From contig WIXG01000067.1 of the NCBI GenBank assembly GCA_009869945.1, forward strand, positions 186,001-250,000: 64,000 nucleotides of DNA. Direction: 5' to 3'. This DNA is from Mesaphorura yosii (lineage: Eukaryota > Arthropoda > Collembola > Poduromorpha > Tullbergiidae). The notes below the pieces were generated by a model. It was given only the letters and a program-made list of their open reading frames with translations. It was not told the origin of the DNA and made no database searches. How positions within the stretch are numbered: the stretch's first letter is position 1; each line of letters begins with the position of its first letter. A program made the position numbers and the translations under genes. Positions 1-64,000 of the stretch are shown in pieces.

Positions 1-28
1 GAGTCTTTTCGAGAGAGTCTTTTCGAGA
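1..28. repeat. short tandem repeat, 14-base unit
   Basis: The unit gagtcttttcgaga occurs twice in a row and is followed by a partial third copy. It lies in what should be intron sequence before the first visible P450 exon. Confidence 0.8.
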
Positions 29-73
29 GAGTCGGTTCGCTGGATTCTAACCCCTCGTATCTTCACCCCGCAG

Positions 74-2255
74 GCCCCCTCCACCTCCCCCTCTTCGGCT
101 GCCTCCTCCACCCCAAACTCATCTACGCCAAGTTATCGACGATGGGTCTCCCCTACTACGCCCGCATGCACGCCGTCTGCAGGGCTTTTGGTGTGAACGG
201 GACTTGTGAGGGGACGGGAGGGGTACAGAACTTTTGTGAGTGGTCCAGTCATCATAATTTTGACATTTTTTTTGCACACCATCCCACGTCTAAAATGGCC
301 CTCATCTTCCCCTTCTGCAGTGCTCACCACGAATTTATCGGTGGCGAAGGACATCCTCGCCTCACCGGACATTTGCGCTCGGTTCCCTTCTCATCCACGC
401 TATAAAGAACACACCTACTATAAGGATTTGGGTGAGTATACATGCTTTGGAAACTGCATAATACCGCCATGGCAACCCCACCCATTTCTAAAAATCCCCA
501 CAGGCCTCATCTTCAACACCGGAGAGTCATGGCGTGAAATGCGCAAGTTCACCTACAAAACCCTAAAAGAGTTTGGATTTGGTGAGTTGAAAACAAGTGA
601 GGCTTTCTTACAAGAAGAGTTGGCAGACTTTATGGATTTCATGGAGCGGGACCGCCTATCAAATAAAGAAAATCAAGTTCGGATGCACGGCTACTTCAAA
701 ATCCCAACTTTCAACATCTTGTGGAGGGTCATGTCCGGGCAACGCTTTAAATACGATGACCCGGAGATTAAATCTATTATTAAGTGCATTGATGAGAGTG
801 CTAAGATTGAGATTGGGATGGATCTGGAGTGGGCCTACCCTTGGGTCCGGTATATTCCCGGTATGAGCAGGAGCAGGGCCCAGGGGAAGAAGATTGTCGA
901 TTGCCAGGAGTTCTTTTGGGTGGGTTTCTTTTATTCTTTTAAAAAAGTTCCCTCTCTAGATTAAAAAAAAATATTTCAAACTAATTTAGCGCCAATTTTA
1001 AAATAGATTTTAATTGTGAAATTCCCCTAATTTTTACTAGTCCCACTTTTTCCCCCCCCAAAGTTCCCGGTCATTATATTTAAAACCGTTTTATTTTAAA
1101 GCGTATCCTGCACGAGAAACGGGCTGCAGGGCACTACAAGACGAGCCAGACAAACTACATCGACTGCTTCCTGAAACGCATTGATGAAGAAGCGGGGAAC
1201 CCGAACACACACTTTACAGGTAATTCCCGTGGGGGGTAAACGTTTGCATTTGGGCTTTTTGCCCGGTTGCCATGGCTCATCAATACCCTTTGTTTGAACC
1301 TTATATGAGTCTAGACGAGAACTTTGTCATCTGTTGTCTGGACTTGATGTATGGAGGGCTGGACACGACCGCCTCGGCGATCGAATTCGCAGTCCTCCAC
1401 ATGGTCGCGAGTCAGGAGAAGCAACGAAAAGTTCACGAGGAGATTGACCGGGTGATTGGGAGGGATCGTATTCCTAATGTTTTCGACAGGGGGAGGTACA
1501 GTGTAAAATTTAGCTTTAAAAAAATGCCACAAACTTGAGAGAAAAATGGTACCTTCAGAAATTGTGTAGTTTTAAAAATTGGCGCCATTGAAAAAAATCG
1601 TTATCCTAAACAGCCTCCCCTACATCACCGCAACCTTAATAGAGGTCTTCCGGCACTCTGACATCATACCAGTCCTATCTCGAACATCAATCTGCGACAC
1701 GTGGATCCAGGGGAAGTTTATTCCAAAAGATACGGGCTGTGGTATTTTATTCCCAGTCATTCACAAGGACCCTGAACTGTTCCCACAACCTTATGAGTTC
1801 ATCCCGGAGAGATTCTTAGATGAGAATATGAATGTGGTGAATGAGGAGAATGTGACTGCGTTTGGAGGGGGTGAGTCCGGATGGAAATTATTTGAAAAGT
1901 TGGCGCGGGATGATTATGAAAATTAGTGCCCTGGCAACAGATTCTAGAATTCTTGTTTGCCAATACTGCAGTCGACTGCCAAATATTCCCCCCGTGTTGC
2001 CAGGATTTCCCAAGTCACCCATCACACTAAACACGAATTTTCCTCACCCTAATTTACTGAAATTCCGCAGGAAAACGGATCTGCCTTGGCTACACGATGG
2101 GCAAAGTGATGCTAACTACATTCTTCACTCGCGTGATGCAAAAGTACAGATTATTGCCTTCTCTTGACCACCCAGAATTAGACACGATCCCAGACTACGC
2201 GATCGCAAATAGCGCGAAACCCTTCTACTGTAGGATTCAGTTGAGGGAGGAGTAG
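74..2255 (+). CDS. cytochrome P450, 5' end missing
   Basis: Haem-thiolate monooxygenase, probably microsomal and of the CYP2 clan by resemblance. The N-terminal exon(s) lie left of the window. I model exons at 74-190, 321-431, 504-919, 1102-1219, 1315-1495, 1614-1870 and 2071-2255; phases agree throughout, but the end of the first exon is uncertain. The P450 signatures appear in order: the C-helix WREMR, the I-helix GGLDTT oxygen-binding motif, the K-helix EVFR (ExxR), the FIPERF motif and the haem-binding loop FGGGKRICLG. The haem loop is split by an intron and reads correctly only after splicing. All key residues are present, so the gene looks functional. The exact CYP family cannot be assigned and the substrate is unknown. 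Confidence 0.93.
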
Positions 2256-2344
2256 ATTGTGGGTGGTGGGTTTCTGGGGTACTTTTCCGGGAATTTTTTA
2301 CTTAATGGCTGTGTACTCTAAAATTTATGCACTTCGCAATACCG

Positions 2345-2350
2345 AATAAA
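2345..2350 (+). terminator. polyadenylation signal AATAAA of the P450 gene
   Basis: A canonical AATAAA lies 90 bases after the P450 stop codon. Confidence 0.6.
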
Positions 2351-2355
2351 AATTT

Positions 2356-2940
2356 CTTCCGTCGCCCTTGGCGACGGCGATTCCAGAGTTGAGACGGAAT
2401 TTTTACGACTCTTCTCAATTGTCTTTGTCGCATCTTGCGAGTTCAAAGCACTCAACCCACGAAAGAGGACAAAGCAATTGAAGTGAATGAGTCATCCCTG
2501 CCACGGCTCCTCCTCGTTTCTCTGATGCACACTGTACAGCACAGAACTGCGGGCGAGTCATCGGCAGAGTTGTACGTGTGCACAGATTTGTCATCGCAAC
2601 CGCCACCGCCGTCATCCGCACTCGAAAGCCAAACCTCAAACACGGTCACTTCCAATCTTAATCTTTCGTTTGTGTGCTTTGCCAGGACGATTTTCATTCA
2701 CTCCGTTCCCGAAACTCGATTGGAAAAGACTGCACTTCCGAGAAGGTCACTCTGATAAGAAGTTCGTTTAAAGAGTATAGAAGACACCTTCCCAAAAAGA
2801 GTGTAGAGCCACTGTTTACTGCTAATTCCAATCTCCAAATACCAAACCAAGTCTAACCAGCACCCCCGTCATCATTTCTTAAAGAGAAATCCAATCTCCA
2901 GCACACAAGTTTTCCAACCAAATCTTACATTCTCTTAAAA
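2356..2940. other. intergenic and 5' UTR region before ALIX
   Basis: Several short overlapping open frames occur but none shows a known domain or a convincing start. The last part probably holds the promoter and 5' UTR of the ALIX gene. Confidence 0.5.
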
Positions 2941-5900
2941 ATGTCTGACCTCCTCTCCGCCCCTCTTAAGAAGACGTCCGAGGTGGACCTCGTCAAGCCC
3001 CTCCGCAATTTAATAGCGAGCTTGTACTCTAATTCCGACACGCCATCGGATTACTCCACCGCAATTAATGAGTTAAACAAGTTGAGGACGCAGGCATGCT
3101 CCAAAACGCTGGACAAGACGATCCCGGCGTTGGAGGTGATGTACAGGTGAGTGAATTTTCATTTTCTGAATCATCCTCCATCGCCCAATTCCTTAAATTA
3201 ATCTCTAAACTGCAGATACCACGACCAACTCACAGCACTGGAGTCGAAGATCCCCCCTCATGAAGTCCAGATCCCGTTCAAATGGAGGGATGCTTTTGAT
3301 AAGGGCGGGTTGTTTGGTGGGAGAGTTAGTGCGAGTGAGTACGGCATGTGAATAATGTATTTTTAGTTTAGATTTCTCTAACAAAAATATCTTCTCTCCT
3401 AGCTGCCACCTCGCTCCAGTACGAAAGGTGCTGCCTGCTCTACAATATAGCTGCACTTCAGAGTCAGATTGGTAGTAGTGCAAGGCTGACGGATTCCGAT
3501 GAGGAGTTGAGGTCGGCTGCGAGGATGTTTCAGGTAATAAAGATGGGACCTCGAGTACCCCCCAAAGGGGGTTCCTGGGGCACTCGAAATGTTCGCTCTG
3601 CGGTGGCGGCCCTCGACCTCCGTTACGGAGGCCCAAAACTCTAGGCGATCCGATGATTTTCCCCAACAATTTGTGGCGCGGAGCGGCCGACAGCCGAGTC
3701 CTCAACAGGGGTGCGATTTAATGGGAATTCTGGGGGGAATTCCGAAAACTCCCGTTAAAATTTGAAACAAAATTTAAAAATTTCAAATTCTCATCTGAAC
3801 GCGCCTACCGGCGCTCGCCTAAACCTTGTCCAAGTCCAGAAATTCCTAAAAAAAGAATCGAAAAATCCCCGCCAAAGCTGGTGTTTCCCAGAACTCATAA
3901 TTCAAGTTCCCAATGGCCAAAATTCTAATCTCTCCCTGATTTACACTCCACAGCTTTCCTCCGGTATCTTCTCCGCTCTCCGCTCGACCGCCTCCGCCAC
4001 TTTATCAGGGCAAGAACCGACCCCCGACCTCCAACCGGACACTCTCCAGGCCCTATCAAACTTGATGCTCGCCCAAGCACAAGAAATATTCGTCTTGAAA
4101 GCCGTGAATGACAAGATGAAGGAGGGAATTATAGCTAAATTATGCGCTATTGCGGAGGATTTATACGGGGAAGCACTGAAATCCATGCAGAAAGACAGTG
4201 TAAAGCACCTATGGGAGAAGGAGTGGGTCGGGGTGGTGAGTATTCATTTATTAAGAGTGGGGGAGTTATTCGTGCAGTTTATCATCATCTTTCCAAATCT
4301 TGCCAGGTCTCCTCCAAACAAACAGCCCTCTCCGCTCTAACACAATACTTCCAATCTTTCACCGCCGCCAGCAAAAAGCGCGTAGGGGAGCAGATCGCAA
4401 GACTCCAACTCTGCCTTGAACTCTTGCAAAAAGCCCAGTCCCGCTCAGGCCTCAACGTCTACCAAGACTACGTCCAAAAAGCGACCCGCTCCCTCGCTGA
4501 GGCTAAGAAGGACAACGATTTCATCTACCATGAGAGGATCCCTGAAGCTGGAACCTTAGATCAGGTTGAGAGGAGTGCTGGGGCGCGGTTGGCTAAACCG
4601 ATTCAAGTGCAGGAGAAGATGAGTGGGGATAAATTCAGGGATCTGTGAGTTTTTTTCTTACTTTCGCACCCACTTTTTTTAAGGAAATACTTTTGGGGAG
4701 CACCCACTTTTTGAAACCCCCGCCAAATTTATAATTCCAATTCCGCGCAGGTTCGACTCCCTCACCCCACTCTCCATCCACCAAGCCCTTGCTGCTTGTG
4801 AATTACGCAAAACAGAATTGGTAAACACGAGTTTGGGAAAACTAGCCGAATCGACCCAAACGCTAAATGCTGTGCTGGCATCTTTAAACCTCCCCGCTGC
4901 CGTTGAAGATCAAGATGGGGACCTTCCTTCATCTTTGAAAGAAAAGGCTGCCAGGGTTCTCCAGTCGGGTGGCGTTCAAGGGTTAGAAAAAGCAATAAGG
5001 GAGATGCCCGAGCTAGTTCAGAGGAACAAGGAGATATTGGACGAGGTTGGGTTGACTATTTTGAATGACTCCCTTTTTTAAAAAACTAAACTTTAAAAAA
5101 CCCCACAGGCCGACCGCCTCCTGCAAGAAGAAGAGCACTCCGACGCACAACTCAGGTCGCAGCTAAAAGAAAAGTGGACCCGGACCCCATCCGATAAGCT
5201 AAACACAACCTTCAAAACGAATTCAGGTCGTTATAGGGAGATTATTAATAACGCGCTCGCAGCGGATGAGGTGGTTAAATCTAAATTCGGAAACCATCGC
5301 CCAGCGATGGAGATGTTAAGTGGGGGCCAGGAAAAATTGACTAATAGCATTCCAAAGATGAGTGGAGGAGGACAGGTAGAGGGCAGTGAGGGGGCGAAGA
5401 AGGAGCTGCGAGGTCTGATGGGGGAGGTGAGATTGCATACATTTTTTAAAACTTGAACATACAAAACCACTCAATTCTTAAAATACAGGTCTCCTCCCTC
5501 CAACATTCACGCGACGCCATAATAAACGCACTAAAATCCCACTCATTCGACATGCGGGCCCCATTCTTATCTGCACTCGCGCAAGAAGGAGCTTTGGATG
5601 AGCAGTTGATTTCCGTTGAGTTGCTTGGGAAGGAATATGGAAAGTTACAGCAATCTGTGCAGGAGTCGATTAGGAAGCAGGAGGAGTTGATTGCTAGAAT
5701 ACAGAGTGCGAGCAGTGCACTGAATCAGAATGGAGGCAACAGAGACCAAGTCATGAGGGAGTTGGCGGAGGGTTATGATGCATTTATAGAGCTAGAAGGG
5801 AATATCAGGGAGGGTACCAAGTTTTACAATGATTTGACGCAGGTGGGTGATTTTATTTCCCCAACTTGTCTTCACGACCTTTGAATCGCTCTTCTCTCTT

Positions 5901-6292
5901 CACAGCTCCTCCTCGCCTTCCAGAACAAGATCGCCGATTTCTGCTTTGCCCGTAAAACCGAGAAAGAAGAGCTCTTAAAAGACGTGACGAGGGACGCGAG
6001 CCAATCTAGCGGGCCTCCACCAGCGAGGCCACCGCAGCCTGTTGCTCCCCCAGCAGCATCTACAGCCCCACAATACCAACAATCACCAGCCCAGCTCCCC
6101 TACCCCCCTCAAGGATACAATACAATGCCCATCCCCTCCTTCTTCACCCCTGCCCCCATGCCAACTGGGTATAATCCATACGCGACGTACGCTCCGGGAT
6201 ACCAGCAGCAGCAGTATCAGCCTTACCCTGTTCAACAGATGGGGGGGTTTAATCCTTATTATCAGCAGCAGCAGCCGCCCCCTCCACAGTAA
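2941..6292 (+). CDS. PDCD6IP: ALIX / PDCD6IP, Bro1-domain ESCRT adaptor
   Basis: Cytosolic adaptor that links ESCRT-I and ESCRT-III in multivesicular body sorting, cytokinetic abscission and membrane repair. Nine exons (2941-3146, 3216-3334, 3403-3533, 3954-4235, 4307-4644, 4751-5045, 5109-5426, 5489-5842, 5906-6292) give 809 residues, close to the usual animal length. The N-terminal Bro1 domain (about 1-350) shows KKTSEVDL, WRDAFDKGGLFGG and LMLAQAQE, all strongly conserved. The coiled V domain follows (about 350-690, with NDFIYHERIP and LNLPAAVED). The C-terminal proline-rich tail carries repeated GYNPY and QQQQ stretches. The ATG at 2941 matches the family N-terminus. Intron 3 is unusually long for this gene because it contains a dispersed repeat. 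All domains look intact. Confidence 0.97.
3547..3735. repeat. dispersed intronic repeat, copy 1 (ALIX intron 3)
   Basis: This segment matches 60809-61018 in an intron of SHMT. Shared blocks include ttcctggggc with actcgaa, ccaacaatttgt, ggcgcgga, cgacagcc and ctcaacag followed by gtgcgattta or gtgcaattta. It is GC-rich, contains a small hairpin (cctccg-tta-cggagg) and has no coding frame. It is probably a non-autonomous mobile element; the class is unknown. Confidence 0.7.
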
Positions 6293-6442
6293 TCCGCCGC
6301 TGTGATGGAGGAGTTCAGGGAGAGCTTTTGGGAGATGATTCTAGAATATTATGAAATACTTGCTTGAAATACTGCTTCTCAAAATTTGGAAAGGATGGTG
6401 AATTTGCCTTGCTTACTTTAAAATTTCAAAATATATACGGGG

Positions 6443-6448
6443 AATAAA
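6443..6448 (+). terminator. polyadenylation signal AATAAA of ALIX
   Basis: AATAAA lies 150 bases after the ALIX stop. The convergent TBC1D25 gene ends on the other strand at 6584, so the two transcripts meet tail to tail here. Confidence 0.6.
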
Positions 6449-6583
6449 AATCAATTTCAAACAACTCCCTCCACTCCATCCCGTGGTAACGAAAAAAAAC
6501 GATCAAATTTTGCGATTTATTCCCTTAGTAACATGAATACAAGAGGGGTGTGTGTACAGATTGTGGCTCTAATTGTCCAGTCG

Positions 6584-9534
6584 TCAGCACCTCTCCTGCC
6601 CCCTCCCCCCACCCTTCCCCCTCCTGTAGTACTCATCGTACATCTGCCTCGCTCCTCCAAGAACTCTATTCAGATTATGCCTCCTAACCAACCTATCAAA
6701 GTGAATCGCCGTCTCATTGTAGTCGTACTTGTTCCTTAGTATTACATCTCTGTGTTGTAGTAGTAGTGTTAGTGATAGGAAGATTAAAAAAGGGTTCCCT
6801 CCTCCTAATGAGTTGGGTGGTGGTAGCTCCTGCTGCGGAGGAGGCTTCGAAGGCGTCTGGAGGGGGAACTCGAGCGAGTTGTCGATGGAGTTGGTGCAGT
6901 GGCCCGAGTCGGAGTCGACGTAATCGGGGGGTTGCAGCGTTTCTGGGACTTCTGCTGGTGGTGGAGCCTCATCCAGATCGGGGAAGACGGAGTCAGGTGG
7001 GGGAGGCGACTCCTGCCTCGGTTCTTGCGATACCCCCGACGGCGCCCCGATAGAGTAAAACTCCCTCAGATTCTTCACAAGCCTCGGCCCCGCTGCGGCC
7101 TCTTTCCGAGCATCACCGATAGAGAGCACCTCGAAGGGGGAGGAGCCAAGGCGGACGTCCTCTAAGCTCAAGACTTCAGTCGACTCCTGGTCTAGGCTGC
7201 AGGCCTTGCGCGCAGTAGTCACAGTAGACTCTTCCCCTGTTGATATCACAGAGTAGGAGCTCGTGCTCGAATCCAGGCTCTTCCCACCGGACCTTTGGTG
7301 CTGTCTGCTCCTCCTCCTCAATCTCAACTCTTGAGCACTGGAGGAGCCCCTCCTCATCGCCGCCACTTTGCTGTATGTTGATATGGATGGAGGGATAGGG
7401 AGCGGGGTGCTCAAGATGGGTGTCGTGGTCGGGGAGTACTTGACCTGCGATGTAAAGAGAGCGGGGAGTTGGTCAAAGTCTTGACCTGTTGAAAGCCCAA
7501 ATGATGCGCTCACCTCCCACAACCTCACACCATCCCCATCTTCATCTTGTGGGGCGACACTCGCCCACAACACCTCCATCATCCTCAAGCTATCCTCAAA
7601 TGCAAACTCCCTCTTCAACTCAAGCAATAGCCACCTGTAGCAGAAGAGCAGATCATCCGCCCCTATCGACTTTAAATAAGCCCAGTAGAAAGGGTCGTAG
7701 TGGGAGAGTGTGGCGGAGAGGTGGGAGAACTGCGAGCAGATAAAAATAGAGTTAGTAAAACCGGGACAAATGAGAAAAGGCCAGGCCTCCTCCACAAAAG
7801 AGGGGTATTTAGTATTAGAAACAGGCCTCTCACCTTCTCCTCCATCGCCACCCCATCCTGTCCGAAATTCTTCCCCACCCTCTGCATCAATCCACAAAAG
7901 CAAACGTAGGCTTGGGCCTCCTCACCCATTACATACAAAAGGGGGCTTGCTAAGTCACTCATCCCCTGGCAGTAGCCGAGGGAGGGGTGGTTGAGGGCGT
8001 AGCTATTTAGAAAAGCAAGGATTATAGCACCCATGGAAACCACATATCGTTTAGACTCACGTCGTCAGGATGTTGAACAGTTTCTGAACGTTCTCGTTCC
8101 CATCCCCTGCGTAGTACTTCAAGTGTCTGTCGGTGCGGAGAACGTCCTTCCTGACCATATTCGCTATGGTTGAGAGGGGTGTGGTGGGGGGCTGCGAGTG
8201 TAAATTCATTATTACAAAAACCCTACTGATTAATCCTCAATCTTAAAACTCACCCCTTCCACCCAGCCAGCTTTTAGTGCATCATACTCCCTGCATTTAA
8301 CTCTCATATACTCTATTCTCTCCACCCCGCCGATCCCTCTTGGATACAAATTGAGTAAATGTTTCCAGACTACCCTCCTCAAACTTGGTTCGACCCCACC
8401 ATGGTAGCAGGCGTATCTCAGCTCTGTCTGTCTTGTTAGTACTCCACGAGCGGGATCGAGGTAGGTTCTGAACTCTGAGTCTGTTAGTGGGGGGCGTGAT
8501 GTTGTTATGGAGATGTCCGAGATGGTTGTGAGGGCGCGGCGCATCAGCGAGTTGAACTGTAGTGATGTTAGGTTAAGGATATTTAGCGGAGAAATATTAA
8601 AAATCTGTGATACTCACCGTGTTTAGGAGCCCAGCGGTGCCGGCGGGAGCTCCTGGGGCCGTTGGACCAGAGTTTGTCTGCGCCGCCCCATTCTGCTCCC
8701 TCTTCGCCGTCACCCTGTAATGATTGGGGATCGGGGCGACGAGCTCCTCTGATTTAACGAGATCCCAGTCTTCATCCTCATCTTGAGGTCTCGTATTAGA
8801 TGAAGGGTGGACGAGGAGTTGAAGGTCTGTATATTTAAATCCAGTTTGTAACACAAAAACTCAAATTGCCCATAGTTTCAAACTCACCCGGCTCCGACGC
8901 GGAGAGAAAGGCAGCAGACAGGTCCCAGTCACTGACCATCGGAAGATAGGTTTCGGCTCCAAAGTCGTCAAGGACCCGGTAGGAGAGGGAGAAGTCACTG
9001 TTTCAGATTACACAGATTAACTCAAGAGTCAGAAGAGAAGAGAGAAGGGCAGCGGCGGCGGTGGTTGCGAGCGATGAGTTTGGCCTTTGCCTTCAACCCT
9101 CTTCTGTGATGAACTCTCCTACTTGTGTGTGTGTACTCAAGAGAGTGCTCGCGATGATAAACCCTTTTCTCCTTCCCGTTATCTTGAGAGTTATCTCGAG
9201 AAGCTCTTATCCTCTGCTCTGCCTCCAAAAGCTCCCCTACCACCACTGCCCTTATATACTCTTACCCTCCGAGCTCAAAGGCCCTCCTCAATAGATTCCT
9301 TAGCACCGTTAGGTCGGTGAGGGTCGGGTCGACGGAGAAGCGGCGCGGGGGTTGTGGCTGTAATTTGACCAAAATTCACCTTTCATTATGGCCAAGTTCT
9401 TTGTATTGAGTACTCACCCCTCCTGCATCGTCCCTCTGCACCCTCGTCGCACTCACCCGCACCGCCTCCTGCTCCCTCCCCCCGGAACGGTACCCTGGGA
9501 ATGGGAGGGTGCGGGCTGTTGGTGAGCTGGACAT
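6584..9534 (-). CDS. TBC1D25: TBC1 domain family member 25 (Rab GTPase-activating protein)
   Basis: Rab GAP linked in other animals to autophagosome maturation. Eight exons on the minus strand (9418-9534, 9266-9357, 8888-8997, 8618-8826, 8254-8556, 8061-8191, 7834-8002, 6584-7729) give 758 residues. An N-terminal ubiquitin-like region ends in MVSDWDLSAAF. The TBC domain (about residues 215-455) holds both catalytic fingers: KDVLRTDR (arginine finger) and YCQGMSD (glutamine finger). A long Ser/Pro-rich linker follows. The conserved tail has GGGNPFLIFLSLTLLLQHRD and HFDRLVRRH, as in vertebrate TBC1D25. The start at 9534 follows a possible acceptor; an in-frame ATG at 9564 is the alternative. 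Confidence 0.95.
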
Positions 9535-9750
9535 CCTGAAATGGGGTTGACTAGAAAAGAGCACGACGTCACCACCACACTCTCAGCACTCAACTGCGAT
9601 CGAAACCGCAGCCAAGGCCAATCTTCTGAACAGTTTGCAACCACAACCCACGGAGAAAGTCTACTTTGCAAATATGTCAGTATTCTTTATAGTAAAATGC
9701 AAGTGCAGTAGTACACTCGAATTTTCAACTTTCCCACCACTCTCGCCCAG

Positions 9751-9914
9751 ACCCGTACGTGTTCAAAAACGATTCAAGAGTGCTTCATCTTTTTCAAATG
9801 GTGCAAAGAGTTTATTGACCCCCGTAACCCGGAATACAAAGCGGAGTACAAAGTAGAGATAAGCAGATTATTCGTGAGCGTCTTTCGATATGGTATACTA
9901 TGGAACCTCCTTCT
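9751..9914 (+). CDS. possible exon of a small unrecognised protein
   Basis: After a good acceptor (tctcgcccag) one frame stays open and reads protein-like, with KWCKEF, DPRNPEYKAEY and a hydrophobic end FRYGILWNLLL. A short upstream exon with an ATG near 9674 could precede it. If real, the gene starts just upstream of and divergent to TBC1D25 and runs into the tail of the thioredoxin-like gene on the other strand. I do not recognise the family and cannot place the last exon. Confidence 0.25.
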
Positions 9915-9916
9915 GG

Positions 9917-11174
9917 TCAGTCTCTCTTCTTCCCAGTCGTTGGCTTCCACTTTCGAGCGACCCCTCCCAATAGTAGTAAGCTTACAAGCAGCGCCCCAGC
10001 CTTTAGTAAATGGGGGTTCTGTTGGAGGTAGGCCGCTATATACTCGGTGAGCTCGTCACTGTATAAAAACCAAAACATTAGCAATGTACCCGCCCCTGAG
10101 AAATTGGCTCTGCTTACAATGGTGATGGTGGTACGGGGACGGGAATTCCTTTCGAGTTCCTCCACCCTCCCTCCACTGCGAAATTAATGAGGTCCTCAAT
10201 GCTGTACTCCCCTTCTGCAGTGTACTCGTAGTACCGCCCATGGTGGAGCCTGCCCATTCAGACGTGTTACTCTCCATTACAGTCATCGTTACAGTCGTTA
10301 CTTACAACAGCACCGTAGGGGTCTCGTTGACTGAGAACCTCACTCTGGTCTTTACTCCTTTTCCAATATCCACCATGGCCACATTCAACCTGCCCTTCGT
10401 CCTACTACCAACACCTTCAAATAGAGATTCTAGAGTCGAGCTGTGGTAGGAGCATGGAGACTGGTGGCTGGAAGGGAAAGTATGTTCAGAGAAGCCCACC
10501 AAAAACTAGCCTAAGGACAACTCACAACAACAGCAGCCAATCCCCCGTCGTCGCGCCACTACTCGCTTGCGTTAAATGCTCGAAACTCTCATCGTCCAAG
10601 TGTTTTATGAGCGGCTCGAGATTAGATTGTATGGTAGATAGTAAGTCCTCTTTGGAGGGGGGCCCTGCAAAGAGTTAAAGGTGTTGAAGATCTTAAGTTG
10701 TTGCTCCGTGCAACGGGGTCACTCACCCGAGTACAACATCGGTGCTCCACCACCGCGGAAGAAGAGGACGGCTGGAAGGTTTTTAATGGAGTGTTTAGGA
10801 GGGATGAAGCTCGTCTCGTCGGCCCTGCGATCGTACAATTTATTTTAGAACGTGCTTTCAGAGCCCTTGCATCGACTCACTTGACGACCCAAGCCCCAAT
10901 ACTATCTACGAGCACCTCCCGGGCCATTCCGAGTTCGTGCTCCAAATCGGAGCATTGGCGGCCGCAGTTTGGCTTTCCTGCAAAAAAAAAGACGACATTA
11001 CGGCTTCCAACATTATGGAAAAGCCCTCCGCTGCTACTCACCAAACAGGACAACGACGTACTGCTCCGATTTGATTAGGCTGAGCAATTCCTTATCCCTT
11101 ACAGTCTCGAGCCGTTTGGAGTGGACGACCACCACCGCCAACAAGAGAAGGAGACATTGCAAGTATCTGGACAT
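9917..11174 (-). CDS. membrane-anchored thioredoxin-fold protein (TMX/PDI-like)
   Basis: Seven exons (11042-11174, 10881-10977, 10727-10824, 10526-10664, 10306-10467, 10118-10249, 9917-10058) give 300 residues in a consistent frame. A signal peptide (MSRYLQCLLLLLAVVVVHS) is followed by two thioredoxin-like domains. The first has YVVVLFGKPNCGRQC. The second has LTQASSGATTGDW, then FHQSPCSYHSS at the position of the usual APWCGHCK, and ends with NETPTVLLHH. A transmembrane helix (AGALLVSLLLLGGVA) and a C-terminal KKRD tail follow, which fits a KKxx endoplasmic reticulum retrieval signal. The usual CxxC is absent: domain 1 has C-G-R-Q-C and domain 2 keeps one cysteine. This suggests a chaperone or thiol-binding role rather than oxidase activity, which is inference. 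The exact orthologue is not assigned. Confidence 0.8.
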
Positions 11175-11776
11175 TTTCGAGTACGGTAAAAAGCACGGGA
11201 TTCCGACAGCGCTGGAGTAACTAGCAAAAAAGAGTACAGCACAGCCGGTCGTCTGAGAACTCAAACTCTCAATCGGCCACTCACCACTCTTGCACACAGC
11301 AAGGATTCACCTGCTCGCTGGTCTGTGCTACGCAACTGCTTCGGCCATTCACCGGACCTGTCCTCCAAGCACTCGTCGGATAAGGTAACCGCCCGGTGGG
11401 CGCTGACCCCATGATGACCCCAGGTAAGTACGGTGTCTTTGGAAAGCTGACACCATGGGCTATCTAGCCTGCAAGTTGATGTAAATGCAATGATGTAAAT
11501 TGTGTTCAATTCTTCTACATACGCACATCATAAACGAAGTCGGCGGACTTCAGAGACGCGTACGAAGACCCGACGCCGACGATTGATTGCACTTTAAAAA
11601 TACCCAAACGCGTGGTTTTGTTATAGGCAGTAAAAAGGTTCGAACCACATTGCTCTATTATTCAGCAGGTGCAAAATTCCAGTCATTCTATTATTAGCAT
11701 TTTGAAATAAATAACGAAAAGGGTACGCAAACCGTTCACGGCTCAAGTTTTCATCAGTCGGCGGAACATTTTCGTC
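11175..11776. other. intergenic region
   Basis: This is the upstream region of the thioredoxin-like gene (minus) and of the Thr/Val-rich gene (plus), so it is a candidate bidirectional promoter. I see no clear gene in it. Confidence 0.4.
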
Positions 11777-13552
11777 ATGACAACTTCCTCATGGCATTGC
11801 CAAGCGCTCTTTCTCCTGTGCGTTATCTTCACAAGCTCATCGTCATGGCAACTGACTGTCGGAGACCATGACCACCACGGCTCTGCCGGGTGTCCCCGCC
11901 CTTCGCCCGCCACGATCACGAGCACGTGGCCTACTTGGCTCACGGTTACCAAGACGATCTCTCAACCTGCCGTTGTCGCACCTTCCGCTGAAACTTCCGT
12001 TTTCTTGACTCGCACGGGGACAGCAATTGGAGCGCCGGCTGTAACGCTGTCCATCGACGCCGTGTCCATCATCACAGCAACGCAGCCGGTCGTTGTCATC
12101 GTCTGCTCCGCCACACCACAACTCGTAATGCTCGAAGTCAGAAGCACCGAACTCACCACGTCCTATAAGGCCGTGTTGTCGATGGTCGTGACCGCGACAA
12201 ACTCCTTTCACATCGTTACCCTGACGCCCGTGTCCATAGCGACTGCGTCGTCCGTCGCCACGGTGCCCGAGGACGGCACTCTCACCAACACCCGCGTGGT
12301 CACCACGGATTTATTCACACAGTTCTTCAATACGGAGTACTTCGTGGCGCCCGCAGTGACGACGACGATCAGACTCAGCTCCGTGGTAACGCGCTCGAGT
12401 CCAGCGACGCTGACGGTCACGGAGACGAGCGTCGTCGTGAACGACGGTGGGCCCACGCTGACCGTGAGCGAAACGGTTATCGCGTTTATCGGAACGGCGC
12501 TGGAGGTGATTGTCACGGATGTGGACGAGGAGGAGGCCACGGTTGAGGTCACCTCGACTCGGATCTCAAGCGCTCAAGTTCCGGTCACCTTGACGACCAC
12601 GCAGCTCGTCCGCGTCACAGAATCCAAACAGCTGCGGTGTGCTCGCAAAGTAGTTGGCGTGGGACACGGCTCGGGCAGCGGCTGGGGCCCAGCGTCCAAA
12701 TGCTCAGTTAAACACGTCGCGTTGCCATTGACAACAACGACCCTGCATTGGGCCACAGATCCTAGCGCCGCCTTGACGCTGACTCCAACCACGACGCTTC
12801 TCGAGGCCATGACCGTGTCTACGGCAGTGTTCTTCACCACAACACAATCGGTCTTCGTGACAACGCTAACGCTCGTGTACAGCTCCGTGACTACGACCGA
12901 CTCGGTCCTCGCCTACTTCGTGACGACGACGAGCGTCAACGTCATTACGCTCAAGCTGAGTTCGACGCTCGTTTTGAGCCAGACGCTGCAGGGAACCGGC
13001 CACACAACGAGTTTCGATCTCGGCTCCACGGCCGCGGTGACTACGATTACACTTTCGGCTGCGGCGCAGGGCGCGACTCCATCTACGACAGAGGTTATCG
13101 TGAGCAGCATCACGGGCTTCAAAGTGTTTGAACACAACGACAGAACGACGCTCACGCCCATCATCATCTTGACGAACTCCGCGTCGCCTGCGCTCTTTAC
13201 AGTGACGCCCACGATCGCGATAACCGTCGGCCTCGCCGAGCTGAGTCTGTGCTCTACCGTCTTAAATTTTCAGACACACGCGATCGCCGTCAGTATCACG
13301 ACCACCGAACCAACAATTTCACGGCTCGTGTTGACACAGAGCGTGGCAGTGCTGGAGGAAGTCGAAGAGGTCCTCGCGGTTAGTGTGGTAGCGCCGCCAG
13401 CGATAGTGGATGCTACCATCACGAGCACGGTCGTTCAATGGGTGGACCACGGGCACGAGGAGGACGCAGATTGTGATCAGCACCAAGATAGGGCGAGAGG
13501 CGACATACTCGACGCGGCAACTCCATTGCTGCCATCACGTGTTTGGTTTTAG
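11777..13552 (+). CDS. secreted Thr/Val-rich repetitive protein, function unknown
   Basis: A single uninterrupted frame of 591 codons, the longest in the window, in a genome where other genes are cut by introns. A signal peptide (WHCQALFLLCVIFTSSSSW, residues 6-24) precedes a body dominated by Thr, Val, Ser and Ala. The body shows repeated alternating patterns such as VTLTTTQLVRVTES, FFTTTQSVFVTTLTL and YFVTTTSVNVIT. Cysteines are few. The C-terminus turns acidic and His-rich (DHGHEEDADCDQHQ). I recognise no domain. The alternating Thr-x-Thr pattern suggests beta strands or a heavily O-glycosylated mucin-like wall or cuticle protein. Third codon positions are GC-rich and the minus strand is partly open too, so coding needs expression evidence. 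The signal peptide and a poly(A) signal 300 bases downstream favour the plus strand. Confidence 0.6.
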   Translation: MTTSSWHCQALFLLCVIFTSSSSWQLTVGDHDHHGSAGCPRPSPATITSTWPTWLTVTKTISQPAVVAPSAETSVFLTRTGTAIGAPAVTLSIDAVSIITATQPVVVIVCSATPQLVMLEVRSTELTTSYKAVLSMVVTATNSFHIVTLTPVSIATASSVATVPEDGTLTNTRVVTTDLFTQFFNTEYFVAPAVTTTIRLSSVVTRSSPATLTVTETSVVVNDGGPTLTVSETVIAFIGTALEVIVTDVDEEEATVEVTSTRISSAQVPVTLTTTQLVRVTESKQLRCARKVVGVGHGSGSGWGPASKCSVKHVALPLTTTTLHWATDPSAALTLTPTTTLLEAMTVSTAVFFTTTQSVFVTTLTLVYSSVTTTDSVLAYFVTTTSVNVITLKLSSTLVLSQTLQGTGHTTSFDLGSTAAVTTITLSAAAQGATPSTTEVIVSSITGFKVFEHNDRTTLTPIIILTNSASPALFTVTPTIAITVGLAELSLCSTVLNFQTHAIAVSITTTEPTISRLVLTQSVAVLEEVEEVLAVSVVAPPAIVDATITSTVVQWVDHGHEEDADCDQHQDRARGDILDAATPLLPSRVWF

Positions 13553-13849
13553 CTCGACTCGACACATTGAACATTGAAGACTGGCAACGGAAACAAAACA
13601 TAGGGTCAAACAATCGGTCGGTAAAGCTGTAGAGACGTAAGGGCCGGTAAACGGGTAAAATTGCTATGATTCTCCGTACCCATGCAGAGCAGGTCCAGTT
13701 GTCAGAACTCAATATGTCAACTTGGTGCACAGGGAGTGCCCTTCTGCCTACTCGTACTCGTACGATGACGAAGCTGGACTCCACAACTGCCCGAATAATG
13801 TCGACTTTCAAGTCTCATTCTGCTAAATAAGCATGAATTGTTGATCATG

Positions 13850-13855
13850 AATAAA
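13850..13855 (+). terminator. polyadenylation signal AATAAA after the Thr/Val-rich gene
   Basis: AATAAA lies 298 bases after the stop codon at 13552 and would give a 3' UTR of about 0.3 kb. Confidence 0.5.
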
Positions 13856-14064
13856 ATTCTGGTTCAAAAAAGAACCACGACCACCAAACTGCGCATTAAT
13901 TCCTAATAAGTTTTGAATTTTATTTTCAAATATCCTCTTTAGCCTGATTTGTGACAGAGAATTTGTTTTTTGAATTTTGATTTGAGATTTCATTTACGCT
14001 GTGGGAATGTGGCATGATCCAGGCCCGTTTTCATATTCTCAAATCTCAAGTGCCCTGTCATGGA

Positions 14065-14092
14065 TAAACCCTGTTCAAAACGCAACGAATGA
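14065..14092. repeat. short dispersed repeat, copy 1
   Basis: The block aaccct-ttcaaaacgcaacgaatgaa, with one variable base, recurs at 16743-16770, flanking the unknown gene between them. Too short to classify. Confidence 0.5.
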
Positions 14093-14363
14093 ATGAATTA
14101 ATTGTATTTCTGGTATGAAGACAACTTGGTGCGGTAGTCCATGTTCAGAGTCAACGTTAAAGCATGATTAAAGCTAAAACAGCATTCATTAAAAATTACA
14201 TTACGATTATATTCTAATATTTGTATTAAACTAATCAGTACAAATGGTCACAATTTCTTAAATAGGCAGTTCTTTTTCTCAGTCGGCTGGCAAACTTAAA
14301 GCAAATCAAGTTAGTTAAATGAGTTAGCTCAGGAAAGTAAAATAGAGCCCTGAAATTAAGTCG

Positions 14364-16103
14364 TCAAACATTGGATTTTTTTGTTTTGCCCTTCCCACCT
14401 TTCAACGGCACTTTATAACTCGGCTTTCTGGCCGAAACTTTGGCATGCAAAAGCACCTCTAAATTTTCGTACATTTGTGGACGATACAATTCAGGTTTCT
14501 GACTCCATAAATCGGTCCACAGTTCGTTGTAAAATTCTAGTACAAGTTTGGCAGCAAGTTCCTTAATATCCCATGGAGTTGAAATGGCTTTGGAGCTCTT
14601 GGGAAAGAATTCCCGATTTTTCAAATATTTCGCTACCTCCTTGGCACAATTTTTAAACAGACTCCATAGACCGTCTGGAGTATGCTTTATCCAGCCTTTA
14701 AAGATATTTACAGTCTTCCTAAATTCGTAGTGCACGAATCTGTCTTCAAGATGGCGAGTGAATGAAACTCTGTTCCATTCGAGGGGCAAACTCAATGACG
14801 GCCGATTTTTAACCTCTTCTTTAAAATCATCTCTGATGCAAGTTGCGTTTCTAATCAATAGTATTTCAGGTATCAGAACGGCTTGATGTGGTGGACCTCC
14901 TTCACAATGCATGTCGCTATCAAATGTGTTGGTCGCTGACGGCACCTTTTCTGTAATCTTTGTCGGTGTTTCACTGGGCCAGTGGCTGACGGAATTCTTC
15001 TCAAAATCCGAAGCGGCTGCCAAATGACCGACGTTCGAAGTTGTTGGCTTCCAATAATATAAAACTTGGTACAATGGCCACCAAATTGCAAGGTGGACCA
15101 AGGCGAGGCGAGTGGCATTGTCAAGGGCTGGCATCTGAACCACTTGTGGAGCGCAGGCAATGACCTGGAATAGAGATTTCAATTAATATCTCAAGACTGC
15201 GGGAAGCGAAGTGTCTTACTATTTCTCCCAATTCAGTCCAAAAACTGACAAGCAGTCTTTCCGTGGTTTCGTCAGGTCTGGCTGTCCCACAGCAGTAAAG
15301 AAATGCATCTCGAAATCCGCAAAATTTGTAGCAAAAGTAATTTAATTGTTGTAAGAATTCTTTTTCTGGGAGCCATTTCTGTTTAATATCAAGAATTAGA
15401 TTAATATGACTTTATGACTTGGGCTTCATTACTTTCTTACCTTAATTTTTTGAAGCTTTTCATACTCCTCTTTCAAAACTGCAATGACGAATTTAAACGT
15501 GGCCTGAATTTCTGCATTGAATTCTGCAATCTGTAAATTACACGAAATTCTTACATTTGAGGCTGTAAGAAAGAGAATTTGCCATCGATTACCTTACCTT
15601 AATTGGGTCATTTTTAGAATCGCTGCCCCTCTTGATTGAAGTCGAGTCAAGGTACTCAATGAATGCTTGGATTCTGCAGGCTCCGACGAGTGCTTTAATT
15701 ATGTCTTTCGCCTCTGGACTCAAACCTTCTTCGTCCAACTCATTCACTATCAATTCATTCGCTTCCTTGTTGGATTTATTGTCATCTTTTGGTTCCAAGT
15801 CTCCACCTGTCAATTCTGAAATAAATTAATCTCTGATTGACTGAACCAGTTCTCAGGTAAGGCCATTGTACTTAGTATTTGCTAACCTAGATCTTGATCT
15901 GGAAACTTGTCCTGATCCATGGGCTCCTGAAGAGCAAGCTGTTCCTTCTGGGCAGGCGATGATGAATATACGAAAATACCCTCACGAAGGTTTGCACGAT
16001 ATGGATTAATGGATATGGTAAGCAGGAAAGCAGGTAAAATCAGGTAAAACGTGTTCTTCAGTAAATACTCGTCAACTATCGACTCATTTGTAGTTTTGTC
16101 CAT
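14364..16103 (-). CDS. unrecognised five-exon gene
   Basis: Exons 15887-16103, 15598-15815, 15441-15530, 15220-15378 and 14364-15164 join in frame to 494 residues. I do not recognise the family. The N-terminal part has a hydrophobic stretch (NTFYLILPAFLLTISI, about residues 17-32), so it may be anchored in a membrane. A charged region rich in Asp, Glu and Lys follows, then a mostly helical part with clustered aromatic residues and cysteines (LNYFCYKFCGFRDAFLYCC; later LAIWWPLYQVLYYW). The C-terminal tail is very basic (KVPLKGGKGKTKKSNV). The start is uncertain: an ATG at 16103 is used, but the frame is open back to about 16142 behind an acceptor-like site, so another 5' exon may exist. Splice consistency supports a real gene. 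Confidence 0.6.
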
Positions 16104-16742
16104 CACACCCTGTCCAGTTTTTATTAAGTGAGGTGTCGTCACATTCTAAAAATGATGTGTTATGATTTGTATTTTTAATGAATTCCGGGGTGACTAGACT
16201 TTGAATCATAACTGACTCATTCAAGCTGACGACGACGACTTGCACCACCATAACAGTGAAATTTGAATTTGTACAATTATTTCTGAGGGAATGCTTCCCT
16301 TGAACGAGGATTCATGCGTGAGCGAAATCCGTTGCATCTTTGTTTAGCTGTTAGAGGATGAAGATTTGCGAGACATGAATTTCAATTTGCAATTCTGAAA
16401 ATATGTATTTAAAAGGCATATTATATAAAAAAAAACTTAATTGGGAGAAGTGGGAACACTTGCTGTTGCCAGTAGGGTGCAATGGTCGACAAAACTAAGT
16501 AGCTCGCAAATCGATCCGGAATGACCCCGACTGGAGTACGATAAATCCAACTTTATTTCTAACTCCTTCTCCAAAACTTATGTTCTCTTTTTGTCTAAAT
16601 AAATTCGGCCATATTTCGTTTAAAAATGTGTAATTCACTTGTAAATCATAAAAGCGAGCTTCCCATTACAAATTTGGTAGAAAATAGGAGCAGAAACTTG
16701 TGCTTGAACGTAGAATACCAGATTTCAACTTTGAAATTTCGC

Positions 16743-16770
16743 AAACCCTATTCAAAACGCAACGAATGAA
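16743..16770. repeat. short dispersed repeat, copy 2
   Basis: Second copy of the block at 14065-14092. A little downstream, agaaaacgcaatgttaat (16821-16838) also recurs near 58623, so several short repeat families are scattered here. Confidence 0.5.
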
Positions 16771-16958
16771 CCAAGTGTCATAGCAAATTGCACATGCTTA
16801 GGTTAGGTTAGAGAATTATAAGAAAACGCAATGTTAATTCGTCGCCCGTCGTCGGGATGTCGTTCATGTTGGATTCCATGATTTAGCTGCACTCCCCCAG
16901 GAAATGCTTATCGCAATTCAGTAAAAAATTAGAATAGATAGCGCTTTCTGCACATGAA

Positions 16959-18422
16959 TTAAAAACTAGAATAATTTACATTCGACAGCGCCCCCGCCCC
17001 GTAGCGGCCCTGAAGCCTAAAATCAATCGCTAAGGTGATGACTTTGTCCAGGACGACATCACACACGAATGTCACGTACGTACGGCGCTCAATTTTGAAA
17101 AGTGAACCCACGCAAACTTCCAATCCCCGGCACGCCTGGAGCGACAACCGTTCGGCCGGCCGCAAGAGGGCGCGCGCGTGTTTGTCCCTGAGGTACGAAT
17201 CCCTGAAGGTTAGGGATGCTTCTGTGAAGGTCGTCGCAATCCGAAACAAGAGGCGGGTGATCAGGAGTGTGAGGAGCGTCCCCCCCGAGGCGAGCGCCAC
17301 AATGAAGGGCGGCACCTGCCCCGAGAAGGAGACGAGGGTCGTCAGGGCGCTGATGAGAATCCCCGCTGCCATGACGATGCTCATGAGAATGGTCTGGCTC
17401 GTTTGTTCCATGACGAAGGCGTGGCACAGCTCCATCATTTTGTAGAGTAGAATGAGCCGACTTGTGTGGCCCCGGGCAGGGGCCTCCCTCCGCCCCTTCT
17501 CGGAGTCGAAGGTGCCCAGCTTCAGGCACCGGTAGATGGCGTAGGAGTACACGAGGGCGTTGGCCGAGAAGTGGAACACATGGACAAGCCCAAAGAACAT
17601 GCCATGCGCGCCCGTGAGGGGGGAGGTCACCGACCCGAAGAGGCGGAAGGCCCCGTCCACCCACTCCAGCGCCCTCCGCACCCCAGGGGTGACATTGGGG
17701 CACACCTGCGTCCACTTGGCGCCCAGAATCTCCTCCCCGTCGCAGAAATTGGCGACGACCTGCTGAACGATGCCAATGTCCAGGAATGTCGCATACGGAT
17801 TGACCCCCAAAGCGACCAGCCCCAGCGTATACACACAGACGAGTATTAGAATGCCTCCGATCATGATCCGGAGGAAGATTTCGGTCCCGTCTGGCTCCTC
17901 GTCTTCCAGGTCGTGCACGTTGTAGATTTCTTCGTCCAGAATGGCGACTGTGTTCTCGATCGCCATGAGTCTCCTCGCGTACACGAGCATAAGGAGTTCA
18001 AGGGCGACAAAGAAGACGGTGGTCAGCCACATAAAGTAGAGCGAGAGACGTCGACCCAGCTCCAGGGGGACTGTGTGGTCGTACCAAACGGACATGAGGA
18101 GGAACACCATCTGTTGAAAGATCGTCCAGAACGCACAGAGTCTGTACAGGAGCATTTGGCGCGCGTCGCCCATGTACGCGAAGGGGAGTCGGCGCGGGCG
18201 CGGGTGGTTGTGTGGGGAGCCACCGCGGGTCCATTCTGTGGGGTCGATGGGGGTTGCCCTTGAAATTTTATACCGTACGTCCAAACGCCGAAAATACGGA
18301 AAGCATCCAATGTGTGCCGCGAAGTTGGAGAAACGTAGGAGACGCCGGATGGGTTGAGATGTCATGGCGGCGGAGTTTGAAATTGGAGAGAAAGAAATTT
18401 TGGGGAAATTTTTTGAGGTCAA
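16959..18422 (-). CDS. seven-helix chemoreceptor-like protein (gustatory receptor type)
   Basis: An intronless frame of 487 residues with about seven hydrophobic segments, for example YFMWLTTVFFVALELLMLVY, LIMIGGILILVCVYTLGLV-like and PPFIVALASGGTLLTLLI. The C-terminus (GSLFKIERRTYVTFVCDVV, then ITLAIDF) resembles the end of arthropod gustatory receptors, where a TY-hydrophobic-QF motif closes the last helix. Here the QF is replaced by DF. Length suits the family. The first ATG is at 18422; the ATG at 18365 is an alternative start. The gene is much more GC-rich than its surroundings and has no introns, unlike its neighbours, so retroposition is possible. Ligand unknown. Another polytopic membrane family cannot be excluded. 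Confidence 0.6.
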   Translation of the reverse strand: MTSKNFPKISFSPISNSAAMTSQPIRRLLRFSNFAAHIGCFPYFRRLDVRYKISRATPIDPTEWTRGGSPHNHPRPRRLPFAYMGDARQMLLYRLCAFWTIFQQMVFLLMSVWYDHTVPLELGRRLSLYFMWLTTVFFVALELLMLVYARRLMAIENTVAILDEEIYNVHDLEDEEPDGTEIFLRIMIGGILILVCVYTLGLVALGVNPYATFLDIGIVQQVVANFCDGEEILGAKWTQVCPNVTPGVRRALEWVDGAFRLFGSVTSPLTGAHGMFFGLVHVFHFSANALVYSYAIYRCLKLGTFDSEKGRREAPARGHTSRLILLYKMMELCHAFVMEQTSQTILMSIVMAAGILISALTTLVSFSGQVPPFIVALASGGTLLTLLITRLLFRIATTFTEASLTFRDSYLRDKHARALLRPAERLSLQACRGLEVCVGSLFKIERRTYVTFVCDVVLDKVITLAIDFRLQGRYGAGALSNVNYSSF

Positions 18423-18919
18423 GTGGGATATGCGCGTTCCCTATAATTTGTACCAATTTGTTCCAATTGCGAATAGCGTCATCCATACACTAGTTAGCTA
18501 CTGGCGGAGCCGAGCGCCCCGAAATTTAGGTCATTGATTGCAATTTAATTGCAAAGCTCTTCAAAGATGCCGGTCGACGAAAACAAAATTCATGCGAAAT
18601 TTAAAATTGGTCTAGGGGTAATTTTCAGAGTGGCTGGTTTTCCTGATTGATTTTTGCACGATTTATTCAATCGACTCACTAATTAGTAATTACGGAATGA
18701 GGAGGGTTGAATTTAGTTTTATTCAGCATAAATTCCAATTTCAACTGCTTCAAATTCCATCATGCATGCTTAGTATCAATTCTGGTACAAAACAGTAAAT
18801 TATTAATATATGTAATTATTGACGTTTTTGCGTAATTAGCTGGATGTCTCAACATTTTCAGGACAATGGCAGGGTGTCATCTGTCGAAATTCCTTGGCCC
18901 AATCCCAAACGACTATTCA

Positions 18920-19585
18920 CTATTCGCTGTCACTGCTGAATTCGTATCTGTGTGACTGGAAAAAAGAAGAGAATGGGATGGCATACTTGCTAAAGTTCTC
19001 AAAAAGTTCAGAACACCCACCTGATCAGTAAACCCTTTGCCAAATTTCCACTTGGTGCAATAATATTCGCAGTTCTTCCCTGTGAAATTGTACTTGACAC
19101 TCGTGCCCAGCACCTTTCTGGCCATTTTGATGGACTCTTCTGGTGGCAGTGGGTTCCGGTCGTGTGTTCTGGCCATTGGGTACACGCCCCGAAACCCATC
19201 TTTGTTATTCACACGGCATCGTTGCCTATCTCTCGTCGGGCCAAGTTCCGCAACGTGCTTCAGAGTCTGGAGTTTAATTGGCGCTGTCGTATTTTCCTTA
19301 CTTTCGGCACAAATATTGTAGACTTTCCCGGCCTCTTCCGAGTACATGGCCCAGTGGTTGTAAGGACCACGGCAAAATTCGATCAAGTCTCCCGGCTGGG
19401 CGACTTTTTGGACTTCCTCCCAATGCACGAATTTGTCAGCTGCAACGCAAGAGCAAGCACAAGTTTCGCAAAAATTAGGTCCCCTCACAGCGCATAGGAT
19501 TTGGAAACTAGATGAAAGACTTACAGCTCACTGCATTCTGCACGTCTGTCACCACATCGTAGTACCAATTTTTGACTGCCTCCAT
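18920..19585 (-). CDS. LRAT-domain protein (HRASLS/PLAAT-like acyltransferase)
   Basis: Three exons (19525-19585, 19021-19439, 18920-18955) give 171 residues, typical for small LRAT/PLAAT enzymes. These carry out acyl transfer or phospholipase A1/A2 chemistry on phospholipids with a His-His-Cys centre. The core shows GDLIEFCRGPYNHWAMY with the first catalytic histidine, RCRVNN, and the catalytic-cysteine block NCEYYCTKW. In NlpC/P60-LRAT proteins the cysteine sits in NCEHF, so NCEYY is a mild variant. No C-terminal membrane helix is evident, unlike mammalian PLAAT. If the last intron is retained the tail differs (stop at 18913). The first exon begins at the ATG at 19585. Confidence 0.85.
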
Positions 19586-20295
19586 TTAGTCGAAGCGCCA
19601 ATTTTATAGAACAACCAGAAATGTCAAACCAGCAATTCCGATTTAATTTCCTCTGATTGGAGCCGCCGTACAGTTTTGGAATAAGTATTTGTAATTTAAT
19701 CAACCGTCGACCGACACCCGTCTTGATTCGCACACAAGTTCAAATCGCAGCTCACTTACACACTACAACTCACTGTGTGACTGTGACTCACGCCTAGCCT
19801 GTGACTGGGTTAGATTTGTCAACACCAAGCCAGAGCTCAGCGCAAATCCAGCTCTACTTCTACGAGCAGAGCACCAATTCATTCCTGTAAGCTAATGCAA
19901 TGATGCGAATAATACGTGGAGTGGAGAATCGCCGGTTGACCTTGGTTTAATGAAACCTAGTATGTGCAAATTTGCTTCATACCAATTTTATCAATGTTTT
20001 GGTGCATTAGGAAAATTAGACATCACCGTCACCAATGCAAGATACATTTGGGGCCAATTCTTTCGGCACGGCATGGACCTCCACTCACCCGACCAGGCAT
20101 GGCTTATGACGGCATGCCGAGTGCATGCATATGTCCGGCGCGGCTTCGGCACAGGTTTTTGCCATGGCAGCACTCTTTCATAAAGTTGAAAAAATGAAAT
20201 CCGTACAAAGATCGCTTGCAACCATTCTTGGTATTCTTAGCTCAACAGATTGGTGCCAGGGCTTGGAATGTGCCCGGCATCTAGTCTTCTGAAAA

Positions 20296-20322
20296 ATCTG
20301 CAGATTTTTCAGCGTGCCATTC
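20296..20322. repeat. short repeat with palindromic core atctgcagat, copy 1
   Basis: The block atctgcagatttttcagcgtg followed by cattcca recurs at about 23176-23205. In copy 1 the palindrome extends to gaaaaatctgcagatttttc. Confidence 0.5.
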
Positions 20323-20326
20323 CAGA

Positions 20327-20458
20327 CATACCGGCGGAACGCCCTTCGTTTGCGCCGATTGCGGGACGAAATGCGTGAGCAAAACGGGGCTCAGAACCCA
20401 CCGACGCGGACATGTGAAGCAAAACTGTGTATTCGTATATTTTTCAGTAAGTAAATGA
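20327..20458 (+). pseudogene. single C2H2 zinc-finger fragment
   Basis: One plus-strand frame reads TGGTPFVCADCGTKC followed by KTGLRTHRRGH, a C2H2 finger with the standard TG-x-x-PF linker. The frame ends in a stop at 20456. No flanking fingers or start are seen. It overlaps the last codons of the peptidase gene on the other strand, so it is most likely a relic carried by a small repeat. Confidence 0.55.
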
Positions 20459-22314
20459 AGAATTTCTAGTGCCTATGCCTAAATATTCTCTCAGACTGTG
20501 TTCAATCACCGTACGGGCGTACATCAAGGATGGTGAGTCATTTACTGATTCAACCCTGTCGTCGGCAACGTGGGCAGTGTCTAAGCAACACAACACATAA
20601 CGTAACATTCTTTGTTGGAATCACTTGAAAAAGGGATTTACCGGGTATAAAGACGACAGTGTTCCCACTCCCTGTCTGATATTTCTTCGTGATTCCCAAC
20701 GGGTGCCACGGGTCAATCTTCCCATTTACGAATATGACATTTGTAACGTCTCTGAAGGCTTCAATTCCGCCATAGAATTCGTTCGATTCCCGAACCGCAT
20801 TGAGTACGAAGCTTTTCGTGAATCTGAGCGTGACAAAAAGACAAATATCTGAAAATAAGCGCGCACATGACTGAAAGAAAGTGTCTCACTTTGCCCCAAA
20901 AGTGTCGCGACATTGTCTCAAATAGAATTCTACGGGAAAATGTCCGAAAATGGCGCCCCTTTCAAAAGTGGACGTCTGAAAATATCCAAATTCCGTGCAG
21001 GTTTGCCAGATCCACCCCCGAAATGCTGACGACACTGCGAGGCTCTCCCATTCCGTGTGGCTCAGGAACCGTACAAAACTTGCAAATTGGAAGTCGTTGC
21101 ACCGATCCCACACTCCGCCAATAGAAATCTCATTCAGGAATTGAAACATGGCTGCGTACCGCTCGAGTGGGCTCCTGCGTTCTGTCGTGTTCACATTTGT
21201 CATTATTCTGCATATGGAGGGGATGTTTGCCCTATTCGCCGGAATGTGGTCCCGGTTGTACTGCACGATGCCCGCCACCGCCTCGGAAATGTTTTGGTAA
21301 ATGAATTGGACGTTTAGCGGAGTCTTTTCCAATGGTTCGCACATGCTAGAATGAAAAGGGGGCGTCGGACGCAAGTTTTATGTTTGTGGGTGTTATTTTG
21401 AGAGAAATTGGTATTTGTACTCACTTGAATACTCTCTTCAAGTACCGCCACTCCCTTTCACCCCCTTCCACCAGCCGTTTGATGGTTTGAGTCGCTTCGC
21501 CAATTGCGTCCGCACAATCTTGCGAGAATTTTGCGAAAAGTGAGGCAATGTTGACCCGTTTGTAATCTGAACAAGGAAATACGCGGAAATTGACATTTTT
21601 TAGGCGTTGGTATGAAATCCCGCGTTTACCTTTAAAATCCGCTACAATTTTAACCGGTGCGGACGATGCCACGGCTGCGTGGACTTGTTCTGGAAATTTT
21701 AGCCTGTACCATGCAGCCAAGCATGCTGAATATGACAAGCCGAAGGCCACCCACCGGTTTTGCTCGAGACCATGAATCCTCTTCATCGCAATGGTAAAAG
21801 CCTCCAAATCCTTCAGTGCTTGCCGACTGCTCAACCATTTCAGGTTCTCGACAGAAGCATCCTCCGTCGGGTGAGATTTTCCATAGTAACGGTGCTCGAG
21901 TAGTATCAGTAGTGCGCCCATCCTTTGTGCCATCTCGGCGCTGAACGCATCCGTCAAGTCTTCGGGAAAAGCTTCCCATTCGCCACTGATAATGAGAAAG
22001 ATTGGACCGTCCGGGTCGGTGAAGAATTCCCTGTTTATGAAGTAACGCTGCGGCCATATACGACGATGGTCACGATCATAATTGAAATGGTCCAAAACTT
22101 GTGTGAAGAAGTGCTCCTCCACATTTTCCACGCCCACGTTCACGGTTATGTTGAAGGAGTCCTTTCTGGTTCGGGTTCTCCTGCCAAATACCTTCCCATG
22201 GCTGAATTTCAGAGTCCCCTTCTCGAATTGCTCCCCAGAGCCAAAAAAGTCGATAGATTGGGCAGTTTGGATTGCCAATAAAGGCAGGAACACGAAAAAC
22301 AGGAAGAAATTCAT
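20444..22314 (-). CDS. S28-family serine peptidase (PRSS16 / PRCP-like)
   Basis: Secreted or lysosomal serine carboxypeptidase. Five exons (21630-22314, 21425-21566, 20890-21345, 20642-20823, 20444-20580) give 533 residues, normal for S28. A signal peptide (MNFFLFFVFLPLLAIQTAQS) comes first, then the S28 start VLDHFNYDRDHRRIWPQRYF. The nucleophile block is FGLSYSACLAAWYRLKFPE, where most family members have GGSYxG. WQTCTEFGYFQT, the Asp block FVNGKIDPWHPLG and the His block DTAHVADD follow. All three catalytic residues are present. The acceptor at 20823 rather than 20848 is needed to keep frame and match the family (AVRESNEFYGG). It resembles thymus-specific serine protease more than PRCP, but orthology is not certain. 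Confidence 0.9.
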
Positions 22315-22880
22315 AAGGGTTTGGATGGGGCAGTGAATCTGAAAGGGCTAACGATATCTCAAAAACACATTCGAATATTGAACCCAAACTTTTTCCACGT
22401 TAAATTCAGACCTTTGACTAGCTGATGGTGAATTTTGAGGTTGAGAAAACAATAGAACGACTGTGCGCCTTAACCCTTTTCTCGCAATATGTTTGTTCCA
22501 AATAAGTTGCACATCAAGTGTAAATGCAAATTCCTACTGTATAAAATTAGGCCATACTAGACGAAGAATTTGATGACGATGAAGGTCGATGGGGAAATGT
22601 TTGCGACGGTGGTAAGATTTTGGCATTCCAGCGTTCCTCTTGAATTGCAAACGATGGAATTTGGATGTGACTCAATGAATCTAGTGGGCTTTATTCAATA
22701 AACAGAAATAATCAATTACAAGTTAGATGTCCCATGTCCGCTTCAATAAATTCGAGAACAAAAGAAAAGACGAAGAACTCTCAGACAGTCTTTTAAGGAA
22801 GTGTGTTGTCATTTGTTACGGATTTGGAATACGTGTTTTACTTGATCGTATTGGGTTTGATTGTGATTGAATTTACGACA

Positions 22881-23006
22881 ATGGAACAAACCCCCAAACG
22901 GCGGCGTGCCTATTCCCCGAAGTTCAAGCTTGAAGTTAAGCCGATCAGAACAGTGATAACAAGGCCAAACAACAACAAGGCTGCTAACACAACCAAATTT
23001 TCTTAA
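22881..23006 (+). pseudogene. transposase DNA-binding fragment
   Basis: The frame MEQTPKRRRAYSPKFKLEV resembles the N-terminal helix-turn-helix of Tigger/pogo-type or Brinker-type DNA-binding regions. It is followed by NNNKAANTTKFS, after which the frame stops. A stretch between the two parts appears disturbed. Read as a decayed transposon end. Confidence 0.4.
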
Positions 23007-23857
23007 TAACTTGACTTATTAACTTAATAAAATTTAAAACTAATTAACATTTAGAATTTAACATTTAGCAGTATAGCAATGGCAATGATGCTGATATTCT
23101 TGCAGTTGTAGCCTTTAGACCAATTTGAGTCTACGTCATAATCTCTCGCAAACTCCAGTTTGAAAATCACGGCATAAATCTGCAGATTTTTCAGCGTGTC
23201 ATTCCAAATCCATTCTGCTCCAGCAGTTTTTTAATTTGTAAGGCTAGCGGTCCACTGGAACTTACGTGTGAAGGACGCACTCCCACAGGGGACTCGGACG
23301 CGCTCTCTTCCCCGAGTGACCCCGCTTTGTTCTGGTTCTGTGGAAATAACAGGATTCCCCTCCTGGAGAGGTCGCCCGAGAGTTGTTGTCTGCAGTCACC
23401 GCCATCCCACTGCTAATGGACCGGAGTCCACCCGAGTGCTATTTAAAGGGATTGGGCACCCGGCCAACGGAAACAAAAGCGTTGGAAGCCACGCAGCCAG
23501 CAGACCATCCAAATGAGATGGTACATGTGTGTGAAAACATTTCGGAAAACATTATCCCAGCCCACAAACAAAGAAGCAACTGCGCTCTAAAAATAATTCC
23601 CAAACATGTTGGCTCTCCCTGATTACAGCACACTACTCATAACTCGTGTCCTGCAAAAGTCTTTCTGAGTAAAATCGGGATTAAAGTCATTACTTCAACG
23701 ACGCTCGGACGGAGCTGTCCTTTCTTGGTTTCAGCGTAATTTTCGCTCAAAAAGAGTTGAGCGCAGTTTGAGAATCGTGCGTTCCCGGAAGTCGCCACGT
23801 TTGCGTAGCAGTGTGAGCAGATACTCGTAGGGCGTGCGCCCACAACAACCGACCACG
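23007..23857. other. intergenic region before tropomodulin
   Basis: It holds copy 2 of the atctgcagattttt repeat (about 23176-23205) and the probable promoter and 5' UTR of the first tropomodulin transcript. No gene is recognised. Confidence 0.4.
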
Positions 23858-26800
23858 ATGCCCACCCAGGAGGATCAGCACGAGCCGGGGGAGATCCTGA
23901 ATGAATTCATTAATACGGAGGAGAATGACGATGGGGCGGAGATGCGGAGGAAGGTGACCAAGAAGACGACTTACAAGATTGATGAGGTGAGTAGTAAAAT
24001 AGTTGAGGGCTGTTTAGAGAGTGGCCACTCCCGCGCGCAAAAAAAGGAGGAGGCCATTGCTCCCCATCGGCCGGGTCCCAAAGAGCGGTGGAGCGGCCTG
24101 CTCGCAAACTTCAAACGTGGGGCAGACCACTGCCCCCACGACCACTGTAGCCCCATCAAAGCATCAGAAAGACGGCCTTCTCCATTCGCACGCTCTCATC
24201 TGCTTCATAACTCATTACGCGTAGCGCTCAGCGCGTCAGGTTTTTAACCTAAAGTGAGGCTACGAAAGAGCGGACGCGGCTCGGCAATGTGACGGCCCAG
24301 TCACTGACGGTGTTGCCCGCAAATGAGCGGAACGGCGGAGCTCCATAGCGAGCGCCTCCCGGCCGTCATGCCACCTCCGTCACTCTCCGACCGAATGTCA
24401 CCACAGTCATTCGTCATCCCGCCTTTTGATTGAATGGCGAGACTGTCACGGCCGTCACCGTGTGACAAATATCCACTGCGCGGCGGATGTGATTGCGTAA
24501 TCAAACTCGGCTATTGCCAAGGAAAACAGCGGTGGCCTTCGCATTGACATTCCTTCCATTCGCGTGTGCTTCACGAGTCGAACAGGGGCGAGGGGAACAG
24601 GGGTGAGTTATGAGAGAATTGCGCCCCGGCACGAGTATTGGTGAATTTCTCTGCGTAGTTCCCACGGAGACATTCCTGCACTCTATGGTGTGGCTTCCAT
24701 GCCAACAAAGGAAGGCCTTCTAAATATCGAAGGACTTTGTTGCCCTGGGACGTGGGGGGCCTTGAGCTGCCACGTTTGTTGTTGCGCCGTTGCGCGGTGG
24801 CCGTGATCGCAGTCGTGCGAAGGTATTTCTCAAGCCTTCCCCGATTTCTCCCCAAAACAAGAGAATATTTTTTTTTATCATAGCACCATAGCGATGGAGG
24901 ATTTTTATTTTTATCCACCGTCCCCGAATATATCCTTCGTAAACAAATTCCGCAACGAAATCCTTCGCCCGTGCCCACTTTTTATTCTCCTTCTACTCTT
25001 GATACGAGTGGCTCTTTGAGATTCGGGAGAGAGATTCATGAGATCTCTTTTTACGTTATTTCAATAAGTAGTGGCCACCATTGCGTTTCCCGTGCTCGTG
25101 ACTCACTTCACGACTGCCGTACGTCTCGCAGTTTACGTGTAGGAGCCGCAGGGAGCGGGCATTAATTTCGGTCACTTTCGCAGCCTCTTTTCGTAGTGCA
25201 CCACCACCGCCGTTCACGCAAATGGGTTGAGGGCTCTCTTTTTAGCTCGGCCCGCGGGTAGTTTTTAGTTTTCATTCGCCAAAAGTGCGTCAGCGTCATG
25301 ACGACGGCGACGATGGAGCCACCCCGCTACTTTGGCTTCACTTCGTTCGAGCAGGTGAGCCCGCTCTTTCATAGGTTGATTGGGCCTCTGCTGAAAACGA
25401 CGGCCAAATTTCGATCGCCGTGCCAGCCGTGTCCACTGAGTTGTGACCGTGTCTCTGGCCCATCCTTTGTGCGGCCGGCCGGTGGATGTCCGATCATCTT
25501 CCCCTTCATTGCGACTTGAGAGTCACCGATCTGTCATTTTTAATGGGTCTCGCCAACACGGAGTCATTTTAAGCTCGCTCCCGGTTCGACCATCGCAGTG
25601 GCCAGCGTGTCAGTGAACTCTCTCCGTCTGGGCAATTAGCTTCTTTTGTCTTCATTTGGTCGACGGTTTGGGAGCAAATTCTTCTGCTCGCTGCGTCGTT
25701 TCGAGCCGCAGCAGAGGACGGTGGAACAGAAGGCAAAAGTCAGAGCCAAGGCTTCCGCTGCTGCTGCGCATCTGCTCTCCACCGTTCCACATCGTTCGTA
25801 TACGTGAGTAGGACGTCCAAAGAGACACGCGTCTAATTTTAGAACTGTGCTCCTCAAAGAGAGAGATGACTTTGTGAGATTACGACTCGCTAATGGACTC
25901 CCATGAACGGGGTCTCTGTGTGCTCGGAAAGAGCTCTCGCTAATGATGATTTGCTCGAAAAGTTCGCAAGACGGGACGAGGATCCGCGCCCTCTGCGGTG
26001 GGCGCTCGGCCCGCAAGTCCATCTCAGAGAAGTGCCCCCCTGTTGGATGGTCGAAGTCTTATCGCGCGCACCCGCTCCCATGAACTCTGGCCGCGCTCTC
26101 ACCCTTCCACCGTTTCTTGAGTCTAACTCGCGCTGCCTATTCTCGTTCCATGTCCCCATCGCGACCACCATCATCCGTGCATCTTCATTGGGGGTAGGTA
26201 CGTAGTTGCGGCTGCTTTAGAGAGTCCGCCATGTCCGCTCTTTGTAGTGTGGCCTTCGTTTCTCTGTTGGTCAGCAGCGTGTCTTTCTCCATGTCGTAGC
26301 AACGTGTCTCTCGTATGTCAAGTGTCATTCGCCATATCCGTGCCAACAGTTTACTTCTTGTGAGTCAGCGAGGGTGGTCCGTCACTCCTCTTTTTCCGTG
26401 TGCGTAGTGTAGAGGGAGGAAGTGTTGAGTCTCGTGTGTGAAGAGTGAAGGGGGTGCCCAGCCTTGCTCAGTGTGCACTCTCATGTCCTTGACTCGACTG
26501 CTGCAATTTTATGTTGGTAGAAGAGAAGGCTATTCTAGAGTGTGCATTTTTGCAATTTGTCCGCTTCCTAGTGTATTTTGTGTCCGCAATTCGGTGAGAT
26601 TTCTGAGGTTGCACTCTGTGTTTCTTATCTGTGTAGACAGCCAGTCAAATCAGCGTGAAGATGGTCAGTTCCGGAATACTTTTAGTCTAGTCTAATCGTG
26701 CCTTTATTCGTTCGCTTTCACTCCAATCTCCGAGTGTCGACCCTAATCTAGTACTTAATTTTCTCCCCCTTAGAATACGACTGCCACCACCACGATGACC

Positions 26801-29545
26801 AAGACGATGACGACTCGGAAACTCTACGGACGTGATTTATCAGAGTACGAGCACATGGACGTTGATGAATTACTAAATCAATTAACAAATGAGGAGCTGG
26901 AGAAGCTGTCAAAGGAGGTCGATCCGGATGTGAGTAGTCTTACTCTTCTACTAATTTGTCGTTCTACTTCCAAAGACCAATCCAATGCTGCCCATACAAT
27001 TGGAACCTGCATTTTAAAAAAATCTATAATCTTTACAGGACAACCTCCTCCCACCCGACCAACGCTGCTCGTACGCGTGTGGGAAGCGCCCTACAGGCCC
27101 TCTCAACCGTAAACAACTCATAGAGTTCATCAACAAGATCGCCATGGAGACCCCTGATCGCCCTGAACTCAAACCCTACATAGCAGGGCAAATACGTGGC
27201 AAAAAGTATACCCCCCCAGAACGCCCTCTAACCAAGCAGGAGGAGGAGATTGCGGTGGATTTGGGGGATGAGTACGAGCAAGCACTAACGAATGCGAGTG
27301 AGGAGGAGCTGGTGGATTTGGCGGGTGAGGGCAGACTTACGATTGCCCGTGGGCAGTTGAACATCATGTTTCTTCCGTTTTCCGTGTCCATGACAACTCG
27401 CTAAATTTCTCTCTATCTTATAGCCATCCTCGGCTTCCACTCGATGATGAATCAGGAGCAGTACCATAGCTCTTTACTAAATAAAGGACAGAAGTTAGGG
27501 CTTGGTTTCCATGGCACTGCGAAGGCGTATCAGCCGAAAGCGCTCCCGATGGAGCCCCCAAACCAAACTGATCTTGAGAGGTCAATACAAGCTTTGAAAA
27601 GTGATGATTATAATCTTGTCAAGTTGAATTTGAACAATATACCGGTGAGTGTGCACGCTTTCTGGCAACTTTCCTTTGGTGAGACACTTTTTAACTAATC
27701 CGACGTATGCGCAGATCAATGAGGACGAGTTTGAACGGCTGTTTGAGGCGCTCAGGTCAAATACGAGGTTGGAGTGTTTGAGCCTGAGCAATACTCAGTT
27801 GGGGGATAAGCCTGGCTTGCTGTTAGCAGCGGTGCTCGAGAAGAACGGGAGTCTGAAGAAGTTGAAGTGAGTGTTCGAGTGTATTTTTTCAAATGGGGGA
27901 ATTCTAAATTCTTCTAAATCTACAGCGTCGAGTCAAACAACCTCTCCCCACCCACAGTCTGCTCCCTTGTTCGGGCTTTGCTACAGCAAAAGTACATTGA
28001 GGAGTTTCGGGCGTCGAATCAGGTATGAACTTCTTTGGCCACTGACGAGACTCCTTTTTACTATCAGTGTCTTACAGCGCCAGCAAACCCTCGGCAACAA
28101 GATGGAAACTGAAATCACTAACCTCATCGAGCAGAACCCTACTTTATTGAGGCTTGGGTTGCATTTGGAGTACAACGACGCCCGTAACAGGGTTGCGACG
28201 CATCTGCAGAGGAATCTGGATAGGAGTGAGTCCTTAAATACTCTTCAAATATAGTCCCCCACCCTACAAATAGACCCCCTCTTCTATTTACCCCTCCCCC
28301 CGCAAAATGAAACACGAACTATCTCGTGTGTGCATGTACGGAAATGGTAAAGAGAGGACAGCCGCACTCCGCGTCCAGCTGCGAAGGGAGGAGGACGGGG
28401 TGCGGATCGTGGGGGCGGCGTGAGCCCTGCAGGTGCCCTCCCTCCCTCACCGTCACAGAGAGACATGAAGGGTACACTCACTTTTGTGTGTGTGCAGTGT
28501 AGACCAGCTTTATTAAAATAGAAAACATTAACCGAGAATGCTGGCGATTAACATGTTTTTATACGCGAGTGTGAGGTTTTCCTGTTTTTCGAGTTTTTCT
28601 TCCCGAGACTAATCGCATGCCTCGTGTGCTCTGTTTTCTTCTTGTGTGTTAAGAACGGCTCAAGCGAATCGGGCGTGATGTGCCGCCATCGGAGTGAGGC
28701 GCCCACTGGCAACTGTTTGGGAGAAGGTAATATTTCTTGTCTTTGTGCAATTCTCGTGCTTCGTGTTTGTTTTACGCCATAGCAACGACGACCCCACCCT
28801 TTAAAAAAACCTCTCTGTCTCGGGACCGTCGTCCTCACCAAATGTGTGTTCCTCTCCTGTGTATTTCCAGAGCGCCGCTCCAAACGAATCGGCTGATGAG
28901 CACTCGCCATGGGAACGCCGACAAAAACTTTTCTCGCCTTTTCTCTTTTGTACAGACTCGTTAATACTTAATGTCACTAGTTTAATGATTAAGTGGTTAT
29001 CAAGTTCATCGTCCAAGTTCACTTTTTATACCGCCATCCCGCATCGTGTCCCTTGACTACTACTGCTACAATGTGTCCGATAAGTAGAGACAGGATCCGA
29101 GGGAGTTGTTAAGGTATGCCTGCTGTATATAAGAAATTTTGCGTGTGCTAGAACCTCTTGCGAGACCTTCCCATTTTGTAAATGACACGGATTTTTTTTG
29201 GTGACCACCCTACTTTTTTTGTCGTGAGACGAATTTTTTTTGGTGACCACCCCTTTTTTTGACGGGATTTGGTGTTTTCCCATTTTCCCCCCTGCCGTTT
29301 GACGAGGAAATACGATTTTTTTTTGCAACTCCCATTTTTTAGTACTCACATTTTTATGATGGCAGGTGGCGATGGTTTTTTAAAACTGATATTAAGTTGA
29401 TGTTTTTTTTTATAAATGTATAGTTTCCATGGTCCCACAAACTGAAACCCCTCTCTTTACTCTTGTAGGCAGGAAGACGCGGATGGGCCTCTCGCCCCGA
29501 AACCTCGTTCAGGGGATGACGCCGTCGAGGAGCCCCTCTTGCTGA
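23858..29545 (+). CDS. tmod: tropomodulin, with alternative first and last exons
   Basis: Caps the pointed end of actin filaments with tropomyosin. Shared exons are 26774-26929, 27039-27324, 27424-27644, 27715-27866, 27926-28022 and 28078-28225. With first exon 23858-23986 the product is 404-421 residues depending on the last exon. Visible marks are YGRDLSEYEHMDVDELLNQL and LPPDQRC in the N-terminal tropomyosin/actin-binding half. The leucine-rich-repeat half has VKLNLNNIP, LECLSLSNTQLGDKPG, VESNNLSPP and LLRLGLHLEYNDARNRVATH. Three first exons fit in phase 0: 23858-23986, 25298-25354 and possibly the ATG at 26661. Three last exons fit in phase 1 after 28225. The gene spans 5.7 kb, large for this window, mostly because of the first introns. 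Confidence 0.95.
25298..25354 (+). other. tmod: alternative first coding exon of tropomodulin
   Basis: ATG, then 19 codons ending FTSFEQ, then donor gtgagc in phase 0, which matches the shared acceptor at 26774. It implies a second promoter in the 24-25.3 kb interval. Confidence 0.6.
28654..28697 (+). other. tmod: tropomodulin last exon, candidate a
   Basis: The exon joins 28225 in phase 1 and ends in KRLKRIGRDVPPSE and a stop. The basic tail agrees best with the usual tropomodulin C-terminus. Confidence 0.6.
28871..28896 (+). other. tmod: tropomodulin last exon, candidate b
   Basis: The acceptor tttccag joins 28225 in phase 1, giving the very short tail KRRSKRIG and a stop. It shares the K-R-x-x-KRIG pattern with candidate a, which points to an exon duplication. 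Confidence 0.55.
29188..29262. repeat. T-rich tandem repeat
   Basis: The block acg-attttttttggtgaccaccc appears twice about 40 bases apart in an intron, separated by further T runs. Confidence 0.7.
29469..29545 (+). other. tmod: tropomodulin last exon, candidate c
   Basis: The acceptor ctcttgtag joins 28225 in phase 1. The tail is SRKTRMGLSPRNLVQGMTP followed by five codons and a stop. AATAAA follows at 29672-29677. Confidence 0.5.
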
Positions 29546-29835
29546 GGAAGATTATGGAATGGATGCGAATAGGACTAAGATTCACTAGGATTAATCATAC
29601 TGTAATGTTACACTGCACCGCCCTGTGATGGGCTCCTTTTAATCATAGTGAGACGTACTGTGTACCAGTGGAATAAATAAGTGCTAATTTAACTTCTCTG
29701 TTCTAAGGACGAATTCCAAAGAAAAAAAAATAATATGTATCGAAAGTGGTCACGAGCGGGCCACCCTTCAAAAGAGTATTAACACGAGTGTAGATCTTTT
29801 AGTGTTGGGATGACTTGTAAACTTGTAAATAACCC

Positions 29836-29915
29836 CATGGAATAAAGCCATTATCTTTAAGCTAAGAGACGATCAGTGAAAAACAGAGTTCAAACACCGC
29901 TCTCAAAGGATGATA
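29836..29915. repeat. dispersed repeat with second copy at 31797-31868
   Basis: Both copies share atggaataaagccattatct, then aagctaaga, gatcag, and aaaaacagagttcaaac followed by ctctcaaa. Same orientation, 2 kb apart. It carries an AATAAA and could be the 3' tail of an old retroelement or of a duplicated transcript. Confidence 0.7.
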
Positions 29916-30640
29916 CCGGTTAAGCCCCTGCTTCTGGCTAAACGCTAGCGATTGATGAGACATATATCAATCGAAAGCTTATACCCCAAGGGCCACAAAG
30001 AAAAATATATTTCGCATCGAGATTCCACTGCCCGAGCCCATAGTGGCCTGCTTCCATTCACGATTTTGACCGCAGATATCTCAGTAACGAGGAGGTGGAA
30101 AACAAAATATTATGTTAACCCGAAGTGCCCAATCGATAAAAAAAAATACTCTAGTTGGGCTTTGCTCCATATCTTTGGTTCTTGTGACCCGATGTTTGTC
30201 CTCGATAGCTCACTTTAAAGCCCAGACCTTACAGATTCCGATTTTCGATCCAATTGGGTCTCAAGAAATCACCGCGAATCAGTATTTGCCGAAGTTCGGC
30301 AAAACGGACAAAAAATTGATCATCACCCATTTTTCGAAGTCTATCAAACGAGCACAAACAACCGACCCGAACAAAGAGCTTGTTAGCTTTCATTTTCTTG
30401 TATTCGAGGATCTCAAAACAACCCAAGTCTTTATCTTATCAGTTATGAAATCACAAATCACCATATTGCTCTTGCGATGCCTGTCTAATTTGCCTATCTA
30501 TTCTCTTTTTGGTCTGAATTTTAAATCTGCTCCTGTTCCATGCTTCATTTGCAGCGTTGAGTGACAAATTCGCAGCCAATTCTTTCCTTCCACCTGTTAA
30601 TACTCTACATGTAACTAATAAATTATTGTACGATTGTCAA
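29916..30640. other. intergenic region without a recognised gene
   Basis: A plus-strand frame of 150 codons (30112-30564) has no recognisable domain and low-complexity hydrophobic content. I read it as chance. Confidence 0.4.
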
Positions 30641-30680
30641 GTGCAGTTCCAGTCCAGTTCCAGTCCAGTTCCAGTCCAGA
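30641..30680. repeat. tandem repeat, 11-base unit cagttccagtc
   Basis: About 3.5 head-to-tail copies of cagttccagtc immediately before the first exon of the small gene at 30719. Confidence 0.8.
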
Positions 30681-30718
30681 TCCAGTTGTCAACTACGAAT
30701 CAAATCTACTCGTGGAAT

Positions 30719-31382
30719 ATGTGGTAAGTAATCCCGATTCTCAGAAGGGAACAGCAACACCCCAAAATAGCATGAAAAAGGGCTCCAGGCGATTCCTTCA
30801 ATTCCAATGTCAAGGCAGCAAGCAGCAAACACTCTCATGCACTCGCATTCCCATTCGCATTCCAGTGTTGTCCCTTACTTCAGAACTGAACTGTTATTTA
30901 CACGAACACGACCATTTATTCTTTCACTGCAGGAATTCACAAGGAGCTGCGTTTAACACTTTCCGAGGTCATTGGGCAGATTTTAAACACGACATAATGA
31001 CGCGTTCGGAGGGGCATCACGTGCCAACCCACGCTCGGGAGCGGATTCTTACTTTAGTTGCTTCAATCGATGCACTCATGAAGATTTTGCCAAGCGCACC
31101 ACAAAACCATGAGGTAATCGTCTCGGAAATTCTGCAATACTCTAACCTCCTCAAAAACGAGTACTTTCTCTTGACTGGCCTCCATGTCGCCTGGTAAGTG
31201 CATTCTTAAGTAGTCATAGACATTCAAGGTTCACGTAATTGCAAATGCAACTAATTGACCTTCTCGCATTTCAGGTGAGCAGGACGTTGGGGCCACCCAC
31301 GACGGAGGAAGAGGAGCCGGCCATCCTGCTCGATGCCATCGCCCGTGACAGCCTCCCTTCGCCACGCACTTCTTTCAATTAA
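30719..31382 (+). CDS. small helical protein of unknown function
   Basis: A three-exon model (30719-30723, 30933-31193, 31283-31382) joins in frame to 121 residues. The first exon contributes only Met-Trp, so the 5' end is weakly supported; other upstream exons are possible. The central exon reads FRGHWADFKHDIM, RILTLVASIDALMKILPSAP and LLKNEYFLLTGLHVAW, which looks helical and leucine-rich. The last exon is acidic then ends SLPSPRTSFN. The acceptor at 31283 is chosen because the earlier AG gives a stop. I do not recognise the family. Confidence 0.45.
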
Positions 31383-31796
31383 ACAACTGCCATTGGTAAC
31401 TAACAATGATCTTTCAAAATTCGGCCGTAATATTTCCAAATTCCAAAGAGCAAACAATTCAACTTAACAGTCGTCTAAATTGAAACACGATTGTACTGCG
31501 TAATTTATTGAAACTGAAAAATTGGTGGAAAAGGGCGAGTTTGAGGTGAATAAAAATACTCGATGACAAGTGAGAAAAATACGTATTTATAATAAACCTA
31601 GAAAAATTTTATTTCGTGATTCGTAGTAGCTATAAAAGTTAAGAAATTCAGAACATCCGGAGGCAACTCACAGTGAATTATTTGTAGGTTTGCAGCACCG
31701 GATTGAGGATTGGGGTCCTCTTGCTTGTTCACCAACTCTGTCCGAAGAAGGAGCCCATTCCTCGAGTGTTGGCTTGCCTGGCGACGCCGCTGGGGC

Positions 31797-31868
31797 TCAT
31801 GGAATAAAGCCATTATCTTAAATAAAGCTAAGATCAGCGAAAAACAGAGTTCAAACAACCCTCTCAAA
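31797..31868. repeat. dispersed repeat, copy 2 of 29836-29915
   Basis: Same order of blocks as copy 1, with a small insertion (aaataaagctaaga). Confidence 0.7.
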
Positions 31869-32026
31869 TTTATTAATCAATTGGAAACCGGGAGTAGTTG
31901 ACAAACATAACACATGTTACAAATTTTAGTAGTTAGTAGAAAAGTGTAATTACAGTGTGTATTCCGCGAAGTGTTATTGCCATGGAGTTTATTATTCTCG
32001 CCACCTCTCCCCGTAACCTGAGAATG

Positions 32027-35000
32027 TCAAGGCAATCCTGTACCAAACTTGCTCCGGTGGGCGGAGGATTTGTACGGGCGGAGGGCCTGCAGAAGAAAAT
32101 CTTCGTTGCCATCACAATACACTCAAATAACACGACAATCCGGACAAATTGGCTCACCACACAGTCAATATAAGCATCGCACCCGTAGCACCAAATCGAT
32201 AAATCAGAGCAGCTAATAGCCAGTCTGTGACCTGTCTCTGTAAAATGCTGCTGCATGTGCTTGTTGACGTAGCGACTGCAGTGAGGCTGTAAAGATTTGA
32301 GAGCGGTCAACGTCGAGTAAACATTTTTAAAAAAGTACCGGCACTCACCCCAAAGCAACTGAGGCACACCCAGTTTTCTAACGTATTCCCGCACTCTTCA
32401 CAGTCTTTTCCAGTGTCCATCCCGCCAGGTGGCAGGACTCCTAAATCAGAGTCCAGATGGGGGCAGTAATCAAGTGGCTCTACTAAATACATTGCCTCGT
32501 TTCCATCGTAGACCTGCTCATTTCCAAAGATTAGACTATAGGCGTCGGCGATTGTTGAAGGAGCAGCTGCACTGCATCCCCCGACTGCCCCCTCCAGGAT
32601 CTGTACATCATCAGAGGTGTATCCTCCAACCGCCTCCAGCTTGTGCTCGTTAGCCTGTAGCGAAGGTGGTGCGTCCACGCGCAGCTTCTGCAAGCCCTCC
32701 ATGAGCTCCTTTTCTAGGTAGTCTCCTGCCTTTACGGGGCACTCCTCCGGGACTATCTTATCGAAAGCTGATAAGCTCGCCCAGTACTCACTCTGGACAC
32801 TGATCACATCTTGAATCGATGCCATAGCTTTTCCTTTAACCTCCCCCAACTGAAGTGCAGGAAGCGGATCCCCCAACAGAACCCTCGTGCAACTCGCCAT
32901 CGAGTAAGAAATGGATTCAAGGTTGTAGCCCCCCTCTAATGTGAGGATTAGCCTACCATTAGCCAGTGGTTTTAATAGGTGAGTCATGTGCCCATAGCAC
33001 TGTGGAGTCACACGGTAGCCTGTAAAGAAAACGAATTATTGGAGTCAGTGTGATCATCTAAATACTCGTACTCACCGCCAAGGGGGTCCCCCACCGCCGC
33101 ATCGAACCCAGCAGAGACGAGTACCAACTCTGGTCCGAACTCGTAAGCAATAGGGAGTATAACATTTATGAAGGCCGCCATGTACTCTTCGTCCCCCATA
33201 CTTCCACCGCTGAAGGGGATATTTACATTGTAACCCAGGCCGGGACCATGCCCTACTTTATCGTAGTCAGCCTCTCTGCTGCACGGGAAGAAGGATCCTC
33301 CATCGTAGCGGTGGAGGGAGATGTAAAGTACTCGTGGATCAGAGTAGAATGCGTGCTGAACCCCGTTCCCATGGTGAACGTCCCAGTCTAGTAGTAGGAT
33401 TCTGTGGGGTAGAAAAGGAGGGGGTAAAGATTGGAGTGTCGTGTTGTGTTGTTTGAAAAAAGGACCTTTTCAATCCAAACTCCTGCATCGCATATTTAGC
33501 TGCTATGACCACATTATTATAAAGACAGAACCCGCACGCGTAATCTTCTTCAGCGTGATGGCCAGGGGGGCGGATGACTCCTATGCCAGACTGTAGATTC
33601 CCAATCAAAACTTCTCTTACTAGGTTCAATAGCCCACCGGAGGCTAGGAGGGCAGCCTTGTTAGAATTATTATTCAAGAAGATTGAATTGTAACGCTCTT
33701 GAAGTTTGCTCAATTCCTTCATGGGCATTGTAGAAGTGCGCCCCATCTGGTCAATGTGCTCCTGCCCATGGAAGAGAGCCAGCTCTTCTGTAGTCGCCTC
33801 CCTGGCTTGTACACTGACACACCTCCCAACCAACCCGTACTCTTCGTGTAGAGAGTGGATCCTGGAAATCCGCTCTGGGCGCTCGGGGTGGTTCCTGCGC
33901 AGAAATACAGAGTGTAAAAGGAGGTTACACTCAGAGGTCTTGCACTCACCCCTCTTGATTCCGATGCCCCATCATCTTCTCATCATATAAATAACCAACT
34001 TTGTTTTTAGCTATGGCCAAGTCCGTTGTGAGTATTAGTCTGTCTAGTAATTTATCTAGTTGCTCAAACTCTTCTTTTGATTGGAGTGGATGGCAGTCCC
34101 TTGTTGGGTATAAGAGGGGTAGTGGCTCTGTCCATAAATACTCAGCTTTTGGTTTGTGCACATTGTCATCATCAGCAGCGGAGGTCCGAATACACTTCAA
34201 TCGTAGCTGCTCACGGAGGAGGGAGTGGTGTGAGAGTACAATATTAACGAGCCTGCAATTATTCGTAAAGTGGTTTGGTGTTTCAGTTCCCAAGATTCGT
34301 GCAACTCACTCTGGCATTGGCTGGTCCACCGTACTTCCTATTAAAGGGCAGGGGTCTCCCAACAGAGTTCTTAAGCTTAGAGCGGCCGCCTCGGATAGTG
34401 ATTTGATGCAGTAGCCCCCTTCTAAAACTACAGCTAATTTTCCTTTAGCAAGTCCTAACAGGGGGTGGATCAAGTGTGGGTAACAGGAAGGCTCGAGTAA
34501 CATTCTCCCTTCGGGGCAGCCTATGGCGGCGTCATACCCAGCGGAGATCAAGACGAGGTCCGGTGCAAACTGCGGCAAGTGTTGGATTAGACTCCTACAT
34601 GCTAAATGCGGAAAAGTGTAGGAAAATGCTAAACTCACCCCGTACGCCATTGGAAGGAGTAACTGCATCCATACAGCTAGAAATTCATTGTTCCCCATCC
34701 CCGTCTTGTTGAGGGGGACATTCATATTGTAGCCGTGTCCTTCCCCTGAACCGACCCAGTTCCAGTTGGACTCAATCAAATTTGGCCAGAATAACCCATC
34801 CTCGTAACGGTGCGTGGAAAAGTAGAGGACCCTGCGCAGCATTTACATGAATGTGGTATGGTGAGGGGGCTCCCTAAAAAGACCTCACCTCGGATCCCCA
34901 TAAAACATCTCCTGACTCGCCTGCCCGTGATGAACGTCAAAATCCACTATTAAGATCTTTTTCGCTTTTCCACTCTCAAGCGCATGCTTGGCTGCTATGG

Positions 35001-35807
35001 CGACATTGTTAAAGAAGCAGTATCCGCAGTAGGTTGACTCTCCTGGAATTTAGTCGGATTTAGTGGGAGACTCATCAGAGTTCAGCCTAATAAGACTCAC
35101 CGGCATGGTGGCCTGGAGGTCTAACTATAGCCATCCCGTTCATTATCTTCCCCTCTAATATACTCTCAACTAATTCTATAACGCTCCCTGCTGACAGTCT
35201 AGCTAAATTGTAGGTTGATGGATGGAAGTAGATCGAGTCGTACTGTGAAGAGTGGTTTTCTAATATAACCTCATCTTTCTCATTACAGATCGATTCAAGC
35301 TTGGTAATGTGCTCTGGAGTATGTTGCAGCTTCAATTCTTTTAATGTGGCTAGTCGGGGTTGGATGAATGTGCAGCGCTGGAGGAGGCCGAGTTGAGTGC
35401 ACCTGCAGCACGGAGAGAAAATGAGGAAATGGGCTGCGGTAGTAGAATAAAGAAAAGTACCTGCGCAACACCCCCTCGAACCTCTCTGGCCTCTCTGGAT
35501 GGGTATTGTCCCATAAGTTTCTGTGCTCTACCATGCGAGTATCGTAAGTGACTCCAGTGGGGCCGATTTTGAGAGAGAGCGAGTCGCGGGCCTGTGTACA
35601 AGAGTGGAAATTACTCATCTGTGGGGGGCAATTGTTGGCATAACAAACCTCCCCCATCCGATCAACAACTGTAGGCATGACCAAGGTTGGCTCTGGCTTA
35701 CGACTCTTTGCAGCCAGTTTTGCTTCAGCGAGGGACATCTTCCCACTCTTTCGGGGACTCCTCCTCGGTGGTTGCCCACCGCTACTTCCTGTAGGTGACG
35801 GCTCCAT
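32027..35807 (-). CDS. HDAC6: histone deacetylase 6 (two deacetylase domains plus ubiquitin zinc finger)
   Basis: Cytoplasmic class IIb deacetylase of tubulin and other proteins that also binds ubiquitin chains. Eleven exons (35461-35807, 35101-35402, 34889-35042, 34639-34831, 34310-34569, 33950-34252, 33466-33894, 33076-33401, 32349-33019, 32158-32286, 32027-32086) give 1057 residues. Domain 1 (about 85-425) has [29 protein letters not shown] and LEGGY. Domain 2 (about 500-800) has [30 protein letters not shown] and LEGGYNLES. Catalytic His pairs, Asp ligands and the transition-state Tyr are therefore present in both. The C-terminal ZnF-UBP shows [31 protein letters not shown] and WCYGCDAY, and the tail SAHRSKFG fits HDAC6. 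The N-terminus is rich in Ser, Arg and Lys. Confidence 0.97.
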
Positions 35808-36424
35808 CACCCTCAACTGCAGTGTATGAAATAGCTGCACCACACCCACCTGGCTGCACTCCAAGCGCACAAAATGGTCCTGACCCACCAGAAATCAAAT
35901 CCGCGAACTGAGAACTTCCCGGCTGTCGGAAACTACTCTGCAAAAATATTTTTCAAAACTGGAGCCCGGTCCTCGGACTCCGAGTCAGAAGTTTGAGAGT
36001 CGGCAGTCGGAGAAGAGTAGAAGAGCGGACTGTGTAGCTACTGCTGCTGCCCTATAGCGCAGAGCACACTACCGCTACACAATCACATGGCCCCCATACA
36101 CTGTTACATTCACTCCTCTCATTCACAATCTCTCCTCTGCACTCGGCACATCTGTTCTCCTCTCCTCGGATCACGGATCTCTTTCTCTGGTCTCTCCTGC
36201 AGTCAGGTAGAGCAGAGCTGATTGTAGATTTAATTCCGTGTGTCATATTTGTTTGATTCCTCGAGAGGAGAGTGATTTCCTCCCCTGAACCCTAATCGTT
36301 GGAGCCACCTCCCCTTCTCCGTTAGAAAAGAGAGAGGTGAGCTATCACGTCCGACCGGCCCCCACCCACACCTGTTTCTGAATACGATCTCTCTCCCGTA
36401 GCCACCGCCAGCCGAAACGGAGCA
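35808..36424. other. divergent promoter region between HDAC6 and CDV3
   Basis: HDAC6 runs left and CDV3 runs right, so this 0.6 kb interval should hold both promoters and 5' UTRs. It is rich in CT/GA tracts. No gene is seen in it. Confidence 0.5.
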
Positions 36425-37381
36425 ATGGCCGACCTCGAAGACTTCTTCGCGAAGCGCGACAAGAAGAAGAAAACAAAGAAGTTTGAATCGGTTGACATTG
36501 ACAATGTTGCTAAGGTTTTAGAAGAGAAGGCGAGAGAGAGGAAGAAGAATGAGCAGTACGTTCCTCCACCAGGGGTGGATGGCAGTGTAGAGCAGGGGGT
36601 GAGATTGCATTTATTATTGGGGGAGTGAACCCCTTTCTTAACTCTCGTCTTCATATCCTCCGCAGACGCCCTCCTCCCGCTCTGAGGACGCGGAGTGGAA
36701 GGAGGAGGTGGAGACTGCACCCGATTTCACAGGGTTGAAGATACAAGAGTTTACGTTAGAAGAGGAGAAGGGGGAGGAGAAGGAGGAGAAGAGTACTACT
36801 GTTATAGATGGGGGCCCCTGGGGGAGGGGGAAGGTGGAGTCAATGACCGCCACTGCACAGGCTCCGCCTCCGAAAGAAATAAAACCGGAGTTGCCGGCTA
36901 TTGTTGCCGTAGCTACTCCAGGCGCTTCTGGAGAGGGCGCGCCTCCACCCTCCGCCACAACTTCCTCAGAGGAGGAGAAGCCACCCCAGGAGGGCGTCCC
37001 TGCAGCAGAACAGGCTGGAGGAGAAGCGGAGGGTAAAAAGTACCTCACACCGCGGCAGCGGGTGGAGCAGCAGGCGGCTGCTAAAACTGTGACTGCAACA
37101 CCAGCTGCAGGACCACCTTCAGCAGCCCCACAACTCCCCTCCTCCGCCGGCGGAAAGTACGTCCCACCCAGTCAGCGGCTCGGGGCAGGGGGAGGAGGTG
37201 AGTTACTTTAAAAAAGTATTCAATCCTCATTCGTGTTCTTAATGCTAATGCCCCCCTTTTTGATTCAACAGCCCCCACCCCGAGCACTACCCCAAAAGCC
37301 CCCACCCGGAGAACAGCAGCCCCCAACATCCAGTCCGAGTCCAACTTTCCGAGCCTCGGAGCAGCAGCGGGCAAGAGTTGA
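36425..37381 (+). CDS. CDV3: CDV3 homologue
   Basis: Small intrinsically disordered cytosolic protein found across animals; molecular role unclear. Three exons (36425-36598, 36666-37197, 37272-37381) give 271 residues. The N-terminal signature LEDFFAKRDKKKKTKKF is diagnostic. EWKEEVETAPDFTGLKIQEF matches the conserved central block. The remainder is Ala/Pro/Glu-rich with two GKY-(L/V)-(T/P)P repeats. The C-terminal motif SESNFPSLGAA matches the TQFPSL element. The ATG at 36425 follows a normal context (agcaATGG). AATAAA lies at 37477. Confidence 0.93.
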
Positions 37382-37476
37382 GGGAGAGAAGCATTTTAAG
37401 AGAAGCATTCATCCAACCTCCAATAATTTGAAATTCTTTTGTAAACCCTCCATACATATAAAATATGGCGGTGAAA

Positions 37477-37482
37477 ATAAAA
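37477..37482 (+). terminator. polyadenylation signal AATAAA of CDV3
   Basis: AATAAA lies 96 bases after the stop at 37381. Confidence 0.5.
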
Positions 37483-37769
37483 AATGAATTGATTAATTCT
37501 CTCTTCAATGACCATCTCTGCAATTTCGCTTGCATGGCAACCACCCGCACTTGCTTCTTGTCTCTTTCTCGCACAAACTCTCTCGTTTCCTCATCTGACC
37601 CATCCTCGTGCCTATCGCGTGAAGACCAAAGTGCAGGCTGCTGCGGAGAGATTCGTGAGAGAATTCAAACCCCGAAATTCAAATCTCGTTCTTCTCGTGT
37701 TCATTATTTTGTCCCCTGAACCAAAATTCTGTGAAAATTGAATTAGTGTTTTGGTAGCCCCCACCAGAG

Positions 37770-39530
37770 ATGAAGACCTCCCTCCTCCGGTTATCATCCT
37801 CCTCATCTTCAGGGGAGTGGAGCAAAATGCTCGACTCGTTCTCGCAGTTTAACCCGAGCCCTCTTTCCATTAAGCAATTCATCGACTTTGGTGAGTACAT
37901 TGAATAGTTTGGGGTTTCGGAGTCTAAAGATAAAACTTTCTAAAATCCACCCACAGGCCGGACCGCCAACGAACAGGCTTCATATTTATTCTTAAAGAAG
38001 GAGCTCCCCGTCCGCCTCGCGAATATCATGAAGGAGATTAACCTGCTCCCTCCAAACTTGTTAAAGATGCCCAGCACAAAACTCGTTCAGAACTGGTACA
38101 CCCAGTCATTTAGGGAGATTCTCCAGTTTCAACATGGCCAGCAGGACAGCAATGGGAATGGAGACACAAAGACAGAGTTGAAGAAGTGAGTGCAATACTG
38201 ATCAACAGCTGAAGGAGCCTGCCTGAGTTCCCCACTGTCTCTAGAATTTATAAAAGTCTTGTCCCGGCAGATTCTGCGACCTCCTCGCCACCATCCGCAA
38301 CAGGCATTCAGACGTCGTTCCCACAATGGCCCAGGGGATACTCGAGTTGAAAGAATCCCACTCCGTTGACCAGGCAGAGGAGTACTCGATACAATACTTC
38401 CTTGACAGGTTCTACATGTCTAGGATCAGTATTCGCATGTTGATATCGCAGCACAGTGAGTCTCTGTAAAAATGCTAAAATTGGCTCCTTTGAATTTATT
38501 ACGATAGCAACCCCCGCAACTAATTCTTTATTCGCAGCCTTATTATTCGGAGAGGAAAAGCCAGCAGACACACAGCAGATTGGCTCACTCCACTCCGCCT
38601 GCCGTGTCATGGACGTTGTGCGGGACGCGTATGAGAACGCGAGGTTCTTGTGCGATAGGTACTACCTAGCGAGTCCGGGGTTGAGGTTGGAGGAGGAGAA
38701 CGGTGAGTGGGCTGCTAGGGGTTTTCATTATTTGCTCCTTTGAGCCCCTACATCTTCTCAATGTATAGTTGATGCTGGGAACCCCATCGAAATCGTCTAC
38801 GTCCCCTCCCACCTGTACCATATGTTCTTTGAGCTGTTTAAGAACGCTTTACGTGCTGTTGTGGAACACTACGGCCCCTCCTCGGAAAATTACCCCGACG
38901 TAGAAGCTCTCGTAGTGAGTGGAGAGCATGACGTTACGGTGAAGGTGAGGTTTTTTATTAGACAATTAAGTGGCCACAGCTCGTATAACTTTTATAATTG
39001 CAGATCTTCGACAGGGGTGGGGGGATCCCCCGTGAGAAAACTGATTTGCTATTTCAGTACATGTACAGCACGGCTCCACAACCCCCTGCAGGGATGGATA
39101 ATTCTGTTCCGCTGGCGGGTGAGCACCTTCTTCTCTTCTTGTGTGAGCCGTCTCTAATGAACATCTCTGATGCGCAGGCTACGGCTACGGCCTCCCAATC
39201 TCTCGGTTATACGCAAGATATTTTCAAGGCGACCTAATCCTAACGAGTTATGAGGGGTACGGGACGGATGCCATCATCTATCTGAAGGTGTTTTTCATTG
39301 TCCATTTCAAAATTTCTCTGTTGCCATGGATTTTCTCAAACTCATCCCCGTTTTAAATGTAGCGCCAACCCGAGCTGGCCAACGAACTCCTTCCCATCTT
39401 CAACACTACCTCATCAAGGGTCTACACACAGAGCATTCCAACGGGGGACTGGAGTGGGGCGAGGGGGGGCTCTTTTAGCGGGAGGAAACCTCCTCCTACG
39501 ACGCAAGATAGTGGTAGTAGCAACTCCTGA
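37770..39530 (+). CDS. PDK: pyruvate dehydrogenase kinase, mitochondrial
   Basis: Phosphorylates the E1-alpha subunit and switches off the pyruvate dehydrogenase complex in the mitochondrial matrix. Eight exons (37770-37890, 37957-38185, 38271-38455, 38538-38702, 38769-38944, 39004-39118, 39178-39287, 39363-39530) give 422 residues, normal for the family. The Ser/Arg-rich N-terminus ([17 protein letters not shown]) suits mitochondrial import. [12 protein letters not shown] is the conserved start of the regulatory helical domain. The GHKL ATPase boxes are [14 protein letters not shown] (N box), [11 protein letters not shown] (G1) and [19 protein letters not shown] (G2/G3). The GDW motif near the end is the dimer tail. 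The last exon and 3' UTR are duplicated 19.6 kb downstream. Confidence 0.96.
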
Positions 39531-39830
39531 GGGGGTGGTAATTCCTGAGTCAAACCAGCTTTAAAAGAAACAGTAAAAATGTCTTCCAGTAACCATAATC
39601 ATACAAAATATGCTTGAATAATGAGTACTTCATATGATTAGTGTATTATTTATGGGGAAATAAAAAGCAGTCTTCCAAGACCCAAGATGATGATTACGCA
39701 ACGGGCACGTGTTAAGTCAATGGCTAGCGGTCACAAGACTACTAAAAGTGTTTCCTCATCCTCTCAACACCCTGTACAACTCTCATCCTTGACCCATGTA
39801 AGAAGCAATAAAGAGTGTCAGAGGTCAAAG
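39491..39830 (+). repeat. PDK 3' end, upstream copy of a direct repeat
   Basis: 340 bases covering the last 13 codons and 3' UTR of PDK recur at 59071-59420 in the same orientation, with only scattered substitutions and small gaps. Shared blocks of 20 bases or more include the taaaaatgtcttccagtaac region and the cttgacccatgtaagaagca region. Confidence 0.95.
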
Positions 39831-39972
39831 GGCCGCACGGAGCAGCACATGGAGGTATCTAATACAGGTGCGAGACTTGAGATACTGATATCCATAAGCG
39901 TACACAATTCGGACCTCCTAGACGACGGAATTAATTTTTGTGGAATGTTGCCGAATCGCGAATAATGTGACG

Positions 39973-40391
39973 ATGAGCAACTCCTTCGAACTTGTTGAGG
40001 TGGATGATCTACGGCAGCACCTACGGACCTATTTGCGACCGGCTGCAAAGCTGATATGTTCACATCTGCAATCAATTCTGCGAGTATTAGATGATCACGA
40101 TTACGAGATTTGCAACTTCGGCACAGGTACGTGCGTACATTAAAATAGCGTGAAGTACAAGTCCTTATTTGTTCGTACAAAGTACATAACTTGACTGATT
40201 CTTATATAGAGGACAACATGGACGTTGCAGCCGCAGAAGCCATCATCTCGTTTTTTATGGAACAGCCCACTGTGTGGGATTCTCGACAATTTGGTGCGCC
40301 GTGCATTTTAGTATATGAAAAATTTCAAACTTTGGAAGCCAATAGCTGTCTTCCGGATGGCCCCCGGGAGGGTAGCTTTTGCTGCATATGA
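39973..40391 (+). CDS. CARD-like short protein or 5' part of an immune gene
   Basis: Two exons (39973-40126, 40210-40391) join in frame to 111 residues from a good ATG. The segment DDLRQHLRTYLRPAAKLI, then DHDYEICN, then MDVAAAEAIISFFMEQ and VWDSRQF, has the spacing and residues of a RIG-I/MDA5-type CARD: a YLRP-like opening, an AA-x-x-FL-like helix, and a Trp-x-x-x-Phe near the end. This is by eye and needs a profile search. The C-terminus (PDGPREGSFCCI) looks like read-through, and a donor-like ggtagc near 40371 could lead to further exons that I cannot find before the transposon relic. It may be a truncated gene carried in the island. Confidence 0.4.
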
Positions 40392-40499
40392 AACCCCATG
40401 TCCTTAGGTTTCCAACGACACCCCACTTGACATGGGTCATCATAGAACCGGAAGTGGCAAAATGGCGGATGGCCCGACTTTGACCTTCTGTACTCTGCA

Positions 40500-41215
40500 A
40501 AGAATATCGCTCACGCGGGTGAAGTGAGAAGGGGCAAGAAAGGATGGGATGTGGACGCCGGGCAGCATTCAACGCACGCTCCAGATTATGTGAAGTGTGA
40601 GACAGAATTGGCACGAGGTACGGCAAAGGAGATGGTAGTTCAGGATCCATTCATGAAGACGGCTGACATTTGGGAAAAACGACACAAAATACTTCATTAA
40701 GTGCGTAGCATTTACTTCCAACCGAGATAGTATTCAAGGACTGTATCCGAAGGCACAAGAAGTCGCCTTAACAATTCAAAGATCCCAAAATGCTGATGGA
40801 TGTGACAATACCTACCTCTTACCATTTCACCCTGCGAGGAGACAAATTCTGCGCTTTGATTCGAATGACAGTAAAAGGAAGCTAATAATTACAACGGCGA
40901 GCAACCTCAAGGTGAGTCAGAACATCAGGCACATGACGATGAAATTTTGCATTATCACTAATTGGACCTCACTTTCAGTTGCTGGCTGGATGCGAAACAT
41001 GGATAATGGATGGTAGATGTAAGTCGTGCCCAAAATTGTACAAGAAAACAGACCAAGTCTATTCTATGTACGGTGTCTTCACGAAAAGAGACGCATCTGG
41101 TGAAATTGAGACTGCTTGCTCATTGCCGCTTGTGCGATACGTGATAAAGTCAAGAAGGCATACGAAGGTCTCTTCGACCAATTTACTCAAATCGCTGGCT
41201 TTCTAAATATTAATT
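40500..41215 (+). pseudogene. Mutator-like (MULE) transposase relic
   Basis: The plus strand shows HTHAPDYVKCETELARG, typical of the zinc-finger/linker part of MULE transposases, then LLAGCETWIMDGRCKSCPKL with the first catalytic Asp in WIMDG, and VYSMYGVFTK. The next block VKKAYEGLFDQFTQIAGF, normally following in frame, is in another frame, so there is a frameshift near 41145. A short intron-like gap with GT-AG ends lies at about 40912-40979. No terminal inverted repeats were identified. Confidence 0.65.
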
Positions 41216-42882
41216 GATAAGCAACAAAGGCGAAATATCTTTAATCTCTACAGGACGGGGTACTTAGAACTCTTACGAGAGCAAAACAGAACTTGAGAAT
41301 GTCTCCTCCCGAATGCAAATCGACAAGTTTCAGAATCACAGCCGCAAGAAATATCTAAAGATAACTTCACAGCTCCGGGTCTTGTATAGCAATTTCCGCA
41401 CAATCCGATCCATTAATTACATCAAGGCTATTGTGAAAAATCTCTGAACATTTATCAAATATTTCACACTTGTGTTATTGATTTTCAATGCTTTTTGAAG
41501 AATACTGACGTGAATAAAGTTTCGACAATTTGCCTACTTTTTTTCAAAAAAATTTCGACAATGTGACCTGATACCTTCTCAGGAATTTGTGCACGGAGCT
41601 TCAAAGAACCAGCCAAGTAGTGTTACATCAATGCAACAACTCAATGCAGTTGGGACTCTTTGTCGCTGTAGCATCATGAATATTTTTTGTATTACATCAT
41701 CGCACATGAATTCGCAAATCACATACCGGTTGAATTTTATTCTTAAAGGCCTCACGTGTTTGTACAACGACTGTCACACTTCCTTCCCGCAATATTCTTG
41801 CATGTACATTTTCCACAACTTTTGATGGATCTTAACTTAATCCCTCGGCTGAGAAATGAAATTACAATTTAGAGCTTCACATTTGAAAGGTGTTCTTACT
41901 CTAACTTTCCCATTGTAACAAAGGCCAAAAGCTCATTCCAGTTACTTTTTGCCTGAAATATGGCATTCACGGAATTCGTGCACAATATTTTAACAGTTCC
42001 TTAATTAGTAATTACTTTCACGACTCTTGATACGCTCATGCTCCTATTTTTGTGGTTTTGCCTTGTGAGTTTGTCTATATTTAACTGCTTACCAATTTTT
42101 CAGGAGGGATAATTTTCTTACTTAGAAATGAATACTATAAAAACAATAAATAATACTAAACGCAACGTAATGAATACTGTATCAATACTAAAGATGATGG
42201 GATTAAACGCTACAGAAAGTGAAATGTGTGTGAAGCGTATGATTTTTTGCGAGAGAAAAACTATAGTGGATTTAGTGTTATGTCAACAGAGCACCCACAA
42301 AGCAATGCTTTTATGACGGAGAGAACCTTCAGCAGCAGCAGTGGACCGGAACGAAAGGAGGAGCTTTGTCGGTATTTCTTTCGTAGCTCAGCCTTTATAC
42401 GCGAATGGCGCGGCGAATGCATGCGCCATCGAACTTGAAACAGATTTCCGTACAGTTGAACCCAATACCCAAACCTTTAATTCAAAGTCTTTTCCGTTTG
42501 AGTAAATTTCCTTGATGTAATTGCATAATATACGAATCGAGTTGAGTGCACACATTTCTAGAAATAAAGCAATTTCATGGCCTGACTTAAATTTGAATTT
42601 AACTTAATTTTTACTCATTATTTCAAAGAACAGCGACATTTTGTAATCATTTAAAGCTTGATTCAAGAACTTTCATCATTTATTATACCTATTGAATGTA
42701 TAATAGAATACTAAAGATTATTATTAGATTTCGTACTAGTCGTAGGAATGTCTTGAAATTTGAAATAGGAACTTGGGCTTGGACTAAATGCATCTCGTGA
42801 TTGCCCGGTCCCCGAAACGGTTCTAAACCTTGAAGATACCGTTGAAGGCGCTGTTCATCTGTTTCCAAAGCCGAGCACAAGC
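41216..42882. other. AT-rich region without a recognised gene
   Basis: Many short frames, none with a domain. It lies inside the island between the transposon relic and the first paralogue. Confidence 0.4.
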
Positions 42883-44861
42883 TCAATCTCCCTCAAAGAG
42901 TGCACTAAAAAGTGAAAAGGAATGATTTAGTTATTTCTTGCTCCACGCACGTTTTTAATCATATCGTACGAACCTGCATTGACCTTCTGCAGCCTTGAAC
43001 GCTGGGACCGTTTCAAAACAATCGAGGCCAGAGCGTTCATATTTGGAGTCGTGAATGCTCAAAAGAATCGCTTGTCCTTTGTGCCAAGATGTAAGCAATT
43101 CCGAATTTGTTGCAATTCGAGCTCGGCTCTGACATGAAGACTCGTGCTTTGCACAGAAATCTTTAACGAGTAGCTCCGCCTCGTTCTTGTGTCCAGTCTC
43201 AACTTCCTGCGTACGTTCAACAAGATTACACGATTAAAGGGAATTTTACGAGACAAGACCATGAAATCCAAATTTTCGTACCTCGCACCAAATTTTCCAG
43301 TTTCCGTAGAATTTCCCACCCTCCTTCACAGTTCCCCGCAAAGCATTGGCGCGAGCACCAGCTTCCACATGGAGTTGAATGGTTCTAATTTTATGCCCCA
43401 CGTATTGCTCCAGTTGTTCAAGGCTGCAAGTGGCCAGATCAAGCTCGGCTTCCGGTTCAAACTGAGTTTGCCCCCAAATTGAAGCTTCTATTTGCAGCAG
43501 ATTGGCAAGTGATGATGGGTTGATTCCAGCGAATATTTTACCCGTGCCTGCCAAAGTCCTCATGAAGCGGGTTGCGAGCTGTAGAATATAAGAGATATTA
43601 TACATTTTTAATTACACATTGTATCCGCTTAATTTCTTAATCTTAATAATCTTAATGTGCCTCAACTTACCTCGAAATGCGACTGTCCTGCAGCAAAGCA
43701 TGATTTGTCCACCGCCGAGGCTCCAGCGGTTACATGGCAGACGGCAGTGCTCCAGAAAAGCAGCTTAGCATTGGCAAGACCTAAAGACGTAAATAATATT
43801 ACACTTCGCATGCAAGCAATGCGGAAAAGCGGAGTAAATGTTATCTCTCTTTGTATAGCGATGTCATCTTACTTCTCTCTGGTTGCCCCTCCGCCAAAAA
43901 CTCGAGCGTTTCCCTTGTGTATCTGTTGAGGATATTAAATATATTATGTCCCATTAAAAATGCAATTAACTACAAATTCATTAGGCCGATAAAGCAATTA
44001 ATTTATAGTTCGGCGCGAACTCATGGCGTCAGGTACACAAATGCTGACAAGATGAACTCAGTCGTGCGAATGAGAGTTGTGAATGCAATGGCGACGTATT
44101 TCTCACATTGTGTAATTTGTGAATGTGTAACAGTCAGAATCCCACCCACCGCCCTTCATGACATGACACTCACTCAGTACACATGGAATTATGCCAAAAG
44201 TAGCCTTTGCCCGCAATTTACCCCTAATTTTTAATACGAAACCAAGGAATACTGAGCTCACAATCACAATCAGTTATTGCATATTGCATTTTTTCCTCAT
44301 ATCGCTCTTGAACTGAAGCAGTAAAACGTTTTCTCAACTGCTGGAATCTTGCAAAGTCGTATAAAAACTTTGTTTAAAAGGTAGGTTTCAGCTATCTGAA
44401 TTTAGGAAAAAGTAATGATTATGATCATTGAGAAATTCAAAAGCCTTTTCAAGTGCGGTTGGCCAGGCCGACGCAAATTCGAGTAGAAGCTAATCGCACG
44501 TGTTAAGAGCATTAATTGCTTGCGAAGTTCTTATGACTGTCTATTCCTTGACCTGACTAGTGTACTGGCAGGGTTAAATTCATGCGACGCACTGAGATTA
44601 GTTGTCAGTGTCTAGAGCATGTGCAGAAGTAGGAATAAAAAGGGGCAGAGTGAGATCCTTGACAAGCGTCGTGCCGTTGCATAATGCAACAATATGCAGA
44701 GTCGTTTAGAAGATGACTACTGACCTCATTGCCACTTCTTCCGTTTGGTTGTCAAAATCTGCCAATTCCTGAAGGACAGAAGGAATGCCAGCGGTGAATG
44801 AATGATTGAGGGTAGGAAATTTTTGAGCGCTGAAGGGTCGAACCGTGTACACGGGAAACAT
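42883..44861 (-). CDS. Bro1-like helical paralogue A
   Basis: Six exons (44725-44861, 43873-43922, 43671-43780, 43282-43578, 42974-43206, 42883-42904) with intron phases 2-1-0-0-2 give 282 residues. It pairs along most of its length with the gene at 48258: FWSTAVCHVTAGASA, SHFELATRFMRTLAG, LLQIEASIWGQ, QLHVEAGARANALRGT, NWKIWCE and SKYERSGLDCFETVP each have a counterpart there. No signal peptide or membrane helix; predicted mostly helical and cytosolic. The pattern of a long helix ending HFELATRF-like before a spaced LLQIEA helix resembles the Bro1 fold. The FKWTD-type motif of true Bro1 domains is missing. The last exon is short and its acceptor is the least certain boundary. Confidence 0.6.
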
Positions 44862-47800
44862 TTTGCGAGAATTGCGAGAATTTACAAACCAGTAATTAAT
44901 AATTAACGTTGTTTCAGTTGTGCGATTCAAATTAATGCGGTTTTATTGTAAGAATTTGCAGGGCTGGATTAGATTGAACTGGTATTTTAAGGGTCTGAAC
45001 TTGGGAGTTCTTCCCTGTGAGCTGTTAGAATAACGAGTGGCCAACTTTCGCACTATTACACCTATTAATGCGATCATACGGTCATACAAGATCGTACTTT
45101 TTCCTGCGTTTTTTATGGAGATTCGCGTTCACTTTGAGAGGGATTATGATTGAAGAGCACAATGAATAATGTGGTTGACAGGACTATTGATTGAGCTATT
45201 GCCCAGGACTGAGCTATTACGGCAGAGCTAAATGTTACTAAAAATAACACAAACTGATTCGCGACGGCTGGCGACGGTGTCGTTATGTTATACACACATT
45301 CTGGGAATCGCTGTCGGCGTGCTATTAAAGGGGCAGTTATTTTATAATAAGCATAGCATAAGCTTAAATTCGTTGCGTTTAACTTTGCGTTGCGTTTCAA
45401 GCATTCTTTGCGACCGCCGACTGATGCATGATGACACAGTCATTGCCAGGTAGTTCATTAACTCGTGTTTGTGGTAATAAACAACGCAAATTAGTGAACA
45501 CAAAAATAACTCCATAAATCCAATTGTAATCGAATAGTCCATAATGTGAATCTTAAAAAAGGTTCCCTCAGATTCGACTGACCGATTACGACAGCTATTC
45601 GCGATTCAACAACTTAATCAGCCCAACCTAGTAAATTCCCGTAAATTCCGAACTTATTTCCATGAGTCATATTTATTATAGTTTGTCTTCTTATTTATAG
45701 TCACTGAATCCGTACATTCTTGATCACAGGTCGCAGAAACGGTCTTTTCTTGTATCCCATTACTTCCATTCCGATTACTACGTATCAGCGTGGTGCTATT
45801 AAATGGGAAACGCTTTCTGATTTATTAACACTCAATTAGGATCTTTAAGTTGAACAAATTCTTGTACAGACGCTGTACGTGAAATTGCACCTCCTTTATA
45901 GAAATGAGTAGACAAGTGGAAAAAGGCTCGTAATACAAGACAAGCAGACACAGTCCTATGAGTGAGACATAATGAATGCACTGATTAAAAAAGTGTCAAA
46001 TAAAAGAGGCTGTATGCTAATTTTGATTATGATCATTTACTGCTTTTATGCAGTGAAGTACTCGTCTCACTTCCATTCGAGGCAGCCTGGTCACATGTCG
46101 AATGCGAGAGTTCACCGGGTTCGGCCTGTGGCTAATTCTTACGTGGGCCAACCACTAATCAGTCGTCATCGCCCATTGAAAGAGAAATCGGATTACTCAT
46201 GCCACATGTGCGCCGGCGGGTCTGTATGTCTCGTGTAGAAGAATGTATGATCCATGTTTTGTGTTAAAGCACTGCACTTTGCTGTACTTTACTCTTCTGA
46301 GTACCGCACCCATTTTCAAGTGCGTAGTAAGTACAGAGCCTGTACTCTACTGTACTTAATACGTAATACACAGAGTGGTCTCACGACTTACGTAATGAGT
46401 GCGCTTCATTCGTGAACGCGTTGAAGGTCGACTGCGGTGTTGATGTTTCATTGCTTGAGGTCAGAACTTTGATCTCAGAGCAACTTACGCTGGCGCTATT
46501 GCCCTTCGCCCTTTACGCATCTTGTCACACTTTTACATAGGGCTCTCCTGCCTGCACATTTTCCTGGCAATCAATTCACCTAGCTGAGATTTCGGAAATA
46601 GCTTAAGCGTTTATATGTATTATACGAGATTGTTTGAGTAACTGGATTGTCATTTCATCATTTTTTTGCCTATTTTTGACCAGATCGGACGGATGATTCA
46701 GCTTGCTTCGCTGCAGACCGCAGACTTACACCTTCGGACTGCTGTTGCGTACTTTACTCTTCCTTACACGAACGCAACCGTACGCAGAACTCATGGAATT
46801 TGAACGCTAGCTTATATTCATTGATGCTTCATGTTCATAAACGTGTCACTCTGCTTCTCGCCGCACGGGTAAAGTTGACTACAAGAACTAAGATTCAACG
46901 AAGCTCGTCGAATGAATGATTTCCTGAGTGAATGCTGACACTTAATTCATGCTCTTAATATTACGAATAAAACAATCATAGAAGATACCGGGAGGTGCAC
47001 TAAGAGGTTTAGTCGGGACTTTACGTGTTTAGACTTACGCCAGTAACGCCTATTGTTACTAGCTTTGAATTGTAATGTGTACATGTTATTGTATGTCATA
47101 AGGTGTATTGTTTCTTCGGGAAAAAACCGATAGAAATACGATTGGTAGCAATTAATTTGGCCAAGCATTTAATTGCTATGAGCTGAATCTTATTCTATAC
47201 AATGGTGCAAATGCCAAGCTTTCAGCTTCCAAATAGAGTCTTAAAGTACAAAATTAACGCTGCAAGAGAATGGAGGAAATGTTTACGTAGAATAGAAATG
47301 CCTCACCTGAAGGGGAAGCTGCCTTTATAGTATTGTACGCAGGTCCATTTTAATGGCGCAGCCTCACAATTTTATGACTGAATGGTGGGCAGTCCTTCTT
47401 TCCACGGCTCGCCGACTTTCATACGCTTGACTGGTTGCCTCTTGCTGCCTCGCGTGTCCTTTGTGTGTACCGTCAATATTATTACGATCCCACGTGACTC
47501 ATCCTCATCATCAGCTAAAACGCCATACCTCGTTCCTGTCACAAAATAATATGAACAACCACTGGTTAATTACATGATAATTGGAGGACCATTCTGTGAA
47601 ATCTACTCTCATCAGTATGTTAACTTCTCGTCCCATTCGATTCAGATCTAAAAACTATTCTCTGAAGTCAGGGAAAACAATCATCGCGTCTTTCCATGTG
47701 ACCGGTTACCAGACCTTGTGTTGAAATTTTCTGTCATCGCACGCAGTGCCTACGTCCGATTACGCCAGTATACTAAATCTTTTCGCTAATGGACCTCATC

Positions 47801-47872
47801 TGAAGTCGGAGCCACAAGAATCATGACAGGAAGGGTTGTCTCCCAATCCAATTGGACTTTGGAATTGGAAAA
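44862..47872. other. long intergenic region between head-to-head paralogues A and B
   Basis: No convincing gene. An 88-codon plus frame at 45972-46238 starts with a membrane-anchor-like stretch (CMLILIMIIYCFYAV) but has no other support. The interval carries the upstream regions of paralogue A (minus) and paralogue B (plus). Confidence 0.4.
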
Positions 47873-47910
47873 AAAGTGTCAACTTTGACCTAGGTCAAAG
47901 TTGACACTTT
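47873..47910. promoter_or_regulatory. 38-base perfect palindrome with two AGGTCA half-sites
   Basis: Each 19-base arm is the exact reverse complement of the other, with the centre tgacctaggtca. That centre is two AGGTCA nuclear-receptor half-sites back to back with no spacer. It lies 348 bases upstream of the ATG of paralogue B and 243 bases before its TATA box. Confidence 0.5.
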
Positions 47911-48115
47911 CGCACATATGAGAATGCAAGCCGCGCAGCTTATCTGCTCTTTGTTTTTCATAGTGACAAGGCTGAATTACAACTAGCTACAACCAATAAG
48001 CCACCTTAACTTAAGCAGTAAGTTGATGCTTAATCAACTCTAGAGTCTAAAGTCTGTCTACTGTTTACGAATATAGTGTACGCTAGAGAGATGAGTTTTG
48101 CACAGGAATTGAGAG

Positions 48116-48122
48116 TATAAAA
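48116..48122 (+). promoter_or_regulatory. TATA box of paralogue B
   Basis: TATAAAA stands alone 136 bases before the ATG, with a plausible initiator (ttctcactttt) about 25 bases further on. Confidence 0.5.
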
Positions 48123-48257
48123 GAAGAGCTCATTCGCCATTCTCACTTTTCGTAGTGCAGAACTCCGGAAGTCTCAAGTTTTGATTAACAATTCGATTCG
48201 AGTTTGAATTCAGCATCCCCGTGTATAATTTCTACTTGTGCTGTGCTGCCCATCAAG

Positions 48258-50210
48258 ATGAACGTCATGTCGACCCTTCGTCATGTGCCATTAACACTCT
48301 ACGCTTTGCCCAGGTCTGCCCCAGACGAGTTGGTCCAACTTCACTCCAACCTGACTTCCACTGATTTCACTCGTTTACTTGAAATTGGGATGCACAGGTC
48401 AGTATATAAGTCATTGTCTTCGCGTGGCTTCAGGCGTAGTGCAGGCGTGTTAACCAATTGTACATGCCGCGTGCGGAAACTTTCTGATATGATTCTGGAT
48501 TTTCACACTTTCTTCACGCGGCATAGATTCATGTAAAATTTGTCCCTTTGTCCTGTCATTAGTCCCGGTTCCCCGCATGTTAAAGTCAAGTGCACGAATA
48601 ATGCATGAAGTGTACGAATAACGTGCTTAATTGCATTGATTTTCTCCTTCACAACAATGCATGCGATTTAACTCAATATGAGAGGATGCATGCTATATGA
48701 ATTTTGAACAATTATCCGAACTTCAATCATAAGTAAGTACATGAATGGAAACAGCAGACCATTCAATAACCGTATCAATATTGCATCATTAATTTTCACG
48801 TGGTAACCATGCGAAACCATCGAATCAAGCAAACAATCTCAGAATTCTCGTGAATGGAAGTTCTGGGGTTTGGTTAGACACCGCAATTTGCAATCGAGCT
48901 TGCAAACACGCGGTTTTGAGGTGATATTTTGCAAATTGTAAAGAGCATAGCCAAGGGTACCTTGGGACCAGAGCATTATTAACGATATTTTTACAGATAC
49001 TCAAAGATCGCTCTTGAACTTCTCGTGGACGGGCTCCCAGAGACAGGCAAGATATGAATCATTGAAAAGTGACATGCAAATGCTGACCTGGCATGAGACA
49101 ATTGACCGCATGCGATTAAGCCTCAATATTTACACGTTTAGGAGGTGACTCAAAGGATAAGGAAGTGCTTGCTTGGAATGCCGCTGTCGTCGAAGCAATC
49201 ATTGGAACAGCAGCAGCGGCCGAGAATCGTTTTCTCGAAGGGCACGGTCATTTTGAGGCTAGTTTAAGCGTTTCTGCGTTTCTTGCACCTTCAAATGCAT
49301 TCGCTTCATCTAATTTTATCGTCTGCTTCCGCATCTACAGCTTGCCGCCCGCTTTATGAGAACGCTGGCCGAAACCAGAGTGGGCGCTTCATTCGCTGGA
49401 GTTAAACCGAGCATGCTGGCCAAAGTACTGGAAATTGAAGCGTCAATTCTTCGGCAGGCTGCAATCTGCACTGATTTAAATTGTGCTGATTTGGACTTGG
49501 ATGTGAATCGCTTTGAGGTGTACATGAATCAGCTCATTCTACTTACTCAGCTGCACGTAGAAGCTCGTGCTCGAGTTAAGGCACTGCGTAAGACGCAAAA
49601 GTATTCAAAATCAGATTTTGACTGGAAAATTTGGTGCAAGGTTAGTTTCAAAATTGCATGCAGTCATATACAGTGAATGAAGCACACAGTAAAAAGTAAA
49701 GTGAAAATCATCCAGTATTTTTTATATAATCAAATTCCATAACATTTTTTATCTCTTCGTGGCAGGGACTTGAGAATGTGCATGAGAAAGAGGCGAAGGA
49801 GTTGGAGGACAAACTCGGAGCTGTCCGCATCGAACGCCCTGCTTCACCAATTCTACGAATGAAGGTAGCTGCGATTAAGTTGAAAACAAGTGCCTTTCTG
49901 TTAAGAATTCGTAAGTCCGGATATAAGGATTCAGGACTGGAGAATGTGGAAGATTTGGTTCCAGAGGTGACTCCCTTCGAGATACATGGAATTGCTGCAG
50001 GATTGGAAGACATGTAAGCAAATACAATAATTGAGGTTTTAAATAAACGGGAACGAGAAGTAATCTCACCAGTAATCGCTCTGTCAGATCTAAAGTTTAA
50101 TTAATTTTTTACTTTTTTCAATTTGTAGATCCACTCGTGGCCCGAAATTTTTCAAAGGAAACGGAACCTTTGCTCGGCTATTCAACACAATCGAAGGCAA
50201 AGGCAATTAA
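48258..50210 (+). CDS. Bro1-like helical paralogue B
   Basis: Six exons (48258-48397, 48997-49046, 49142-49257, 49341-49640, 49766-50013, 50129-50210) with phases 2-1-0-0-2 give 311 residues. Paralogue of the gene at 42883-44861, with shared LAARFMRTLAET, LEIEASILRQ, QLHVEARARVKALRKT, WKIWCK and KDSGLENVEDLVPE. The donors of exons 2 and 3 are GC (ggcaag, ggctag) rather than GT, whereas paralogue A has gtaag at both, so either GC-AG introns are used or the gene is decaying. No signal peptide, no membrane helix, largely helical. A TATA box lies upstream. Divergent Bro1/BROX-type domain is an inference; function unknown. Confidence 0.6.
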
Positions 50211-52210
50211 CTTCACATCTCATACGCGGCCTCTAGCCTCAACCTTCGAGGAACTTCAAATTTTGGAAATTTGAGGTTTAATTTCCTCCTTTATGGAGAG
50301 TATGGACTATGATCATCCAGCAAAGGATGCAGCAAGATGATCCTGTCTAATGCACGGAATTATGGTCATTCCTTGCCATTTACCAAAACGACTTTGTTAC
50401 CTCTTCCATTTTCTTTGACAAAATAAACGTAATACATAGAAATACATCGATTTTTTAAAATTCATGAACACACCATCCTAAAACTGTGTCACCAAAGCTC
50501 AGGAATTAGAGTTTTACATCAGTTCAGACGAGTTTTGGCATTTTATGCGTGTGCTCTTCCCCCATTTTGAAACAGGACAGTATTTGAGAAGTTTTGGATT
50601 GGTTCCATTGCACAAACTAAAAGCACCTCCTTCGTTCATTCAGCAACCGTGACGTGTGCTCATGTTCGGCTGCTGCTGCTTCGACGTGCGTGTTCGTACA
50701 AAATATTTAACGCAAAAGGCCTTCTGTTCTGTCGGAACCCTCTCGTGTCTGGTCTCCTCCCTTGTGTCATGATACTAATACACGAACGCATTCGTTTCTA
50801 TGCTTAATGCTTTCATTTATCGCAATTTTTACCAGCATTTATCCTACATAAGCATTTCCTCTTTTTTTATCAGAGTTTGAGTATTTCGGTTCGAGAATTT
50901 CTGCACATTTCTCTAATTGTGACTGTTAAAGCTGTTCTTCGCTACTTATCATCTTCGTTCAACGATCTCCAGAGAATTCGGTTTAGATTTCCAGGAAAAG
51001 TTGACTCAATCGAACATTTGAAAGCAAACCGCATAAAAACCGTAGATTAACTCTACGCATCTAGATGCAGTTTATTTTTAGCAAGTGGTCAACACTCACG
51101 AGACACAAAGTCAAAGAGAAAAGTCTCTGGTATGTGCTGTTGCGATGTGGATGAATGAGTTTAAACCATGCAGCTGACCACGGAATGCGACTGTCCTTGA
51201 GTATTTTCTGCATGTATGCTTCTATGGCGTGATATTTTTGCCATCACTACAAGACTACATACACTTGATAGTGGATGACGTGTCTCGTAGCAGCGGATGT
51301 TTTCATTATTGTGTTCCTAAGGACTGGAAACTGGAAACTGCTTTAATGCATCTGTACGCACCCATGCTATTTAAATGATTGTAATTGCATTTGCACTGGT
51401 AATAGGCATAATTTCAAAACCGCTGGGTCGCATGGCGACTATCCATGGAATTCTTATGTACAATCACTTTCATGTAAGATGAGTAATAATTGAGTACTGC
51501 AGCGACGGTCAGTCAATCGCAGGCTAATCGTTGACCAAGGGAATAATACCTCATTTAGATGCTAACCCGAAAGGTTTTGTAGTTGTCCAGAAATTTAATA
51601 ATATGAAATTCCATCGGATTATGCCATTCGAGATGATTTCTGCACTCTTCGATGTAGAGATTTGACTGATCATAAGGAAGGAAAAAGAAGACCGAAAGAC
51701 CTACCACGCTCTCTCATTCATGCACCAACCGACCCACCGAAATTTGCAGTCAGATTTTGAGGGCCCAATCAGAGTACACAAGCGTAAGTATTGTTCAATC
51801 TTTCAGCGTACTTCGTGTATCTCGTGTACATCATATTCTCTCCACGTCTTCGTCATCGTGTTTCGTGTTGTCCCGAGAGAGAACGAAACCTAATTAATGC
51901 TTCTATCTGCAATATTACTACACACTTGTAAGATGATGACGTGATTCACATTCTGGCCATTGCCTGCTTCGCATTTACTCTCGTACCTTTCTTGGCTGAC
52001 CGTAAACAGCCTACATAAACCGTAAACTCATACATACTCATCAACCAAACGCCGCGTCGTCCTCATTGCTTTGCTGCGTGCATCTCATCATTGTTCACGT
52101 CCTCGTTCATCACAGAATTCCATACCTTTAATTAACCTCCATCAGAATTTCAAGTGTGTCCAGTGCTCTTTAACTGTGTACTGATTAGAGTACTTGAATT
52201 TTGAGACAAA
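50211..52210. other. intergenic region between paralogues B and C
   Basis: AT-rich, no recognised gene or exon remnant. It includes the promoter of paralogue C; no TATA box is obvious there. Confidence 0.4.
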
Positions 52211-53843
52211 ATGCCTGTGATTTCAAAATTCTGCTTTGGTGCATTCTCAAAGGAGGACATGTACGACAAGTTTGTCGATGTTGTGAAACCGGCACGAGAC
52301 GTGCGTCTCGTATTGAATTGGCTGATGCGATCTGAAAATTTGGTGTCCAAACCAATGGACCAAGCCTCCGATATTCAATTGGCATTGAGGTGAGGATGAA
52401 ATATGATTTACATTTTACTGTGGACGGAATGACAGTAGCAGTTATGAATGTCCGAAGAAGAAGGGGAAACCTCATTCGTGGCTCAGTCTATGAACTTGAG
52501 GACCATGTACCAGAATATGGCCAAGATCAGACACACATTAATTCCTGAATCGTAACCGTCATAATTTAAAATGATAATTATTTTAGATTTATTGAGGTCG
52601 CACTTCACGTCGTGAAGCGTACGGCTGCATTAGGAAATGCCGCACCGGCCGCGAAAATCATTCGCTCCTTAAATAAGGAGATTGGTAAGCCATTTAAATT
52701 TTATACCCAATCAACATAGGATCCAGTCGTCAAGGGGTCATCCTGCAATGTGAATACACAGGTTCCTCGGCTGCAAGTATGGCACTAAATGTGGCGGATT
52801 TCCACCTGAAGAATGCATTGTCGCTCATCGAGAACAAAGAGAATGGCAAGGCACTAGAGCACGTCAAAGTAAGTTAGAATGTAATCGGTTACGTATTCGA
52901 TTGCGAATTTTCTTTTTAATTTCTACAATTTATATCTCCTTTGAATAGATTGGAGCTGGAATCCTCAAATTTATGACAAATCAGTCACTTTGGTTAACCT
53001 CAAAAATGAAAGCAGCCTTGAAGGCTCGGTTGAACATTTCAAACAATGTCGGTCGTGCCATACGGCTGCAAATTGATTGGCTTCCTTTGGTTAATTCGCA
53101 AGACTTTGAGGAGCTGGCCGAAGTTCACGCTTCCACAGCCAAAGCTTACTACAACGTGCAGAAGGAGGCCCACTGGAAGAAGGTTGTACCGTCAGTAAGT
53201 ATATGCAAATGTAAAAGTGGCAAGTCAAATAAGCCTTTAAAAGTCAAGGCAGGGAAAAGGATCTCACTTTCGTAGGTCTCAATCTCTTTCATATGGATAT
53301 TAATGTGCAGGTCACAGAGCAATTAGAAAGACATCGGCGAGATTGCAAACGCTACATACGCGATTATGCTAACAAAAGAGAAGGAAAATCGTGGTACCAA
53401 TCGGCGAGACTGTTGGCTATTCAATGCAACAATTTCATGGCTTGGAATGACGTCCGGCAAGACTTGGTGCTGATGGCAACTGAATTTCATGGCAAGAATT
53501 TGGAGGGAATGACTTGGTGAGAATTAAATCATGCCCCCCATTTTCCCGCGAAAACAGATTTAATTTCTATTCCTAATCTTGCCACGTTCGGGAAAACCTT
53601 TCTGGCGTTAAGGGTGAAATATTTCATGAAACTCGTAAATTATATTTAGGAACCAGTGAAAATATTTCCACCAAATTCATTTCTTTCGAGAAAAATTATA
53701 TTTTCAAGAACTATTAACTATCGTTTTCTTCGCGCAGGAAGGAACTCTCCGACTACTCGGATCGAGGAGCACTTCCCGTCCGTGTTCGCATCACTTGGGC
53801 CATTCAACGGATTGCGAAAAAAGTCAAAAATTCCTCAGCTTAA
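52211..53843 (+). CDS. Bro1-like helical paralogue C
   Basis: Six exons (52211-52389, 52587-52684, 52762-52868, 52949-53194, 53311-53516, 53738-53843) with phases 2-1-0-0-2, the same as A and B, give 313 residues. Sequence identity to A and B is low, but every exon corresponds in order and size. This copy shows the Bro1/BROX likeness best: NVADFHLKNALSLIENKEN, then LEHVKIGAGILKFM (compare the LKIAAGIFKHL type of helix in BROX), then ASTAKAYYNVQ and HWKKV. The C-terminus is basic (RIAKKVKNSSA) and lacks the CAAX box of BROX. The frame is clean and splice sites are canonical, so the gene is probably active. The role is unknown; membrane remodelling or ESCRT binding would follow if the fold is right. 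Confidence 0.7.
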
Positions 53844-56559
53844 CCAAGAAAAGGTAGCAACCAGTATTTACAGTTCCTGGGCTAACGAAAGAGCCCAAGT
53901 CAACTCTGACTTCCACTTAAGCCTTCCATTTCCTAAAGCTTTAATTACTCGTTCGAGAATCATCGTGTACTTATCTTTAATTATATCCTTGCACTGTTTC
54001 CAGTGTCCTTGTTTAAGTTGTACTTGGTGCTGTGCTAGCTTAATACTTAAGAATAAAAATAAATTGGAAATCTCAAATTCGCAAATTTGCAATCCGGCAT
54101 TAGGCCAGACGCCAGACACGAGAGCCAAACGGGACTGCCGTTTTGCGACGAGTTGCGAGCCCTCTCTCGCCGAGTGAAAGAGTTGCAAGTCCAGCCATTG
54201 ACCAGCACTCACTTGCACACGGCTTCTATTAAAAAAGTACACGTTAGGTGGAGATCGAGTAGTCTCGATTCACTTTAACCTTCAACGCTTCAGCGAGCCA
54301 TTGCGAAATTCGTCCACGTAGTACGGACTCTCATATGGTCATTCGATTCAGACCTGAACACTTGGAACTTAACCGTACCTTGTATCGTGTCAACCAATCG
54401 CGTAAAATTTTTTAATTGCGCAGCCTCAACTCTGCGCGTAAAATTTCACTCACCTTCCAAAAGCTCACCAGTCTCTTGTCTCATCCTTCCTTGAGTCCAG
54501 TTTTCCACTGCCAGTTAATTCAAAGGACATTTCGGAAGGCACTGCCACGACAACTTTCACTTCCACTGCACTCATTTCGAAGGGGCAGGCCGCCGATTCC
54601 TTTCGTCTCCATAAGTTTAATCGATCACTCACTTCGAATTCGGAGTGAAAGATGGAAGAACTCGGTGGCGAGTTTACGCTTTTTATGCGGGGACTGGAAT
54701 CTCAGCCAGCTGAAAGCCGAATCCGTTTCCTGAAGTTTCATGACCGAAGAGGCAACGGAAAATGGAGTGCCAATCAGAAATTGCGACCTGATTTGCGACC
54801 TCGCGCCATGCTCGTGATGAGCCCTGTTAACAGAAATGTGATCATAATATACGTTTCGTGATAAGATAAGGCAGCACAGCAAGCCCACTTAAGCCCGGAT
54901 TGTTAATGCTCTGGAATTTTCCCTTACATAATACTAACCCCATTTTGTGTACGAGGCTCCGACGTTGCCATTCCGAATTGCGATTGGAGAACCGCGAATT
55001 GTTGTAGGGTTGCCCCTCGCGTCGGACTCGTCTTGAACTGCACTCGCACTCTGAAGACTGAGGCACCAAGACAAGTAAAGATGGTCATTAAAAAGTGGAG
55101 ACATTATTCGTACATTCACATTGATCACTTGAAGTATAAGTTTTGCTTCGTGACAATTTGCATATCACAGCCGCCACAGCAAGCAGGTCAATTCGACCGC
55201 TCGACCGGTCACTTCAGTCGTCTTTGTCGTACGTGTCACCAAAGTGGAGAAGATTAGAGATACTCGTATTTATATTACAAGTAGATAAATTAAGCCAAAT
55301 GTGTACATAACATGAGGTTACGGCGTGATTCATGATAATGCCAAACATGGCCATTTATATATACATTTGCATAGCGATTGAATGACTCTTAATTCCCAGA
55401 TGAGAAGGGAGACCGGTTTGCGAAAGATTTATGTCTTGGACTTCGCCTTCACAGGAATTAACGCATACGTGCACAGAACAAACTTGTGCACTCATACATG
55501 ATTGAAATCAAGACTTCTTTTCACCTTTCGCCCGACTGCTCAGCCCAAACTCCATACGGTTCCAGAAATCATGAAGTACTAATGCGAATTTCACTTACTC
55601 GGTGTGCAATTGGAATTGTCCATTGTCCAGCTCCGTGCTCAGCGTCATTCAGGATTTTGCCTCGAAATTCAGAGCAGTGGCGTCGGGATGCATAACTGGA
55701 TGAAAACGCACAAAACTCGGCTTCTTTCTCGCCTGATGTGCTTCGTGCTTGAGACGCGACCAAAATTGGCTACTGCTGGTAGCGTAAGGAGGTGAACTGA
55801 ATTCATTCGAGACGCGCACAAGGCTCAAGTCGCCGGAGTCACGAACCAAAAGTGGCTGCGGTTGGTACAAGAAAGAATAAACTGAGCGCATGCATCATGC
55901 ACTGGTATTCAAAGCTAAGCCAAACCAAGCCCCGGAAACCAGACACCACAATCAGTTGGGTTTCAATTCTTCTCAGGAAAGACGCGTCGAAGCTATCCGC
56001 TAACGTACTCATACATTGTACAAATACAAATACAGATACCGGGTGGCGAATATTTTGTCACAGCGACATTTCGCCTGGTTACGTGCGAAACAAATATTTG
56101 TTTGACTTCACTAGAAGAGTTTATCATCACTGGGAATGAAAAACAGAAAATATGTACGCAACGCGTAGGAAATATACGCAGATATGAATGAGCGAAGAAC
56201 GAATGCGAACCACACCAGTTGCACGAGGTACTAAAGATTTCTGCAGAATGATTGTTGCAAAAAATACTCAATTCGATTGGAAATCTTGCATCTTGCCTGG
56301 CCGTCGTCAGAATTCGTACTGGAGTGCCGTCAATATTATGGAGCCTGTATGTTTGTGCCTGGCCTACAATTTCTTTTTAAACTTTTCAAAATGTGAATCC
56401 TCGCTCAGTGGATCTCGAGGAGACATTCTTCGGAACGGTGCTTCTTCGGCATGAACGTCGAACTCCGGCTTCTGTGCAAAAAGGCAAGCCCATGGCATTT
56501 CAACAATCAATGATTAATTTATGGCGTAAAACCCAGCCCAGCTTCGGGAGGCTGCCAAT
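53844..56559. other. region without a recognised gene
   Basis: Many short overlapping frames on both strands, none with a domain or coherent splice pattern. Inside the island. Confidence 0.4.
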
Positions 56560-57835
56560 TAGCAACTGCCCAGCCAGTTTCCAGGATCTTTGTCCAATGG
56601 TAGTACACAAGTTCGATGTCCCACGGCGCACACTCCAATGCCAACTCCGAGCACAAGTAGGGGGATTCGAAGTACATTCACATCATTCTTTTCGGCGGGT
56701 CCTCATGCGGTGGAAGATTGAAGAGAATTGCACCAATCCTTGTCAGACGCGGGTCGTTCGAGTCGAGTCGAGTACCGGAAGTGGAAGAACCTCTCGACCA
56801 CGATCTTGTCGACCAACCGATCGATGCTACTCCAGACCCCATATATTCCTGACTCAACGATGGCGCTGATGGTCTTGGCAACCAGCCGATGGATCCAAGT
56901 GGCTGGCATCTCTTGCATACGTACGAAGGGATTTGCGGGTCGATCCATGATAATGTCCTTTCTCAGCCTGAGAGGGATTTACTACCTTCGGGGCCTCAAA
57001 AGGTCCTTCGATTAGGGCAAAGTTGTCTGGTACTTTCACCTCGCCCTTGGCCGTCGTACTGATTTTTGTTCCCTATTGGATTGATCGAATGAATGTGTAG
57101 AAAAAACTCAAGATTGGATTCCGGGTCTGGATCTCACGATTCAGATGAACGTTCGCAACCGATGCTAAAATGCTGTCGCACGTCTCACATGATTCCAGTC
57201 TGGGTAGAACATACAGTGCCGGATAATCCTTGCCATTTGTTGCGCTGACCGTCGACCCAGAGAAAATGTTCATTTTGTTCTCGACCAATGACTTCAGAGT
57301 GTCGGGGATCCAGGGCACAACCTGCTTCGTTATGAGTGCAGCAAGAATCCCCTGAGTACTCATTCGAGATGATCAGAGTCGCAAGTGTCCAAAGACTGAA
57401 TACGAGCACGAATCGAGCATTAAGAAGCCGGCCTGCGAAGCCTTGACCAAGCAGGTTTCCATAACATCCCAGTACGCAGGTAGAGTTTTCATTCCAGTCG
57501 ACCGGAAATTCTTGTTGCAGCATCTTGTAGGAAAGTGTCAAAGCAGCTATTGAGAGAAGCGTGAAGCCCCAAGTCCATGACCGCTAACAATGAGTTCATG
57601 TTTGTGCTCTTGATGAATTCCTTGTCCAGAACAACGAGGAGCCTAAAGGGGAGCTCTTCTATATGGACAAAATTTTGCACCGTCGTTTTCCCAAAACCAA
57701 TGATTGTATGCTACTCCAGTTACGTTAAGTTAAGCGTTCTCCAGTTAAGCTTTCACTGACGTAGTAAAATCAAACAGCAGGCAGGTTGCAATGAGGACCC
57801 GAATTCCTGGGACTACTTTCATCATCCTTGCCGAG
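56560..57835 (-). pseudogene. ionotropic receptor (IR), broken
   Basis: Chemosensory ligand-gated channel of the ionotropic receptor type. A signal-peptide exon (57757-57835, MMKVVPGIRVLIATCLLFDF) is followed by channel-like pieces in order: PFRLLVVLDKEF; a first membrane helix WTWGFTLLSIAALTLSY; the pore and second helix ARFVLVFSLWTLATLIISNE; ILAALITKQVVPWIPDTLKS; KTISAIVESGIYGVWSSID; and a last helix IPLLVLGVGIGVCAVG. The pieces sit in different frames: a one-base shift near 57585, another in the gggg run near 57351, an in-frame TAG near 57076, and a further shift near 56955. Assembly error or tiny introns are alternatives, but decay is the simplest reading. Confidence 0.6.
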
Positions 57836-58935
57836 CTTTGGCTTGAACAATCTGAAACGAACGATCATCAACTGGCCGGCACTTGCAGTTGAACGCGGCA
57901 CGGGCGCTGGTCACGCAAGTATCTGAGCTTGCCATGGTAGGAAGTTCGCCAATGGATTCCCAGGAGGAGCAGTTTTAGGTTTATCAATTTTCGCGAAAAT
58001 GTTTACAATAATCGATTGGGGAAAACCAAACTTATGAAAACCATGTCACGGGCATGAATTCTGCCAGGCATTACACGAATTGGCGAGTGACCACTATAAT
58101 ATACCAATTCGGAAGTTTTTAATATACTCTTACCTTCGCCCCATTTACGACCCATCCTGGTGTCTTTTCAAACGTTTGCATGAATGAATACAAATTGACT
58201 TTGCCCGATTCACCGGGCAGTGGTGATTTCATACTCTTTTTTGCGAATAAAGGGGATAGATAAACGCTTTCCATCCGTCCGTGCATTGACCGAATGATGC
58301 ACCTGAAGCAAATGTACCTAAAAATAATTGGGGTTCGTCATGATTTAGCCTGGCGGTTTCGGCATTCCGTTCGAATCTCAAACTTCATGCGAAAAACAGA
58401 CAATTTTGTGCAGCTCATGTGAGATTGCACACATTACAGATGAAAATGAAGAGATAAAAAAAGTATAGTTGGTATTCAAGCGCGATAAGAGTTGAACCAC
58501 TTTCAATGCGCGATATCAGTGAGAAAGAAAAGCAACATAGTTAAATACCACCAATGGTCACAATCAACTTATAAGGATCCCCTGAACCGGAAAATGGGCG
58601 TGGGTATAGTTTAGGGCTTTAGGAGAAAACGCAATGTTAATGGCTAGTGGTCACATGGCTAGTGGCTAATGTTATCTTTGCCACACGTGTCCAGCCGAAC
58701 TTTTTGATAAACTTGCCCGATGTTTCTTTATGATTTACATGAGTACATTTTCTAAAATTATCTTCTGAGTGCATATGAAGAAGAATCATTGCTCAGTTTG
58801 TGCTTCTGAGTCTGCCAGCGAAGTTATGACTGAACGTCATCAGAAGGTAGACGCTCAATCTTGATTAAGGAATTACGGGTACTTGTATGAATCAAGTTTA
58901 AGGAAAGGAAATCTTTATTGCAGGCGTGGCAGGCG
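57836..58935. other. region without a recognised gene
   Basis: No gene seen. It contains gagaaaacgcaatgttaatgg near 58622, a short repeat related to one near 16820. Confidence 0.4.
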
Positions 58936-59100
58936 ATGGCGTCCCAGGAAGTGCCGCATTATTATTCCAATATTTCGGACTCCGACCTCGAAAATCGCCC
59001 AAAGAAGCAGGCAAAGCAGCAGAAAAATAACTGGAAGTTCAGTACAAGATTCGAATCATATCTTATCGAATCCTCCTACGACGCAAGATGGTGGTGGTAG
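58936..59100 (+). CDS. chimeric short frame ending in the PDK-tail repeat
   Basis: The frame begins MASQEVPHYYSNISDSD, continues with a Lys/Gln-rich stretch (RPKKQAKQQKNNWKF) and runs into the downstream PDK-tail repeat, where it stops. A possible acceptor (tttattgcag) precedes it at 58922. The first part looks like genuine coding sequence of unknown origin, perhaps the N-terminus of a transposon protein. The fusion to the repeat marks the island edge. Confidence 0.3.
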   Translation: MASQEVPHYYSNISDSDLENRPKKQAKQQKNNWKFSTRFESYLIESSYDARWWW

Positions 59101-59420
59101 CAACTCCTGAGGGGGTTAATTCCCTGAGTCAAATCTGCTTTAAAAGAAACAGTAAAAATGTCTTCCAGTAACCATAATCATACAAAATAGGCTTGAATAA
59201 TGAGTATTCGATATGATTACTGTATTTATGTGTGAGGGAAATAAAAAGCAGTCTTCCAAGACTCAAGACGATGGTTGCGATTACGCAACGGGCACATGAT
59301 AAGTTGATAGCTAGCGGTCACAAGACTGCTGGAAGTCTTTCCTCATCCTCTCATCAACACCTTGCACAGCTCTCATCCTTGACCCATGTAAGAAGCAATA
59401 AAGAGCGTCAGAGGTCAAAG
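59071..59420 (+). repeat. PDK 3' end, downstream copy of a direct repeat
   Basis: Second copy of 39491-39830. It keeps the end of the PDK frame (tcctcctacgacgcaagat, then gtagcaactcctga), the 3' UTR and its polyadenylation-like sites, but no upstream PDK exons. Confidence 0.95.
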
Positions 59421-59543
59421 TGCTGTGATAAGAAAGTAGATTTCCACACACACACACGCTGAGCAGCCGGCCGGCCATCGCTAATCCCATCTCGCCGTCT
59501 CTGCCAATCGCTTAATCCTCTCGTAATCCCGTCCACCAGCCGA

Positions 59544-62500
59544 ATGCTGCTGCTCAGACTGCACTCTGCTGTAACTGCTGCCGTGACAACTGGAACGCCT
59601 GGGAAACTGCTGGCGAATAAGGTGAGTTCAGATTCTGGGGGTACTCCCGAATAAAGTGAGTTTTCGGTCGTATTTCGGGAACGAGCGGACTGCGTAAAAG
59701 ACAAAGAGTGGGTTTGCGAGCTGAGGCGGTCGATTGAAAACCACTCAAATCGCAAAAAAAACCTGTTCACGTCACACACGTGCCGCCGCCGGTCTTGATC
59801 TCCTCCGTGAAGATACGAGTTCCCTGAGTAACAACCTGTCGCAATTAAATCACGGCGCAATCACAACAGGGAGTAGCGCATGCCCTGCCACGCAACCTCG
59901 ATCGCTCGTACGTTAACATTCCTTTTTGTACACTCCAAACAGCGACTGCTCCCGAATCTCCAACAACTGCAAAGAATGAGTTCAAACTGGACCGGAAACG
60001 AGCCCCTCTCCCAAGACGATCCGGAGATATGGGGGTTGTTGAGAGAAGAAAAGAAGAGACAAATGGCAGGGTTGGAGCTGATCGCGTCGGAGGTGAGTGA
60101 CTTGAACTTAACTTTGACTTAACTCTGACTGGACTTGAACTTGAGCTTGACTTGCACTTAGACCATTAAGGCAGTTGTCAAGAAAACGAACCATCGATTT
60201 TTTACTGTAAATAAGCTAACTCTGTGAAATAATGCCCCGCAGAACTTCGCCTCCCGCTCCTCCCTTGAAGCCATGGGCAGCTGTTTTAATAACAAGTACG
60301 CGGAGGGGTATCCTGGGGCCAGGTACTACGGGGGGACGGAGGTGGTTGACAAGCTAGAGTTGCTCTGTGAGAAGAGGGCTCTTGAGGCGTTTGGACTTGA
60401 TAAGAACGAGTGGGGGTGCAATGTGCAGCCGTTGGTGAGTTGATTAAGAGAAAAGGAGATGACATGTTTGTTGCCATGCCGGTAACGTCTTTGACTAAGA
60501 ATTAACCCGACAATTAATTTTCTGACAGTCCGGCTCCCCCGCCAACTTCCAGGCGTACACGGCTGTCCTCCAGCCACACGACCGGATCATGGGGTTGGAC
60601 TTGCCGGATGGGGGGCAGTAAGTTATTTTTTTAGTTCCTTTGGTGAAGTCAAAGACTAAGGCACCTTTTTTAAATCTTAGTCTGACACATGGGTTCATGA
60701 CGGACACGAAGCGGATCTCGGCCACCTCCGTCTTTTTCGAGTCGATGCCTTATCGGTTGGATCCGGCGACAGGTAAGTTTTTGGGGGTGGCGTCGTGAAC
60801 GAATCAAGGGCCTCAAGGACCCCACGAAGGTCCTGGGGCGCTCGAATTCGCTGTAGCGGCGTGACCACCTTCGGCGGTAACACGCTAACCCCTGCCCCAA
60901 CCGTTACAAACGAGCGAGATCCCGGCTTCTCCAACAATTTGTTGGCGAGGCGCGGAGGGAGCGAAGCGACCGACAGCCCAGTTCTCAACAGCCGTGCAAT
61001 TTAGTAGAATTTGCGGGGAAAAAGGGCGGGGAAACTTCCAATAAATTCAAAACAGATGATACAAGAAATTGCCAAGCAGCCCAAACCCGCCAACCCTTAA
61101 AATTCCCCCCAAACTCAATTCTTCATTTCAAACCCCTTCTTAAAAACCCCCTTTTAATCCTCTCCACAGGTCTCATCGACTACGACACCCTCCTGTCAAA
61201 CGCCCGCCTCTTCCGTCCCCGTGTCATCATCGCCGGCACGTCCGCCTACAGCCGCCTACTCGACTACGCCCGCTTCCGCTCGATTTGCGATGAAGTTGGA
61301 GCCTACTTGCTATCCGACATGGCCCACATCAGTGGATTGGTCGCGGCGGGTGTGATTCCCTCGCCTTTTGAGCATTCAGACATTGTCACGACCACTACGC
61401 ATAAGACTCTGAGGGGTGTGAGGGCTGGATTAATATTTTATAGAAAAGGGGCCAGGATGGTGAAGGGGAAGGAGGTTAAGTACGATTTGGAGGGAAGGGT
61501 TAATTTTGCCGTGTTTCCGCAGCTGCAGGGCGGGCCGCACATGTGAGTGGGGGTTTTTGACGGGGGTTTTAAGAAACTAAAAAAAGAATGGGAAAAAAGG
61601 AAAAGGAGACTGTGGAAGGGAGCATGAAAAAAAGTTGAAAGAAATGAAAAAAAATCTCTTAAAAGACGAGTCTGTTAAACAATTTCCTAAGAAAAGTGTT
61701 CCCGTGGTGACGCGGTGTCTTATGACTTGTTTATTGTTCCCGCAGGCACGCCATCGCAGGGGTCGCAGTCGCCCTCAAACAAGCTCGGGAGCCCCACTTT
61801 AAAGACTATCAAATCCAAGTACTGAAGAACGCGAAAGCGATGGCGAAACGCTTGGTTGAGCTCGGCTACAGCTGCGTGAGCGGTGGGACTGACAATCATC
61901 TCGTGCTGGCAGACATGCGGTCAAAGGTGAGTTACTTTTGTGGTGGTTGGGGGCTCAGCAAGTGATATATGTTCTTTGAAAGTTCAGATTGAATTTCTTT
62001 TTGATGACCTCACCAAATGAATCTTGTAAAAAAAAGTTTCGCTTTGAAATCGACTTTTTTGTGATTTCTCACCAAATGAAAACATTAAACATGTTTAAAA
62101 ATTATTTTTTTCTTGTGGTGAAACCCAATTCTAAAAGGCACTTTGACTTTTTCTTGTTGGCTATGGGCTCACCAAATGAAACGCTCTTTAAAAGAATATT
62201 TAACTCACTAAATTAGAACCCGTCTTTCAACAAATTTTCTTCAGATATTTTTTGTGATCCTCTCACCAACTGAACCCTCTTATCTCCACACAGAACCTTG
62301 ACGGAGCACGCGTCGAGTCCGTTTGCAACCACGTCAACATCACCGCGAACAAGAACACGTGTCCGGGGGACAAGTCTGCGTTGACTCCGAGCGGGTTGCG
62401 GTTGGGTGAGGCTTTTTCTTTTTACTGCAAAGTGTCTTTCCTTTGGCGTGAATCACTCACTTTTTTTAAATCTCTGCAGGCTCCCCCGCCCTCACCTCTC

Positions 62501-62715
62501 GCCAGTTCAAAGAGGCGGACTTTGAGCGCGTCATTGATTTATTAGATGAGGCCGTCAAGATTGCGGCGGAGGTGAAGCAAAAGACGGAGAAGCTCAAAGA
62601 CTTTAAAGAGTTTTTAGAGAAGGATGGGGAGACGATTGGGAAGTTGAAGGGGCTGAGAGCAAAAGTGGAGGAATTCGCGAGCGGGTTCCCCATGCCTGGG
62701 TTTGAGGATCACTGA
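59544..62715 (+). CDS. SHMT: serine hydroxymethyltransferase
   Basis: PLP enzyme that converts serine and tetrahydrofolate to glycine and methylene-tetrahydrofolate. Nine exons (59544-59621, 59943-60092, 60243-60434, 60529-60617, 60681-60772, 61170-61542, 61746-61926, 62294-62405, 62480-62715) give 500 residues. Conserved blocks are [14 protein letters not shown] across an exon join, [55 protein letters not shown], the PLP-lysine block [27 protein letters not shown] and GTDNHLVL. Exon 1 encodes an Arg-containing, acid-free leader ([17 protein letters not shown]) that suits mitochondrial import. An ATG in exon 2 (59976, [15 protein letters not shown]) would give the cytosolic form. Intron 5 carries a dispersed repeat. 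Confidence 0.97.
60809..61018. repeat. dispersed intronic repeat, copy 2 (SHMT intron 5)
   Basis: Matches 3547-3735 in ALIX intron 3 over most of its length with indels. Shared blocks include tcctggggc, ccaacaatttgt, ggcgcgga, gaccgacagcc or ggccgacagcc and ctcaacag. Same orientation relative to both host genes. Confidence 0.7.
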
Positions 62716-62785
62716 GCTGATTTGGTGATTGAGTTTCGAGATCTGCTTCAAATACAAGTGCAATTGCTATGGGAGCAAGTTAAGT

Positions 62786-62791
62786 AATAAA
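62786..62791 (+). terminator. polyadenylation signal AATAAA of SHMT
   Basis: AATAAA lies 71 bases after the SHMT stop. Confidence 0.6.
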
Positions 62792-62884
62792 GTTTGAGCT
62801 TATTATATAATTATTGGTGTCAATTGTAAACGATATTCCATTTAAGAACAAGAGTTCAATAAAATATATATTCAATACGAGTTT

Positions 62885-63005
62885 TGTGGCTCCGGGAAGG
62901 AGGTCGAGGACCTCTCGCTTCGCTCGGGCTCTCGCCACCGTCACTCCGAAAGGGAGCACTCCAGTCGGAAGTCCCTCCGCAATCTTCTCCAAGGCTCATC
63001 TATGA
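62885..63005. repeat. GC-rich segment, possible small repeat element
   Basis: An abrupt GC-rich block in AT-rich surroundings, with internal inverted parts (cctctcgcttcgctcggg) similar in composition to the ggagcgaagcgaccgac part of the dispersed intronic repeat. Relationship not proven. Confidence 0.3.
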
Positions 63006-63344
63006 TTACCGGAATCCGACTTTGAAGACTCTCCGGCTCTCAGATCACAACAACATTGGCAAATTCGCCAAACATTGTAATTTAATTAACTAAAAAATTA
63101 AATTGTATTACAATTTTGAACTTATAAAGTGGTGACATGCTAAATACAAAGTAATTGACTCAAACACCAGGTAGTCGCTTGATTATTTCGTTTAACCTGG
63201 ACGAAATGGAGTCAACTTCTGCATTGTTTCCATCTTATAAGTCCACTTTCTCTGACAACAGTTGCATTCGTAGAAGCAAATCCAAAATATTGGTGGAATT
63301 CATGTTTCTAAACCCCAATGCTAACTCTGCAGCAATTTATTGCT

Positions 63345-63487
63345 GTTGTTCCAGTTGTCGTCGTAACAGCTCATGCAAGTCCAACTCCTGCTCCTTGAAC
63401 ATATGCCTGTTGACCTTTTGCTTTAACATACGAGTTAAACATGTGACCAGTGTCTCCATGAACACCTTTCTGAATTCAATTGTGTGT
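63345..63487 (-). other. possible coding piece with coiled character
   Basis: A minus frame reads FRKVFMETLVTCLTRMLKQ and FKEQELDLHELLRRQLEQQQ before a stop. It lies just after the NB-ARC fragment in transcription order and could be a 3' exon of it or unrelated. Confidence 0.25.
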
Positions 63488-63501
63488 GAATTCTAACGGT
63501 T

Positions 63502-64000
63502 CTAGTCCAACCCCGAGAAACATTTTTCGTTGGTAAAACGTTGGGGCGATCTCGTAGGCCCTGCATGAAATGATAACTCGCTTAGCGTATCATCTTTATC
63601 GTGTGTGAGGTTAAGTTTCTTTCCGAGACGCTGAAGTGAGTTTTCTAAAGTCTGTCCTTCTGAATCAATCCAGAGAATATAATCATACTCGCTTTCGTAT
63701 TCATTAGCATATCGTTTTGCAGTGCTTGTCTTCCCAATTCCGCCCATTCCGACCACTGCGTGCTTCGAAATGATTGCAGATGCTTTATATTCACTGGAGA
63801 GTAACTGATTCCTCAAATCTTGAACCAAATATCGACCATTTGAATTGGTTCGATTTATAAAGGAAATAATCGTGTCCTTCTTTTCCGGCCACTATTTTTG
63901 TTGCAAAGCAAGCGTGTCTCTCTTTGCTGCGCTACTTGGTGCACATTCTGACTGACAATCATGTCCAGATTTTAATGCAGCTTCGTAGATCAGACGTTCT
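63502..64000 (-). CDS. NB-ARC (STAND) ATPase fragment, runs off the window
   Basis: A minus frame carries the Walker A block VVGMGGIGKTSTAKRYANEY followed by YDYILWIDSEGQTLENSLQ and RLGKKLNLTHDKDD, the normal first part of an NB-ARC domain in animal STAND proteins. Upstream, WPEKKDTIISFINRTNSNG looks like the linker before the P-loop. The frame stops at 63502 before the kinase-2, GLPL and later motifs. Either an intron near 63570 is missed or the gene is truncated. The 5' part lies right of the window. Such ATPases often act as innate-immune or cell-death switches; partner domains are not visible here. Confidence 0.65.

Follow-up and report, generated by a model that had tools for sequence, protein, structure and literature searches.

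Three genes, here called A, B and C, in a 64-kb window of contig C67 (the window being the whole stretch of DNA analysed) are probably truncated duplicates of the Bro1 part of ALIX (PDCD6IP) that have evolved by birth and death. The exon plan of these genes, and of a further intact copy (H) on contig C401, is the ALIX plan.

Gene Models of A, B and C

The original prediction placed three genes of six coding exons in this part of the window, all with intron phases 2-1-0-0-2, and this was borne out: each splices to an open frame at the positions given below.

44861-42883, minus strand: gene A, 282 aa, six coding exons in open frame, phases 2-1-0-0-2
44861-44725, 43922-43873, 43780-43671, 43578-43282, 43206-42974, 42904-42883, minus strand: coding exons of gene A, from splice sites and open frame (137/50/110/297/233/22 nt)
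48116-48123, plus strand: TATA-box-like sequence TATAAAAG, its first base 142 bases upstream of the B start codon (a pattern match only)
48258-50210, plus strand: gene B, 311 aa, six coding exons in open frame, phases 2-1-0-0-2
48258-48397, 48997-49046, 49142-49257, 49341-49640, 49766-50013, 50129-50210, plus strand: coding exons of gene B (140/50/116/300/248/82 nt)
52211-53843, plus strand: gene C, 313 aa, six coding exons, phases 2-1-0-0-2, all introns GT-AG
52211-52389, 52587-52684, 52762-52868, 52949-53194, 53311-53516, 53738-53843, plus strand: coding exons of gene C (179/98/107/246/206/106 nt)

The 15 introns of the three genes are GT-AG in all but two cases, B introns 2 (49047-49141) and 3 (49258-49340), which require GC donors (CAG/GCAAGA and GAG/GCTAGT, respectively). 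The gene A donor that matches the site of B intron 3 is a plain GT, and none of the introns modelled in ALIX (its first five), short ALIX, HD-PTP, A, C and H has a GC donor (the ALIX-type and HD-PTP genes are described below). The end of exon 2 in copy F on C401 (L026 near 4407) is possibly another GC donor, as judged by eye.

By BLAST, A and B share 39% identity over 239 aa (E 8e-39), whereas C gives only chance-level matches to either (best E 3.0 for A-C and 9.3 for B-C), in agreement with the earlier description of A and B as clearly alignable and C as more distant.

A Second Cluster on Contig C401

Searches of the same genome with A, B and C (one each) returned weak exon matches on C401 (E 0.017, 0.0019, 0.027 and 0.47), and five further copies, D to H, were located there by an exon HMM scan together with reading of the DNA. 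The scan covered the 64-kb window, the whole of C401 (63.8 kb), 37 kb flanking the window on C67 and 17 kb of C154, and showed no extra copy in the window or in the scanned flanks on C67.

C401 42199-40754, minus strand: H, intact, 309 aa, six exons (185/98/134/258/212/43 nt), phases 2-1-0-0-2, all introns GT-AG
C401 from 48581, minus strand: G, A/B-like, truncated
C401 from 54891: D, C-like, intron 1 lost, introns 2 and 3 kept in phase, frame break in exon 4
C401 from 57759: E, A/B-like, without exons 2 and 3
C401 from 59923: F, only exons 1 and 2 visible

The two introns kept by D repeat introns 2 and 3 of C with their phases. When D, E, H and G were each used once to search the whole genome, the matches lay only on C401 and C67, apart from two weak matches of G on C34 (E 0.83) and C326 (E 2.6). 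Because the searches with A, B or C did not list H, the copy counts are lower bounds. The family had been described as locally expanded; the local trio stands, and the expansion is not purely local, given the five copies on C401. Two other matches were rejected, one to exon 4 near short ALIX (C154 91991-92410, E 0.045), which lies in an unrelated ORF, and one at L027 4068-4358 (E 0.78), considered noise.

C-like and A/B-like copies adjoin each other at both loci. Direct similarity between the A/B and C/H subfamilies is not significant (P 0.66 and P 0.22), and they are linked by their common exon plan and by this side-by-side position in the C67 window and on C401.

The Exon Plan and the Bro1 Loci of the Genome

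A genome scan with PF03097 gave at least 14 exon-level matches at four loci: an ALIX-type gene in the window, a second, short ALIX on C154, HD-PTP (PTPN23) on C25, and a gene on C290 that combines Bro1 (1e-60) with PDZ (1e-12) and which we take to be rhophilin-like. The positions of the two ALIX-type genes are as follows.

2941-6292, plus strand: ALIX-type gene of the window, with a BRO1 match (5e-111) and the first part of a V domain, the end being a stop read by eye past the Pro-rich tail
2941-3146, 3216-3334, 3403-3533, 3954-4235, 4307-4644, next from 4751, plus strand: exons of its Bro1 part (206/119/131/282/338 nt for the first five), phases 2-1-0-0-2
C154 98174-99804 (L004): short ALIX, a Bro1-only paralogue of 400 aa with six exons (206/128/128/282/335/124 nt) and phases 2-1-0-0-2, ending after exon 6

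The earlier placement of the family next to an ordinary ALIX locus was correct in that the ALIX-type gene lies in the same window, about 37 kb away. Short ALIX matches Pfam BRO1 (2e-88), has human ALIX as its best match in PDB, and is 43% identical to the window ALIX. The best PDB match of the HD-PTP gene is human PTPN23 (4e-105).

Five introns with phases 2-1-0-0-2 are common to the Bro1 part of ALIX, short ALIX, A, B, C and H, while the HD-PTP gene of the same genome has the plan 0-2-0-0-0-2. Ranked by size, the exons also follow nearly the same order in A, B, C, H and ALIX, with 4 and 5 the longest, followed by 1, 3 and 2. If the three phases are taken as equally frequent, a match of five phases has a chance of 1/243 per comparison. 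The R/Y type of residues at intron 1 is shared by ALIX, short ALIX and genes A and B, and recurs at the corresponding position of human ALIX; C has R then F, and H has K then Y.

Short ALIX resembles the family in its six exons, its phases, its end after exon 6 and its Bro1-only architecture, but it is a plain Bro1 protein to Pfam and keeps the FxWxD, Phe105-loop and FIYH signatures. HD-PTP shares with C a W-K-K near the end of its exon 4 equivalent (H has W-K-N), but differs in its intron plan and in having a plain Bro1 domain.

The original prediction had pointed instead to BROX, on the basis of a resemblance in the pattern of helices, and a BROX lineage that has lost its CAAX tail would also agree with an architecture limited to a single Bro1 domain without a V domain. 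We consider such a lineage very improbable as the source of the family. No BROX-like locus is among the four PF03097 loci of the genome, and among the plans compared (ALIX, short ALIX and HD-PTP) the family follows that of ALIX. The family proteins are also shorter than BROX (282-313 aa against 411 in 3um3), and A, B, C and H have neither CAAX nor FxWxD. The proposed BROX resemblance is therefore not supported.

Sequence Similarity to ALIX and Other Bro1 Proteins

Searches of A, B and C against Pfam gave no family with E values up to 10, and H gave no BRO1 match, only two unrelated families (E about 0.1); short ALIX (2e-88), ALIX (5e-111) and the Bro1-PDZ gene (1e-60) served as positive controls. 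On the PF03097 check that accompanied the original prediction, none of A, B, C and H thus counts as Bro1 for Pfam. Two Pfam matches of D, to VP_N-CPKC (E 3e-4, below its cut-off) and PrkA (0.02), cover short or partial stretches and were taken as chance. No Bro1 chain was found in PDB sequence searches with C, A1 and A3 as queries. Since the profile tests fail, as do the motif tests described below, the evidence so far does not justify classing these four proteins as members of Bro1 or BROX.

Tests without anchoring at the introns gave little. Per-exon shuffling against ALIX detected no signal for A or B, and in C only for exon 1 (p 0.005, the floor of the test). The true pairing of exons ranked 34/120 for A, 111/120 for B and 29/120 for C. 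Profile-profile comparison of exons gave p values of 0.08, 0.21, 0.12 and 0.04, with one mismatched control reaching 0.06; both exon 3 matches kept the register, falling on the Bro1 LFNxAA stretch, and both exon 4 matches were out of register. When ALIX, short ALIX, A, B and C were aligned with MAFFT, introns 1 and 3 both fell together in one setting; two other settings brought together one of the two, or intron 3 for A and B alone, and no setting did so for introns 2, 4 or 5.

In an anchored test, ungapped similarity was scored in the register fixed by the introns, summed over all five, and compared with 1000 residue shuffles (floor 0.001). Against ALIX, p was 0.001-0.002 for C and 0.001 for H whichever of the six settings was used, and the values for A (0.002-0.09) and B (0.003-0.27) varied with flank length and with the exclusion of junction residues. 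Weak resemblance to ALIX in this register is found at the flanks of introns 1 and 3, and also of intron 4 in C and H; no anchored signal is seen at introns 2 and 5 in any member, or at intron 4 in A and B. With the ALIX introns permuted, the true pairing ranked 1/120 for the genes combined (3-4/120 without junction residues), and separately 1-6 of 120 for A and B and 4-6 for C. Random ordered anchors gave p 0.003 (C), 0.087 (A) and 0.146 (B) with a flank of 10, and 0.002, 0.006 and 0.014, in the same order, with a flank of 12.

Alignment by hhalign, which is blind to the introns, was carried out against five Bro1 proteins. For the group C, H, D and F (P 0.0086), introns 1 and 3 fell exactly on those of ALIX; for A, B and E (P 0.07), intron 3 was exact and intron 4 within one residue (positions read by eye in both cases). 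An earlier run of the C-like group without H had given P 0.34, and the hhalign probabilities were low throughout (0.2-4.7%). As a whole, the sequence evidence that would point to descent from ALIX is weak but in register.

These results bear on whether A, B and C might belong to an unrelated helical gene family that shares six exons and their phases with ALIX by coincidence. Such a family would have no sequence match to Bro1 in Pfam or PDB, would give unanchored results that are not significant or out of register, and would explain the missing anchored signal at two of the five introns throughout the family and at intron 4 in A and B. Coincidence would, however, have to produce the match of all five phases, the likeness to ALIX in the anchored flanks of intron 1, intron 3 and, for C and H, intron 4, and the exact register of intron 3 in both subfamilies when hhalign had no knowledge of introns, and we regard this as unlikely.

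Coding Status and Constraint

Between A and B, the frequency of differences is 0.46 at first, 0.33 at second and 0.59 at third codon positions, and over 219 aligned codons dN is 0.55 and dS 1.81 (Nei-Gojobori). They are under purifying selection, with a dN/dS of about 0.31, and selection has therefore maintained both proteins for much of their divergence. Among four other pairs (C-D, B-E, A-E and ALIX-short ALIX), dS was 2.03 once and saturated (not computable) three times, so that the evidence of constraint on C and H is confined to their open frames. The codon-position pattern of A and B, dN relative to dS, and the presence of homologues D and H on C401 support the reading of A, B and C as coding genes.

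Several copies on C401 show what decay looks like in this family, with the broken frame of D, the missing exons of E, the two visible exons of F and the truncation of G, and B requires its two GC donors. A, B and C could accordingly be functionless ALIX duplicates, pseudogenes caught before their frames broke, but we think this rather improbable in view of the 282-313 open codons that A, B, C and H each keep over six exons, and of the A-B ratio with its excess of third-position changes (no usable dS being available for C and H).

Absent ALIX Features and Predicted Structure

Three Bro1 motifs, in forms that we chose from alignment A2 (FxWxD, LFN..A and AQAQE), are present in ALIX, short ALIX and HD-PTP and absent from all of A, B, C and H. 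A looser N-x-A form is seen in B (at 74) and C (at 75 and 100), and not in A or H. A CAAX box at the C-terminus is likewise missing from the four proteins, so the earlier report that the FKWTD-type motif and the CAAX tail are absent was accurate. ALIX, for all its likeness to the family in five introns with their phases and in weak in-register similarity at introns 1 and 3 and, for C and H, at intron 4, differs from A, B, C and H in its Pfam BRO1 match, its FxWxD, Phe105-loop and FIYH signatures, its V domain and its Pro-rich tail. The family proteins lack the last two, ending 7 (A), 27 (B), 35 (C) and 14 (H) residues past intron 5.

The Phe105-loop (DKGxLF) and FIYH signatures are both found in the two ALIX-type genes of the genome and in none of A, B, C and H. 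In ALIX the Phe105 loop falls within the part encoded by exon 2, and this exon, 119 nt long in ALIX, has only 98 nt in C and H and 50 nt in A and B. At the CHMP4-contact positions (F199, I212 and L216), MAFFT settings disagree for the family members. An apparent Asp at the I212 position in C, D and H, seen by eye, was dropped since the settings disagree there. According to PMC3230590, which includes I212 among these positions, Surface 1 of human ALIX binds CHMP4, and Surface 2 includes I318 and Y319. The same paper places Phe105 on an extended loop unique to ALIX among the structures compared, and reports that mutations in the Phe105 loop or in Surface 2 each impair the activity of ALIX in HIV-1 budding.

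The loss of two signatures of functional elements argues against a role as an ALIX adaptor, and it leaves ESCRT antagonism without positive support. The original prediction had suggested that the family could antagonise or redirect ESCRT functions. One form of this would be active decoys, Bro1-like proteins that would bind CHMP4 or viral partners of ALIX and so block ALIX itself. Inhibitors derived from ESCRT components do exist, e.g. retroCHMP3, and a Bro1-only architecture, strong divergence and copy turnover would suit such a role. Such decoys are nevertheless improbable, as the Phe105-loop and Surface 2 signatures are absent, mutations in each impair ALIX in HIV-1 budding (PMC3230590), and the CHMP4-contact positions are not alignable. 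A better candidate for an ESCRT modulator would be short ALIX, which retains the Phe105-loop and FIYH signatures, as well as FxWxD, and could bind CHMP4 without a V domain.

Single-exon folds were predicted for exon 4 of B (with A and E; pLDDT 55) and of C (with D; pLDDT 60), and both models are all-helical with two long helices, at a confidence too low to decide on the fold. A Foldseek search with the poor B exon 4 model gave 68 matches at E values up to 10 and none at 0.001, and no Bro1 chain was among the best 50 of the 68.

Proposed Origin and Possible Function

The preferred reading is that a truncated duplicate of ALIX retained the Bro1 part with its five introns and gave rise to A, B and C, the window ALIX being the likely source of the exon plan. 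Short ALIX on C154 is a duplicate of the same sort that can still be recognised. The proteins would then have diverged past the reach of profile detection while the intron phases persisted, and the copies would have multiplied, with inversions, exon losses and decay, in two clusters, in the C67 window and on C401. The Bro1-like identity first proposed for the family is supported as to ancestry, by the ALIX exon plan and the weak in-register residues, and not by way of BROX.

We infer for the A/B/C family a Bro1 ancestry, a helical Bro1-like scaffold and neofunctionalisation. As to the functional step by itself, the likeliest mode of action, at slightly less than an even chance, would be that of soluble helical peptide-binding scaffolds with new partners, which are no longer ESCRT adaptors of the ALIX type. 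A wider proposal is much more speculative, namely that they are lineage-specific, fast-turnover, Bro1-only offshoots of ALIX that have left the ESCRT adaptor role and are engaged in an arms race, as antiviral or anti-transposon decoys or in reproduction, with exon architecture as the clearest trace of their origin.

Should this origin prove correct, a fast-evolving family that is invisible to profile searches, and can be found by the number and phases of its introns, has arisen from a core ESCRT adaptor, and the family is a good test case for homology detected through exon structure. A, B, C, H and short ALIX also provide concrete proteins for asking what a Bro1 scaffold does without the known surface signatures. 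Literature searches, with subscription journals mostly outside their scope, found nothing on Bro1 in Collembola, and no paper describing such a family was among the matches listed.

Other Genes in the Window

Two conserved neighbours were recognised in the window, and a third open frame may run off its end.

33342-33971, minus strand: histone deacetylase (E 7e-34)
60881-61543, plus strand: serine hydroxymethyltransferase (E 2e-61)
63505-63891, minus strand: open frame carrying an NB-ARC domain (Pfam E 1e-6), which may belong to an immune-type NTPase that continues past the window
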